Positions 1-64,000 of a stretch of 64,000 nucleotides of DNA are shown here, one piece after another. The translations under genes and the position numbers were made by a program. Source of the DNA: Triparma columacea. Lineage: Eukaryota; Sar; Bolidophyceae; Parmales; Triparmaceae. Position 1 is the first letter of the stretch. The number at the start of each line of letters is the position of its first letter. The DNA lies in assembly GCA_030267965.1 (NCBI GenBank), contig BRYA01001055.1, positions 4,529 to 68,528 of the forward strand. Reading direction: 5' to 3'. The notes below the pieces were generated by a model, which saw nothing but the letters and a program-made list of their open reading frames with translations, was not told the origin of the DNA and did not search any database.

Positions 1-1093
1 CGTCCCCCCTTCTCTCCCCCTCACTCTCCATTAGGCCAGATGTTTGGCTTTGTTTGATACCTTTTGATTTCTGAAGGAACACGCCAGTGCCTTTCGATCC
101 TGATCTTCCTGGTGCAACCCCTTCAACCTCCTCTGCTTCAAACATTCCGACAAGAGTAAGCGCAGTTTGCCCATATTCATAGCTCACAAGCCTGATCTCA
201 CCCTGGACCCTCGCTCTCTGCGCATTCGTAGAAGTCGCAATCTTTACAAGTTTTATCTTCGCCTCCTTTGGTAAGTTTTTCTCGTCCTCCGACTCTACCG
301 CGACACACTGGCCCGAGCCTTCATAACGAACGTCTCTGATTCTAAGGAGGTACTGGACGACTTTCGTTCCTTTCAAATAGTGCTGCCAAAATACAATCCT
401 ATCCCCCTTCTCCCTATGGATAGTGGCGCGTCGGAAAACTCCCGAATTGCAGTCGGTGAGAATATAATCGAGGACATGCTGCTGCTCATCATGAACGACT
501 ACGCCGACATTCGCTCTCTTAGTATCCCACGACCGCTCAATGATGCCTTCAACGGCACCACGCTCGACAAGCACGCCAACCATCTCCTCATGGGCTTGAT
601 TTTGCTTGTATTTTATCTTATCTAGGGCAGGGTGAGTGGTGTTATCGTCCATGCCACCATCAAAGGCTGCAGCAGAGTCATCGATGGCCTCAGGGGCGGC
701 AGTATTCTCTGTGGCAACCTCAGCAGAGTCATCGACGGCCTCAGGGGCGGCAGTATTCTCTGCGGTAACCTCAGGGGCGTCGACATAGTCTGCGGTGGCC
801 TTGGGGACAACAGCTTGGCGTTGTGCTACCTCGATGGTCTTAACACGGTCAGTGGCATGTTCGTGAGCTGCGGCGCGATCTGCAGCGGCCCTAAGGGTGG
901 CGGCATGGTCATTTACAACCGTGACAATGCCAGCAGCAGTTGCGCCCTCGCCTGTAGCGTCCTTGACGGCGGCGGCAACGTCGCTGGCGGAAGATGCTGC
1001 AGCAGTAAGGTCGGCAAACAGCTTCGTTGTTATAGCCTCGAGCTGTACGATCTTTTTATCCCTCTCAGCGAGCAGAGCTTCATGGTTATTCAT
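1..1093 (-). CDS. Hypothetical protein, N-terminal part, truncated by window edge
   Basis: A reading frame opens at ATG (1093) and runs to base 1 with no stop, about 364 codons, so the gene continues beyond the left edge. The first ~110 residues are Ala-rich and hydrophilic (start MNNHEALLAERDKK), then an acidic stretch holds two near-identical copies of the motif TENTAAPEA(V/I)DDSA at about 721-660. The part after about residue 165 is globular, with alternating charged and hydrophobic residues (WDTKR, IVFWQHYLKGTK, VVQYLLRIRDVRY). It weakly recalls START-like domains such as those of the gene at 4573-8671, but I do not recognise it with confidence. Codon use is like its neighbours. Upstream exons cannot be excluded. 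Confidence 0.7.
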   Translation of the reverse strand, partial: MNNHEALLAERDKKIVQLEAITTKLFADLTAAASSASDVAAAVKDATGEGATAAGIVTVVNDHAATLRAAADRAAAHEHATDRVKTIEVAQRQAVVPKATADYVDAPEVTAENTAAPEAVDDSAEVATENTAAPEAIDDSAAAFDGGMDDNTTHPALDKIKYKQNQAHEEMVGVLVERGAVEGIIERSWDTKRANVGVVVHDEQQHVLDYILTDCNSGVFRRATIHREKGDRIVFWQHYLKGTKVVQYLLRIRDVRYEGSGQCVAVESEDEKNLPKEAKIKLVKIATSTNAQRARVQGEIRLVSYEYGQTALTLVGMFEAEEVEGVAPGRSGSKGTGVFLQKSKGIKQSQTSGLMESEGERRGD

Positions 1094-1927
1094 CTCACAG
1101 TCCAACAGAAGCCTGCGGGAGCGCGAAATAGATCGACGGACCGGAAAAGGGGGTGAGTTAGATAGTTCGAAAATAATTCGTGTGCAACCATCGCCACAAG
1201 CCCTCCACATTTAAAAAAAATGCTTAGTTGATGAAAATTTTGTCCAAATCCCCCAATGGCTCCCCCAGGATGTTGGGCCAGGTTCGGACCAAGGCCATGC
1301 TGTTCCGCTGTGCCTCCTTCCTCCTGCCTCTCTCTCTCATCCTCTCTCCCCACCGATCCCTCTTCTGTCCCCGCCATCTACACGCCCCTCGCCTTATCTC
1401 CCTCCTTACCTTTGTCTCGTCCCCTCGCTTTCCCTCCCCTCCACAAGTTTTCCCCGGTCCCTCCTCCCGAAGCTTCGAGAATAGGAGAGCTTACTCTGAA
1501 GCTATGACTACCTCTCGAACGATGAAAATGTTCTTATGAGGGAGAGGCAATAGATACTTGAACACCGTGCCGTATAAAACTGCAATTAAAGGTGTCGAAC
1601 AAAAATAAGGTTTGGATATATTTGCCTGCTCTTAGCACAACTAATATCTTGAGTGACCGGCTTTACTCGGTTTGTAAGAATCACGGCGGTTGTGCGTGTG
1701 ACTTAGAACTGCCTTTCTCAATTTAAATTACAACACTTTACATCCCTGGAACTCCCCCTCCCTCGCCTCCCACCTACCCTAATCCCTTCCTAATTTGTAC
1801 GCTTTGCATAACAATAATAGGGGCGGACTGGTTGGTGGCGAAGTATTTCAACTAGTTTGATGTGTCGTTGTGGTCATGACAAAGACGATTATTATATAAT
1901 GGCTGCCCTTTCTCCCCTTCGCTCCTT
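1094..1927. other. Intergenic region, no gene recognised
   Basis: It lies between the start of the left-edge gene and the 3' end of the glycoside hydrolase gene. The stretch 1300-1470 is strongly pyrimidine-rich on the + strand. Open frames here are compositional and match no family I recognise. Confidence 0.6.
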
Positions 1928-4080
1928 CTACTCCCCTGCCGCCGAAAGAGCCATTTCCGTCAGCTGTTCCTGGTTCACGATCACGATCTTCTCGTTGTCC
2001 AGCTTTCCTACAAGTTCGAAGATGTCGGCCATCGCCAGTCCTCCGTCGCTTGTAATGTACACCGATTTCACGCTCCCAGCCTTGTAGCCGTTTATCATGT
2101 CTGCCAAGTTGGCCGGTGACTTTGCGTTGAGCTTGCCGTCAACGCCCCTCCATTCGTAACTCTTGAACAGTACGACTTTAGACTTGTCACCCAAGATCTT
2201 CTTGTCCTTCGTCCCAAATATCTCGAGAATCGGTTCAAAGTAGGGGACGTTCACGCAGTGGAATCCGGTAATCCCCTTCTCCTCGTCCTTGGTATACTTT
2301 TCAAAGTAGGAGAGGGCGTCTCCCCACGTTGATCCGCTTCCAGGAAACTCCCAGTGTATCGTCCCACTGATGTTCATGATCTTTGCGAGCTGCTGCATCC
2401 TGTCCTTGTAGAAATGTTGGTCGTCGTCCGACATTTGTCCAGGATAGGAGTAGAGATCTCCGGACGGAGGGAGAGCAAAGTAATCGTTGCCCGTAGTCTT
2501 CACCTCCTCGTACCACCATTCGATCATCTTAGGGGCGTGAGTGACGAGCTGAGGAGAAATTGTCCACACGAGGGGGAAGCACGAGTTTGCCGCGGTTAAA
2601 TTATACTGCGCCCACTTCGTGCTGTTTAGGCAAACGTCCTGCCTGCGATGAGCGAGCGGGGAGGAGCGAGCGGTGGTGAGGAGCGAGCGGCGGTGAGGAG
2701 CGAAGCGAGGAGCAGTTGGTTTTAGTTTTGTAGGAAGGTGGTGCAATGTTTTTGCTGTCTCTTCACTACTCTAGTCGTCGCTTATCGATTCGCCCCCCCC
2801 CCCCCCCACACACACACACGCTCACCTTTCTTGAAACCAATCAACGTGGCGTTCGATAACGAACCTAAGGTTGTCGCCATCTCCGATGAGGAACGAAATG
2901 TACGTCTTCGTCGGGTCGTAGACAAGGGGTGCTGGAGTTGTCGAGACGAGGATTCCTTCCTCCTTGATGGGGGCGGTTTGAGAGAAGTATGAAAGGTTCG
3001 GAACACCCTTCGATGCGACCTGGGCGAAGTAGCGAATCGAGAGACATTAGTGAAAGGAAATGATTCGCTTATTTCTTCGCTCGCTTGCTACCACGCACCT
3101 GACCCAGACTTGCAACACAGTCGGTTTCCGCCTCGAATTTAGATCCCGCCTGCTTGGAGAAAGTGTTATCGTAGCCCCACACCGGGGTCGGGGTCTCGAA
3201 TCCTTCCCAGGCCGCAATCTTTTTCATGAGCTCGTGCTCCATGGTAAAGGGAATGCAACCCTGCGAGAGGAAGAGATTGAACATTCTGTTCGAGACGATG
3301 AAGTCAACGAGGCCACCGTCCATGTAACCAGTCGATGGAAGGTCGGGAGAGAAGGGGTTCGTTTTCTCGTCGTACCCGGGGTTTGACTTCACGAGCCCCG
3401 TAATATCATCCATATGATTCTCGAAGATGTACGATGTCGCGTCATAAGGTGTAAAGCCCTGTGGAGCGAAGCGAGGCGAAGCGAGGCGAAGCGAAGCAAG
3501 CGACGATTAGAAGGTTGTTAGTCATTGTGATGTTGTATGATATTACCGTCTCTTCGCTCCTCCCGTCCTTCGCTCCTCCCGTCCTTTGCTCCTCCCGTCC
3601 TTCACTCATCGCTCTGCCTCTCCTCACCTCCCACTCTGTTGTGGCATCCATAACCATAGAAAGGTCCCCTTCATCATCACTCTCCCACAATACTGCGTCC
3701 AGGGCTCCGGCCAACGTCACTAAAGTCGGCATGAGCTCTTTTTGAGCGTCGTAAGAGTATTTAATATACCCTTTTGTGATGCCACTGTCGTAGCAAGATG
3801 CAAGGAGGTCATCGATCGAAATGTCTTTAATAACACCATCGGTAGTTCTTTTGAGCCAGTCGTCGCTGTGGGAGTTATATGCTAGAGATAATTTCGCATA
3901 GTAGTGCGGAGATTCGCTTTCTTCCTGTTGTTTGGTCTTCAGTTGATGATTGTCGTGCAATGGTCCTTGGGTCTTCCTATTCCTATTCAAAAGGCCGATG
4001 CAGATCTGAGCGAGGTAAAGGGCGGGTTGGGTGTCTGGAGTGCTCAACGAAGTGAGATCCACGTAGTTGATCACGGACAT
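1928..4080 (-). CDS. GxGYxYP-family putative glycoside hydrolase (4 exons)
   Basis: Exons 4080-3628, 3458-3099, 3019-2826 and 2642-1928 join in frame to 573 aa, with GT-AG introns of 169, 79 and 183 bp. Family marks: an N-terminal LYLAQICIGLLNRN segment (the family's 'QGLVNR' region), a central YISFLIGDGDNLRFV segment equal to the 'SDGDN' motif, then WTISPQL, APKMIEWWYE and the PPSGDLYSYPGQM stretch that matches the family name motif. The C-terminal ~200 residues form the usual GxGYxYP C-terminal half. The enzyme is expected to act on polysaccharide, but its substrate is unknown. The start is the first ATG about 115 bp below a TATA word at 4194-4210; the frame is open a little further upstream, so a missed leader exon is possible. 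The family is mainly bacterial to my knowledge, so transfer is a possibility. Confidence 0.8.
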
Positions 4081-4193
4081 ATATATTTTTTCTAAGCAAC
4101 CTTCAGTCTTTTTGCCAGGGCAATCCTTGAACAAGCTTGGGGAGGGTTATGGGTTGATTCCAGGAAAAGGAGGAGGGTGCGGAGGGCTGGTCA

Positions 4194-4210
4194 TTTTATA
4201 GTCTCGCCGA
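4194..4210 (-). promoter_or_regulatory. TATA-type core promoter of the GxGYxYP gene
   Basis: Read on the minus strand this is TCGGCGAGACTATAAAA, about 115 bp upstream of the ATG at 4080. Sixteen of 17 bases recur at 18239-18255 upstream of the O-methyltransferase gene, also on the minus strand and at nearly the same distance from its coding frame. Function is inferred from motif and position. Confidence 0.5.
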
Positions 4211-4323
4211 GTCAATGCAAAGAAGTAAAAAACGATTCACATTTTCATAACAATATCGTCATTATTTCCTTTCCGTCCTCAGTACCCCTTCCAAACCCTC
4301 CATCTCCCCACCCCCAGCACTAC

Positions 4324-4572
4324 CTGTCCAAACCAGTCCCGACTGTCCAACCCTTGCCGGCCTTGATGTCCTTTACAGCCCCAGACGGTCCAACAAACCT
4401 ACGAGCGGGGAGCGAAGCGACAAGTAGTGGGGGGTTATTATCAGGGCATATCCATTTTTTTTCAGCGCTCGCTCCTCCACCCTCCTCCTCACCTCCTAAC
4501 AACCTTTATCCCCATCCTCTCATCGACCTTAAGTACATACCCCTTGCTATCTCCTACCACCACCCTCCCATT
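4324..4572 (-). pseudogene. WDR74/NSA1-like WD40 fragment, two exons
   Basis: Right after the TAA that ends the START/TM frame, the minus strand stays open and reads NGRVVVGDSKGYVLKVDE, then through a likely intron (4399-4492, GTGAGG to CTCGTAG) into RRFVGPSGAVKDIKAGKGW and TVGTGLDR, ending at another GT donor. The GDSKG, RFVGPSGAV and GLDR spacing is that of one WD40 blade in WDR74/Nsa1, a 60S ribosome biogenesis factor. Only about 51 codons are present and no continuation or start was found on either side, so it looks like a relic. The intron carries the TCGCTTCGCTC motif seen in other introns here. Alternatively it is a 3' exon pair of an unrecognised gene. Confidence 0.4.
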
Positions 4573-7500
4573 TTAACCTTGGGGATACACCTTCGTTTCA
4601 CCACCTACCAGAGTCCGCTCCGTATTTGTCCTTGCACTTGTTCTTGTAGCGCCTCCAATTATTATTCTAAGACCTTCCTCACCTTCAGCATCAATGCTTT
4701 GGCGTCTCATACTCTCTCTCATCCTTGCATCTCCTTCACTAGGGATAAACCCGACTGGAACGGACGCCTTTATTGTCTCGTCGAACCATTCTGGCTCTTC
4801 CTCTTCCCACTTTTCCCAATTTGACTCCACCCATTTCCTGAGCTTGTCTTCAATAGTGATCCATTGATGCCTTGAACAACCAAAGACTTGAATCTTCACT
4901 GCATCACTTTTTCCTTCTAGGAAATATGCCATGTTCATGTCCTTTGATCTCTTTGTACTCCAGAAGGTGTGCCAGTACTTCTTCTCAATGTTCAAAAAGA
5001 AGACAGCAAAGCAAGCAACAGAGAACGGTATGAAATACCATACAACTGCCCAGGCTATGGCAATTGCTCTCGCTGTCACAGTGTGTTTAGTGACAAGTAT
5101 TGCCGCTGGAAGACTCCCCATTGTCAACACAAAGCCGAACATCCAGTACACTCCACCGACTTCGTTGTGATGCCTCAATTGGATAAGAGAAGTGAAGTCG
5201 TTTATTGTCTTTCCGGCTACTCTTGCTAGAAGGCTTATCATAAATTCTGCCACCCCACCTGCAGGAATCCAATACCAAAAGTCTCCTCTAATTATCTTTA
5301 CTAACAAGTACAAACCAAGGTCGGTCGGCCCCAATGTAGATGAAGGCCCATCTCCCTCCAGTCAACCCTAGAAGAACTATAGTCATGCACCTAATAAGTA
5401 GCATAGTTGCCGTCAAGAGCACCATAGAAACAAACACTGTTGTTCTTCTTCTTGCATTTGTGGGTATGTACCCATAGAAGTCAGGCACTTGCTCTCTCTT
5501 CACTGGATCTGCATCAAAGTTATAGCTGATGGTTGCTGATGCAAAGCCTGTTGTAATCGCTGACACTGCCAGTGAAAGCCATGCTGCCCTTGAGATATTT
5601 ACTCCCTCCTTTGTAGTGGCAATCGCCATGAGCTGGATTATAACACCAGGTATTGCCTCTGCAAACATCTCGGTGCCTTTCATCAAAGCCATTTCTAACA
5701 TTGGGTCAACTGTTGCCCCAGCCTCTTGTTTGGCTCCAATTGCCACCCTGTACGCATCTACAGCAGGTTTGTACCCAAATATGATTGGCACTGACTCCAG
5801 AACTACCCTCTTCATCCCCAACCTTTTATAGAATATCCAAACGAACAGCATTTGAATCCCAATTGAAACCATCAAACTTGCCAAAGAAGCTTTGAAGTAC
5901 CCATACTTCTCATCACCCAAAAACTTATAGGTCACGTACACATCAGTCAGCAAATCTGACATACTTGTTACAGCTCCGAAAGTCACCCTTGCTTTTAACC
6001 CCAAGTTAGACTTCATGTACAGCTTTGTAACTATCATTTCAAGCATAGGTTTTAGCCAGACATTCTCTCTCATGGCTTTTTTCACATCAGGGTACTCTGA
6101 GGACCACACATGTACCGCGTGGATTGCACTTGGTGTTGTCAGCATAGCCCCCTTCATTGCACTCCCTATCTTCCACCCCTTGGCTTCCTCCTTGTTCTCA
6201 ACATCGCCCTCCTTTGCTGCATTCCTCCTGAATCTGTTCCTCACCACAGCGTACAGCACTGTTCTCATGAAAAGATGCCGTTTCACAAGCTCTCTAAGGG
6301 CCTTATTAGTTCCGATGAATTTACTCACAGCAAAAAGCTTGCTCTCTCTAACTTGCCTCTCCTTGACTATCTCCATCAGCTGCTCTCCGAACCTCCTTCC
6401 ATCCTCCTTACTTGCTTCAGTGCTCTCCAGCAAATTGTCAAAGTAGTGAGCAGCAACAGATGCCCTTTGCAGATTCTTTTTGATATTTTGTTTGCTGAGA
6501 GCCTTTCCTAACTGAATATCATGTCTAGTTACAAGCTCAACCTCTGTCTTTTTCGTTCCAACCTTCTGAAACCTCATTGCTGTAAGTTCTTTTGCTCTCT
6601 TACCAGATCTGCTGCTTCTGATTATTGATGTTGTTACTTTCATTGGCATTTCACGCTCAACTGTCACTACAAGTGTCTTGTTGTTGACTCTATGAAGCTT
6701 AAGCTGGGAGTCAACTCGATTTGTAAGGCCCCAAAAGTATGCTGCAACTTCTTCATGCGATGCTCTCACAGTTATTGAAGTCTTTCCCCAACCCTTGTCA
6801 TCCTCTGCCTTTATTGATACCTGCCTAGACAACCCCACACTGATCTCTTGAGCTCCCTCAATCTCGTCAAAGTAACTTTCAACCCCTTGTGCACCCTTGA
6901 TTGCAATCTCCTCGAACTTTTCAATAATCAGCAGTCTTTTGAATGCTTCAACTTCATTACTCTTGTCGTACTTCTTGCGTAAGTCTGAGACTGCAGCAAG
7001 GAATCTTGGGGCAAGTATGTTCATTACTTTTGAAGGAATAACTCCTTTAAAATCAACCCTACAGGTGTATGTTACTCTGGTCTGCGGCACATTTCCACAC
7101 GCATCTAGAGGCTCAAATGTCCAGACAGTGAGTGAACTCAATTGTACACACTTTTTGTCAGGTGGGTATTCCCTCTTCAAATCCGAATTATCCAAACTTA
7201 TCATCAACACTTTCCCCCAATTATCTTTTTCCCACACCACTTTATTTCTTGCTTCCCGGTTTGACAACCCTGGGACTCCAAGTTCCCTTGTCGTAAAGTA
7301 ATAAAGTGAGTGAGGGCTTATTTTCTTGACCCAAATTTCCGGAACGCCTGACAATTTGGATTTCTTTTTCCAGGCTCTGCTGTAGAGACTAGAGAATTCA
7401 TAGGCAGCGCATTCCTCCACACTTGCATCTACAACAGCAGTTGCTATGCCAGTTCCGAGGCTTGAACCATCTGTATGCACTAGTTTCATGTTGACCCTCT

Positions 7501-8671
7501 TATCAGGACTCTTCAAGTTGTTGAATTTCTTACTCTTCTTGCATTTCATGTAGAAATCCATGCCCTTCTCGATTGCCTCCTTCTCGTCCGTGGTGTAATC
7601 TTGTGATTCATCCTTGATTATGCTAGTGAGAGATTCCAGTGCATCCTTGTCACTCAAGTCATCGATCTCTTTGCTCTTGTCAAACTTCCTCCTCAAGTCT
7701 GAGACTATTGTCAGAAACCTCGGAGCAAGCTTGTTTATGACGGGAGAGAAGAAGATGCCACCAAGGTCTACGTGTGTCGCAAAGTTGACTGATGTTTGTG
7801 GCACGCCTCCAACAGGGTCAAGCGGCTCAAAGACCCATACTGTGTGAATCTTCACTAAAACATTCCGAGCCTTCACCGGGTATTTTTTCTCGAGTTCCTT
7901 TGTATCTGACACATCTACGATGACTTTTCCATTGTCTTGTTTACACCAGATAACTTTGCTCCTCCCGTCACGTAGCGAAAGTCCGGGGAGACCAAGATTT
8001 CTTGTTGTGATGTAGTAGAGAGTGTGGGGATTCACGTTAATGGCCTTCAAGAAAGTTAATCCCCACCTCTTGGCGTTCCTTGCGTCCTCCCTGCTACCTA
8101 ATATAGATACCTTGCTTGCGGCGCACTCCTCCACACTTGCATCAACTACAGTAGTGGCAAAACCAGTCCCACTGCTCGCCCCATCAACGTGAACTAGCTT
8201 CATCTTGACCCTTGGGTCAGGACTCTTCAATTCGTCAAAATTCTTTTCTTCCTTGCACTTTTCGTAGAATACATTTCCTTTCCTGATTGCCTCCTCCTCC
8301 TCCTTGGTGTAATCCTGGAGCTCGTTCTTGATGACATAGGCAAGAGCATTAAATCTGGCTTCGTCAATCTCGTCGTCAGTCCGCTCGGTGTCACCTACAA
8401 CTTCGAGGGAGGCATGACTCCCCTCGATGTTTCCTTCTAGCAATTGCTCGTCGCAGTCATGCCCGTCGGGAGGATCGTAGGCGGGAGTAACGTATCCCTT
8501 CTCCATATCATTGTCATCGATTGAGTCAACAACGTCAGAGGCACCTACAGTCTCCCTGTTTACTTCGCTCTCGACGTCGACAAATTGTACTTGGTCAGTG
8601 GTGTCTCTCTTGACATCGGTCGTGGCGACGACTTGGTCGTCCTCCGACTTGGGGCTCGCTTTAGTGCTCAT
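4573..8671 (-). pseudogene. START-repeat multi-TM protein, frame broken by 4-bp duplication
   Basis: The first frame (ATG 8671, stop at 5288) gives 1127 aa; a second frame (to 4573) continues the same protein. Two similar START/Bet v1-like units (about residues 130-340 and 360-570; shared cores DPRVKMKLVHVDG and DKRVNMKLVHTDG) are followed by a third, shorter unit and then at least six hydrophobic segments. The segment FAEAIPGVIIQLMAI recalls XK-related membrane proteins. At 5319-5326 the tetramer GGTC stands twice; one extra copy shifts the frame just after RWAFIYIGAD, and the other frame carries on with LGLYLLVKIIRGDFWYWIP. The whole protein would be about 1370 aa. A lipid-binding membrane protein is the likely role. 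The break may be a real mutation, an allele or an assembly error. Confidence 0.7.
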
Positions 8672-9438
8672 TTTTACACTCAAATTGGCTTTCTTGGTAT
8701 CTAACGGGGGGTAAGGGTAAACGAAGGGGTGCGGTAAGTTTTGTAGGTCTAAGCCAATATTCGCATGCTATTTACGGAACAGTTCTAAGACATTTACGAA
8801 AGTCCCCCCCCCCTCCCCCCCGTCAAAGCGGATTAAATTTGAACTGTTTGCGTTTCGGGGATTTATCTCTAAGGTAACATGGTACCATACAATGTACTTC
8901 GAAAAACACAGCAAACTCTCACCTTCAATGAGTCGTACGGGGAAACGAAAAGGATTTTTGTTTCAACCTGGGGCAAGTGGGAGGTTAGGTGGTTAGGGAG
9001 GGGGGGAGGGCTTGTTGCTCAATAGGCAGTAATACTGGATATTACGGGTACTAAAATAATCCGTTATTGATGGGCTACAGTCGCCGGGGGGGGGATAAAA
9101 CGTCATTGAAAATGTCAATAGCTGAAATCCTCCAAACCATGCAGACCGGGGGGGTCGGTCCTTTATTCCCATTTATACCCCCAACGAACGAATTTGGAGA
9201 ATGAACGCAATGAGTCTCTTCATTGTTACTATATATCCACGATGGTAGCTCACCTGGGAAAATACGAGTGCGATATGGGTTTCAAATGCTCCAGCAATTT
9301 GAGAGGAAAAAAATGGAAAATAGGTCCTAGGGGGAGCCAAACCAATTTGTCGATAATTCATCACAAGAACGATCCCACACGTTCTTTTAGCGCCTCACAT
9401 CGTCGATACTAGTCAGTAAGACCCTCGTTTTAACGCTT
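8672..9438. other. Divergent intergenic region, no gene recognised
   Basis: It separates the divergent START/TM and 2OG-oxygenase genes and must hold both promoters. Poly-C and poly-G runs stand near 8807-8820, 9000-9010 and 9087-9094. No TATA word like that at 4194 was seen. Confidence 0.6.
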
Positions 9439-10563
9439 ATGGTCACACCGGTATTCGGTATCCTTCTCCTTCTCCTCTTTGGCTCAAAGCCGACTCTCAA
9501 GCTTTCAGCCCCGCTCGAGCCACTGCTTGGCAAAGACCCGCCGCACCGAACCTCTCCTGGAGCTGCTACCTTCGACGTTGCGGGGCTCGATTCCATTGCC
9601 GCCGTCGCGGACACAGGACTAGATTCCATCGCCGCCGTTGCAGATGGCAACACTCCGACCAGGACGCCCTTTATTTCCGACGCCCCCGTCCACCTGATTC
9701 GGGGAGCATTGGATGAAGCTGCTTGCCGACGGTTCGTCGCTTCGGCCGCCGCCCACGGTGGCTGGACGACGGGGAGGCACCACCTTCACCCGACCACCGA
9801 CATTCCCGCCATGGATCTTCCGGGAGGGGTGGGGACGGAGGCGCTTGATCTGGCCAGGGACGTCGTCCTTCCCGCTATCGCCGCCGCCTTCCGTCCCGAA
9901 AGGGGGGTGAACTCGTTGTCGTTCCGTGATCTTTTTCTCGCTAGATATGAGGCTGACCCGGAAAAGGGGCAGGCTGGCCTGGGAAAGCACAAGGACGGCA
10001 GCGTTTTCAGCTTCAATGCGCTACTGTCTGAGGACGGGGACGACTTCAGGGGCGGAGGAACGTGGGTCGAGCCAGTGGGGGTGGTCAGGCCCCGTCGGGG
10101 GGATATCCTGCTGCACCGGGGCGACCTCCTGCACGAGGGCAGGCCTGTGACCTCTGGGACCAGGCACGTCCTGGTGGGGTTCGTGCAGGTGGACGACGAC
10201 GTCGGGGACAATGTCGGGGACGGGAATGGTAGCCGTAGGAGCGAGCTCGTCCTCCGCACCGTCGCCTCCCTCCCCCTCGGCATGGTGGTGGAGGTCGATA
10301 CAGGTCTCAATCCGACCCGTGTGTTGGTAACGGAGGTGTCAGCCGGGGGGGAAGCAGCACAAGCCGATGTACGAAGAGGCGACCTCCTCCGAGGGCTACT
10401 GGTAGGGAAGGGGGAGGGTGAGCTTACTCCCTTCGACAGCCGGACCTTCGAGGACGTCATGGGGGTGCTGGCGGGAAGAAAAGGGAAAGGGCCGGTGCGC
10501 CTGGTGGTGGAGCGGTGGGCAGAGAAAGGCGCAGTCAACGAAAATGATGATAGAATAAAATAA
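9439..10563 (+). CDS. 2OG-Fe(II) oxygenase with C-terminal PDZ domain
   Basis: Single exon, 374 aa from the ATG at 9439. An N-terminal hydrophobic stretch (VFGILLLLLFGS) suggests a signal peptide or anchor. The middle (about residues 75-250) fits a prolyl 4-hydroxylase-like 2OG-Fe(II) oxygenase: HKDGSVFSFNALLSE supplies the HxD iron ligands, LLHRGDLLHEG the distal His, and TRHVLVGFV the Arg that would bind 2-oxoglutarate. The last ~95 residues (LGMVVEVD, VLVTEVSAGGEAAQADVRRG) look like a PDZ domain. The expected reaction is hydroxylation of a protein or small substrate in the secretory system; the substrate is unknown. The fusion of the two domains is unusual. Confidence 0.8.
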   Translation: MVTPVFGILLLLLFGSKPTLKLSAPLEPLLGKDPPHRTSPGAATFDVAGLDSIAAVADTGLDSIAAVADGNTPTRTPFISDAPVHLIRGALDEAACRRFVASAAAHGGWTTGRHHLHPTTDIPAMDLPGGVGTEALDLARDVVLPAIAAAFRPERGVNSLSFRDLFLARYEADPEKGQAGLGKHKDGSVFSFNALLSEDGDDFRGGGTWVEPVGVVRPRRGDILLHRGDLLHEGRPVTSGTRHVLVGFVQVDDDVGDNVGDGNGSRRSELVLRTVASLPLGMVVEVDTGLNPTRVLVTEVSAGGEAAQADVRRGDLLRGLLVGKGEGELTPFDSRTFEDVMGVLAGRKGKGPVRLVVERWAEKGAVNENDDRIK

Positions 10564-10728
10564 AATAATATATTATATAGGGGGATGAAACGCCTATACA
10601 TACTGTAGATTGGCATTGCTGATATATTTCAGCGCGGTTTATAGAGTTCACGAATATAACAGGACTATAAAAATGATGAATATGAATATATCCGGCAAAA
10701 AAATTCATAACCTTATACCATTGCTCTT

Positions 10729-12503
10729 TCACTTCCTCATGGTAAGGAACGGCATCGCTGCCTCGAACAAATTAAGGTCGGGGTCCATAGTCCTCCCCAC
10801 CCCCTCCAGTACAATCGTGCTCAGCACGACGTTCGCCATCTTCGGTTCAAGCATAACCCCGTGTCTCCTGCACGCCGATAGTACCTCCCCTAACAGCGCT
10901 CCTATCTTAACTCCCCCTAACGTAAGGCCCGACTTACGGAGGTCGTGAAACCTGTTAACGATCCCTTCAATTTCTTTCGCGAACGCCTCCCTGTCCTTGC
11001 ATTTTTCCACCCGTGCTCTATCCACAATCATAAGTCCAGCCTCCCTCCCCCTGTTCATAACAACGGCCCCAAAAAGGTCCCTCAAGTTACTCCTATCCTC
11101 CTCCCCTAAACTCGCCGCAATCCCAGCATCTAGTATGGTCAGTGTACCATCCTTGCTAACGAGTATATTCCCTGGGTGTAGATCGCAGTGTATTAAGTTA
11201 TGCACGAAAACCATCCTTAAAAACACCGTTATCAAAGGCACCGCCAGCCTCCTCCTCTCCTCTACATCCTTCTTGAAGCTCTTCTTAATGCTCTCCCCTT
11301 CCTCCAACGTTTCGATCAGCACCCTTTTCCCCGCTTTTAATACCTTTGGAAACCTGACGTAATCGCAACCGTGAAAATCCCTATTGAACACATCCAGGTT
11401 CCTAGCCTCGTTCCTCAAGTCCATCTGTTTCTTCATGGCTACGCTGAATTCATTCACAGCATCTGGTAATGCCCACCATTCAAACCCTGCCCACGTCCCA
11501 ACTCTTTCAACCGTTTTCGCGATTGCCGTTAGGAGGTCTAAATCAAGGTGAACGGATGATGACACGGAGGGGTGAAGGACCTTTACGGCGCAGGGGGTAC
11601 CGTGGTAGGTGCAGGAGTATACTTGGGCGACACAACCGGTACCGAGAATCGGACTGCTGGGGTTTATACTAAGGAGATTGAGAGAGAGGAAGAGAGAAAG
11701 AATGGAGAGATAGAGAGAGAGCGAGATACGAAAATGGTGGGAGGGGTGTGATGAGTATGTGTTTAAAAACCCTCCTTTCTACACTCCTTCATTCTCCCTC
11801 CCCTCCTCCCTCCTCCCTCCTCCCTCCCTTCTTACCTAAGTCCCTCCTCCCCCATTAGTTCCTCATCTTCAAGTATCCTCTTAGTATCATCCCAACAATG
11901 TCTAACCCCATCATCATGCAGTCTCCCTAACTTATCACAAAGATACCCCGGGAATAAATCACCCCTTGTAGCAGCCCATTGCGCCAGCTTTATAAAAGCA
12001 GGTCCTAGTCTACTTACGGTGGTGTCGAGGTAGGATACGGTGAGAGAGAGGAGAGATGGGTGGAGGTAGGTTGAGAGGGAGAGGATTGGGAGGGGGGATA
12101 AGTATAGAAATATACGAAGGAGACGGAGGATACGACGGAGGGTGAGACTTAGGGTATGACGGAGGTTACGGAGCTTATGGAGAAGGGAAGTGGGGGGAGA
12201 AGGGAGTATGGGGGAAGGCGGGGGAGGGAGTGATGTGGTGGTGGATTGATTGGAACATTGTGTAGGTGATTGTGGTAGGATCGGTAGGATTGTTGGGAGG
12301 AGGTAAATTAATGGGGTTTTTAGAAGGTATTTAAGTTGAGATTTGTGGCGTATGGTGTTGTTGATTGTATTATAAGGGGTTAGTGTGTAGTTATAACGTA
12401 TTGATGCTTTTGTTGAGAATTTAATTGGTGATTTAGTGGATGGTCTTTTTATCCCTTTGTATAATATCTCTTTATATATACCTTTATTGGCAATACGAAG
12501 CAT
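10729..12503 (-). CDS. ABC1/ADCK (UbiB) atypical kinase, ADCK2-like
   Basis: Exons 12503-11836 and 11668-10729 join in frame to 535 aa. The first ~130 residues are basic and S/T-rich with hydrophobic patches, like a mitochondrial leader with a membrane segment. Then come FIKLAQWAATRGDLFP (the family's KxGQ-type helix), a GTGCVAQVYS nucleotide loop and AVKVLHP (Lys), HCDLHPGNILV (catalytic loop) and LDAGIAASL (the DFG-like metal site, here LDAG). GCVAQVY in place of the usual A-rich loop, and KLAQWAATR, resemble ADCK2. The family supports coenzyme Q metabolism in mitochondria or plastids. The 167-bp intron is rich in GA/CT repeats. Confidence 0.85.
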
Positions 12504-13084
12504 ATTTGGGTGTGTGTGTTGTTAATAGGCGACAATTTGAGTCAATAAAAGGAATTGGAAAGGGAATTGGAAGAGAATATCCCCTAAGATTGCCTTTTGT
12601 TAGAACTCTCTGTTTTGGCAAATTAAATCTCATCGAAATACAGGTAAGACGGGACAACAATGACTATAATTACCCTTGTTGAGGCTTTGAACAGTTGTTA
12701 TTTGTCGTATCGTTGATTTTTATCTCCTATTCACGTCCAAGTTCAAGTTATTTCACCTCTTCAATCGTGGTCGAGACTGAGTGTTCATTGGGTTTGGATT
12801 ATTCCTCTCATAGACGATATAATACTACTTTCGGCCATATTTACGATCCTATTAGTATCATATTGGGGTTTATATGGGGTAGATAACACACAATTACGTA
12901 TCCTTGAGGGTCTCACCATCCCTCTCCCTTGTTCTTACTCCATCACACCACACTAACCCTCCCGATTCCCGTCAATAATGTAGGAACTCGCAGATAATCA
13001 GTTTCAAATAGTTTGAGCTTTCAACTGTTACCGAAAAGTAGGGTGAAAAGATCCTCTCAATCCCTGGACTCTCCCCTTCCCAAA
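12504..13084. other. Divergent intergenic region; 5' part of a tandem duplication
   Basis: From about 12625 this is the 5' flank of LRR gene 1 and is repeated, with about 85-90% identity by eye, at about 14783-15230. It includes a shared block around GACGATATAATACTACTTTC. No gene recognised. Confidence 0.7.
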
Positions 13085-14650
13085 ATGCCCCAAACAGCAG
13101 TATACTATGGCACAGACGAGACAGGGAGCTTCAGAGACAATCGTGAACTCACAGAAGTGACTTTTGCATACGGATTGACGAAGATTGCCGATGAAACCTT
13201 CATGGACTGCTCCTCCCTCGCAGCCATTACCATCCCAGACGGAGTGACAAAGATTGGCGAAGACGCCTTCAGAGGATGCTCCTCCCTCATGGCCATCACG
13301 ATTCCAGACGGAGTGAAGACGATAAGTGAGGGCGCCTTCTGCGAATGCTCCTCCCTCACAGCCATCACAATCCCAGACGGAGTAACGAAGATTGGCGAAC
13401 ATACCTTCGACGAATGCTCCTCCCTCATGGCCATCACCATCCCAGACGGAGTGACAATGATTGGCGATTGCGCCTTCCAAGACTGCTCCTCCCTCACAGC
13501 CATTACTATCCCAGACGGAGTGATAAAGATTGGCGAAGACGCCTTCAGAGGATGCTCCTCCCTCACGGACATCACCATCCCGGAAGGAGTGACGATAATT
13601 CGCGAGGGCGCCTTCGCAAGATGCTCCTCCCTCACGGCCATCACCATCCCAGACAGAGTGACGACGATTGACGATGAAGCCTTCATTGAATGCTCCTCCC
13701 TCACGGCCATCACCATCCCGGAGGGAGTGACGGAGATTGGGGAGGGCGCCTTCCAAGACTGCTCCTCCCTCACGGCCATCACCATCCCTGACGGAGTGAC
13801 AACGATTGGCGAAGGTGCCTTCCAAGACTGCTCCTCCCTCACCGCCATCAACATCCCAATTGGAGTGACGACGATTGGCAAGAGCGCCTTCCACGGATGC
13901 TCCTCCCTCACGGCCATCACAATCCCAGACGGAGTGACGAAGATTGGCGAATGTGCCTTCGACGGATGCTCCTCCCTCACGGCCATCACCATCCCGGAAG
14001 GAGTGACGACGATTAGCAAAAGCGCCTTCAACGGATGCTCCTCCCTCACGGCCATCACCATCCCAGATGGAGTGACAACAATTGGCTATTGCGCCTTCTA
14101 CGAATGCTCCTCCCTCACGGCCATCGCCATCCCGGACGGAGTGACGACAATTTGCGAGAGCGCATTTGACAGATGCTCCTCCCTTACGGCCATCACCATC
14201 CCGGACGGAGTGACCATGATTGACAAAGAAGCCTTCAGAGGATGCTCCTCTCTCACGGCCATCACCATCCCGGAGGGAGTGACAATGATTGGCGATGAAG
14301 CCTTCAGAGATTGCGTAGCCCTGGCGAAACTCAGTCTATCTCCTGCTGTCTCCATCGGTGAAGACTCTTTCGCGGACTGCACTGCCCTAATCGCTGCCGC
14401 TGCTGATAAAAACATGCCGACTGTCTCGGACCTCCTCCATTACAGGTGGCACCGCAATATTGCTGTTATCGAACGCGTCAACGCTCTGCTTTGCCTCAAG
14501 GGAACCTGGGATCACGTGGAGAATCCACCAAGGAGATCGGCTAGGAAGCGGAAGCGAACTGACGGAGTTGAAGCCCCAGCGCTGAGGGTAACTGAGGCAC
14601 GTGAGAAGATCCCGAAAGTTTTGTGGAGAGTTATTCTGGAGTTTCTGTAA
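13085..14650 (+). CDS. BspA-type leucine-rich repeat (LRR_5) protein 1
   Basis: Single exon, 521 aa from the ATG at 13085 (MPQTAVYYG); the frame is open further upstream without ATG. It holds about 18 units of a 23-residue repeat, consensus CSSLTAITIPDGVTTIGEGAF, the TpLRR/BspA type that folds as a right-handed solenoid for protein binding. A C-terminal ~90-residue domain without repeats (VIERVNALLCLKGTWDH ... WRVILEFL) is shared with the two other copies in this window. No signal peptide is visible, so it is probably cytosolic or nuclear. The 69-bp units are nearly identical at DNA level, a sign of recent amplification or gene conversion. It forms a tandem pair with the next gene. Confidence 0.9.
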   Translation: MPQTAVYYGTDETGSFRDNRELTEVTFAYGLTKIADETFMDCSSLAAITIPDGVTKIGEDAFRGCSSLMAITIPDGVKTISEGAFCECSSLTAITIPDGVTKIGEHTFDECSSLMAITIPDGVTMIGDCAFQDCSSLTAITIPDGVIKIGEDAFRGCSSLTDITIPEGVTIIREGAFARCSSLTAITIPDRVTTIDDEAFIECSSLTAITIPEGVTEIGEGAFQDCSSLTAITIPDGVTTIGEGAFQDCSSLTAINIPIGVTTIGKSAFHGCSSLTAITIPDGVTKIGECAFDGCSSLTAITIPEGVTTISKSAFNGCSSLTAITIPDGVTTIGYCAFYECSSLTAIAIPDGVTTICESAFDRCSSLTAITIPDGVTMIDKEAFRGCSSLTAITIPEGVTMIGDEAFRDCVALAKLSLSPAVSIGEDSFADCTALIAAAADKNMPTVSDLLHYRWHRNIAVIERVNALLCLKGTWDHVENPPRRSARKRKRTDGVEAPALRVTEAREKIPKVLWRVILEFL

Positions 14651-15233
14651 CTACTCTTTGTTGTTCAAACAATCGGATCATAATACTAGATGATTATACT
14701 TACATGTTCAATCAATTGTTTATCTGATCTGATCTGATCTAAGATCTGAGATTGGACTGAGACCAATCTGTTATGACAAAAGAAAATCTTAATCGAAATA
14801 AAGGTAAGGCGGGACAACAATGACAATAATAACCCTTGTTAAGCTTCCACCAGTTGTAATGTGTCCTATTGTTGATTTGTTATCTCCTATTCACGTCCAA
14901 GTTCAAGTTATTTCCCCTCCAATCACGATCGAGACTGAGTATTCTTTGGGTTTTGGATTATTCGTCTCATAGACGATATAATACTACTTTCGGCCATATT
15001 TACGATGTTATTGTATCATATTGGGATTACTATCGGGCAGAGAACCACCATTGATGCCGCAACGACGCTTTCCTTGAAGGTCTCACAATCCCTCTCCCTC
15101 GTTCTTTGTCAATCACACCACACTAACCCTCCTGATTCGTGTCAATAGTGTAGAAATTCTTTGAGGGTTTAAACTGTTCACGAAAAGACGGGTTCAAAGA
15201 TCCATTCAACCCCGGGACTCTCCCTTCCCCAAA
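14651..15233. other. Spacer between the duplicated LRR genes
   Basis: It consists of the 3' flank of LRR gene 1 (to about 14740, with a short GATCT-rich tandem repeat at about 14723-14750) and the repeated 5' flank of LRR gene 2. No other gene seen. Confidence 0.7.
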
Positions 15234-16859
15234 ATGCCCCAAACAGCAGTATACTCTGGCACAGGGAACTTCAGACACGATACTGAACTCACAGAAGTAA
15301 CTTTTGCACAAGGAGTGACGTCGATTGCCGATGAAACCTTCTACGGATGCTCCTCCCTCATGGCCATCACAATCCCAGACGGAGTGACGAAGATTGGCGA
15401 ATATGCCTTCGACGGATGCTCCTCCCTCACAGCCATCACCATCCCAGACGGAGTGACGACGATTGGCAGTTACGCCTTTAGAGGATGCTCCTCCCTCACG
15501 GCCATCACAATACCGGACGGAGTGACAACGATTGGCGCTGACGCCTTCTACGAATGCTCCTCCCTCACGGCCATCACCATCCCAGACGGAGTGACAATGA
15601 TTGGCGATCATGCCTTCTTCAGATGCTCCTCCCTCACGGCCATCACCATCCTGGACGGAGTGACGATGATTGGCAGAAGCGCCTTCTTCGGATGCTCCTC
15701 CCTCACGGCCATCAACATCCCGAAATCAGTGACGACGATTAGCACGGATGCCTTTGATGGATGCTCCTCCCTCACGGCCATCACAATCCCGGACGGAGTG
15801 ACGTCGATTGGCGACTGGGCCTTCAGGGGATGCTCCTCCCTCACGGCCATCAACATCCCGAACTCAGTGACGACAATTGGCGGGGGCGCCTTCTTGTTCT
15901 GCTCCTCCCTCACGGCCATTACCATCCCGGACTTAGTAACGAAGATTAGCAGAAGCACCTTCGTCGGATGCTCCTCCCTATCGGCCATCACCATCCCGGA
16001 CGGTATGACAACAATTGGCTTTTCCGCCTTCTCTGGATGCTCCTCCCTCACGGCCATCACCATCCCAGACGGAGTTACGACAATTGGCGATCAAGCCTTC
16101 GAAGACTGCTCCTCCCTCACGGCCATCACAATCCCGGACTCTGTGACAAAGATTGGCAATGGCGCCTTCTACGAATGCTCCTCCCTCACGGTCATCACCA
16201 TCCCGGACGGAGTGACGACAATTGGCGAGAGCACCTTCTACGAATGCTCCTCCCTCACGGCCATCACCATCCCGGACGGAGTGACTACAATTGGCGATGG
16301 CGCCTTCATAAGATGCTCCGCCCTCACGGCCATCACCATCCCGGACGGAGTGACAAGGATTAGCGAAAACGCCTTCTACGGATGCTCCTCCTTCACGGCC
16401 ATCACCATTCCGGACTCAGTGACAACGATTGGCTATAACGCCTTCTACGGATGCTCTTCCCTCACGGCCATCACCATCCCGGACTCAGTGACGATGATTG
16501 GCCATTCCACCTTCAATGGATGCTCCGCCCTGACGAAGCTCATTCTATCTCCTGCCGTTTCCATCGTTGAAAACTGCTTCTCGAACTGCACTGCCCTAAT
16601 CGCTGCCGCTGCTGATCAAAATATGTCGACCGTCGAGGACCTCCTCCATTACAGGTGGCACCGCAATGTCGCTGTGATCGAACGCGTCAACGCTCTGCTG
16701 TGCCTCAAGGGAACCTGGGATCACGTGGAGAATCAACCCAGCGGACCGGATCGTCTGGAGCAAATGGACGGAGTTGAAGCCTTAGCGGCGCTAAGGATAA
16801 CCCCGGCACGTGAGAAGATCCCGAAACATTTGTGGAGAGTAATTCTGGAGTTTCTGTAA
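15234..16859 (+). CDS. BspA-type leucine-rich repeat (LRR_5) protein 2
   Basis: Single exon, 541 aa from the ATG at 15234 (MPQTAVYSGTG). It has about 19 23-residue units, one more than its tandem neighbour, and the same C-terminal domain ending in HLWRVILEFL. The last repeats degrade to CSALTKL and CTALIAA forms, like those of the neighbour. Differences between the two copies lie mostly in repeat number and in the residues just before each CSSL, while the repeat core is nearly constant. The role is presumed protein binding; no enzyme domain is present. Confidence 0.9.
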   Translation: MPQTAVYSGTGNFRHDTELTEVTFAQGVTSIADETFYGCSSLMAITIPDGVTKIGEYAFDGCSSLTAITIPDGVTTIGSYAFRGCSSLTAITIPDGVTTIGADAFYECSSLTAITIPDGVTMIGDHAFFRCSSLTAITILDGVTMIGRSAFFGCSSLTAINIPKSVTTISTDAFDGCSSLTAITIPDGVTSIGDWAFRGCSSLTAINIPNSVTTIGGGAFLFCSSLTAITIPDLVTKISRSTFVGCSSLSAITIPDGMTTIGFSAFSGCSSLTAITIPDGVTTIGDQAFEDCSSLTAITIPDSVTKIGNGAFYECSSLTVITIPDGVTTIGESTFYECSSLTAITIPDGVTTIGDGAFIRCSALTAITIPDGVTRISENAFYGCSSFTAITIPDSVTTIGYNAFYGCSSLTAITIPDSVTMIGHSTFNGCSALTKLILSPAVSIVENCFSNCTALIAAAADQNMSTVEDLLHYRWHRNVAVIERVNALLCLKGTWDHVENQPSGPDRLEQMDGVEALAALRITPAREKIPKHLWRVILEFL

Positions 16860-17097
16860 CTAATCTTTGTTGTTCAAACAATCGGATCATATTACTAGAT
16901 GATTATACTTACATGTTCAATCAATCATTCAATTGTTTTATCTAATCTGATATATATTCTTGGGGTTGCCTTGCAAATGGGCGAAGGGGAAAGGACGCGA
17001 CAAGAGGAATTGGAATTGGTTGTAAAGTAGACCTGCTTTTGCACAAAAACTAGGAAAATCCCTACGAAAACCAAATTAAGGGGGGCAGGCTAAGATA

Positions 17098-18126
17098 TTA
17101 AATCTCGACAACAACGGTGCTGACGAGATCCCTCTGCTTGACGAGCTGAGGTTCCGCTGTCAACCCCGCAGCCTTGAAAAGCGCGGAGTATTCTTGAAAG
17201 GTGCGCTCCCGTGCCCCCGTGGGGTTCGCCGCCATCATGTTGATGTCCATGAGGCGCTTGTTCATCTCCATTGCGGGTCCGTCGACGTTGAGGATGAAAT
17301 CTGTCGAGACGATCACCGCCCCCTCCTTCGCGACCGCGTTGATGTTCTTGATGATTTTCACGCAGGTCTCGTCGTCCCAATCGTGGAGGATGAACTTCAT
17401 GTAGAACGCGTCGCAATCGGAGAGCTTCGCCGGCAGGCTCTCGAGGAAGCTCCCGCCGATGGCCTTGACGCGCTGAGACAGACCCATCTCCTCAAGGTTC
17501 GCTTCGGCTGACTTTGCGACGATGGGTACGTCGAAGACGACCCCGTTGAGCTCGGGGTAGTGCTGCGCCATGGCCCCAACCATGTGGCCCTTGGAACCCC
17601 CGATGTCGCACACAGTGGACGACGGGGTGGGGGGAGCCCAGTCCACCAACAAGCTTCCTGCAATCTCGTGCGAGAAGGCCCTCATGGCATTGTCAAACTG
17701 TGACATCTTGCCCCTATTGCCCTTCTTCGAGTGCCATGACCAGAATTCCTCTCCGAATTCCTCCTTGAATCCGCTCACGCCGCTCTCGAGGGACGCCGTT
17801 CCCACCTTTCTCCACGCGTCTCTAGTCTCCTCATTCAGCATGAGAACGACTGAGCGCAGCGACGCTGGGTGATCCGAGCGGATCATGTCCCCCGCGGGAG
17901 TCAGAGAGAAGGACCCTTCGCCCTGCCTTGTCAGCAGCTTGATCCCCTCCCCAGCGAGCATCATCCTGCACGCGAAATCTTCGTCCAGCGAGAGCCCCGA
18001 CGCGACCTCCTTGCACGAAACCCCTACACCTTCGGCACCAGCCTTTCCGACAGCGTCAAAGATCCCCATCTTCGTGAGGGAGTAAGTCACCTCGGACTGC
18101 CAGTAAGCAGTGGCGAGACTCTTCAC
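17098..18126 (-). CDS. SAM-dependent O-methyltransferase (COMT/HIOMT family), 5' end unclear
   Basis: The frame from 18126 to 17098 encodes 342 residues. An N-terminal winged-helix dimerisation part (ATAYWQSEVTYSLTKMGIFD) is followed by the methyltransferase fold: VCDIGGSKGHMVGAM is the SAM-binding glycine loop, FDVPIVAK the next strand, and KFILHDWDDE holds the catalytic His of plant-type O-methyltransferases. It would methylate a hydroxyl of a small aromatic or similar acceptor. The coding frame continues upstream (NAEAAAWATRPPSVQVKS, to about 18230) but meets a TGA before any in-frame ATG. The only nearby ATG (18170) is in another frame. A CAG just before 18126 could be a splice acceptor, yet the upstream reading looks genuinely coding. 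Confidence 0.8.
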   Translation of the reverse strand: MKSLATAYWQSEVTYSLTKMGIFDAVGKAGAEGVGVSCKEVASGLSLDEDFACRMMLAGEGIKLLTRQGEGSFSLTPAGDMIRSDHPASLRSVVLMLNEETRDAWRKVGTASLESGVSGFKEEFGEEFWSWHSKKGNRGKMSQFDNAMRAFSHEIAGSLLVDWAPPTPSSTVCDIGGSKGHMVGAMAQHYPELNGVVFDVPIVAKSAEANLEEMGLSQRVKAIGGSFLESLPAKLSDCDAFYMKFILHDWDDETCVKIIKNINAVAKEGAVIVSTDFILNVDGPAMEMNKRLMDINMMAANPTGARERTFQEYSALFKAAGLTAEPQLVKQRDLVSTVVVEI

Positions 18127-18238
18127 CTGAACGGAAGGGGGGCGAGTTGCCCACGCAGCGGCCTCTGCATTTTGGGGTGTGTTCGTGTATATGGGGTGAG
18201 ATTTGAGTTGTGGGGTGGCCTCTCAAACGAGCGAAAGA

Positions 18239-18255
18239 TTTTATAGTCTCACCGA
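18239..18255 (-). promoter_or_regulatory. TATA-type core promoter of the O-methyltransferase gene
   Basis: Minus-strand word TCGGTGAGACTATAAAA, one base different from the word at 4194-4210. It sits 113 bp above the first codon of the methyltransferase frame, the same spacing as at the other gene. Confidence 0.5.
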
Positions 18256-18852
18256 AAAATTCATTCAAGGCGATTGCCACTCTAAATATCGGCCACTGGG
18301 AGAGAGAACAGCGAATATGAAGGTGAGTGATGATGTGAGGTCAACGGTTAAGTCAATTTCTCGACACAAAGTTAATCACTGTGGCCACCGTAGAAAAACA
18401 ACCGAAAACGGTGATTGAAAACGGTGATAAAACAACACTCGACAAAAACGACGACCAACTTACCGGAGGCAATTGGCCTATGAGCGAGGAGGGAGGCACG
18501 ACAGGAGGGGTGATTCCTGTAGGCGAAGTCCCTACGAGATATGCGATGGCGCATGCGACGAGAGAACCAAAGAAGAGAGCGAATTTCATTATTCTTTTAA
18601 ACTCTTTGTGTGTTCAATCAAAGTTCAAGCAAAAAAATTGGGGAATTCGAGTCTCTCCTCTTTTCTCCTCCCTTTCCATTGACGTGTCCTCAATTCAATT
18701 TGCACTCAAGTGAGCAATGTCGGAGAATGAGAAAGAAGAAGAAAAGAGCGAAAGGACGTCACAAAAGAGGAGAAAAAGGTGGTGAAAAGGAGGAAAGGAA
18801 AAGCCCAATAAATCCCAACCGAACAAATAATGTGCCAAAATTTCCCACACTT
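18256..18852. other. Divergent intergenic region
   Basis: Upstream region shared by the O-methyltransferase (minus) and HisRS (plus) genes. The HisRS frame is open from 18610 with an ATG at 18727, so part may be coding if translation starts early. Confidence 0.5.
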
Positions 18853-20760
18853 ATGCTTCCTATTAACACGCGTATTTGTCAATTCTTTATTATAATGAGT
18901 ACATTCTTAACACGGGCAACAACATCATACCGTCCAATTACAACATTAAGTACATTGAAAACATTTAATTCCAACAATAAGAAACATCACCCAACAAACT
19001 CCGACTCATGCCAACAATTTCATCCAATATCTCACGCTAAATGCAACAAAATTACATATACTGATATATCCATTACATCTACGACATCTGATCACTATAT
19101 GAATGCGTATATACCTCCAATTACATCAAAAAGATCACCATCACACGGACCACAATCACACAGACTCAGCACAGCCACCAGGCTAATGAGCACCAGGCTG
19201 ATGAGCACCAGGCTAATGAGCACCAGCAGTAACGACACGGGGGGAGGGGGGAGGAGAAGCGCTGAAGTTGTGAGGAGAGGGAAGGAGGAGGAAGGAGGAG
19301 AAGGGAAGAAGGTCAAGGTGGAGAAGGTGAGGACAACGTTGGGAGGAACTACGTTGGGAGGAGGAGGGGGCGGGATGGGGGCAGCCATAAAAACGATCGC
19401 CTCTAAAAACATCCCCTCAAAAGAACCATCTCCTCAAAAGAACCATCTCCTCAACTCTCTCTCACCCACACACCCCCTCCCTCCCCCAAACCCAACCTTT
19501 AAGTTGGACGTAAAGCCCCCGAAAGGAACGCGTGATTTCCCTCCTTCCTTATCCCGTCAACAAACCTGGTTATTCTCCCATTTCCACGCCGTCTCAAAGT
19601 CCTACGGTTTCTCCCATTACGATTCCCCCATCCTCGAGTCCACTTCCCTCTACACCCGTAAGGCCGGTGAGGAGGTAACCGAGCAGTTATACTCCTTCCT
19701 CGACAAGGGTGGTCGCCCCGTATCCCTCCGTCCTGAAATGACACCATCATTAGCAAGAATGGTAATGGGGTTAAAACCAACACTACCGATAAAATGGTAC
19801 TCCATACCACAGTGCTGGAGATACGAGAGGAGCACGAGAGGGAGGAGGAGGGAACACTACCAGTGGAACGTCGACATATGGGGAGTCGAGGGTGAGGCTG
19901 CTGAGGCCGAGGTACTCGCTGGTATGGTTGACTTAATGAGGAGTGTAGGACTAACGAGTGACGATGTCGGGATCAAGATTAACTCGAGAGCTGTGCTTAG
20001 GGAGGTTACTGAGAAGATGGGTATTGGGGGTGACAAGTTCGCGAGCGTCTGCGTGCTCGTTGATAAACTTGAGAAGGTACCTATCGAGGCTATCGAGGGT
20101 GACCTAAAGGACCTAGGTATAGGCAGGGAGGTCGTGGAAGAACTACTCACGGTACTTGGTAGCAAAACCATAGACGACCTAGCCGAGCACGTGGGGGAGG
20201 AATCCGAGGCCGTCAGGGACCTACGTTCCCTCCTCCGTCTCCTTGACTTCCACGGTGTAAGTGACTGGATGGTGTTTGACGCAAGCGTCGTTAGGGGACT
20301 CAGCTACTACACGGGGGTGGTGTTCGAGGCGTTCGATAGGACGGGTAACCTTAGGGCTATCGCGGGGGGGGGGAGGTACGACGGGCTCGTGGAAACGTAC
20401 GGTGGTGAAAGGACTCCGGCGGTTGGGTTCGGATTCGGGGACGCTGTCATCGTAGAACTTCTAAAGGACAAGGGACTACTCCCGGACTTCGAGAGGGGTA
20501 CGGTCGACTACTGCGTAGCGGGGGTTGAGGGGCCAGAGGATGGGGAGGCTGTTAGGGCTGCTGGGATACTAAGGGGTAAGGGCATGTCGGTTGACCTTGT
20601 TCTTGAGAAGAGGAAAATGAAGTGGGTTTTCAAACACGCGGACAGGATCGGGGCGAGGAAGGTCGTTATTACGGGGGGGGAGGAGGGGGAAAGAGGGGAG
20701 TGCATTGTTAAGGACATGGATACTGGGGAACAGGTCGCCGTTAAGTTAGGGGAACTTTAA
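18853..20760 (+). CDS. HARS: Histidyl-tRNA synthetase with organelle-type N-terminal extension
   Basis: Class II synthetase that charges tRNA-His. From the ATG at 18853 it is 635 aa; an in-frame ATG also stands at 18727. The first ~220 residues are S/T/N-rich, low in acid, and contain TRLMSTRLMSTRLMST, coded by a 15-bp tandem repeat at 19177-19227; this resembles an organelle leader plus linker. The catalytic core starts at PPKGTRDF: motif 2 is SLRPEMTPSLARMV with QCWRYERSTRGRRREHYQW, the HisA box is VRGLSYYTGVVFEAF, the HisB region is GGGRYDGLVETYGG, and motif 3 is AVGFGFGDAV. A C-terminal anticodon-binding domain follows. Several in-frame Met codons could serve both organelle and cytosol forms. 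Single exon. Confidence 0.92.
   Translation: MLPINTRICQFFIIMSTFLTRATTSYRPITTLSTLKTFNSNNKKHHPTNSDSCQQFHPISHAKCNKITYTDISITSTTSDHYMNAYIPPITSKRSPSHGPQSHRLSTATRLMSTRLMSTRLMSTSSNDTGGGGRRSAEVVRRGKEEEGGEGKKVKVEKVRTTLGGTTLGGGGGGMGAAIKTIASKNIPSKEPSPQKNHLLNSLSPTHPLPPPNPTFKLDVKPPKGTRDFPPSLSRQQTWLFSHFHAVSKSYGFSHYDSPILESTSLYTRKAGEEVTEQLYSFLDKGGRPVSLRPEMTPSLARMVMGLKPTLPIKWYSIPQCWRYERSTRGRRREHYQWNVDIWGVEGEAAEAEVLAGMVDLMRSVGLTSDDVGIKINSRAVLREVTEKMGIGGDKFASVCVLVDKLEKVPIEAIEGDLKDLGIGREVVEELLTVLGSKTIDDLAEHVGEESEAVRDLRSLLRLLDFHGVSDWMVFDASVVRGLSYYTGVVFEAFDRTGNLRAIAGGGRYDGLVETYGGERTPAVGFGFGDAVIVELLKDKGLLPDFERGTVDYCVAGVEGPEDGEAVRAAGILRGKGMSVDLVLEKRKMKWVFKHADRIGARKVVITGGEEGERGECIVKDMDTGEQVAVKLGEL
19177..19227 (+). 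repeat. 15-bp tandem repeat inside the HisRS leader
   Basis: Three copies of CACCAGGCT(A/G)ATGAG plus a partial fourth, each coding T-R-L-M-S and each adding an in-frame ATG. Confidence 0.9.
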
Positions 20761-21206
20761 GGGGGGAGGGGGGGGGGAGGGGGAGGGGGGGGAAAAGGAG
20801 GAAAGCAAAAAGCAAAGCACCTCTTTCTCTTTTCTTTTTTTGCGTCCTGAAACGCCGGAAATTAGGAATTCCTACTTACGAATTTGTTTCATTCTTTTAT
20901 CTCAAGAGTGCGTCCCAAGATTTATCTTTTTCACCTTGAAAACCTTTTATCCGATCTATATCCCCTCACTAGGTGGAATAACGCTCGCTAAACTCCCACG
21001 AAAAGGAAGAAAACCCACTTCCAAATCCAACCCCTCGAACAAACTGATTTCAATCTCATTAGATATCTCACCTCCTGAACCCCAGAATTTCGCAATATCC
21101 CTCCCACGGTTGTCCATTGTCTTAATCTCCCCCCTCCCCGCGTCAACTTACCCTCTCTCTTCTCTCCCTTCCCTCTTTTCCCTTCCCTCTTCCACAAAAG
21201 AATACG
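20761..21206. other. Intergenic region between HisRS and the secreted-protein gene
   Basis: It begins with a G-rich run (20761-20795) just after the HisRS stop. A possible reading on + from 20840 is not supported by any family. It contains the promoter and 5' UTR of the next gene. Confidence 0.5.
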
Positions 21207-21530
21207 ATGAAGTTTTTGATTTCTCTTACTCTCCTCTCAGCCGTCGCCGGTTTCGCCGAATTCCACGACGGCCCTACGGGTGGCGACATGGACGGCACCA
21301 CTGGTGGCGATAGCGGCGGAATTTCCGGCGGAACTGACATTGACTGCTCCAGTCTGAATTATGTTAGCCAGTCTGAATGCCCCGAAGGGGCTTGCGTCTG
21401 GGGCTACAGGGGGGGTTACGATGAAATGTGTGGCACAGACTGCACCGTTTATTCCACTGAAGAAGAATGCCAGGGGGATTGCAAGTGGGAGTTGTTTAGT
21501 GGTATGGGGTTTTTCTGTGCCCCATACTAA
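21207..21530 (+). CDS. Small secreted cysteine-rich protein
   Basis: 107 aa from the ATG at 21207. MKFLISLTLLSAVAGFAEF is a clear signal peptide. A Gly/Asp/Thr linker (GGDMDGTTGGDSGGISGG) leads to a compact domain with eight cysteines (DCSSL, ECPEGACVWG, MCGTDCTVY, ECQGDCKW, FCAPY), probably four disulfides. No enzymatic motif is seen; it is likely an extracellular or cell-surface protein. The same frame stays coding-like downstream after two TAA codons (21541-21731, ending in LRKMMGQ and TGA), preceded by a CTAACCCTAACAG acceptor-like site, so a 3' exon with an unidentified donor may exist. Confidence 0.65.
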   Translation: MKFLISLTLLSAVAGFAEFHDGPTGGDMDGTTGGDSGGISGGTDIDCSSLNYVSQSECPEGACVWGYRGGYDEMCGTDCTVYSTEEECQGDCKWELFSGMGFFCAPY

Positions 21531-21988
21531 CCCTAACAGAACCCGAGCCCGTGCAAAATACTTGAAAGACCTGATAATAATGATAATAACAACAACCAGC
21601 CACCGAAGTCGGGGAGAGATGGTACTATGAACAGCATCAACCAGGATGATGTACTACCGAGGGCAACACCTGAACCTAAACTTGCGGACGCTAAGGATAT
21701 TGAGAGACTTAGGAAAATGATGGGACAGTGAGATGGGAGTTTTTACGCGGGCGTAAGGGGAAAAGGGGATTACTTGGATGGCGGAAAGTTAACTTGAAAG
21801 GGGAGACATTTGGGGGGGGGATTAAATGTAGGGGTGCCCACGCACAAAAGGGGGTATGGGGAGGGGGGTAAAGCGGGCATAACCAGGGTATTGTTTTGAA
21901 ATGAACACAAAAAAGGGCCAACTTTTTTTTGAAAACTATCGTAACAATAACAAACCCACGCACGCCACACGTGCCCCTAGCACAGTTC
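21531..21988. other. Intergenic region with a possible 3' exon (21541-21731)
   Basis: An open, Asn/Pro-rich reading follows an acceptor-like CAG at 21540 and ends with TGA at about 21731 in the same frame as the secreted-protein gene. The rest, to the FYV7-like stop at 21989, shows nothing further. Confidence 0.35.
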
Positions 21989-22651
21989 CTACTTCCCTTC
22001 CTCTTCCTCCATTTTCCCCTTCCTAATTTTCCCTAACAAGTCCTTGATAACACCGTCCATTTTAACCTGCCCTTTCCCCGTCTTCCTCTTATGTTGCATC
22101 CTCCTCCTCTTCCTATCCCTTTCCTTCCTCCTCTCCTCCTCCTCCCTCTCACCCTTAACCCTAACCTCCTCCTCCCTAGCTTTCGCTGTAGCTTCAGCCT
22201 TGGACATGGACTTTTCAAACATGTCACTCTTCTTACCTCCCTTACCCTTCCCTCCTCCCCCCCCCTCACCCCCACCTCTCTCCCTCCCCCCCCTCCCTGT
22301 CTCCCCAACCCCGTAACCCTCTTGTTTAAGTGCCTTCTTAAAACCCCTAATCCTCCCAGCCTTCCTAACCTGCTTTGCATCACGCTTACCACGGAAATCG
22401 TAGGCATTACGCTTCTGACGGGAGAACTGAGCGAGGATACGAGTATCGTTAGAGTTGGGGGACTTGGGAGAGGAGGAAATGGATGAGGTAGGAAGGGAAC
22501 GACGGGGTGGAGGAGAGGACATTCTGCAGGAGTTGATGGTTGGAGTGGATGTTGGAGTGGTTGTTGTTTGATATTGAGTTGACGTGTTGAATTGACGTAT
22601 TGAGGTGGTGTTGTGTTGAGAATGGTGTGAAAATGGGGTGAAAATGGGCAT
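21989..22651 (-). CDS. FYV7-like rRNA-processing protein
   Basis: The first ATG of the open frame is at 22651, giving 220 aa; a later ATG (MSSPPPRRSLP) is an alternative start. The N-terminal third is S/T/P-rich. The rest is highly basic: AYDFRGKRDAKQVRKAGRI, then a Gly-rich linker, a charged helix with SDMFEKSMSKAEATAKARE, and the diagnostic C-terminal KTGKGQVKMDGVIKDLLGKI. That tail matches yeast Fyv7 and human CCDC59, nucleolar factors for 35S rRNA processing and 40S assembly. It is short, as is the family. Its 5' side faces the 3' end of the third LRR gene on the same strand. Confidence 0.7.
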   Translation of the reverse strand: MPIFTPFSHHSQHNTTSIRQFNTSTQYQTTTTPTSTPTINSCRMSSPPPRRSLPTSSISSSPKSPNSNDTRILAQFSRQKRNAYDFRGKRDAKQVRKAGRIRGFKKALKQEGYGVGETGRGGRERGGGEGGGGGKGKGGKKSDMFEKSMSKAEATAKAREEEVRVKGEREEEERRKERDRKRRRMQHKRKTGKGQVKMDGVIKDLLGKIRKGKMEEEEGK

Positions 22652-22801
22652 AGCATAGAAAGACCCCAAAATCCCTGGTCCTGGTTCAGAGGTTTTTGGA
22701 GCCTCCAAAAAAGAAAACGTTTGTTCGTAAATTGCAAAAGAAAGCGTCGTTCGTGAATATTGCGGGACTCTTCTGTGTGCCGTTCAACAGTGACTTTAGA
22801 G

Positions 22802-24211
22802 CTACAGAAATTCCAGAATAACTCTCCACATAACTTTCGGGAGCTTCTTGCATGCCGCAGTTGACACAGTTCCCTGAAGCGCGACCACTTCATCTCCGCC
22901 AAGGCGCTTCCGCTTCAGCCTATCCGATCTCCTGGGCTGGTCCTCCAAGAGTTTCTTGAGGCAGGACAGAACGGTGACGCGTTCAAGTATGCGGTGCCAC
23001 CTAGAATGGAGAAGAGCCTCGACGGTCGGCATATTTTGTGAGGCAGCGGCAGAGATTAGGGCAGTGCAGTTTAGGAAGCAGTCTTCACCGATGGAGACGG
23101 CAGGAGATAAACTGAGTCTCGTCAGGGAGGAGCATTCCTGGAAGGCGCCTTTGCCAATCGACGTCACTGAGTCCGGGATTGTGATGGCTGCGAGGGAGGA
23201 GCATCCGAGGAAGGTTCGTACGCCAATCGTTGTCACTCCATCCGGGATGGTAATGGCCGTGAGGGAGGAGCATTCGTAGAAGGCGCGTTCGCCAATCGTT
23301 GTCACTGTGTCCGGGATTGTGATGGCCGTGAGGGAGGAGCATCCGGAGAAAGAATTATAACCAATCGACGTAACTCCGTCCGGGATGGTGAATGCTGTGA
23401 GGGAGGAGCATCCGTAGAAGGCGTACCAGCCAATCGATGTCACTCCAATTGGGATGGTGATGGCCTTGAGGGAGGAGCAGTCTTGGAAGGCGGCAAGGCC
23501 AATCGTTGTCACTCCGTCCGGGATGGTGATGGCCGTGAGGGAGGAGCATCCAGAGAAGGCCATGTCGCCAATAATCGTCACTCCGTCCGGGATGGTGATG
23601 GCCGTGAGGGAGGAGCATTCGTAGAAGGCGCTTCTGCCAATCGTTGTCACTCCGTCTGGGATGGTGATGGCCGTGAGGGAGAAGCATCTGCAGAAGGCGC
23701 TTCGGCCAATTGTTGTCACTCCGTCAGGTATGGTAATGGCCGTGAGGGAGGAGCATCCGTAGAAGGCTTCTTCGCCAATCATTGTCACTCCGTCCGGGAT
23801 TGTGATGGCTGCGAGGGAGGAGCAATCAGAGAAGGCGTAATTGTCAAGCATCATCACTCCGTCCGGGATTGTGATGGCTGCGAGGGAGGAGCATTCTTGG
23901 AAGGAGGCCTCGCCAATCATCGTCACTCCGTCCGGAATGGTGATGGCCGTGAGGGAGGAGCATTCCCAGAAGGCGCGTTCGCTAATCGTTGTCACTCCGT
24001 CCGGGATGGTGATGGCTGCGAGGGAGGAGCATCCCCTGAAGGCTTCATTGCCAATAGACGTCACTCCGTCCGGGATTATGAAGGCTGCAAGGGAGGAGCA
24101 TCCGCTGAAGGCGCTATTGCCAATCGACGTCACTCCCTTTGCAAAAGTCACCTCTGTGAGTTCACGATCAAAGAATGTCTCTTTGCCAGTGTATACTGCT
24201 GATTTGGGCAT
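22802..24211 (-). CDS. BspA-type leucine-rich repeat (LRR_5) protein 3
   Basis: Single exon, 469 aa from the ATG at 24211 (MPKSAVYTGKETF). It has about 16 units of the same 23-residue repeat (CSSLTAITIPDGVTTIG) and the same C-terminal end (KLPKVMWRVILEFL). It lies about 6 kb from the tandem pair, in inverse orientation, and its flanks do not match theirs, so it is an older copy. The C-terminal domain has ERVTVLSCLKKLLED where the others have ERVNALLCLKGTWDH. Presumed protein-binding solenoid; no signal peptide. Confidence 0.9.
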   Translation of the reverse strand: MPKSAVYTGKETFFDRELTEVTFAKGVTSIGNSAFSGCSSLAAFIIPDGVTSIGNEAFRGCSSLAAITIPDGVTTISERAFWECSSLTAITIPDGVTMIGEASFQECSSLAAITIPDGVMMLDNYAFSDCSSLAAITIPDGVTMIGEEAFYGCSSLTAITIPDGVTTIGRSAFCRCFSLTAITIPDGVTTIGRSAFYECSSLTAITIPDGVTIIGDMAFSGCSSLTAITIPDGVTTIGLAAFQDCSSLKAITIPIGVTSIGWYAFYGCSSLTAFTIPDGVTSIGYNSFSGCSSLTAITIPDTVTTIGERAFYECSSLTAITIPDGVTTIGVRTFLGCSSLAAITIPDSVTSIGKGAFQECSSLTRLSLSPAVSIGEDCFLNCTALISAAASQNMPTVEALLHSRWHRILERVTVLSCLKKLLEDQPRRSDRLKRKRLGGDEVVALQGTVSTAACKKLPKVMWRVILEFL

Positions 24212-24718
24212 TTTGAGAAGGATTTTGGAAGTATTTGTGAAGGATGATAGTAATAGTACTGACAGCGCTAGAACTAAGGTATGGCGTGAATGTTTAGATG
24301 GAGAGAATGAGATTGAAAGTTAGGGATTTGGGCGATGTAGTTTTGTTGGGGACCAAATTCGAGCTCAAACTACCATGTGTTTGGATATGGTGTAGGTAGT
24401 AGTATCAATGTTGGTATTGTGAAGAGTTTGGTTCGTTGTAAAGAGTAGCTAAAGTCTATAATACAGTTTTCTTGGCCAAATTGGGAGAAACACCACACAC
24501 CTTTCATTTTCGCCCCCTTCTTTTCCAGCTCCGTTTATAGGCCTTTAACTTTGTTTTGTACACTTAAAAATATTGATTGTAAAGTCGATAATACCAATAT
24601 AACATACATCAACAAGACGTACCCACACATTCACCTCTAGAAAGGAAGATACTCCATCCCCACCAACACCCACCAACACCTCGATAATTACAACCCCAAT
24701 TTGAACCACAAATACAAC
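24212..24718. other. Divergent intergenic region
   Basis: Upstream of both LRR gene 3 (minus) and the ABCF gene (plus). No gene, and no copy of the flank of the tandem LRR pair, was seen. Confidence 0.6.
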
Positions 24719-27115
24719 ATGTCACGCGCATCTTCTTACTCACAGAAGCAAGCTAGGAAGGCTGAGTTTGCCCTGAACAAGGCCCTCGACACTGGGGGTG
24801 ATGCCATAGATGCGGATGCTGACATGGCCAACGCAGCGAGGGATGCTGCCATGGGGAAGGGGGAGGAGGAGCTGTTTGGGAAGAAATTGACCAAGGAGGA
24901 GAAGAAGGCACAGGCGAAGGCGGCGAGGGAGGCAAAGAGGGCGGCAAAGGGAGGGAAGAAGGGGGGGAAGAAGGAGGAAAAGAAGGAGGAGGTAAGGAAA
25001 GAAGAGAGGGTGCATCAAACCAACATAGACAGACTAGGGTTGGGCGCATTCTTAGGACAACTCCTGTCCAACCCCAACCCCAACCCCAACCCCAACCCCA
25101 ACCCCAACCTTACCCCCAACCCCAACCCAAACCCCCAAAACGCAGATAGATGAAGCGACCAGGGCCATGAATGAGGTGGCACTTGCTGAGGCCGCGGCCC
25201 GGGCGAACACTTACGAGGGCAAGTTGGAGGCCGCGCTCGACCAGCTGAACAAGGAGCACATAAACGTAACGTACGCCGCGTCCAAGCGCAAGCCGGCGTC
25301 GACGGACAAGGACATCAACGTCTCGGAGGTCACCGTCAACTTCCACGGGAAGCCCCTCATCGAGAACACGGAGATCGTTATTAACTACGGTAACAGGTAC
25401 GGATTCCTCGGCCCCAACGGGTCCGGTAAGAGTACCATCATGAAGGCAATCGCAGCCAGGAGCATACCGATCCCCGAGGGGCTAGACATATACTTCCTGG
25501 ACCGCGAGTACGAGGCGACCGACAAGACCGCCCTCGAGGCCGTCTACGAGAGTAACGAGGAGGTCGAGGCCCTCGATAAGCAGGCCGAGGCTCTCAACAA
25601 CCTCATGGGTGAGGTCGGTGACGACGAGGACAAAATGGCACAGATCCAGGAGAAGCTCGAGAGGATATACGAGAGGCTCGAGGAGCTCGACGTAACCACA
25701 GCCGAGGCTCGTGCGACGACGATCCTCCACGGCCTAGGCTTCACGGTAAAGATGCAGTCCATGACGACGAAGGAGTTCTCAGGAGGGTGGAGGATGCGCA
25801 TCGCCCTCGCGAGGGCGCTGTTCCTAAAGCCGGAGTTCCTGCTGCTGGACGAACCTACGAACCACCTGGATATGGAGGCCGTGCTGTGGCTGGAGGACTA
25901 CCTGGCGAACTGGAACAAGGTGAGGGGGTGGGGGTGGGGGGGGACGGGGGGGATCTAATGCATCGCTATGTCACCCTCGTCTTCGAACGCATGTCACCCT
26001 CGTATTCTAACGCATGTCACCCTCGTATTCTAACGCGACCCTTTCTTTCGCTCCTTGCTCACGTCTCCCAATTCCCAAAGATCCTCTTCTTTGTCTGTCA
26101 CTCCCAAGACTTCATGAACGGCGTCTGCACCCACATCGTCCGCCTCGACGCCACCTTCAAGAAGCTCCGCTACTACAGCGGCAACTACGACATGTACGTC
26201 CAGACCAGGAGGGACCAGGACAAGGTCCAGATGGCCGCTTACCACGCCGAGCAGAGGGACATCGCTGAGATCAAGGAGTTCATAGCTCGTTTCGGCCACG
26301 GAACGATCAAGATGGTCAGGCAGGCCCAGAGCAGGGAGAAGCTCCTGCAGAAGAAACTCGAAGAGGGCCTGACGGAAAAGCCGGAGCAGGATCCTGAGTA
26401 CGACTGGTCGTTCCCAGACGCCGGGAAGCTACCCATGCCGGTGCTCGCCATTGAATCGCTAAGCTTCGCGTACCCCAACTCGGACGAACTTTACTCGAAC
26501 GTGGACTTTGGGATCGACCTGGAAAGCAGGATCTGCCTGGTAGGACCCAACGGAGCTGGTAAGACCACCCTAGTGAAGCTGCTGTGCGACGAGCTTAGCC
26601 CCACCAAGGGGCAGGTCAAGAGGAACTCCCACCTCAAGATCTCCCGCTTCACTCAGCACTTCGAGGACGTCCTTGACCTCAATATGACCCCCATAGCCTT
26701 CTTCAAGGAGAAGATCATGCCTAGCGAAACCATCGAGAAGTGCAGGAGCCTCCTGGCAAGGTACGGGTGCACCGGGGACATGCAGAGCCAGATAATGGGC
26801 CAGCTAAGCGCCGGTCAGAAGGCCCGCATCGTCTTCGCCAAGATGGCCTTCGACAAGCCCCACATCCTTATGCTCGACGAGCCCACGAACCCCCTGGACA
26901 TGGAGAGCATCGACGCTCTGGCCAAGTGCCTGAACAACTTCAAGGGGGGGGTGATAATAATCAGCCACGACATGAGGCTGATAGGGCAGTGCGCGAAGGA
27001 CATCTACGTCTGCGACAACAAGTGCATCACGAAGTTCAGGGGGGACATCAGGAACTTCAAGCTGCACCAGAAGAAGGAGAACGCCAAGAAACTCAGCCAG
27101 CACAAGAACGGGTAA
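24719..27115 (+). CDS. ABCF2: ABCF2/ARB1-type ABC ATPase (3 exons)
   Basis: Exons 24719-24991, 25146-25919 and 26081-27115 join in frame to 693 aa. There are no membrane segments, as is usual for ABCF proteins in ribosome biogenesis and translation control. The N-terminus is Lys/Ala/Glu-rich. NBD1: Walker A GPNGSGKST, signature FSGGWRMR, Walker B LLLDEPTNHLDME, then CHSQDFMNGVC. NBD2: Walker A GPNGAGKTT, signature LSAGQKAR, Walker B LMLDEPTNPLDME, H-loop IISHDMRL. LKYYTGNYD-like (LRYYSGNYDMYVQTR) and ITKFRGDI segments match ABCF2/Arb1. Odd point: NBD2 has PTNPLD where the family has PTNHLD. Both introns hold tandem repeats. Confidence 0.92.
25068..25139 (+). repeat. CCCCAA-type hexamer repeat in ABCF intron 1
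   Basis: About ten imperfect copies of CCCCAA/CCAACC fill the 3' half of the intron 24992-25145, directly before the acceptor. The complement is GGGGTT. Confidence 0.85.
25968..26036 (+). repeat. 23-bp tandem repeat in ABCF intron 2
   Basis: Three copies of ATGTCACCCTCGTATTCTAACGC (23 bp per unit), the first with two changes, inside the 161-bp intron 25920-26080. Confidence 0.85.
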
Positions 27116-27624
27116 ATAGGCACGTAAGCATTAGCGAAGCACACGCACGCATGCCCCGCACACAAGGTGTAGGGGACTACCACGAACAAAGCTGCGGAGG
27201 GGAGAGGAACGTGGGGGGGGGAGCTGACATTTTAGGGAGGGGGGGGGGGGGGATTTAATTTTTATGTTCTAGGCATGAGCCATTTTTTTCCCACTTAAAG
27301 TTGTTTTTAGCTCGACATTTACCATGTTTATTAACGTCATTTTTCTACTTAACTTGACCCTCACGACCAGTGCACTCCTCCCCTCTCAGATCCATAGTAG
27401 ACTTCATCCTCAATTGCAATTACTCTACGAGAACCATCATTACTTGATTCCACATATCCTAGCCTCATCTGCAAGGCGTGGTTCGGCAAACTTCGTGTGG
27501 TTTTGGTCCATTTTGGAAGGAAAATTATCACTATGTAGTATGTTTTAAACGTATAATCATCTAGTATTATGACCCGATTGTAGTATGTTTTACGAAAATC
27601 TAATATTTAAGCGCTGATACGCGT
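27116..27624. other. Convergent intergenic region with a 30-bp copy of LRR 3' flank
   Basis: Between the 3' ends of the ABCF and GPCR genes. It has a G run at about 27237-27252. Bases 27551-27580 are the reverse complement of 14670-14699 (3' flank of LRR gene 1) with one mismatch. Otherwise nothing is recognised. Confidence 0.6.
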
Positions 27625-29287
27625 CTATTCATTTTCCTCGTTCTCCTCCGACTGATCATCAGTCATAACCATGGATGTGGAGGCAATCCTTTCTTTCTTT
27701 GCCTTCTCGGGCGCGCCGTAAGTCTTTTGGTACAACCAGTGGGACAAGCCCTCTGGTAAAACGTCGTACATGGCGTTTCTTAAGCCCTTGTTCATGGCTC
27801 CGTAAATAAATGGGTTGAGGGCGGAGTTGAGGTGACAACCGAAGCCAGTCCACCCATCCATGTGAGGTTCGTAGATAAACATTCCTCCGAGGGAGTTGAG
27901 CAGCCACTGTGTTGCAAGCACTGCCCAGCAGCCAATGAAGAAGAGAGTGATGACAATGAATTGATAAAGGATCTTGCGCTCCTTGGGTGTTCCCTTCTTC
28001 TTCTGCTGCGAAGTTTGAGCGAGCGAAGCAAGGACGCTGGTTATTAGGCGGGTTGTGTTAAGGTGAAGCGGCGCCCCGGCTATGTTTCCCGCGCACCCGC
28101 GCCCCTACACCACCCCCTCTTACCTTGTCTCCCCCCCCGGCCTCTTCTTCGTCCCTGGACGACTTAACGCTTGTGAATATTTTTTTTATGTGAAAGTAAA
28201 TTTTGCCGTAGAAGTATACCATTACCATCATTGTGATGGAGAAAAAGGATACGTTGATAAAGAGGATGACGTCCTGCTCGAACTTACCCTCCCCCCCCCC
28301 GCAGTAGCAGGCGGAGCCATTAGCCTTGAGATCGTTGTAGCCAATCTTATCTTGAGAGATCCATGGAAGAGAGGAGTAGAAAAGCAGCACAACAGAAACC
28401 AAGACGACTGATTGGATAGCTTTCCTCTGGTTAATATGTTTGTTTACGACTATGGCCCTATATCGCTCATACGTGAGTAAACCAAGAATATAGAAAGTGG
28501 TCATGGCAAGGAAAGGGTACAACGTACCCTGGAGATGACACACAGCCTTTCCACCCCAAGAGGGGTAGGGATACTTGCCAATATATAAAGAAGCTCCAAA
28601 GAAGGCTATACCAACGATTGAGTTCAAAAAATCGGTGAATGACATGATTGCTATGAGGATATTTGCCGTGTTTTGAAGTTTGACCTGGAAGGGCGGCAGG
28701 ATTGGGTCAGACCGAGGGAGTCGACGAGTGCGGTCCGGGAACGTTCATGAACATGACGAACGTCGTGAACGTTACCATCTCTCCCACCCAAGTGGGAAGT
28801 GTCATCAAGACAAAGGTGCCCAGGGGGTCCTGCGACCTATGCCCGGAGGGAAAGTACAAGGCGGGGGACGAGGACGACAAGAGCCTGTGCCTCAAGTGCC
28901 CCTTGTGGAGCACCAACGCAGCCGGCCACAAACCTCTGGTGGTCAGAAACAGCACCAAGGACCGAACTTCTTGTGTGCGAGTTCATGCATAAATGATGGT
29001 TCTTCACCAAAAGGACAGGGACATGTGGAACCATACTCTTAATACTTTTGGAAATCACAAAAAAGCTAATATTCTGCGCTCACCTTTTTGTAAATAGCCC
29101 AAGATAGCAAAGGAGACATAAGCAACCCGAGAACAGAAACAAAAATTGAAGCTGTTGCCCATTCTACGCCCCCGTCTACGCTCGCTATATCTGGTGCATC
29201 CGCAACATTATACTTCGCGGACGTCCAAGTCGAGTTCGACATGCGTTGTCCCCAAAAAACTGGTTGTTTGTTTAATGCGGATTTCAT
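27625..29287 (-). CDS. Rhodopsin-like (class A) G protein-coupled receptor, 3 exons
   Basis: Exons 29287-29084, 28684-28124 and 28005-27625 join in frame (all phase 0) to 381 aa. Seven hydrophobic segments are visible. Class A marks: TANILIAIMSFTDFL in TM2 with Asp86, Cys117 before TM3 and Cys residues in loop 2 (ACYCGG), ERY (141-143) as the DRY motif after TM3, IGCWAVL in TM6 (CW kept, the usual Pro replaced), and NPFIY (319-323) in TM7 followed by a basic helix-8 region. The N-terminus has NST glycosylation sites. The opsin Schiff-base Lys position (six before Asn319) is His313, so it is not a canonical opsin. It is a plasma membrane receptor with unknown ligand. Confidence 0.82.
28711..28992 (+). 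CDS. Antisense Cys-rich ORF (ephrin-receptor-like/GCC2-GCC3-type) in a GPCR intron
   Basis: On the opposite strand inside GPCR intron 1 (28685-29083). After a possible acceptor (TTGGGTCAG, ending 28710) the frame reads DECGPGTFMNMTNV, later GSCDLCPEGKYKAGDEDD, LCLKCPLWSTNAAG and NSTKDRTSCVRVHA, then TAA. The C..CPEGKY...LC.KCP spacing is that of extracellular ephrin-receptor-like Cys-rich modules. In-frame ATGs are at 28747 and 28753 (MNMTNV). No signal peptide or donor exon was found within the window, so it is probably a gene fragment or the last exon of an overlapping gene. Confidence 0.4.
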   Translation, partial: TEGVDECGPGTFMNMTNVVNVTISPTQVGSVIKTKVPRGSCDLCPEGKYKAGDEDDKSLCLKCPLWSTNAAGHKPLVVRNSTKDRTSCVRVHA

Positions 29288-29469
29288 CGCCGTTCCGAAT
29301 TCCGGAACTGAACTTTCTGTTGGAGCCTTTGGCCAATTTTAACTAACAACCACGCGGACGAACGTAGGGCGTGGTGATTGGACATATACCGAGCGCATTA
29401 CGTGTACAAAGGGTATGCATCCCTTAATGAGCCAATGGCGTTCGCGATAAAACTTTCCCTCATTATTAT

Positions 29470-30860
29470 TCACCAACCATCACAAACGTCCCAAATGTCG
29501 ACAACCTCCTCGCCCTCAACAACATTTATTACACGATGTTGGTGAATCGAAGCGCAGGAATGCCAAGGCAAGATAAAGAGCATCTTACCGATTGGGTACT
29601 TGCTGAAGTCAATCTTGCTCCCGTCCTTGGTAGTGACCGTCCCCGCCTCCTGCTTCAGATTATCAATCTTAAGGTTGTCTTCGAACTCAATGGCACCGTA
29701 ATTGTATTCCTTCCCCTGCGCGCTCGTCCCAGTCCAGCCACAATCGATCTGGAGCGTGTTCGTGTGAGGATAGTGGCCAACGATTCTTGTGCAGACCTTA
29801 CACGCAATGTCCTCAAGGGCGCAGCTTCCGATGAGGTGTTGGTTATAGTCGTAGGTGAAGTAGTTCCCCGGGTGCATTTCACTGATTTCGTCAAGGTTCG
29901 AAGGTGGATGTGAGCACGTTGGAGTGGACCCGACCCCTGTGATCAACTTCCCCTGGGGCGAAGCGAAGCGGCGAGGCGAGGTTTGTATTAGTAACTGACG
30001 AGGGAACGTCCGTCGTCAACACTCCTCCCCTTTTGCTTTGTGTGCCTCAATCTCACCTCCTCCGCCAATCCGGCTTCGTATAGCTTCTTTGCAAACTTTA
30101 CGACCGTGTCCCTCTCCTGCTCGCTCGTCTGAACAATCTCCGCAATATTCCCGTACTCCACATCGTAGCTATGTCCCCCATGGGTGTATAGCATGTAGAG
30201 ATTGGCTTTGCCATCGCTGCCCTTGATCCTTTCGACGATTTTCATAGCTTCGTCAGAGTCCACATCAACGCCATCTGCGAATTGGGTGATGAGCGAAGAG
30301 AAAACGATGAGCAAAGATAAATCATGACACCCAAGCATGCCTTGCTCACCTCTTCCATAACCTGAGTCGCACATTAAGACGATCGACCACGGTTTTTCCC
30401 CACTGTGAGTAAGGAGGGCATCAAGCTGCTGCAAATTGTCAACCATGACGTGCAGGGAGGTTTTTTCGCAAAGACGTGCAGCGCGCTCCACTTTTGTTGG
30501 ATCGATGGGCACTGCGTACACGATATCAGAGAAACCTGCATCAGCAAACCACTCTGCTTCGGCTAGTGTGCTTACAGTGATCTTGGATGTCCGATTGTTT
30601 GTCTGGATTAGCGCTCCTTGGATCGATTTATGGGTTTTCACATGTGGTCTGAGCTCGACGCCCAATTTTTCAGCCCTCTCGAGCATTCTGTTGCTGTTTT
30701 TTGTTACGACACTTCGATCTAGTATGACTGAGGGAGTGGTCAATTTGGATACTGGAAAGGGTATATTCGAAGAAGCGGCCGTGGAGAGGGGTAACATTGC
30801 AAGCAACGAAGCAAGCTTCACCGACTTGCGACCAATTGAGGGTCCACGAGTTCCGAACAT
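29470..30860 (-). CDS. D-serine dehydratase-like / D-threonine aldolase-type PLP enzyme (3 exons)
   Basis: Exons 30860-30350, 30274-30057 and 29952-29470 join in frame to 403 aa; introns are 75 and 104 bp. An N-terminal hydrophobic stretch (LASLLAMLPLSTAASS) suggests a signal peptide. The fold-III (Ala racemase N-like) barrel shows TPSVILDRSVV and RPHVKTHK, whose Lys would bind PLP, and later CDSGYGRD and MLYTHGGHSYD. The C-terminal D-ser_dehydrat domain has the HSC pair (LPWHSCASIHQH), equivalent to the zinc-binding His and Cys of eukaryotic D-serine dehydratase, and ends in DVCDGW. Likely reaction: D-serine to pyruvate and ammonia, or cleavage of D-threonine. Both introns end with TTCGCTC- or CTTCGC-type motifs. 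Confidence 0.85.
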
Positions 30861-30970
30861 AAGAAGAAAGGATTGCTTTATCTGAAATGTCCTTCATTTC
30901 GACTTTCACTTCACCAATCCCTTCACGAATGTTTTCTACTGTGCTCAGCTCGCCTGGCCGTGCCGCCTCT

Positions 30971-33786
30971 TCAAACACTTCCCTGTTCATCTTCGAGAAT
31001 TTCCATGGCGTTATCAACGTAACTACAAATTTGCTGCCTCAATGCTCCCAGCATGTTTTCCTCGTTGAATATCTCTCCCGTCAACTTCTCTACAAGCTTG
31101 TTGCAGTTGATGAGCTCGTCTTCCTGTTTGTTGAGGTCCTTAAGGTAACGCTCGAGAAGCTTGTTCGTTGCACTGTTGTTGACGACGTGCTCGAAGTTCT
31201 TGATGTTCTCCCTCAACCTCGCTTGAATCTCCTTAATATCTTCTTTGTTAGACTTCTGAGTTTTGATGCTCCTCTTCTTCTCTTCGATCTTGTTCTTGAG
31301 GACGAGCCACTTTTCCGTCTCCTGGATGACCACCCTAAGGTAGGACTTCGTCATGATCACCTTACAGCGATCGATGTCAGCTTGGTTAATGTGTCCGTTG
31401 CGCAATTTGGTAAGCTCCTCCTTGAGCTGCCTCAACGCTATGAGACCCTCAAGGTCGCTCATGAACTGCTTCGAGACCTTGTTGGACGAAACGAGCTGCG
31501 GAATAATCTTCTTGTGGAAGGAAAGGAGATCATAGAGAGACCTAAGTTGGCGGCCGTACTGGGCCTCCTCCTTGACGCAGAATTCGATCTCTTGCTCAGG
31601 GGCGAGGTTGAACTCAAACCTGGAAAAGTTCGCCGTCTTCTTGACGCACTTGTCTTGAGTTGTGATGACGAAGCCTCCGTGGAGAGGGGAGGCAGTGTGA
31701 TCGACATAGAGCTTACTCACAGACTTTTCTGAAGAGCAGTTCTTAATCGTGTACTTAGTCTCGCGCTCCGCCTGAAAACAAACTTGGATTCCATCGTTTT
31801 TCTGCCTCCCACTGCAATCGATGTATGTAAGCTCACACCTGATGATCTCGTCTTTGTTTGATCCCTCAGTAACTTTTCTAGCAACATCCACTGAACTGTC
31901 ATAAGCGAAAGGGTGTTTTGAAGAGGGTGAGAATTTTCGTGGTGATAAAGGGAGGGAGGGGATCTACGCTCGACCTTACCTGTCTTCTCCGTACTCAATG
32001 AGCTCGTCGTCTCCGGGAATCATGGGGGTGAAGTTGATTTGAGAAACGAACCTGTCGTCGTCGAAGATACTCATGTCTCCCGGGGAAAGCGGAGTATCGC
32101 TATCGTTGAAGAGGTGAATAACTTTCTTCACAGCAACCTCACTCTCCTTTGGGTCGTAGTGCAGAACACGGTCCCCGAGGAGGGCAAAGTTTCCGATCGG
32201 AACCATAGCAGATTCTGTGACGAGTGAATCGAAGCGAAGACCGAAGGGTTGCTGTTAAGTGGTTGGGTTGTCTTTTTGTGATTTTCATCCACCCTCTCAC
32301 CTCCCGACTTGATGGAGCATAGTTCCTTGCTCTCGTAGATCACATCGTGCATCTGGCACTGCCTGACGTTGAGTGACTCGTACTGAAAGTCATCATCGTC
32401 CACCGTGATATTGCGAGACGTCGCCTGAAGTGACACGTTTCCAGGTCCCCCACGAAGGCGCAGGACGAGGTGGATGGTAGACTCCTTCTGGATGTTGTAG
32501 TCCATAAGGGAGCGGCCATCATCGAGCTGCTTTCCGGCGAAGATGAGGCGTTGCTGGTCCGGGGGAATTCCCTCCTTGTCTTGGATTTTTTTCTTCACAG
32601 CGTCGATGGTATCAGAATACTCGGTGTCAAGGGTTATGGTCTTGCCGGTGAGTGTCTTGACGAAGATGTTGCCGCCACTGGAGTAGTTGGCTTTTTTAAT
32701 CTCCGCCATTGCCTTCGATTTAGCAACGGGGTTGGAAGAGGACGACGATGAAAGAAGGGTGACCTCGGAGGGAACAAGAGAAATAGAAATGTTTGACCAG
32801 TCCTCAGAAGTGGTGTTGGTGACGTTTCCAAAGACGTTGAGGTAAACCCTGCTGTCGGTTGCGAGGGATGTGGAGTCAGCCATGGCATCGGCGTCGTCGA
32901 TCGCGGAGGCAGCAACAAACTCAGACTGAACTTGGTCCCAGTCGCGGTTCTCCTTTGGGATGTTCATTCGGTACGAGCACCTCCACTCCTTCATCTTTCC
33001 AACATGACCGACAGACATTTTTCTCGGCTCCTCGTCGCTACCACTCCTCTTCGTCTTGATGCTGATTCTCGTCTTCCCGGTGGGGTTAGGCTTGGGCTTC
33101 TTGTTGGACATGTTCTTACTAAGAGCTGCCATGAGCTGCTCCTGGAGGTACTGGTCGATTATCCTAAAGGACTTTAGGGAGGAGAGGGGGATTGAGGAGA
33201 CAGTGCAGGTCGCAGAGTTGAGGATTGATATTTGGGAGTAGAACTCAATGACGGGAGAATCATGACGCAATTGCTCTTTCTTCTTTTCGATCGACATCAA
33301 CAGGCACTCGGTAATCGCACCGTCTGTCGTTGTCAACTCAAGTCTGGATCCAATGAGTGAGGACAGAATATCACCCTGAGACTTGAGGACACCGAAGTTG
33401 AACGGGAAGAGGTTAGTATCAGAAGGGGTGTCGCCAGGAACGGGGTTCGAGGTGAGGTTAGATGTGTCCTTCGAATCAAAGTTTATTGAAACGGAGGTTG
33501 TATCGGGAGGAGGAGTGAGGGAAAGAGTGTCAACTGCGGTTTTGGGGGTCGAGAGTGGAGTAGGGGGGTGGAGATTGGTGTGTTAGGGTAGTCAGGTGGT
33601 GCAAGGGTAGCGAAAACCCACGTATTGGCTTTCCAAGATTGAAGGCTCACCCACGAGGTCTCTCTCTTTTTGTTGAACTTCCAATATGTAATCATTTCCT
33701 CCGTCAGCCTTCGCCTCGCGTTGAAAGAAGGCAAGAGGAGAGGTGTAGAGTGTAACGTGTTTGAGCGATAATTGTTTGGGGGACTG
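30971..33786 (-). CDS. DUF4139 protein with an embedded full-length ubiquitin domain (4 exons)
   Basis: Exons 33786-33651, 33533-32301, 32214-31980 and 31895-30971 join in frame to 842 aa. The N-terminal ~110 residues ([13 protein letters not shown] ... VSINFD ... [10 protein letters not shown]) and WRCSYRMNI with NTTSEDW are DUF4139-type sequence, as is the later [17 protein letters not shown] part. Between them, residues 333-408 (32673-32446) are a complete 76-residue ubiquitin with 12 substitutions. All seven Lys, the L8-I44-V70 patch and the terminal LRLRGG are kept; Met1 is Gly. The next residue is Pro. The C-terminal ~200 residues are coiled-coil-like ([13 protein letters not shown] and on). 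Function unknown; cytosolic by lack of signal. Confidence 0.85.
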
Positions 33787-34168
33787 CATTTTGATTTGCT
33801 AAGAATTTTGCTTTGGTAGGATCCTTGTTGTTGGGTCTTGCATGAGGAAATATCTTGAGTCTTGAATACCGAGGGGAAAATTGGGGTGATGAGAGACTGA
33901 AAAGGGTCGGGTGAGGGACGGACAGTCCGGTCTAAGTGATAAGAGGTAGGAGCACTCCATGAAAAGGCGCTTAAAATGCCTTTCTCCAAAGCAACCCAAC
34001 CCAATAGGACCAAAGCCAAAAAAATTATTTCTCTTCTGTAAGATCGATTGAAGAGTATTTGGAGTATTTTTGGAGCTAATAGATACTCAACTGGAGCTTG
34101 AGAGGTAGTAGTCAACATAAAGGTCGCGAATTAAAAAAACTAGCCTCACAAAAACACCTCGGCTTTCC
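33787..34168. other. Divergent promoter region
   Basis: 382 bp between the start codons of the DUF4139/ubiquitin gene (minus) and the GlcG/HbpS gene (plus). No further gene seen. Confidence 0.6.
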
Positions 34169-34741
34169 ATGTCTTCTGCTTCTCTGCGTCTTATGGGCGC
34201 TCTTAACATCACTAAGACAATAATAAATGAATGTAAGGCGAAGGGATACCCGCCAGTTGCCGTGTCGATCCTATCATGCGCTGGAAATCCTGTCACCACT
34301 GTCTTAATGGATGGTTGCTCCCCTGTGATTTTTCCACAGATGGCTGAGAGCAAGGCAAGGGTTGCGGTGGGGTTCAAGGTGTCGAGTCGGGACTTTGGGG
34401 ATAAGGTGAGGGCTGGGGTATGGGTGGAGCGGAGGTGTAAGGGGGGGTTGTTTGTTCACCGAGGAAGGCAAAGACAACTACAACACAATGAACACAATGA
34501 AGACACCAATACATCGTCCTCTCCACCTACACCCCAGTACCTCTCCACCGGCTCCCCGACAAAGATAATGCAGCTTGATAACATGTGTTCAATCTCCAAC
34601 CTCGCCATGTTCCCTGGCGGTGTCACCATCAAAGACGCGTCCGGTAGAATCGTCGGTGGCGTCGGGGTCAGTGGTGCGACCGGTGACCAAGACGAGGAGC
34701 TTGCCCTGCTGGGCTCGGAGGCTTACAAGGAGCTAGAATAG
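34169..34741 (+). CDS. GlcG/HbpS-type (DUF336) protein
   Basis: Single exon, 190 aa from the ATG at 34169. Family marks are the first half GYPPVAVSILSCAGNPVTT with VLMDGCSPVIFPQMAESKAR, and the last part MCSISNLAMFPGGVTIKD, RIVGGVGVSGATGDQDEE. In bacteria the family includes the haem-binding HbpS and GlcG of the glycolate locus; eukaryotic roles are unclear. A low-complexity insert (HNEHNEDTNTSSSPPTPQ) separates the halves and could in part be an unspliced region, though the frame stays open. No targeting signal is obvious. Confidence 0.8.
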   Translation: MSSASLRLMGALNITKTIINECKAKGYPPVAVSILSCAGNPVTTVLMDGCSPVIFPQMAESKARVAVGFKVSSRDFGDKVRAGVWVERRCKGGLFVHRGRQRQLQHNEHNEDTNTSSSPPTPQYLSTGSPTKIMQLDNMCSISNLAMFPGGVTIKDASGRIVGGVGVSGATGDQDEELALLGSEAYKELE

Positions 34742-34826
34742 AATTGTGGAGGAGTGAGGAGTGTGCACTTGAGAGCCACGAAGAATAAGTGATATTTTGC
34801 TGCAAATAGATAGAGGATTTTCCCTA

Positions 34827-35809
34827 TTATACTCTATCGTGATTTCTGAACTTCCCCCTCCTCATCGCCTCCCACCTCCTATTAACCTCCCTGCACTCCT
34901 CTTCCCTCCCCCTGTTCTTCTCCCAAGTCTCCCTCCCCCACTTCTTCAAGTTCCCCACCCTCTCCCCGTGGCTTGGGTGTGTGCTTAGGTAAGAGCTCCC
35001 CCCTCCCCCCCTACCACCCCCCTTACGCTTCTCGTCCTTCTCCATCCTTTCGAAAACCTTGCTAGCATCCCTCGGGTCAAAGCAAGCCCTCCCCATCAAC
35101 TCAACCCCGATAAGATCAGCCTCCCTTTCCATATCTCGGCTGTGCGGCAGCTCGTACAGGAAAGATTTACCAATCGTCAATACCTTGAACGCTGCGGCGC
35201 TTGAATCACCCCCAAAAATCAAACCTGATATACCTGCCAACGCCAGTGTTGCAAGGCTGGAGACTCCGCTATCTGTTACCTTCTCCCCGGTATGACGTGC
35301 CAGGACGTGGCCGATCTCGTGGGCTATAACCGCCGCTAGTTCTGATTCTGTACGGGCGTATTTGAACATACCAGAGTAAATTACTATATGACCGGGTGGA
35401 AGGGCAAAGGCGTTGGGTTGAGATTTATCAGAGACCGTGACGAAATTCCACCGTTTGTTAGCGTCTGTTGATGTTGCCGCGAGACGGTGACCTATTGCTG
35501 ATACTGTACTGCTGGCAGGGTGTGAGGGTGGCAGGATTGTCAAGCTTGAAGATTTTTTTATTTGCTCAAAGGATGCAGATCCTAGTTGTGCTTCGTAGTG
35601 AGGGGTAGTTAAGATGTGACGAGATCGGTTGCTTACTGGTACTAGGAGAAGGGTTAGTAGACTGAAAATGTCATCAACCCTCCCCCCTTTTGGAACGATT
35701 CCCTGAATTCTAGAATGGAAGTAAACTCACCTGTATTTTCCGTCTTTTTGTGGATGTAGTAACCAACAGACCCCAAAACCGGGATCGTAGCCGCTGCCGT
35801 TCTGATCAT
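34827..35809 (-). CDS. M48-family (Oma1-like) zinc metallopeptidase (2 exons)
   Basis: Exons 35809-35731 and 35641-34827 join in frame to 297 aa. Exon 1 encodes a short N-terminal hydrophobic region (AATIPVLGSVGYYIH) typical of Oma1-like proteins, then VPVSNRSRHILTTP and YEAQLGSASF. The catalytic motif is AAVIAHEIGHVLARH (HExxH), the third ligand region is DMEREADLIGVELM, and the C-terminal STHPSHGERV motif is family-standard. A membrane-anchored protease of mitochondria or plastid acting in protein quality control is likely. The start codon lies only 46 bp from that of the divergent transporter gene. Confidence 0.9.
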
Positions 35810-35855
35810 AGATTTTTTGGCTGGTTTTGGAGAGGTGCCTAGAGACCGAAGAAAA

Positions 35856-37175
35856 ATGTCAGGTTGTAATCTCGCAATACTGGCACTCGTTGCCTTCTTA
35901 TTGCTGGGTGTGGGTGTAGATTCGTTTTCTCCGTCTGTTCATACCCCTAAACTCCCACATAACCTTCACTTTCCTGATTTTATTGACTGTCATCATGGCG
36001 TCCTTGCCTCCTTTCATTCTCAATCCTCTTCTTCTCTTCGCCATCTTTACGCCAAGCCCCCCCTTCCTCCCTCTCCCATCGAAGAGAGTCTTAAATCAAA
36101 GCTTCCTGCCGTCAACGTCCTCTCAAAAATCCATGATACTTCAGTGTCACCCTCACCCCATGTGTCACCCTCTACCCATCCCCTACCCCCCCCATCCTAC
36201 CACCCAATAGACAAAGCATCCCTACCCACCCCCTCCTGGAAGTCCAGCCGGTCCGTCTGGATAGCCGCAGTCGCCGTAGTTTCCATATGTTGGGGTATGA
36301 ATTTCCCAGTCACCAAGCTGGTTACTGATTCCTCCACCCCCGCCTTAACCGTCCCTCCCGGTTCCTTCGTTGCTATACGTTTCGGCCTCGCGGGGCTGGC
36401 TTTCTCGCCCCTCCTCGCGAGGAGTGAGGACCTTGGGAAGACGCTTAGAGCTGGGGCGGAGGTTGGGATATATTTGGCCTTGGGTTATGTGAGCCAGGCG
36501 GTGGGGCTGGTAACGGAGGGGGCGGGGGAGGCGGGTTTCCTGTGCTCGCTCCAGGTTGTTTTTGTGACGCTCGTCGGGGCGGTTAGGAAGGGGGGGATCA
36601 CATTCAGAGAGGGCCTGAGCGCAATGCTGGCTGTGGCGGGGGTGGGGGTACTTGAGGGGATTGGGGGGGGGATGGAACTGGGACCGGGGTTCTGGCTGCT
36701 TATGCTGCAGCCGTTCATGTTCGGGATGAGCTACCTGAGAATCGAGAAGTACATGAAGTCCACGGACAGCCTGAGCTTCACTGCAAGCCAGCTGATTTTC
36801 ACAGCGTTGTTCGCGGGAATTTACAGCGTAGTGGGCGAGGGGGGGGTAGAAGGTCTAGCGGGTAGCTTCGGTGGTATCGTCGGTGACGGTTGGCTCAGCC
36901 CTCAGGCTCTGGCTGTCGCTTACACTGCGGTGTTCGGAACCATCATCAGCATAGCGCTGGAGACGGAGGCACTCAAGCACGTTAGCCCGAGGGAGACGAG
37001 CGTGGTGCTGACGACGGAACCGCTGATTGCAGGGCTGGGGGGGGCGTGGCTACTGCATGAACAATTCCAAGGGTGGCTAGGAGCGGCGCTCATCTTGGGG
37101 GCTAGCGCAGTCACTTTTTTACCAGCTTTTGGGGGGGAAGGAGGGGAAGGGGGGGGGGGGGAAACGGGGGAGTAA
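35856..37175 (+). CDS. EamA/DMT-family transporter, possibly organellar
   Basis: Single exon, 439 aa from the ATG at 35856. The N-terminus is a signal-like segment (ILALVAFLLLGVGVDSFSPS) followed by an S/P/H-rich region of about 90 residues, then ten predicted membrane helices. The segments SICWGMNFPVTKLV and FVAIRFGLAGLAF open EamA repeat 1, and the segments AYTAVFGTIISIALE, VVLTTEPLIAGLGGAWLLHE and GAALILGASAV close repeat 2. The leader could be a bipartite plastid signal (D-S-F-S-P at the cleavage region), which would fit an alga with a secondary plastid. Substrate unknown. The C-terminus is Gly/Glu-rich. Confidence 0.85.
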   Translation: MSGCNLAILALVAFLLLGVGVDSFSPSVHTPKLPHNLHFPDFIDCHHGVLASFHSQSSSSLRHLYAKPPLPPSPIEESLKSKLPAVNVLSKIHDTSVSPSPHVSPSTHPLPPPSYHPIDKASLPTPSWKSSRSVWIAAVAVVSICWGMNFPVTKLVTDSSTPALTVPPGSFVAIRFGLAGLAFSPLLARSEDLGKTLRAGAEVGIYLALGYVSQAVGLVTEGAGEAGFLCSLQVVFVTLVGAVRKGGITFREGLSAMLAVAGVGVLEGIGGGMELGPGFWLLMLQPFMFGMSYLRIEKYMKSTDSLSFTASQLIFTALFAGIYSVVGEGGVEGLAGSFGGIVGDGWLSPQALAVAYTAVFGTIISIALETEALKHVSPRETSVVLTTEPLIAGLGGAWLLHEQFQGWLGAALILGASAVTFLPAFGGEGGEGGGGETGE

Positions 37176-37294
37176 ACGTCCCCCAGATGCACCGCCTGTG
37201 GTAGTATACACATCTGTTGTTTTCGATAAAATACTTTGATTTCATTTCTTGGTTCAGTTTCTTGGTCCTCAGCAAACCACCTTGGAAAAAAACA

Positions 37295-38820
37295 ATGAAA
37301 CGGAAATATGGTGACGCAGGCTCAGAATCCTGTTCAGTTGGCGCCGTTCTTCTCAATCATATGTCATTAGACGTCTCAAATATATGCATAGATGAAATAA
37401 CAATAGAATCATCAAAGCAGAGAATTATCCGGGCCAAGAAGCACCTACAGAAGGGGACTATCGTGCTCCGTATCCCCTCCTCCAAGACAATAACGTCCTC
37501 TGTTACAACATTGCAGCAACTTCAATCGTCATGTTACCCCTTAACCAACAAAAATTACCTCCCAATCACCGATACTGCCTTAGTGCTTGCTCTAATCTCT
37601 CTCCCTTCAACACATCCGTACATTCAAATACTACCAGAGTCGTTCGATGAAGAGCTTCCTGTTAACTGGTCACACGCAACTCTGTCTGATCTCCTCAAGG
37701 GCAGCGAAGGTATCCTAAAGGTAAGACTTAAGGGTTGTTCTTCTTCTAGTGGGCCTCAATTACCCTTGCTGCGCCAGTTCTAGCGCTGGTGCTCACAATC
37801 GAATCCTCCCTCTAATTCTCTCCCCCCTCATCCTCCTCCTTAAAGTCGATAAGCTCCCGTTCGTCTGCTCTCCAGCACACCCACGCGCACCTTGCCTTAC
37901 ACAATCTGCTCCCCTTTGGTGCGGAAGATCTCCGTACGTTCGTATGGGGTCACTGCGTTCTGACCTCTAGGGCCTTCCGGCTCACCAGCAAGGCGGGGGG
38001 GGTGAGCTTGGAATGCTTCGTACCTGTTATGGACTTATGCAACTCACAGAGACCTAGACAATGCGAATACGGGATAGAGGAGGGGGAAAACGGGGAGGTT
38101 GACGTCGTTCTTAGGGCTAGGAGGGAAGTGGGGGAAGGTGAAGAGATTACATATAGCTACGGAGCACTGGGGGGAGCGAGGACACTGGTCGATTACGGGT
38201 TTGTGGTGGAAACCGTTAGGGAACCTGACGGGAGCTGTAATGAAGTGGTGGAGATTGAAATGGGGGGAACGTGGGTGGGACTTAGAGGGAAGGGGGGGGG
38301 GGGGGGATACACTTACGGGGGACTTAAGGGGATGGTGGAGGCGGTTGGGGGGGGGGGAGGGGAAGGGGGGATTTGGGATTTGTTGGAGGAGGAGGGGGGG
38401 GGGGAGGGGGGGGGAGAGGGAGAGGAAGAGGAAGAGGAAGAGGAAGAAGAAGATTTTGATATTTATGGAGAAATTGAAGATGACAGTGGAGAGGAGGGGG
38501 TGGTCGAGGGGGCTGTTGAAGCGCTGGGGGAAGTAGGGAGGTTGTTGGAGGAGAAGATCAGAGCTTACGGGGAGGGGAGGGAAGGGGGAGGGAGGGAGCT
38601 TTACTGCAGGACACTACAAAGTATCGAGAAGAGTATTCTTGCATTTTACAGGGACGCAGCTGGGGAAGTTAGGAAGGTGGCCATGAGGATCAAGGAGGGG
38701 GAGGACGTTAAGGAAATACTAGAGGGGTGGGAGGCGAGGAAGAGGGGGGGGGGGGCAGGGGAGGTAGACGAGGAGATGGAGGACTTGGTAAAGAAGTTCG
38801 TCATGATCAACTTTGCGTGA
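37295..38820 (+). CDS. SET-domain protein lysine methyltransferase (SETD6/Rubisco-LSMT type), 2 exons
   Basis: Exons 37295-37720 and 37876-38820 join in frame (phase 0) to 456 aa; a small exon in between cannot be excluded. The first exon holds the N-terminal SET part (KKHLQKGTIVLRIPSSKTI, ALVLALISLPS). The second has HCVLTSRAFRL, FVPVMDLCNSQRP, EVGEGEEITYSYGALGGAR and LVDYGFV; these correspond to the SET NHxC-like and ExxxxYG...YGF motifs. The usual Asn-His pair of the SAM site reads Asn-Ser here. The C-terminal domain (Rubisco-LSMT-like) carries poly-Gly and poly-Glu inserts. Expected role: lysine methylation of a non-histone protein. Confidence 0.75.
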
Positions 38821-38997
38821 TCAATTGTGATGGTACTAATACAAAGAAGATTATTTACCATCCACCTAATTTCCACCTCTTCGCCCCCCGTTCACGTGCT
38901 CGTGGTCTGTCATCCCGAGCCTTTCCCTCTTCAACTTCCTCTCGGCTCTAATCTGCTCGATCTCCTGCACGAGGAGTTATAATTTGGGACACAGTGA

Positions 38998-40365
38998 TTA
39001 GAAAGAGAATACATATGTGCGTGTAGTGCTTGAATTATCTAAAGCAACCCTTTCACTCGTTGTTCGTCCCCCCTTCCTCGCCGTTCTCACCTCCTCCGTC
39101 CTCTTTGGTTTCATACTTCTTCTCTTCCTGACCTTTTTGTCGTTCCCAGGGATGTTAGATAGTTCTTCTCCACCTCCGCCACCTCCACCTCCATCTCCAA
39201 TCACGGCGCTCAACAACGACGAGAACTCGCCACCCTCTGCAAACTCCGTCAACTTGGCGACAGCCTCTTCATCCCCCACTGAGTCCCACAAAATGTCCGC
39301 GATTCGCCGGTGGGCAAACGTGTTTTTGCAGGCCAGCAGAGTGTCGAGGGGGGGCATGTCTCCGTCGTCTATCCAGCGGCTCTGAATGTCATTCTTGCTG
39401 GAGTGATAGCGGCACAAAAACTCAAAGTGCCACGGAAAAAAGTAGGAAGCCATCTTACGGCCCCGCGCGTCATCTCGGAAGTGATCTTTGTTGTACTGCG
39501 CTAGTCGGCGATATACTGCAACCCTGTCTCTGGCAGATGGGTTCCACCGAACGCCCGTCTCGAACTCCTGGAATATCCAAGGCTTCTCTAAAGCACCCCT
39601 CCCAACCATAACTGAATCCACGCCTGTCGATTCTATCTTTGCCCGTGCGTCCTCGTGGGTAAGAATATCGCCGTTCCCCACGATCAGCATATCCGAATCC
39701 CTTGACTCCGCCACCACCTTTGCAATCTCGTCCCAGTTCGCTGCGTTAGAATAACGCTGTTGTGCAGTCCTTCCGTGAATCGTTAGGGCTGCGGCACCGG
39801 CGTCCCGCATCTCCTTTGACACCCTCATCACGTTGTTCTTGTTGTCGGCGCCCAACCTCACTTTGACGGTGAGTGGAATGCCAACATCAGCCTCCACTAT
39901 TCCTAAAACGAGCTCCGCCAACCTGTTCGGATTTCGCAGCATCGCAGAACCCAGGCCTCTACGAGTTGCCTCGTTGATCGGGCACCCGCAGTTCAAATCG
40001 ACAAAGTCGATTTGGCCTGCAGCTTTAATGAGCTTGAGACTTGCGACCGCTTCTTCGACATCGTTGGTCGCTATCTGAACCCCAAACAACCCCCCTTCGT
40101 TGGGTGCCCTACGTAGCCTCGCATGCTCCACCGCGTCTCCTTTAAGCAGGTTCCGAGCGTAAATCATCTCCCCAAAGGCAACCTTGCAGCCAAAGTCCGC
40201 ACAGAGCCGCCTGTAGGGGAGGTTGCAACCTCTCGTGAGAGGTGCGAGTATCATTTGATCTCGAAATCCAGCAGGTAGTGCGAGTGCGTCCAGCTGAAGC
40301 AACAAAATAAGCAGAAGAAAGCCCACAGGCTCGACTGAAGTTGGCAGAAATCGTGTTTTGGTCAT
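38998..40365 (-). CDS. DUS3: tRNA-dihydrouridine synthase, Dus3-like
   Basis: Single exon, 455 aa from the ATG at 40365. FMN enzyme that reduces uridine in tRNA. Barrel motifs: MILAPLTRGCNLPYRRLCAD, FGVQIATN, DFVDLNCGCPINEATRRGLG (with the catalytic-Cys region), TVKVRLGAD, TIHGRTAQQRYSNAANWDEI and VMVGRGALEKPWIFQE (FMN phosphate loop). LLACKNTFAHRRIADIL near the C-terminus is like the Dus3 tail; the zinc-finger N-terminus of Dus3 is missing. Instead there is a hydrophobic leader (GFLLLILLLQLDALALP), which suggests organelle or ER targeting. The C-terminal ~60 residues are Gly-rich, then Lys/Arg-rich. Confidence 0.88.
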   Translation of the reverse strand: MTKTRFLPTSVEPVGFLLLILLLQLDALALPAGFRDQMILAPLTRGCNLPYRRLCADFGCKVAFGEMIYARNLLKGDAVEHARLRRAPNEGGLFGVQIATNDVEEAVASLKLIKAAGQIDFVDLNCGCPINEATRRGLGSAMLRNPNRLAELVLGIVEADVGIPLTVKVRLGADNKNNVMRVSKEMRDAGAAALTIHGRTAQQRYSNAANWDEIAKVVAESRDSDMLIVGNGDILTHEDARAKIESTGVDSVMVGRGALEKPWIFQEFETGVRWNPSARDRVAVYRRLAQYNKDHFRDDARGRKMASYFFPWHFEFLCRYHSSKNDIQSRWIDDGDMPPLDTLLACKNTFAHRRIADILWDSVGDEEAVAKLTEFAEGGEFSSLLSAVIGDGGGGGGGGEELSNIPGNDKKVRKRRSMKPKRTEEVRTARKGGRTTSERVALDNSSTTRTYVFSF

Positions 40366-40952
40366 AACGACAAATAATTTTCAGCTGTAAAATGATACCT
40401 AGAAGCGATTAGATCAGAAGTTGAACCACTGAGAAGTTGTCGGCTTAGGTTTAGGAAATAGGGGCAGTCCTGATTTTGACAGATTTTTTTTGACGGTGAT
40501 ACGAGTAATTTTTTTCCTCAAATATCTCGCATAATTATTATGAATCATTTTAATATTATAATTGAGCATAACGTGTACAAACCTTAACTTAATACTCATC
40601 TATATATTTCTTAATTTTTAATATAATTCTAATTTGATAAATTTTATGGGTTTTAAATCGATACATTAAAATTGACTAAAATTATCAGTATCTATATCGA
40701 GAAAAAATATATCTTCAAAAATGTAAAAATTCATTTGAAAAGTAATTTAGATTGCAACCTTCATAAAAGTATTATGGATCATAAAAAGAAATATTTTATT
40801 AATGATAAATATTACCGTCTTCAAATCGTTAGGCAATTTTTTTTTGTCATTTTGGGCTGGATTTTAAACCACAAGATTTAGCTGTACACGGTTCTTAATC
40901 CTGGAATTTCTGTTTCATCAATCGTTATACAATACATATATACCCTGGACAA
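40366..40952. other. Divergent intergenic region with an AT-rich island (40501-40860)
   Basis: The central 360 bp are about 20-25% GC by eye, against a GC-balanced or GC-rich surrounding. It separates the Dus3 (minus) and NUDIX (plus) start codons. The small frames inside are K/I/N-rich as expected from composition and are not called as genes. Confidence 0.75.
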
Positions 40953-42197
40953 ATGATGCGCCCAGAAATACGTCTTACTGCTCGACCTTCCTTGTCTCGC
41001 CTCCTTACTTTCACCCTCTACCCTCTAGTTGGGTTCTTCGCCTTGCTGACTCTCTTATTTCTCTATGATATCGAGCGAGGGCTCACTAATATCTCTCCAT
41101 ATGAGGCGAGACGAGCATCGAGACAGCACTTTAGACCATCTTCTTCCTCATCTTCCAGCAACTTCGTTGTCGACGACAACAACGCGGCCCCAGACCTCAC
41201 TGTTTACAAGGGAAACCCTTGGATAACAGACCTGACAGCGTCAAGAACGGTACTATACCAGACTGCCTTTGCTTCATGTGAGGTCCATGATGTTTGGACT
41301 GAGGATCACAGCGCGATACAAAAAGACTGGCTGTGGGCCGAGGAGATCGATCACGTCAATGTTATCGTAGTTGATGAGGCTGGAGACTTCTACTTCTTCA
41401 AACAAAAGGTGAGAAGGGATGGGGAAGCTGGGGTCAATTTGCGATGCCTCTACGTCTTCACCTTCCTCACACCTCCATCGGTACAACCTGCATCGTCGAC
41501 ACTTTTCACTAACCGCCGTCCACTCTCAACAACCAACCCACGCTCTTATCCCCCCACCCTCGCAGAAGTACGGTTTAGAATCAACTTCGTTTGCGACAGT
41601 GGGTGGCTTCATTGACGTGGAGAAGGTGAGAATGATGGGCAAGATGTTAGCGTGACAATTCTATTCACCAACGCCACTCGTTGGTTGTCGCTTCGCTCTT
41701 ACTTAGGGGGAGACTGGTTTTGAGGCCTGTCGACGGGAGGTTGTCGAGGAGATGGGCATGACGTCTCCAGCTCACCTTCATTCTCTCACGTCCTCAACTC
41801 CCTATGATGCTTCTTCTGATCCCAATTGGATCCCCCTTGGCCGGTATCGCACGGCATCGAATCGGGGTGGCGGCTTCCTAACCGCGTACCTTCTGAAATC
41901 TGCCGTAAAGATTCCCGATCAGTATCTCAAAGAGGCTGGCTACGAAGGCCTGGGGACTGGCGCTGGTGTGGTTGGCGGGGAAAAGGGGAACGCTGATGGG
42001 GAAGAGCAAAAGGTTGTAAAGGTGAGAAACGAAAAGAGGCGAAAGCACAATTCTCAACACTAACGTGTTAATGCAATCTCTTAACTCGGCACTCGCCACA
42101 GATGAACTTGACCCGAACTCGCACGATCCTCCTCGCTGGGGGCTTCCAAGAAGTGAAATGGACTGCGTCGCTTGCCCTTGCCCTCCTCCACCTGTGA
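40953..42197 (+). CDS. Membrane-anchored NUDIX hydrolase (4 exons)
   Basis: Exons 40953-41408, 41566-41625, 41707-42021 and 42102-42197 join in frame (all phase 0) to 308 aa. The N-terminus has one membrane segment (LYPLVGFFALLTLLFLY), a type II anchor or uncleaved signal. The NUDIX box GGFIDVEKGETGFEACRR then EVVEEMGM fits Gx5Ex7REUxEExGU and is split over exons 2 and 3. PWITDLTASRTVLYQ and the last exon (GGFQEVKWTASLALALLHL) resemble plant-type and NPY-related NUDIX proteins. It hydrolyses a nucleoside diphosphate-linked compound; substrate unknown. Intron 2 (41626-41706) ends with TCGCTTCGCTCTTACTTAG. Confidence 0.85.
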
Positions 42198-42314
42198 AGA
42201 AACCTAAAACGATGTATTTTTTGTTGTTTCCATCATCATTTCGCAGCCCAATTGTTAATTAAGTCCCTACACAAACAACCCTACAACACCCTCCCCCTTC
42301 CCTTCGCCGACAGA

Positions 42315-44996
42315 TTAATACTTTGCCGTCTCATCATCATCTTCTCCCACATCCCCATAAACCCAAATTCCAACCCTTCCCTTCCTCGCCTCCTCCTGAA
42401 CCTCCTTAAGGTCGTCATGGAGCGCCCCAGCGCTCTCCTGGGTCTCCCTCTTGAAGTACATGAGAGCCCTGTCCGCAATAATCCTCGCCAATCCCGCCTT
42501 GACCAGTTTGCTGTTAATGCTCTCGGCATCGTCCACATTGTACAATGTGACGCTCAGCCCCGATCCCCCGTCGACGTCCTTGCCATGGATCCTGGCCGTG
42601 AGCTCCTTCCCCCATGTTAACTTGCTCAGCATTCTGGCAGCATCGACCCCCTCATCGTGCTCAAGCCCCCTGCACTTGATGAGGGCGAGCTCGCACTCAC
42701 TAGCAGCGAAAGGGATGGTCTCAATTCCTGGGTCCAGCATCCTGCACTCTTTCACGCTGATAGAAGCAACGTTGCCATGGTCGACGTATAGGACCCTTGC
42801 GCCGTCCCCCTTCTTCTCGAGCACCTTGGCCCTGTACCACTCCTTCCCCTGCCCGTCGTCGAACATGCAGGCGACGAGTTTATTCTTTCTGAGCTCGACC
42901 GGTCCAGCCTGCAGTCCGTTGGTCTCCTTGAAGTCGGCCATCCTTGCCACGACCTTTTCACTGAGTTCAGGATCGGTCGTCAGGAAGAGCCTATTTCCGT
43001 TTGTGATCTCCGACACCTTGACGGTCTTGACCTCTTCATCGATACCACCCTCCTTCTTCACTACAACCTCGGGCTCTTCCTTCACGAGACTATAAATCTT
43101 GAGCTTTGCGGCCTTGGCAGTTTCCATGGCCTTGAGAATAGCTGCGTCCGACCCCCCCAGGTCCCTGAAGTCGATGGTAGCAAGGCCGGTGTTGAGGAGG
43201 GTCTGGGCAAAGTTGGTCTTCTTCTCACCGCCTCCTACCCACATCTTCCCTGTCATGACGCCACCGTTGGTGCAGCTCACTATCTGGACCTCGACGGTCC
43301 TCTGACTGACGTGAAGCTTTGCAAACATCTTGGCCTCGTCTCCGAAGGGTTCAGCGGGCCTCGAACTGGCGTTGTTCGAAGACGGCTGGGGGCACCTGAC
43401 CTCACTAAGGGCCATCATGATACTGCAGTTCTCTTTGGGAATCCAGAGCTTATACCTGCTACCCGAGAAGACGTACTCCACGGTGGCCTTCAAAATGCCG
43501 CTCCTCTGAAGGAAGCCGACGTACCCCTTGGCCTTCCTGGGATCGGTGCAATCATTCACCTTCCTGACCCCCGCGTCCTTGCCGCTGTGGAGGTTCTTCT
43601 TGGCCTTCCTGGCCACGGCCTCCGCAGCAGAGAGCTCGTCGTACCTGCTACTCCTCACCTCCCCATCCCTGTGGAACTGGAGGGACGCGAGACCCTCGGC
43701 AATGAGGACCTCGCCGACGTCGGGCCTCTTCCCTACGGAGATGGTGGCGTACTTCCTCTTGATGGTCTTTTCCCCCGCAGGGATGTCGCGCACGTAGTCA
43801 ACCTTAACCTTGACCTGCTTTCCGACGAGAAGCTGCCTGAGTCTGTCCTTGCACTCGAAAGCGTAGGGCTCATCTACCCTATCGGATCCCCTCCCCCCCA
43901 TCCTAGGCGACCTGATGCTGGCGAGGCTGACCTTCAGCAGCTTCTCGTCGCTCGTGTAACTTTCTCCGCCCATGAGGATGGTACACGTGTCCCCAGTGAC
44001 GACCTCGACTACGGTGCCGTGCGCCTCTGAGACACCATCGATGACGGGCTTCACGTAGCCCCTCCATATTCCCACTCTGGCTGCCTTGGCGGCCGTCTCA
44101 GTACGGCGGAGTTCGGCCACCTCGACCACATCGAGGTAGCGGGCGCTCCATTCGCTGACATTTCCAAGGCCGGCCTTCAACACCTCAACAGCGATGTTGC
44201 CCTTGGGGTGGTGGACCTTAGCAGCGGCGGCAGAGCCGTTCTTGTCAGTCCCGATGATGGTTATGTCAAGGCACCTATTGAGGAGGCGAAGGTCCACAAA
44301 GAACTTGGACTGGGGTCCCCCCTCGGCGTCCTGCCTGGGGCAGGAGACCCCGGCAAGCTGGATGGTGAAGTTCCTCCACGTGCCCACCTCCTCCACCTTG
44401 AACCTCCCGCCATCGAAGCAGTGCTGAATGATGACCTTGATCTTCTTACCCTTGGTCTCCTTGGCCAGCTCAGCGAGGGTGAACTGCTCACCGGCCTGCT
44501 GCGGCGTCCTGACCTTTGCAGAAGATCCGTGGACCCCCAGCTCTGCGTTCCTAGCGAGGGTTTGGGCCTCCTCAAGGGATTCCATGTAGGAGTCAGCGGA
44601 GGTGTCTCCGCCCTTCTTTGCCTTAGAGATCCCGTGTCCGTTCTTCACGACCTCAACATTCACGTTGACGGCCTTCGGGGTGTTGTAGTCCAGGTTCACG
44701 ATACCGAAGTACTTGTTGTTGGCCTGCCTCATAACCTTGAACTCCACCACCTTGCCAATCAGCATGGCCCTAAGGAATTCCTTCGACTCGAACGCCCCGG
44801 GCTCATCAGCCGTCGAAGTCTTTGTGTTACCAAGGCGGGGGGCGACAATGTCGCTTAGGTGGAAGATGTAGCAGGCTGAGAGATAGCTTGGATTGGGTGC
44901 AGATAAGAGTATCGTGTCTCCAGATAGCACACTGCGCACGAGTGCTAGCCCAGCCTGGGGCAAGGGAGCAGGTGGAGGCGAAAGATTGGTTGCCAT
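42315..44996 (-). CDS. SND1: Tudor staphylococcal nuclease (Tudor-SN/SND1)
   Basis: Single exon, 893 aa from the ATG at 44996, the usual length of the family. Four tandem SN-like OB folds (about residues 14-160, 185-320, 325-480, 505-650) are followed by a Tudor domain (about 690-790; CMFDDGQGKEWYRAKVLEKK, VLYVDHGNVASI) embedded in a fifth partial SN domain. Repeat cores include VRSVLSGDTILLSAP, FTIQLAGVSCPRQD, KVSLASIRSPRMGG and MALSEVRCPQ. SN nuclease active residues are largely replaced, as in other Tudor-SN proteins. Role: RNA-binding scaffold in transcription, splicing, stress granules and decay of edited or inosine-containing RNA. Start chosen at the first Met; the frame is closed upstream. 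Confidence 0.95.
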   Translation of the reverse strand: MATNLSPPPAPLPQAGLALVRSVLSGDTILLSAPNPSYLSACYIFHLSDIVAPRLGNTKTSTADEPGAFESKEFLRAMLIGKVVEFKVMRQANNKYFGIVNLDYNTPKAVNVNVEVVKNGHGISKAKKGGDTSADSYMESLEEAQTLARNAELGVHGSSAKVRTPQQAGEQFTLAELAKETKGKKIKVIIQHCFDGGRFKVEEVGTWRNFTIQLAGVSCPRQDAEGGPQSKFFVDLRLLNRCLDITIIGTDKNGSAAAAKVHHPKGNIAVEVLKAGLGNVSEWSARYLDVVEVAELRRTETAAKAARVGIWRGYVKPVIDGVSEAHGTVVEVVTGDTCTILMGGESYTSDEKLLKVSLASIRSPRMGGRGSDRVDEPYAFECKDRLRQLLVGKQVKVKVDYVRDIPAGEKTIKRKYATISVGKRPDVGEVLIAEGLASLQFHRDGEVRSSRYDELSAAEAVARKAKKNLHSGKDAGVRKVNDCTDPRKAKGYVGFLQRSGILKATVEYVFSGSRYKLWIPKENCSIMMALSEVRCPQPSSNNASSRPAEPFGDEAKMFAKLHVSQRTVEVQIVSCTNGGVMTGKMWVGGGEKKTNFAQTLLNTGLATIDFRDLGGSDAAILKAMETAKAAKLKIYSLVKEEPEVVVKKEGGIDEEVKTVKVSEITNGNRLFLTTDPELSEKVVARMADFKETNGLQAGPVELRKNKLVACMFDDGQGKEWYRAKVLEKKGDGARVLYVDHGNVASISVKECRMLDPGIETIPFAASECELALIKCRGLEHDEGVDAARMLSKLTWGKELTARIHGKDVDGGSGLSVTLYNVDDAESINSKLVKAGLARIIADRALMYFKRETQESAGALHDDLKEVQEEARKGRVGIWVYGDVGEDDDETAKY

Positions 44997-45430
44997 CGTC
45001 TGTGATGTCGTTATGGGAGTGAGGAGGGTTGGAAAAGAAAAAAACCAAAGTAACGGAGACGACAGCGGTGAAAAAAAGTCAAGATTTCAGCCTCTGAGCA
45101 GTACAATCCAAGAAGCTTCGAATACCTAACAAACCAATGCCTTTTTCTGAGCCTGGGAGAGATGCACGCCGCAGGAGTCGTCTAACCTCTAAAAAGTGTC
45201 ACTCAATATATTTCTCCAATTTTCATTTCTCTCATTTCCTCGTCTCCAGACCTTTGAGGTGAAATATGGACTTGTGGATTGAGATAGCTTCTGTACTGCG
45301 TATGATGATCGACGATAGATCGTGATGCAATATTCTTTTAATGTGTTGTGTGTTATTGAGAAATCAAACGCCATCACAATTCATTTTCTTCTCAAAAAAT
45401 TAAAGCATTCATAAATTCCGCCTCCCCCCT
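44997..45430. other. Intergenic region, no gene recognised
   Basis: Upstream region of Tudor-SN and 3' flank of the DDT/WHIM gene (both minus). Nothing else recognised. Confidence 0.6.
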
Positions 45431-48400
45431 CTAAATCTCAACCTCCATGTCCGCTAACTTGCCCCCCCCCCCCTCAACCTCCGGTTTCCCCCAACGCTCC
45501 TTCAAATACCCATAGCTGGAATAATCACCACTCTCTGACAGCGCCATGCCAATCTTCTTCACCAAACAGACCCTCTCTCTCCTCTGCTTCTTTGTCAGAT
45601 CTTGCATCTTCATGTGGACCCTTCCAGGCACTTTCACGGGCTGCCACTCGGCATTGAATAACGGGTACCTGTCCACAACATACTGCTCCATCAAATACAT
45701 GGTGTGCTCTCCCATCACACTGGCGAGGCACCACCCGTACTCCTGCACCTTCTTCCTCAGACCCTCGTCCTCAGCCTCCTGCAAGACGACAGGCCACCAG
45801 GCACCGTTGATTTTTACCCAGGAGAAGGCCCTCACGGGTTTCGCCTTGGTCCAGACGTTTACTGGCATGTACCCGTTACTCTTCTTCATCTCCGTCACGG
45901 TCCTCTTTGCCCGAGTCTTCCTCCCCACCACCTCCTCCTTCCTCTTCTCGTCAATCTTCAAGACCCTCTGCACGGCCTCATCTCCATAAACCCTATCATG
46001 CAGCACATCCTCGCCGTCTTGCATCTCGGTGAGAAGGTTTAGCAAATCCTCCAGGAAGGCAAAGATGAGAGTGCTGAAAACTGCGATGAGCGAGGTGACG
46101 AGCAAAGAAATTTAGGTAAAATGAATGAGGCCAGACACGACGTAACATAACCCTTTCCGCGCACTCCCTTCACACTCACCTGGAATCGTCTCCGCCCTTT
46201 CAACCTCCTTTATCCAACCCATTCTCCCTTCCCTCTTCAACGCCCCAACAACCCCCCACATCCTCTTACTCTTTTCAACCGCAACGACCACCTCTCCCTC
46301 CAAATCACCCCCCTGCGCCCCCTCATCATCATCATCGCTATCGTAATCGTCGTCGTCGCTGTCCTGATCGTCCATGGCAGCTAAGGCCTTCTGCTTCAAA
46401 TCGTCCGGCTTCAAGTAAATGTGCATGTCCTTTTTATCAGGGGTGGTGAAGTCGAAGTCGTCAATGTCAATCTCCTGCCCGTTGACCTTCCCCTCCTGCC
46501 CTGGTTGCACCCCTCGGACCCCGAATTCATCCTTGACGTACCTGTCCACGTCGGCCCTGCTTCTGAGCCTGATGCCCTCGGGCGTGTAAAAGGTCATATC
46601 CGCCTTGTCCCTATCCTTCCTCCAGTAGGCACTCCTGTGAAACCCCCTGTATGGAATGTTGTTGTAGATACTCTTGATGTCGAACATTTTCTTCCTCATC
46701 TCCCTCTCGTATCGCCTCTCCTTTCTGGCCTGCCTGGCCTCCTCACTTTCCTGCTGGAGGAAAATGTCCTCGTTGACCTTCCAGCAGTCGTCAACGTACC
46801 TCCCCCCGGCCTGATTGTACACAAGATTCTCGAGCTTCAGCAAGGGCTTTCTGAGCTCCTTCAGCCACTGCTTGGTAATCCTCGCGTCCGTGACGTTGCC
46901 CTCGTAGTCGATCATCTTGTTGGCGATGGCGTCCTCCCAGCCCCTTTCAACTGACTTCACGTTATTTCTCCACTTCTCCCTCTCCCTCGTGTCCATTCCG
47001 CAGATGATATTGACCTGGGACTCGGCGTAAAGTAGCTCTCCAACGATAATGCTAACGCCGCTCTCCTGCCACACTGAGGTGACCTTGTGGCTGTCAATGT
47101 TCCCGCACTCGTATCTTGGGATTTTAAGGTTCTTCCTTACGCTTTTCAAAGGTGGGTTAATCACGCTGTACCCGTGGTCGAACTCCAGCACGCTCAAGAT
47201 TCCCGACCTCTCCATCGCCCTCTTCTCCTCGCTGAGCTGTAGCTTCTCCTCCTCGTCGTAGAGGATGGAGGAGACGACAGGGGCATCCTCCTCCTTCGAA
47301 GATGACGCCTTAGGGACCTCATCAATTCCGTTTTTGCTCTCGTCAGGAATGCTCACTCTGACGAGCACGCTTGCGATTGGACTGTCGGGGATATAAACGT
47401 CCAAACTCCCCAAGACGGTGCTCTTGCCAACGACAGACCCCGGCATCCGCGTGCTGCGCCTCTCGACCTCCCCCAAGATCTTCTTCTTTCTGTTGCTCTT
47501 CATCTTCTTCCTAATTAGTATGATGTGGTCCTTCAGGCTCTCGAGAAGCACGAGCTCCCGCTCCCCCTTCTTGTCGAGGGACTCCACGAGCCTGTCAAAC
47601 TCCGTCTGTGTCTCATAGTATGACCATGAGCCCCCCCTGCTCTCGACCCATATCCTCCCCTCGTCGTTGTCGAACCACCAGTACTTGTTCCAGTCCCTGT
47701 CCTCCCCCAGCATCTCCGTCCTGATCAGATCTGTGCTGGAGCTCGCCAGGAGCTGCTTCTCCGTGGCCAGGGTGTCGTTCTCCCATTTCCTGACGTCGGC
47801 ATCGGTGGGGTTGCCGCGAACGTTCCCGGAGTGGATGGAGTACTTCTTGGGCGCCCAGGCCTTGCCGGCCTTCCTCTTGGCGACTTCCTCCTTTTTGTCG
47901 TTTTCGTACTTGGTCCTCATCTTCTTACTGATGTTGCCGAGCCTGGTGTACTCCCTTTTGAGCGCGAAGAGCGCCGAGGCCCTCCTGTCCATCTCCGCGG
48001 GGAGGAGCTTCGCGACGACGTCCTCGGCGAGAATCTTGAGAAGACAGACCATCTCCTTCATGTTCAACGCGTCAGGTTCGAAGCTCCAGAGCTTCTTGTA
48101 TGCCTTGTTGAGTGTAGAAGAGGGCTTTCCAAAGTAAGAGTCGTCGTCGTAGAGGGTAGCGGGATCCACGTCATCGGAATTCGTGGGCATGGGAGAGGGG
48201 GATGACGGGAGTCCATTCTCGGCCGCCGTCGCCCGGGTGGTTGTCGCGGCTGGACTGGTGGGGGACAACTTCCCGTTGGAAGCAGAAGGCTTGGACGGGG
48301 TCGTCTGTCTAGCCTCCATCAGCTTCTTATTTTCGTTCATCAAGCTCAGGCTCTGCTTCTCAATCTTCTTCCTGTGCTCGAAGTAGAGGCTCTGGTTCTC

Positions 48401-50028
48401 CAGGTATATCGCCAGTACCGCCGGCCAAGTCATCGGGCTGCCAAAAGCAAAGCGAGTCGCATAAGGGGTTAGAATTGTGCGACGAGCTTGAGAGGGAAAG
48501 TTGCAAAAATAGTTTGCACGTTGTCAAAGTGTCGTAGGGGCGCTCCTCCGTACTCTTACCTGATAACCTTGAGCATATCTCTGCTACCCGAGTACCGTTC
48601 CTCCGCCTCGTCTCTCGTGATGTCGTAGCCCTGGTTGTACACGCTCTGCCCAACGTCGTCCTTCCCGAGGTGGGAGTCTACCACAATGATCAGGAGCTGG
48701 GTGGCGAGGGCGCTGATGAGGGGGGGAGAGGGCCCCTTCCCGACCTCGAGGAACGCCGTGAGGACGTGGTCGAGGTTGAAGATGGGGGTAAGGCCGATCT
48801 CCTTTATCCCAAGCTGCCCCATCACCACCCCGTGGATAAAGAGAATGTCCCCCACCATGCTCCCGAGATGTTCGTGGGCCTTATTCCCGACGGGCTTGGG
48901 GTTGGTCTTGGTGAGCTGCTCGTCGGGCACGGGGTACCCCTTGGTGATCCCTTCGATGGGACGCTTGAGGTACCCCATCCTCAGCCTACCCCTAACCTCT
49001 TCCAGTCTCTTCTTGACCTCCTCCCTGTTCCCGTCGTTCCTCCCCTGCTTCTGCCTCTTTTTCCAGTCGCTTGCCAGCTTGTAGCTCCCCTTGATCTCCT
49101 CCCACCACTTCTTCTCACACCCCAGCGCCATCGCCTGCTCCATCGCGACGTCGAACCTCCGGGCCTGAGTCTCGTTGTCTAGATCCACGTGCATGGCATC
49201 CGCGCAGAAGTTCTTGACGTTCAGACGGCTCACAGGAGGCCTGAGCGCCAAGAGGCAGTCAAGTATAACGTCAGCATACCCCCTCCTCCTCTTACTACCC
49301 CCTCCTCCGTTCTTCTTCTTCGCGCTGCCACTCTCCTGCTCCTCGAGGAACCTCTTTACCTTGGAAGGGTTGTCCTTGGACATGTCCTTGACTAAGGGCT
49401 CATCAAAGGGGATGAACTCACCCTCCTTTATCCACATGGTCTTGGTGCCATTCTTATAGCCACAGAGGGACTTTGCCGAGGCACATAGCTCCAAGACGGT
49501 GACAAGAACGTGAGGAATATGGACTCTGTGGGGAGATGTGTGTATGTTTGTGTGTATGTGTGTGTGTGTGGAGGGGGGGGTGTTTTAGTTAGTTGAGGAT
49601 TGTTTTGAGGGTGTTTATCGATGCGGGACAGAGGGGAACAGCGCGGTGAATTGGCATGACGAGTAAGAGACGGGTAAGAGAACGTGCCAGATTGGTGAGT
49701 CGAGAAAGAAGTTTGAGGAGACTCATCGACGGTGGTACGACTACGACACTCAATTTCTGCTCTTTATGGCCATCAGTGAGCAGCTTACGGCATGAAGAGT
49801 TCTCTAAGAGTATAGATAACCCATAATCTAGCAGTTAAGCACACATAAACACCACAAAAGCAACAAAACTCACCTCTTTATACTCTTGGTCTCCGCTCTG
49901 CCCACTCTCCACAGAGTGTGTGTCGCCATGAGAGGGTGAGATGGAGCTTCAGGCGGATCTGACGGCGGTTGGGCACACAGAACGAACGTGTCCTTGGCGG
50001 GGAGCGCGGCAAAACGTTTGTCCTCCAT
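45431..50028 (-). CDS. DDT/WHIM-domain chromatin remodelling subunit (BAZ1/ACF1- or RLT-like), 4 exons
   Basis: Exons 50028-49874, 49525-48560, 48437-46180 and 46080-45431 join in frame to 1342 aa. DDT domain: YADVILDCLLALRPPVSRL ... IFNLDHVLTAFLEVGKG ... ISALATQLLIIVVDS. WHIM1-like: SPMTWPAVLAIYLEN. WHIM3/WSD: MLGEDRDWNKYWWFDND with RIWVESRGGSWSYYETQ. These modules bind ISWI and measure linker DNA. Coiled and acidic stretches follow (DSDDDDYDSDDDDEG). No PHD or bromodomain was seen. The last exon (KINGAWWPVVLQEA, VPGRVHMKMQDLT) has a PWWP-like look. The first exon is short and was found by splice phase. Intron 1 (349-bp class, 49526-49873) carries a TG/GT microsatellite; intron 3 ends with CTCGCTCATCGCAG. 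Confidence 0.82.
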
Positions 50029-50139
50029 CCACGCCAACAACTGTGACGAATTTGGCTAAATTGGGTGTTTTCCGACCAAGAAAAAAGTTGCTAGACGCTG
50101 TTTAATGCAGACGACTGTTTAAAATACAACAAACAACCC

Positions 50140-51752
50140 CTAATCATAAAAAGCTCGTTCGACCTGTTCCGCGAACTCGTCCACGTCAACGAGGCCTGTC
50201 TCATAGTTGAAGTCCCCCTCGTTCTTCGCCACGATCCCCTTGGAGTCTTTGTAATAGTACCTGATACCGAACGCTCTAGCCAGGTTCGCGAAGTCGGCTT
50301 TATGGTAGCCCCTCGTTCCCTGCTGCCCCCCCCCGTAGTACAGGGGTGAGCGGTTGATGACCTCAATCAGGGTGGACCCCCTCCTCATCCACATTGCGTG
50401 TGTGAGGCCAGCGCCGTGGACGCCGATCATTACCTTGGCTTGGGCGACCGCCCGAACGACGGCGGCTGTGGGGAGGGATGAGTTGAAGGCGATGGAGCGG
50501 ACGGGGAGCCCCCGCTTGGAGAGCGCGTCGATTACGATGTCATGCTTCCCCCACTCGTAACCTCCTTGGACCAGCTTCCTGTAACCTCCGAGGCAGCGGT
50601 TAGTCTCCCGGTCGAGGACAAGGACGGTGCCCGTTTCATCTCCCGAACCCCACTCCTTCACGCCGAGGTTGGCCTTGATCGTGTCGGCGAAGCCGGAGAT
50701 TCTTGGGTCGTGAACCCTCCCAATTTCGAATCCCCACGACGCCCAAAGAGGGAACGTCGACACGAAGTTGTTGTGGTGGGAGTTTGGAATTAGAATGTCG
50801 GACATGGCGTCCGAGGATGATATCGCCCTCCTCTGTTTTGCGATAGCATGGAACAGGGCTGGGTCGGGAGGCGGTTCGGAGGGGGTGTATATCGCCCCTC
50901 CATTTGGGACGAGGAGGGCTTCCAGGGCGTCCCTCGTGTTGGCGTTGGTGGGGAAGAACTCGTCCTCTATGAAGAGATCTACTCTGGTGGAGGGGTGAAG
51001 AACGGCCGTGTAGAGGTAGGTACAGAAAAGCTTGGGGTCCATCACCAACGAGTGGTAAGGGTTGGCGTCTGCAACCCTCCCGCGAACAATGAGGAGATGG
51101 CGTGTGGTTGAGGTGGTCCCCTCTGGCATATCTTTTGCATTCACCGTTGTCGACACAGTCGACGCTGTTAACGATACCACTGATCCGAACGACTCTACAG
51201 GGGTTGTCTCGCACTCTCGAAGCTTCTCCTCCGTTTTGGTGAACTGCTTCTTCTCAGACTGAGGGAAGAGAGAATTGACGTGGAATGGAGTTGGAGCTCT
51301 TTTGTCGTCGAAGGGAAAGTAGTGGAGTCTGGGTATGTGTGTGTTAGTTACAAACGCGCTCGTGTTGACACTCACTCACTCACACAAACACACAAACACA
51401 CAAACGCACAAACACACTTTCACACTTTCACTCACCTTCCAGATGCGAGGCCGTCCCAAATCTCCTTCATTGGTTGTAACCCTAACAGGTCTTGAGTTTC
51501 TGGTGGAGGTCTCCCTCGCCCTCCGTAATTAGCATCTAGAGATATTTCAGTAATCTCCTGTTTGAATTCAAAGATGAGATCATCAAGCGTTGGAAGGTTG
51601 ATTAATTTAGCTGGAAAAAGACGATGAATGGAAAACACTATCCAAATTGACACAACTAAGGGAAGGAGGATATATTTTGGGGCAAGACCCTTACGTTTAG
51701 GCAATGTCACATGTGAAATATGTCTTTGTTTTGATCGTGATCGTTGGCTCAT
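50140..51752 (-). CDS. GT61-type (DUF563) glycosyltransferase, 2 exons
   Basis: Exons 51752-51436 and 51328-50140 join in frame to 501 aa. Type II membrane topology: a basic N-terminus (MSQRSRSKQRHIS) and one membrane segment (YILLPLVVSIWIVFSIH), so it acts in the ER or Golgi lumen. The catalytic part ends with the family signature KVMIGVHGAGLTHAMWMRRG and STLIEVINRSP. The middle region has VLVLDRETNRCLGGYRKL. GT61 enzymes include xylosyltransferases and EOGT; the sugar and acceptor cannot be read from sequence. The intron (51329-51435) consists largely of CACA/GTGT repeats. Confidence 0.82.
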
Positions 51753-52154
51753 CAATTTTTGGCATGAATCTTTGTAGTGAGGTCCTTCGGTCCTTCGGCC
51801 TTTTCTTGAGCGAGCAAAAAATGTACTTGGGGCCAAATATACCTTCCCGGCCGTTTTTTCTGATTTCTTTTTCACTCCCGCGCGCCTGGCTGCCCCGTGA
51901 TCATGGGAAGCAGGATCCACAAAAAAACCAAAACCGTCTGAGGTCTGAAAGGTATTTTTTGAGAACCAAATCAATTCGATGAATGTCGAATCTCCAAGTA
52001 CACTTTTTGCTCCTTCAATTCCCTGTACCCAAAATACTTGACAACTAAATTACAACTACAACAACTTCAAACACCAAAATAAACGCCCGTCGCCGATATC
52101 TCAAAATGCACTCTTCATGTTCTTCCCTCGCTTCCTCCTCTTCCTCTGAGTCAG
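51753..52154. other. Divergent intergenic region
   Basis: Upstream of the GT61 gene (minus) and the orphan gene (plus). The GT61 frame stays open to 51974 without an ATG. Nothing else recognised. Confidence 0.5.
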
Positions 52155-52953
52155 ATGATCTCCCCAAACAAGACCCAATCCGTGACGAAAGTGTCTCCAA
52201 AGACCTACCAGCCTACGGTCCCGACCGTCACCTCTGCCTCCAAGGACGCAAAATGGACTTCCTACGACGACGAGGTGTATTGCGCATCCCGGATATTCCC
52301 GGGTTCTTCGTTTGTATCTGACTTTGATATGCAGCAGCACACTCGGGACAACCTCAAGGTCACCTGCCCAGGCACGCCTGATGCCACTGTATTCGAGGGC
52401 GGGACGACTCTAGAGGGTGACGTTTGGAACGTTAAGTGCCTCCAAGTGTGCAGAGGTTACTCTCGTAAACATGTCAACGCCATGATCGCCGAGAAGGTAT
52501 ATACATATATATATGGCCTCCGTGACACATTGTTCCCTCCCCTCCCCTTCCTAACCCCCCCCCCCCCAACCCCAGGTGTACAAATCGGCAATCTGGCTGT
52601 CCACCCTTTCCTCCATCAAACCCTCCCTTTCCTGCAGCACCTTTACGATCGCCCTTCTTGTTCGTCCCACGCTCCACCTTGCTGCTCTCCGCATCGCATC
52701 CTACGCTAACGTGCTTCTCAACGACACAGTATTCGACATCAGGATAATCGAGGCCCCTCTGCGTGCCGTGATGGCGATGACAGATAGCAACGTGAGGAAG
52801 GGATCCTTGCTGGCGAAGCGTAAATACATCTCTGCATCTCTGGTGCTCAAGGCGCTCGAGGACGGCAGGTCAAGCGCCAAGGAGGGGGGGCTTAACTTCG
52901 ACGACGACGATCAGTGCTCTTACGAGCTTTTGTTCGTTATCTTTGAGCTGTAG
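52155..52953 (+). CDS. Hypothetical protein, two exons
   Basis: Exons 52155-52496 and 52576-52953 join in frame (phase 0) to 239 aa from the ATG at 52155. I do not recognise the family. The first ~30 residues are S/T/K/P-rich; the rest looks globular, with WTSYDDEVYCASRIFPG, VWNVKCLQVCRGYSRKHVN, a hydrophobic central part (ALLVRPTLHLAALRIASYAN) and a C-terminal NFDDDDQCSYELLFVIFEL. No signal peptide. The intron has a long C run right before CAACCCCAG. An upstream ATG at 52106 opens an overlapping frame that is not in phase with exon 2. Confidence 0.65.
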
Positions 52954-53074
52954 CACGAGTAGACGCGACGATGTACGCACAGTTTTCAGGAACCTCACAC
53001 TAACACGGCAGTTTGTATTACAAAGCTTTCACACTATTTCCTGTTGCCCCTATAGCCCCCCCCTCTCTCCCCCC

Positions 53075-56000
53075 TTATAACCCCCCGTACCCCGCACTCA
53101 ACTCCGATGCGCTTGTGACGAAGTCCGCATCAAGCGTTGGGCTGCTCTCGATTGCGTAGAGGAGCTTCTCCCTGAAGATTTCCTTGGAGCTGTACTCGGG
53201 CACCATGAGGCTGAAGAAGCAGGTGCTCGAAGTTACCAGATAAGAATCCCCCCCGCTTCCCCCCTCCCCAGCACCTCCGCCACCCTCCTTTTTCTGGAGC
53301 TTGAAGGGTTGGTCGAAGTCCTCCCTCCGTGCCGGTAGGCTCGTCCTGGCCCAGACGAACTTCAGGAACGCCCTCCTTTCCTCGTTTGTCATCTCCGCCA
53401 AAATCTCCCACAGCCAGCTCACGACCTTATCATTCTCTCTCCAACCCTCGTACTCTGTGCATTCCTTCAGCAAGCCCACATTGATCTCCCCCCCCCCGCA
53501 GAACACCGACTTGAGCTCCCCGGCGCTGAACAGAGGGAATAGTTCCACAGGAACAACCCCTCCCATTCCATCCTTAAGCTCCTTCAACTCAAGCTCCGCC
53601 AGCCCTCCCAGCACATCGTCAGGGCTCCTGACCCCCTCCTTTACCTGCTTCAAACCCAAGTAATCCACCTCCCCCAAAATTCCCTCCAGCTCCTCGGCAC
53701 TCAACTTCTCCGAGCCCCTCTTGACAAGCAGTCCCCAAAAACTGCACTCCCCCAACCTGAGGTTCAGTGGGATCTTCAGCCTCACCGCACTGCCGAACAG
53801 CTTCCCGACGAAAGCCTTCCCTCCGCCCTTCCCCCCCCTTCTCCCGTCAACTTCCCTCCTCAGCCCCCTCTCGACTTCCCCGAGCCCTCCCAAATCTCCC
53901 GAACCCCCATTCTTCGCCTTCCTCTTCAGCATGTACAGCTCCTGCCCATCCCCGATCCCCCCCAAGTTGTTCGAAGTAGGTTGGAACATGTTCCACTCGC
54001 TGTCCCCCCCCACCCCTTCCCCTAGGAGCTCCTCCACAACGTCATCGTAAAGTGCCCTCATGGGCCCTCCGTGGTCGTCTGCGCCCTCCCCCACCAACTT
54101 GATCTTGAAGAACCGAGCCTGCCCCCCGCTCCCCCTGGCAATGTAGCAGCGTCTAAACGCGGCGCTGCTCCAGCTCTTCATCTCCCCGTACATCTGAGCG
54201 ACGACGGGCTTCGATCGCGTGATGCGGTTGACCTTGATGGTCTTGATTTCACGGGGAATTTCGTACTCGTCGTGGCTTGGCGCTGTCGGGGTGATGGTGC
54301 TCTGTAAGATTACATTGAAGTAAGTTCTCTTGGTACTCGTCGTCAAAATTGTCTTGGTTCGCACGATGAGGTCCCCCGCGCAACCGCCAACGATCCAGTC
54401 GTCACCAACCCTGACGCTACCCCCTCCGCTTCCGTTCAGCCCTCCGAACAGCGCAGAAGCCTCCTGGCTGCATCGCAAGCAAATCAGCGGAAGACCCCGC
54501 GCGACGATCTTGTTGAGAGTCAGGACCTTTGCAATCTCGATCATGATGTCTCTCACCCCCATCTTCAACCCCTCCAAATGTTTCCTCGCAATCTGGTTCA
54601 TTAGCGCATCTGAATCCCCTCCATCCCCAACGCCAACCCCGTAAGCAACACTGGAACTCAGGGCATCGAACGCCAACTCGTCGCTCCCACACTCGGCCAT
54701 GATCTCATTGATCATCTCAACGAGGAGCTCCCACTTCTCTTCCCCGCCTTCCAGGGCAAAGTCGCGCTCCATCGTCATCTGGCTTTCTCCCCTCATGATC
54801 CCTTGCAGCTGGAGTGCAATCCTCATGGCGACATCAGTCGTATTCTCTCCCTCCCTCTTCCCCACCTCCTGAACAATAAGGTCGTCTCCACTGCCCCTAA
54901 TCCTTCCACTGCACCATCCTTCCCTTTCCATATCACCCCCCACCCCCTCCCCCTTTTCAGGAATCTTGACCTTGTACCGCATGATGCCGCAGCTGTTGAC
55001 TCGCCTCTCGGAATACTCGTACTCCTTGTGCGCCTCGAGCGAACCGATATTCTTGCTGCTGTCGAGATCAATCTCAACGTCGGTTCTAACCACAGCTCCA
55101 GGCTCGTAGACTACCTTCATCCGCCCCCCCGAGAAATCCTTCGACAGGGGAAGTACAATGTCCAGGCACCTATCGTCGACGCGTTTCAACACCTCGAGCC
55201 CGTCCTCAATGCAATCGCACGCCCCCAGCATCCACGCCCTCCCTCCTCCCTCGACTAAGCTGCCACCTTCTCCTTTCTGACTAACGAGGCGGTAGTAGAG
55301 GTTGCCGCCATGTGCTCCCAAAATTTCAGCCTCCTCACGGAGTTCCAAGGGTCTCCCCCCCGAGCGTTTCACTCTGATGATATCGCCTGGCAAGAGGATA
55401 TACCTCATGCCTGAGTTCATACAGGCCTCAATCACATCGACAGGCTCCCTCGAAATCTTCAGTGTGATGTTCCCTCGGGTAAGCACGTCGCTTGATCTCT
55501 TGTTCTTCCACGTTTGAAATTGTTCGAAGGAGAGTTTTGCGAACCAAGCAGGCATTTCAAGACCGTCTTTCCATCTCTGCAGGATGTCACATCCTCGGAT
55601 TACGTCCGCAATGGTGTCGAGAGGGTGCACCTGTGTGCCCACGGTACCGATGTACTTGTTGTTCAACGTGACCCTATCTCCCAGCGCCCTAAGGCCGATG
55701 ACAGGGTACAGCGGTTTGAGAACATTCTTGGCTCCAATCATTCCACGCCTGCCCTCAGATCCATTGGGCGCGCCCATCCCGAGGCCACCTCCTCCGAGTC
55801 CATCACCTGCGTAGCCGTAGGGCGAGATAGCCTCGAAAGCGCAGCCCAAATCCTGCAGGCTATGTTCTCCATACTTTAAACCGTCCAAGAAATAACTCAA
55901 ACGGCCTGCATCGCAGTCGAGCAGTACACCAACGGTATCGCCGGGGTGAAAGTGTGCTCCATAGATTCTCTCAGCGCCCGCTTGCGATGTCGCCCTAAAG

Positions 56001-59000
56001 TTGACAAAACCCATACCCGTCCATCGTTGGTACTTGTTATTATCGTCGTTTGGCTTCTCGCTAACACCAATGTAGACATTGCCCGGCTCCCCAGTCTCGA
56101 CCTTGACTTCAAAGTAATGCTGACCCGTCGTAAACCCCACGTTGCCGTAGACTAAACCACGGCACTCGCTCGACGACCCCCAAACAGAGTTCCTGTCTGA
56201 TGAGACTTGGATACTGGATGCGCAACACTGGGGGTCAAACTGGAGCACCGACGCCGCCCCCCTTACGGCTCTCAACTTCCACTTATGCTCTACGCAGAGT
56301 TCTCCCCCCGCACTGGACCTCAAGATTGGAGAACGGAAGGTTGTAGATGCGGTGAGTGTGGCCCCCTTCAGGTCAGGGGTTGCGTCGATGATGGTGAACT
56401 CGTGTTGCGACCCAGGCACGTAAGTCGCCTGTCCGAATCGCTGGGTCCATCCCACAGCACCGGTTCCGAAAAGTAAGCGTTCCTCGGTTATTGTCATCCG
56501 GTTCTCCTGCCTCTCTCCTGTGACGAGGATGCCACAACCGAAGTGAGGAACATCCATGATTCCAAACCACTTCGCACCAGCCTCGTCGGTCGCCTTGATC
56601 TTCATAATGACCCCACACTCGAGCTCCTTGGTTCCGAAGCCGCTCCTTGCCGCGGCCGCCTCATTAGAGTCAGGAGTGGCAAACCTCAACTCCGCCTTAG
56701 TCTTCTCCTTATTCACCTCCACGTGACACAAGTCGAAGCAGCCACCGATGCCCCACCTGTAGACTCTCTCCTCGCCGGTCTTTTCCCAGCGGACTAGCCT
56801 CCCCCCGCCCTTAACACCTCCGTAGTCAACAATCTTGAGAACAGTTCCCAAAGGGAGAGCTGGAAGGTCAACAATGCTCTTGGCAGTAAGCCCCGTCCTG
56901 CGGCCGCCCCTCCTTCTCTTATCCTTTGCTTTCTTCCTTTTCCTCTTCTTCCTCTCTTTTCTTTCCCTCTCTCTATCCTCGGCAGCCTCCACTGCCGCGG
57001 CCTCTGCCGCCCTGACGTCCTCTTCACTCTGCTCAGTGTTGATGCTGGCAATGGTGTTGTCGTCGCCACCCGTTTCAACTGTTGCGGCGTCTGTTGCAAG
57101 GGAAACGGCGTCCGTCGCCAGCGAAAGAGATCCGTCATCTTCATTTTCGTTTTCGGCCGTGGCATCGTCATCGGAGGGGTTGGTGTTGTGTTGCTGGTGC
57201 GGTTGTGGGGAGGTGGCCTGAGAGCTGTTTGCGGAGAGTGCAGAGGCATCGTCATCGCACTCCTCTGCGTAGTCATGGCTTTCATCTTGCTGCTCGGACC
57301 CTCTATGGCTCTTTTCTTCCTCCATTTCCCTTTCCATTTCCCTTTCATTTTCATTTTCATTTTCCTTCTCCGTCTCTTCCAACTTCACCTCCCACCCATC
57401 CTCCTCTCCGTACACACTGTCCTTCCAATCGGGGCCTCTCATGACGGTCATGCCAACATCCAAAAAGGGAGGCCCTTCTCCTCCGTCCATGAGAGCCCTG
57501 ATGGCAAACTTCTTCGCCGAGTAAGCTTTGAGAGCTTCAACCTCACCGATGACCATCTTCCCCTGGAAGGTAACCCAATCATCAGTGACGACATGGTCGT
57601 CGAGTCCAAGGTAGGGGCGAGGAAGCTGCGAGGGGACGGTGTTGTCGAGTGTAGCAACCCCAACCCCCCCCTCAGAGTCAGTACCGGTGGCCAACAATAG
57701 TTCCACGAGAGCTTGGAGGTACTTGGAGTAAACGGGGGCGGCTGCCCTCTCAGCCCAGATCCTTCTGACCGTTATCTCCTTGAGTCTTTCAAAGTAGGCG
57801 AGAACCTTGGGCTCCTTCACAGAGGATAGGCTAGCTCCCTCTCGGAGAAGGATGCTGCAGTGGTTGGCGGAGATCATCCTAAAGGGCATGGACGGGGAAA
57901 GAAGTCCACTAGCCCACGCCTTGAACAGCTGCTGTCTCACATCGCGGTCACCACCGTCTCCGCTACTTCCCCTAAATGTAGACAAAAGGAGCCCAGACAG
58001 CCAGGAAACGAAGCGGATGTCCCCACCCCCAATCCCAACGCCTATGGAGTTTCGTGTGGGGTCGAGGGGGGAAGAAGAGAAATTATCAGGCTGAGATTCA
58101 TCTTCATCCTCGTCAATCTCATCTTCGACCTCTACCCTGGCCTTGGATTTAGAAATATTCGCCACAGTTTTCTCAACTTCCCTAATACATTCATCCTTGA
58201 AGCCGTCGACGGCCCCACAAACCTTCATGAGACTCTGCTTTAAGAAAGGGAGGCATTGAAAGCCCCCGAAGGAGAAGGCAAACTCAGCTGCCTTCCCAAG
58301 GCTGAGATCTTTCGACGTTGCCTCTTCTTGGAATTCCTCACTGGCCTCATTCAAGAACAACACACCACAGAACTCCCTTCCTCCGCTATTGAACCCGCTG
58401 CAGCCAAGTCCCAAGCACTCGGCACTCAACGCCATTGCGCCCGCCTCGCCAGTGATGCCATCACTACACAAAGTCTTCACAAGCCTGAAGACGTCCTTGA
58501 CGTTGCCATTGTTTACTACAACGTCCCTGTGTTTCCGCAGCATCTCCAGGGTCCCTCTCCTCGCGTAAAGGACGCAGAGCTTGTAACCCGCCAGCCCAAA
58601 CTTGAATCTCGCCCTCTCCTCGTCCTCCTCGATTACCTTGAGGGGGCTCTCCTCCCTGTCAACCCACCTCTCGCCTTCCGAGGACCTCCTGCCAATTCCT
58701 GTACCACCCAAGTGGACTGAGGCATCAGCCCCATTGTACCTGTGCTGGTGCGAGAAGAGCTCGTTCCCGACCTCGGAACCAGAGAAATCCAGGGAATCTG
58801 AGTGCGTCTTGAACAGGAAATCTCCAAGGGGTTGGTATCCTTCAGGCAGGTACTTCATGCCACCGTTGCTTTGCAAATGCTCTCCACCGAGGACTATTTT
58901 GCACTTTTCCTTTCTGTTGAAGCTCAGGCACATTCTAACTCCACCACAAGGCTTGAAGCCATCGCTTGAAAAGGCAAGCCCGCAGCCGCATTCCTCTCCC

Positions 59001-62000
59001 ATACCGTTCCTCCAAAACGAGACAGTCTTCTCGTCCATGTCAACTCCGACCCCAATCACATCGCCCTTGCGCCACTTCGACCCCCACGGGACGGGGAACT
59101 TGTGCCACCTGTAGCACCTCCATCCATCAAAAGCCCAACTTCCGATGCCGTCCCCACAACCATCACCTCTGTCGCTGTTTGCATTGTAGCAAGCGTCAGC
59201 CCACCCTATTTGCATGCATCCCGAGGTCTGCAGGACAACTTCGTAGTACCACTTGCCAGAAGTGATCAAAGAACCCGACGTTCCGACGCTCGCAAACCCT
59301 CCAGCAGGAACTCCCGTGATTTCCATCGTTCGCTTGTTGATTCTCGACCCCCCTGATATCTTTCTTAAGGGACAAGGTATCCCCGACCATGCAACATCAA
59401 CGCCAGAGGGAGCCTTAGTAGTGTCCATCGAGGAGGCAGGCTTCTTCTCTTCGTTACCTAAGACGCAGTCCTGGGCTGAGAGCCTTTCCATGTTTTTCGT
59501 GATGTAACTCAAGGCGCTCTTCACTCCAACCTTGCCCTGACCACCCAGTGCTTCGTCAATCCATCTGTCGGGGTAACCCATCTTGAGCAGAGTCTTCAAT
59601 GACTCTGCGTCGATCGTGTCTTCTTCGCTCTCCTCGCCATCGTGATCGTCGTCATTATCTCCCCCCTCCCCCGCTCCTGTCCCTGTTACCTTTTTCGCAT
59701 CTTCCTCCTTCTGTTCCTTCCTCCTCTCCCTCTCCCTCTCCTCTTCCAGCAGTGCGTCCATCTCTCCGCTTCTCTCGAAGCAGAAGTGGATTGCAGCCTC
59801 AACACTGCCACCTGCCCGTCTCAGTGCCAGAGAGCACCACTCAGGCGGGAATCCCATTTCGAGCATCTGCTGGAACGCGAGGGACTCTTGAGATTCAGAA
59901 TTGTCAACCACGTCTTCGTTGTCCTCGTCGTGCTCAGAGCCGGACTCATCCTCCTCATCAACTTCGCCTCGCATTCCTTCACGAGCGTCCTCATCCTCCT
60001 CCTCCTCGTCGTCGTCGTCCTCGTCCTCGTCCTCATCACCATCCTCGTCATTATCTTCATCATCTTCATCCTTCTCATCATCTTCCTCATCCTCCCCTAA
60101 AAGCCGAGGTGGACCTTGATCGGCGTTCATTGGTGGAGGTGTGACGAGGTCTCTCGGAGAAGGCGTGGCTAGTTCTCTGCCATCGTCTTCAGCCCTAGAG
60201 TTAGTTTGGGTTGGAGGCGGAGGCGGAGGCAAGAGTTCCGAAACTTCGGTATTTTCCTCCTTCTCCTTCTCCTTCTCCTTCTCCTTCTCTACTTGCAGGA
60301 TGTCACTTTCTTTCATTTCTTCCCTGTGAATGGCCAAGGCAGCCTTCTTTCGCTCCCACTCCTCTCGGGCCCTCCAATAATTCCCCTCGATTTCACCCAG
60401 CTCGACAAGTCCAACATCGAGCTCATTCGTGTGCTGCTGCTTACTTCCGCTTTTTTCGTAGATGCTCATCTCATCAGAATTAGCAAGCTCCAAGGATGCT
60501 ATCGAGAGTAAGGCATCAAAATTCTCCCCGCTACCGCAGCCAAGAGTTACAGCCGCCCTAACCCTCTTGACGAGTTCTTCAATTTCCGAACCGCAAACCT
60601 CCGATGTTACGTCCGCTTTCACAACACCCTTCCTAGAGACGGTCAGGATCCGCTTTCCTGCCTCAGTACGACTGTCACTCGTGATCCCCTTAACCACGTT
60701 GCAAAACTGGTGGATTCTAAACCTGATGCTACCATTGTCCTCCTCTATCTTTCCCTCATCTCCCTCAGTGATGACGCCCTTCACGACATTCTTGTGCTTC
60801 TCAGAGAGCGCGTGGAAGTAAAGCCTCGCCTTGAGCGACGACAAGTTGTGAACGGGGCCGGAAAGCAACCTTGGAATGAATTCGTCAGACAACCTTATCC
60901 CAACCTCCTGCAGGATGAAGCACCTCCCGCTCTTCTCTGTGCCAATCTTGACTCCCCTGCCTTCGATCTCGAGATCACGGCCTTTCCCCGTAACCTTCCC
61001 GCTCTTTTGCGACGACCATTTCAACACTATGCCGACCTTGTCCCTCTCAAGCGAGGGTGACGAGTAAACTGCATGAGCGCCGCTGACCATTCCTGCGGGA
61101 ATCCCAGAGAGGCAGTAAAGCACACCGGCTTTATCTACATTCGACTCAATGTAAGAATTGATGGGAGAAGCCATCGCACAAAGTCGGAACAGAGATACCG
61201 CCGAGATTCTAGTTTCAGTCGAGAACTTCGAGTCTCCTGCGACCATTGTGATGCTATTGAGTAGACTCTCAGTGATGGAGGCAACGGGAGGACTCTCCAT
61301 CGCGTCTCCACCGATCATTGATCGGAGAAGGTGGGCCACGCACGATATTCCGAGCCCAAGGTTTATGCACCTTTCCCACACAGTAAAGTCTCCGAAAGTG
61401 GCAAAGCCTATGCCCTCACGAAGGAACTTTTCAACCACCTCGAGAAGATTGCACAGTAGCTCTCGCTGAGCCGCGGGAGGGCGCATAGGGAGGACGTGTG
61501 GCAACTGAAAGCCGAACAGGTTGAGCGAAGAAGTTTGGCTCTGCTTTTCACTGGCTTGCTGCTCGTCAGTGCAAAGGTCCAACGATGCCTTGAGCTCGTT
61601 CCAAAGCACCTCCAATCCCTTAGCTCTTGCCTCCGGGTCCCAGTTGCTTCCCTCCTTCTTGAAAACTGAAACACTAAGGGCCTTGTATCCTGCCTCCTTG
61701 AGTTTCCTCCAATCTTCGATTTTGTCGGTGTCCACCAGCTTCCTTAAATCCTCAACCACGCTGTTCAGCGCAAGAGAGGAAACGAACAATTCCCAGCCGC
61801 GACCTCTCTTTCCCTCGAAGCCCCTGAGCTTGATAAGAGAGTCCGTGGAGGGAAGGTTCGAGAGGGTTGTAAATATGTTTTCCTTTATCGTTCCGACTAT
61901 TCGCCTCGCAAAGTAGTTGATACCGTTGGGTGCTGATTCTTCGTCGGACCCGAAGTCTACCCTGATGCCAGACAACCCCGCCAATAGCGTTCTCTTTCCG

Positions 62001-64000
62001 TCTTGGTCGAAATTGTTCAAGGCCGCTTGGAAAGTTAACAAGAACAACCCGTGGCTTGTGTAGTTCGCAGTCGCTAATCTCATCTTCGAGGTCAACGTCT
62101 CGAAGTAGATGCCGTCCCTCTCCGTCCTAATGGACTCGACATAGTTTTTGACAAGAGAAGTGAGATCCTCTAGTTCGTTGGTCGCGTTGGGGTAAAGCGT
62201 ATTGAGGAAGTTGGCGATTGATTCGGTGTCGGTACACGCCTTTCTCACTCCTTCCTTCACTTTTGGGCTCGAGTTGCTCTTGCTCGGGGACATCCTTGCT
62301 CTGCACAGTTCCTCCATGGCAAGCTTCGCACATTTGAAAACAGCCAGCTTGTCCTGTTCTTTCAAGTCCGAAGGCAGGTGGCGAAGAAAAGAGGACGTGA
62401 GGAGTCTGCGGGCATCTGGGAACAGTTCAGGCTGCATCCTCGCCATCATGCTCTCGCCGCCAACTTTAGAAAGTAAGTCCAGATCCTCGCTCGCAGAGAT
62501 TGGTTCTCCGGGGCGAGGATCCTCACAGGGACGGTCAGAGTTAGGAAACGCAAGTTCCTGGAATTCCCCCCCCCCTTCCCATGCAATCATGCCATTCTCG
62601 GCAATTTGGGGCAACGCATCACTTTCGCCAGCAGTCCACCCTCTCCCGACTCCCTTGGCGACCTCGACGAAGGCTTTGGCGACCAAAAGTTGCGTCGGAA
62701 AGGATGGCTTCGCTTGCGCCCTTCCCTTGGCCTTCCAGTCGACCCCGTCAACCGCGACCTTGCCGTCAAAGACCCCCCCACAGACCACGCCCTCCCATAA
62801 GTGGCCGGCTAACGTCTTGAACCTGCAGAAATGACCAAAGTTGTCAGGCTCGACGAAACCTGATAATATTTTGTCTCCATCTGGCCCAATGACGCCATCT
62901 GAGACATTGACGGTAAAAGTCTCCTTGACGGGGCTCGGGGGAGCGGTCAATTCTCGCGACCTCAGGAGCGACGATACAGGGCTGTCCATGCTTCTCTCCA
63001 TCTCCCAAATCCCGCTGAAGCCTGCATCTGGAACCTCGAGTTTCCCCAAGTCCACGAGGCTCTGAAGCACCTTCATCCTAAGGCCATCCTCGAAATCCCC
63101 TCCGTACTTCCAGATTACGACAAGGAGCCCATTTACAACCATCTCCCTCCACCAGACTGGGTTCGAAGGGGCAGGAATAACTTTACCTGCGTGGTCACTG
63201 ACGACCGAGCATGACTTCACATTGCGCAGCCACTCATCGATTCCCTCCCCCCCACCGTTACTGACGAGGATATTGACTTCGTCGTCTTTTTGGTACATCC
63301 CTATGGTGGGGATGAGGTCTCCGTCAACTGGAAGATCTTTGAAAGCAGCCCCGTAATCCTTCACACTGCCGTCCTTCGCAGTCACGACAAAGCTCATTTC
63401 CCTCTTTTCTCTGTCGACCTTGACATCCACCCTGTCTCCAGTTCCCCAGCCTGAGACGAGCAGGCAAGGAGCGAAGCGACGACCGGAGAGTTTAGTAAGG
63501 TTAGCGGATTAGGTTCCTCGCGACGCGGGAAAGCTGTCTTGCTCTTTGTCCATTCTCACCTTCTCCGTAAGACCTCCTCTTTTCCCTGCCGAACCAGACT
63601 GCCTTGGTTCCTATCACACCCCAGCCCTCCTTGTCGCCACCGACGTAAGTCTTGAGGTTGGCCATGTCCGTCGTGACACCCAGGAAGGTGTGGGACTTGG
63701 GGGAGAGGACAATTTGAACGCTGAAACAGTAGACTTCTTTGGGTTTGATGCGTCGGTTCGTTTGGACGCTGCCCCAAGTCTTGCCGGCCTTTTGCTTCGC
63801 CCTGCTCGCGTCAATGACCTCGATGCTGGGGGCGTGCTTCGTGAACTGAAGCCTCTGCCCTCCGGAACTAGACGGGGAGAGGAAGAGGCTGGGGACGACG
63901 ATATCATTCAAAACTGCGGTGACAGTCGAGATGAAAGGGGTCGGAGCCGGAACGGAGCGCTTGCTCAAGATGTAAGACGTCAAGACATCGAAAACTTCCC
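53075..64000 (-). CDS. Giant SPRY/UBA/HECT E3 ubiquitin ligase (HECTD4/HERC1-like), 5' end beyond window
   Basis: Exons 63450-53075 and 64000(+)-63560 with a 109-bp intron; more than 3590 codons lie in the window and the frame is open at the right edge. From the N-terminal side: a SPRY-like part across the splice (GWGVIGTKAVWFGRE); a long helical region; an acidic run (DEDEDEDDDDEEEEDED) with two UBA-like motifs (LEMGFPPEWCSLALRRAGG; LLKMGYPDRWIDEAL) near residues 1180 and 1280 of the long exon; SPRY (GKWYYEVVLQTSGCMQIGW, about 1380-1490); SPRY (TTGQHYFEVKVETGEPG, about 2420-2540); and C-terminal HECT. In HECT, GADDHGGPMRALYDDV marks the N-lobe and SSTCFFSLMVPEYSS holds the catalytic Cys, 47 residues before the end. 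It transfers ubiquitin to substrates via thioester. Confidence 0.93.

What the first reader, a model, noticed from the sequence alone, without database searches (positions are those of the whole stretch)
30971..33786. Full-length ubiquitin inserted in the middle of a DUF4139 protein
The exon model (842 aa, all junctions in frame) places a 76-residue ubiquitin at residues 333-408, within DUF4139-type sequence. Twelve substitutions against canonical ubiquitin (M1G, Q2N, E16D, V17T, P19Y, E24D, N25A, A28K, E51D, T55S, S57M, L67I), yet all seven lysines, the Ile44 patch and LRLRGG remain. It is a domain insertion, not a polyubiquitin or terminal fusion. The residue after GG is Pro; ubiquitin-Pro fusions are known to be cleaved poorly by deubiquitylases, so the insert may be a permanent docking or chain-seeding module rather than a pro-form. 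The retained lysines suggest selection to be extended or recognised.
Basis: partly seen in the sequence, partly recalled or inferred. Interest (0 to 1): 0.78.

Follow-up and report, generated by a model that had tools for sequence, protein, structure and literature searches.

The report
Uncleavable ubiquitin inside a DUF4139-like protein
An algal gene carries a complete ubiquitin, the cell's protein tag, built into the middle of another protein, and relatives in amoebae, dinoflagellates, diatoms and rotifers nearly all keep it there in forms that should resist being cut out, which suggests a permanent built-in tag that other proteins recognise.

Summary
A four-exon minus-strand gene (33789-30971) encodes 843 residues with a full ubiquitin at 334-409, inside one exon, within a DUF4139-like scaffold. 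It is not peculiar to this genome: searches baited with the flanks alone found relatives in Triparma, diatoms, dinoflagellates, amoebozoans (Acanthamoeba Ublp94.4) and bdelloid rotifers; 137 sequences, window included, hold a full-length ubiquitin there.

The tail is the strongest evidence. 73 of 137 keep GlyGly, and 68 of those 73 put Pro next, which impairs deubiquitylase cleavage. The other 64 lack GlyGly, in 63 through Gly76. In 20 independent pairs on a tree the two features go together (median p 8e-6), so selection has favoured an uncleavable ubiquitin; five members break the rule. Residues 72-75, the Ile44 patch and Lys6/11/48/63 stay 98-99% intact; residues 16-28 drift. AlphaFold puts the domain on two disordered tethers. 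Bacterial relatives hold OmpA or carboxypeptidase-regulatory domains in the corresponding gap.

Best reading: a permanent, cleavage-proof ubiquitin displayed from a cytosolic scaffold to dock ubiquitin-binding proteins. The partner is unknown. Lys29, needed for yeast ubiquitin-fusion degradation, is missing in 17 of 137, so a general degron role is unlikely. In the papers searched only Ublp94.4 appeared, as a line in a proteomics table.

The parts
33651..33789 (-). Exon 1 of the gene (N-terminus of the scaffold)
   Evidence: Exon model; intron 1 junction fits RDL.VDTL in relatives P0002 and P0003; not covered by P0001
32301..33533 (-). Exon 2: rest of the N-terminal scaffold, first tether, ubiquitin, second tether
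   Evidence: one block, 99% identical to P0001
32446..32673 (-). Full-length ubiquitin, residues 334-409
   Evidence: PF00240, 96 bits
32443..32445 (-). Pro410, the codon directly after LRLRGG
   Evidence: 68 of 73 GG-bearing members have Pro here
32674..32763 (-). First tether (about residues 304-333), placed by homology to the disordered stretch of P0003
   Evidence: P0003 residues 293-322 have pLDDT under 50
32338..32445 (-). Second tether (about residues 410-445), placed by homology to P0003
   Evidence: P0003 residues 397-435 have pLDDT under 50
31980..32214 (-). Exon 3: part of the second half of the DUF4139-like domain
30971..31895 (-). Exon 4: rest of the scaffold and C-terminal helical region (by homology to P0003), stop codon at the low end

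Best explanation
The gene encodes a cytosolic scaffold (DUF4139-like beta domains plus a C-terminal helical hairpin) that displays one complete, cleavage-proof ubiquitin from a loop between two strands. SHOWN by sequence: the insertion; its conservation in several eukaryotic supergroups; two alternative tail states, both of which should prevent cleavage after residue 76; retention of most of residues 1-75 outside the 16-28 stretch. PREDICTED: the domain folds as ubiquitin and hangs on two disordered tethers. INFERRED: (1) the domain is folded and reachable by deubiquitylases, since otherwise selection against a cleavable tail would have nothing to act on; (2) it acts as a built-in, permanent monoubiquitin that recruits ubiquitin readers through the Ile44/Ile36 faces and the LRLRG tail, the way a reversible ubiquitin mark would, but always on; (3) the DUF4139 gap is a general display slot, since bacterial relatives hold other modules there, among them OmpA-family domains. 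The conserved 72-75 tail points to a reader that touches the tail (a deubiquitylase or a conjugation enzyme) rather than only an Ile44-patch binder. Which reader, and what the scaffold does with it, is not known.
For: Flank-only searches (searches used residues C-terminal to Ub only; an alignment with Ub excised) still returned Ub-bearing proteins: of 162 sequences with the window, 137 have full Ub, 6 partial, 19 none; of the 19, 15 are DUF4139-type proteins without Ub and 4 are short records that lack the Ub stretch or start inside it. Tail: GG in 73/137, Pro next in 68/73; only 8/64 of the others have Pro next; Pro is enriched at +1 (68/73, against 8/73 at +2). On a tree built without the trait columns, 20 independent pairs differ in GG; Pro goes with GG in 18.0 on average, against it in 0.1, no difference in 1.9; median p 7.6e-6, range 1.9e-6 to 2.8e-4. 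Conservation over 137: tail 72-75 544/548, Ile44 patch 541/548, Ile36 patch 404/411, Lys6/11/48/63 539/548, against residues 16-20, 24-26, 28 at 595/1233 and residue 76 at 74/137. AlphaFold: Ub folded, tethers pLDDT under 50. By a crude hydropathy window none of 106 members with both flanks has a signal-like N-terminus, against 11 of 15 Ub-less relatives. Bacterial-type members carry CarboxypepD_reg or OmpA inside the DUF4139 match, after the same DW strand.
Against: Five of 137 have GG followed by Thr, Gly, Gln, Ile or Cys (P0012, P0110, P0114, P0136, P0153) and should be cleavable. A simpler reason for the tail rule is that any cleavable ubiquitin here would cut the scaffold in two; that explains why it must be uncleavable, not why the rest stays ubiquitin. 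P0057 has only 44/76 identity and lost Lys6, 11, 29, 33 and 48, so the function may be lost there. No partner, no in vivo band and no structure is known. Disorder in the model rests on pLDDT only; inter-domain error was not available. The exact register of the OmpA insert relative to the ubiquitin site was not determined. Ordinary ubiquitin fusions were not run through the same tail count as a control beyond three copies in this genome.
Confidence: 0.6

Rival explanations
1. Chain-seeding platform: the embedded ubiquitin is the fixed first unit on which K48, K63 or K11 chains are built, so that the scaffold carries an anchored polyubiquitin chain.
For: Lys6, 11, 48, 63 kept in 134-135 of 137, with only 2 rows changed at each of them among 124 tree rows, against 16 rows and at least 15 separate changes at Lys29; Ile44 patch kept; flexible display.
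Against: Elongation should not need the 72-75 tail, yet it is kept at 544/548; Lys29 is missing in 17 and Lys33 in 7 of 137; lysine retention also fits recognition alone. No evidence of ubiquitylation.
Confidence: 0.15
2. Ubiquitin-fusion degron: an uncleavable ubiquitin that marks the host protein for constant turnover, as in the yeast UFD pathway.
For: Ub-Pro and Ub-G76V fusions are UFD substrates in yeast (passages of PMC8605321; PMC12606439); the family uses those two kinds of uncleavable tail.
Against: UFD reporters carry ubiquitin at the N-terminus; here it is internal. [quoted passage not shown] A constitutive degron is an odd thing to keep through so much evolution.
Confidence: 0.06
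3. Structural insert: the ubiquitin fold is kept as an inert or cis-docked building block and its surface conservation reflects contacts inside the protein.
For: Conserved position in the scaffold; one copy in each member aligned.
Against: Both tethers are predicted disordered and vary in length (24-58 residues before in 118 measured, 5-38 after in 117 measured, by a motif measure); a spacer would not need Lys63, Arg74 or Gly75; selection against cleavage would not be needed if it were hidden.
Confidence: 0.08
4. The near-ubiquitin sequence is maintained by gene conversion from ordinary ubiquitin genes and means nothing for function.
For: In this genome one ordinary copy (L001) shares 44 of 66 synonymous-choice codons with the insert, above the codon-usage null of 32.6 (P=0.0014, uncorrected for three comparisons).
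Against: The other two copies share 33 and 36 of 66, near the null (30.2 and 32.4); conversion would also tend to overwrite residues 16-28 and 57 and bring back Gly76 without Pro. Only this genome's DNA could be tested.
Confidence: 0.05
5. Pro-form: the ubiquitin is released by deubiquitylases, splitting the protein.
For: Intact LRLRGG in the window; five of 137 members have GG followed by another residue.
Against: Pro after GG in 68 of 73; Gly76 missing in 63 of the other 64; independent-pairs test.
Confidence: 0.03

Closest known systems
Ublp94.4 of Acanthamoeba castellanii (Q6WMU7 / AAQ16627; P0058 here)
   Same: Same family: ubiquitin at 341-416 in the corresponding place, single copy, residue 76 replaced (Cys). 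The protein exists: it is listed among host proteins in cedratvirus particles, 94.4 kDa, one unique peptide (table passage of PMC12724359).
   Different: No function or analysis was found; that table line is the only printed mention found (which listed 20 of 66 papers, those with most of the terms first).
Engineered uncleavable ubiquitin fusions (Ub-Pro, Ub-G76V; yeast UFD reporters)
   Same: The two ways of blocking cleavage, Pro after GG and a changed Gly76, are the ones this family uses (passages).
   Different: Those are laboratory constructs with ubiquitin at the N-terminus and are degraded; here it is internal, natural and conserved, and K29 is missing in 17 of 137.
Integral ubiquitin-like domain proteins (Rad23/ubiquilin type; recalled)
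   Same: A ubiquitin fold that is never released and serves for docking.
   Different: Here it is near-authentic ubiquitin (median 66 of 76 identical to human) with lysines and the LRLRG tail; the Rad23 model matches only through the Ub part (45.3 bits, cut-off 207.3, for P0003).
Bacterial-type DUF4139 proteins with OmpA or CarboxypepD_reg inserts (P0079, P0081; P0046, P0048, P0075)
   Same: Related scaffold with the insert inside the DUF4139 match, after the DW strand.
   Different: Hydrophobic signal-like N-termini and unrelated inserted domains; no ubiquitin.
Polyubiquitin and ubiquitin-ribosomal precursors (recalled)
   Same: Ubiquitin encoded inside a longer open frame.
   Different: Those are cut after GG; in this genome the three ordinary copies looked at are followed in the genomic frame by Gly, His or Val, not Pro.

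Membership tests
Ubiquitin (PF00240) | Profile score over the curated cut-off | tested here: met
   96.0 bits against 25.4 for the window protein; 40 of 40 relatives scanned match at E<=0.01
Ubiquitin as a conjugable modifier | A C-terminal GlyGly that can be exposed | tested here: not met
   By sequence: GG-Pro in the window; 132 of 137 members have Pro after GG or no GG
DUF4139 (PF13598) | Curated score in the window protein itself | tested here: not met
   18.1 bits, 21.6 with Ub removed, cut-off 31.8
DUF4139 (PF13598) | Score over the cut-off in a family member, with the match running on both sides of the insert | tested here: met
   P0137 40.5 bits at 273-561 around Ub 342-413; 37 of 40 at E<=0.01
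MuiA family (TIGR02231) | Curated cut-off 112.6 bits | tested here: not met
   43.1 bits (P0003) and 27.9 bits (P0034); window protein not run
Ubiquitin precursor (polyubiquitin, ribosomal fusion) | Cleavable GG-X junction | tested here: not met
   GG-Pro in the window; family rule
UFD substrate | N-terminal ubiquitin | tested here: not met
   Ub at residues 334-409 of 843
UFD substrate | Lys29 present | tested here: inconclusive
   Present in the window, absent in 17 of 137 members
Integral UBL docking proteins | Demonstrated binding partner of the UBL domain | not testable with these tools
   Needs pull-down or structure
Known fold for the scaffold | Clear match to a solved structure | tested here: inconclusive
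   Best Foldseek E 1.2e-3, probability 0.41, to a chain of an oligosaccharyltransferase complex; VIA-align rows nearly all to the helical end

The most novel reading that the evidence does not exclude
A natural, ancient, non-hydrolysable ubiquitin that works as a substrate mimic: its intact LRLRG tail sits in the cleft of a deubiquitylase (or other tail-reading enzyme) that cannot cut it, so the scaffold tethers or holds that enzyme. There are many ways to become uncleavable; this family almost only uses the two that leave residues 72-75 untouched.
Probability: 0.2. Interest if true: 0.86.

Novelty: new variant of a known kind. Interest (0 to 1): 0.74.

Why it matters
Ubiquitin is normally a reversible mark. 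Here evolution has kept a permanent one in distant eukaryotes and has repeatedly swapped between two ways of protecting it from cleavage. It is also a natural experiment: a ubiquitin lineage released from conjugation but not from recognition. Yeast mutational scans leave the conservation of some surface positions unexplained (passages of PMC4862753); residues that stay fixed here without Gly76 (for example Asn60, Gln62, Lys63, Arg74) must be needed for something other than being conjugated.

Tried and rejected
The Pfam DUF4139 search of the own genome found nothing, not even this gene, so it says nothing about paralogues; a protein search instead found the flanks only at this locus. One hit there, on C708, ran past the ubiquitin (query 289-455, 44%); a pairwise check of that ORF matched only the ubiquitin part well (E 7e-34; flanks E 0.9 or worse). 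A virus-contig scan with the Ub-excised alignment found no relative (22 pattern matches, none confirmed). Fold searches with the whole model listed ubiquitin-fold chains only (ubiquitin, its engineered variants, one NEDD8; 50 rows each); with the bacterial-type scaffold there was no clear match. A weak LSm4 match of the N-terminal scaffold (E 0.023) and a source name mentioning snRNP for P0013 were not confirmed: no Sm family among Pfam matches at E<=0.01 in 40 members. The MuiA search gave 924 papers, mostly other meanings of the word; 20 were listed, two of them on Pseudomonas, neither read. PMC11203134 was looked at for DUF4139 (one table passage): a Leishmania protein, no link to ubiquitin there. 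A gene-conversion reading was tested and not favoured. The tree is a quick LG+G4 one with flagged long branches (P0039, P0040, P0152, P0025) and 17 rows of unusual composition; of 137 full Ub members, 129 had a C-terminal flank of at least 330 residues, 5 near-duplicates were dropped, 124 plus 3 bacterial-type rows were used, and only starred branches counted in the pairs test. The 137 include the window and P0001, which is nearly the same protein. Searches for prior description: 'ubiquitin'+'DUF4139' (1 paper), 'DUF4139', 'Ublp94.4'/'Ublp' (20 listed), Acanthamoeba/ubiquitin-like/internal ubiquitin (20 listed), 'DUF4140', embedded/internal/non-cleavable ubiquitin (25 listed), uncleavable/natural ubiquitin fusion (12 listed); no listed title or abstract start describes this family. 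Only open-licence PubMed Central papers are covered.

Full report
WHAT IS THERE. The window lies in a 37.85-Mb, 789-contig assembly. On the minus strand a gene with exons 33789-33651, 33533-32301, 32214-31980 and 31895-30971 encodes 843 residues; the model was chosen among GT-AG combinations for its usual donors. The host's own ordinary ubiquitin copies already carry Asp16, Asp24 and Gln28, so ten positions separate the insert from the host's own ubiquitin: 1, 2, 17, 19, 25, 28, 51, 55, 57, 67.

ONE TRANSCRIPT. P0001, 99% identical over the C-terminal flank and from a 2,799-base contig, aligns to the genome in three blocks that coincide, within some 15 bases, with exons 2-4 (converted to window coordinates about 33537-32299, 32215-31979, 31909-30974), so the contig reads as a spliced message with ubiquitin and both flanks. 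Intron 1 is supported by homology only. Several relatives from transcriptome sources (MMETSP, EukProt; for example P0012, P0020, P0050) are single proteins of about 800 residues with ubiquitin inside.

THE SCAFFOLD. The window protein alone matches DUF4139 weakly (18.1 bits; 21.6 with the ubiquitin removed; cut-off 31.8), on both sides of the insert. Relatives match better: 37 of 40 at E<=0.01 and P0137 over the cut-off (40.5 bits, 273-561, with ubiquitin at 342-413). Three proteins without ubiquitin aligned with 19 that have it share the layout including the C-terminal motif RLRENIK...RY...QE (alignment A1). One Ub-less relative is named as an Acidobacteria MAG (P0046), and relatives of P0079 are Deltaproteobacteria and Myxococcota MAGs; the others are unnamed and called bacterial-type from their N-termini and domains. 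P0046, P0048 and P0075 hold a CarboxypepD_reg domain, and P0079 and P0081 an OmpA domain, inside the DUF4139 match and after the strand with the DW motif, that is, in the gap where the eukaryotic proteins hold ubiquitin; for the OmpA members the exact register was not worked out. The AlphaFold model of P0043 has this gap as a disordered stretch, residues 264-382, between strands 250-259 and 386-391 (mean pLDDT 73.2).

DISTRIBUTION. Three homology searches avoided ubiquitin as bait: residues 410-843 of the window protein (48 hits), a ubiquitin-excised alignment (40 hits), and residues 430-853 of the Acanthamoeba protein (104 hits). With the window there are 162 distinct sequences: 137 with full ubiquitin, 6 with partial or gapped ubiquitin, 19 with none. 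Of the 19, 15 are DUF4139-type proteins with no ubiquitin and 4 (P0073, P0083, P0148, P0150) are short records that lack the ubiquitin stretch or start inside it. No complete eukaryotic relative without ubiquitin turned up, although each search scored only about 8,000 candidates. Named sources include Triparma, Trieres (taxid 2839; listed as 'Odonte...'), Symbiodinium, Durusdinium, Effrenium, Acanthamoeba, Arcella, Vannella, Stereomyxa, Adineta and Rotaria; two names cut short in the listing appear to be Polarella and Pelagodinium.

THE TAIL RULE. Of 137, 73 have Gly75-Gly76, and 68 of these have Pro as the next residue. The other 64 lack GG, in 63 of them because residue 76 is not Gly (Asp 20, Ser 13, Glu 6, the rest rarer); 8 of these 64 have Pro next (Fisher p 1.4e-23, which ignores relatedness). 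Pro is enriched at +1: 68/73, against 8/73 at +2 and 15/73 at +3. Five members break the rule: P0012, P0110, P0114, P0136, P0153. On a tree of the C-terminal flank, starting 25 residues after the ubiquitin so that the trait is not in it (124 members, 3 bacterial-type rows), 20 independent pairs differ in GG; Pro follows GG in 18.0 of 20 on average, goes the other way in 0.1 and does not differ in 1.9 (median p 7.6e-6, range 1.9e-6 to 2.8e-4). A Pro directly after ubiquitin impairs cleavage by deubiquitylases (passage of PMC8605321), and G76V ubiquitin is used as a non-cleavable moiety (passage of PMC12606439); that each of the other residues at 76 also blocks cleavage is inference. So both states should give an uncleavable ubiquitin, and lineages move between them with few in the cleavable state. 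Selection against cleavage implies, by inference, that the domain is folded and meets deubiquitylases in the cell.

WHAT ELSE IS KEPT. Over the 137, identity to human ubiquitin is 98.7% at the Ile44 patch (541/548), 98.3% at the Ile36 patch (404/411), 99.3% at residues 72-75 (544/548) and 98.4% at Lys6/11/48/63 (539/548), but 48% at residues 16-20, 24-26 and 28 (595/1233), 91% at the Phe4 patch (373/411), 82% at the Asp58 patch (449/548) and 54% at residue 76 (patch definitions recalled). Lys29 is missing in 17 and Lys33 in 7; on the tree Lys29 needs at least 15 separate changes, Lys48, 63, 6 and 11 two each. [quoted passage not shown] Median identity is 66 of 76 (range 44-72).

GENE CONVERSION. 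Against three ordinary copies in this genome the insert shares 44, 33 and 36 of 66 codons at residues of equal amino acid, against codon-usage expectations of 32.6, 30.2 and 32.4. One copy is above chance (P=0.0014, uncorrected), so a partial old conversion is possible, but the sequence is not being held by wholesale recent conversion.

MECHANISM. The best-supported reading is a permanent monoubiquitin display for docking. The bacterial-type proteins suggest that the DUF4139 gap serves to present a binding module (OmpA-family domains bind cell wall; recalled). The retained tail narrows the likely reader to something that touches residues 72-75, such as a deubiquitylase or a conjugation enzyme; this is inference. 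Chain seeding remains possible; a fusion degron is unlikely because Lys29 is often missing and the position is internal.

STATUS. Members sit in databases under names such as 'Ubiquitin-like domain-containing protein', and one protein has been seen by mass spectrometry (Ublp94.4, one unique peptide, PMC12724359 table passage). The paper searches listed under Tried and rejected showed no description of the family.

Noticed in passing
G000:C241 (loci L005, L007): Neighbouring ORFs of about 275 aa with an N-terminal conserved domain (HQFIALK...DEVWHAHILYT) and a diverged C-terminal ubiquitin ending GGC-stop (53 and 57 of 76 identical to human ubiquitin), and a further frame with two more ubiquitin matches.
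   Followed up: partly
G000:C708 (loci L006, L008): Two neighbouring genes with a degenerate ubiquitin (56-57 of 76) followed in frame by more protein, one in a 310-aa frame; the one checked shows no good match to the DUF4139-like flanks.
   Followed up: partly
P0148 (relative, not in the window): A relative whose record starts downstream of the ubiquitin site carries a ubiquitin-conjugating-enzyme-like domain (UQ_con, 98.1 bits) at its C-terminus; where the catalytic Cys is expected (motif recalled) the sequence reads Arg. Could be a real fusion or a merged gene model.
   Followed up: no
Horizontal transfer is a possibility not tested.
   Followed up: no
P0025 (relative): A zinc ribbon (PF13240, 24.1 bits against a 25 cut-off) sits in the second half of the scaffold.
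   Followed up: no
window 29988-30893 (-), 34827-35726 (-), 35763-37175 (+): Neighbouring frames match alanine racemase N-terminal domain, peptidase M48 and EamA transporter; no evident link to ubiquitin.
   Followed up: no
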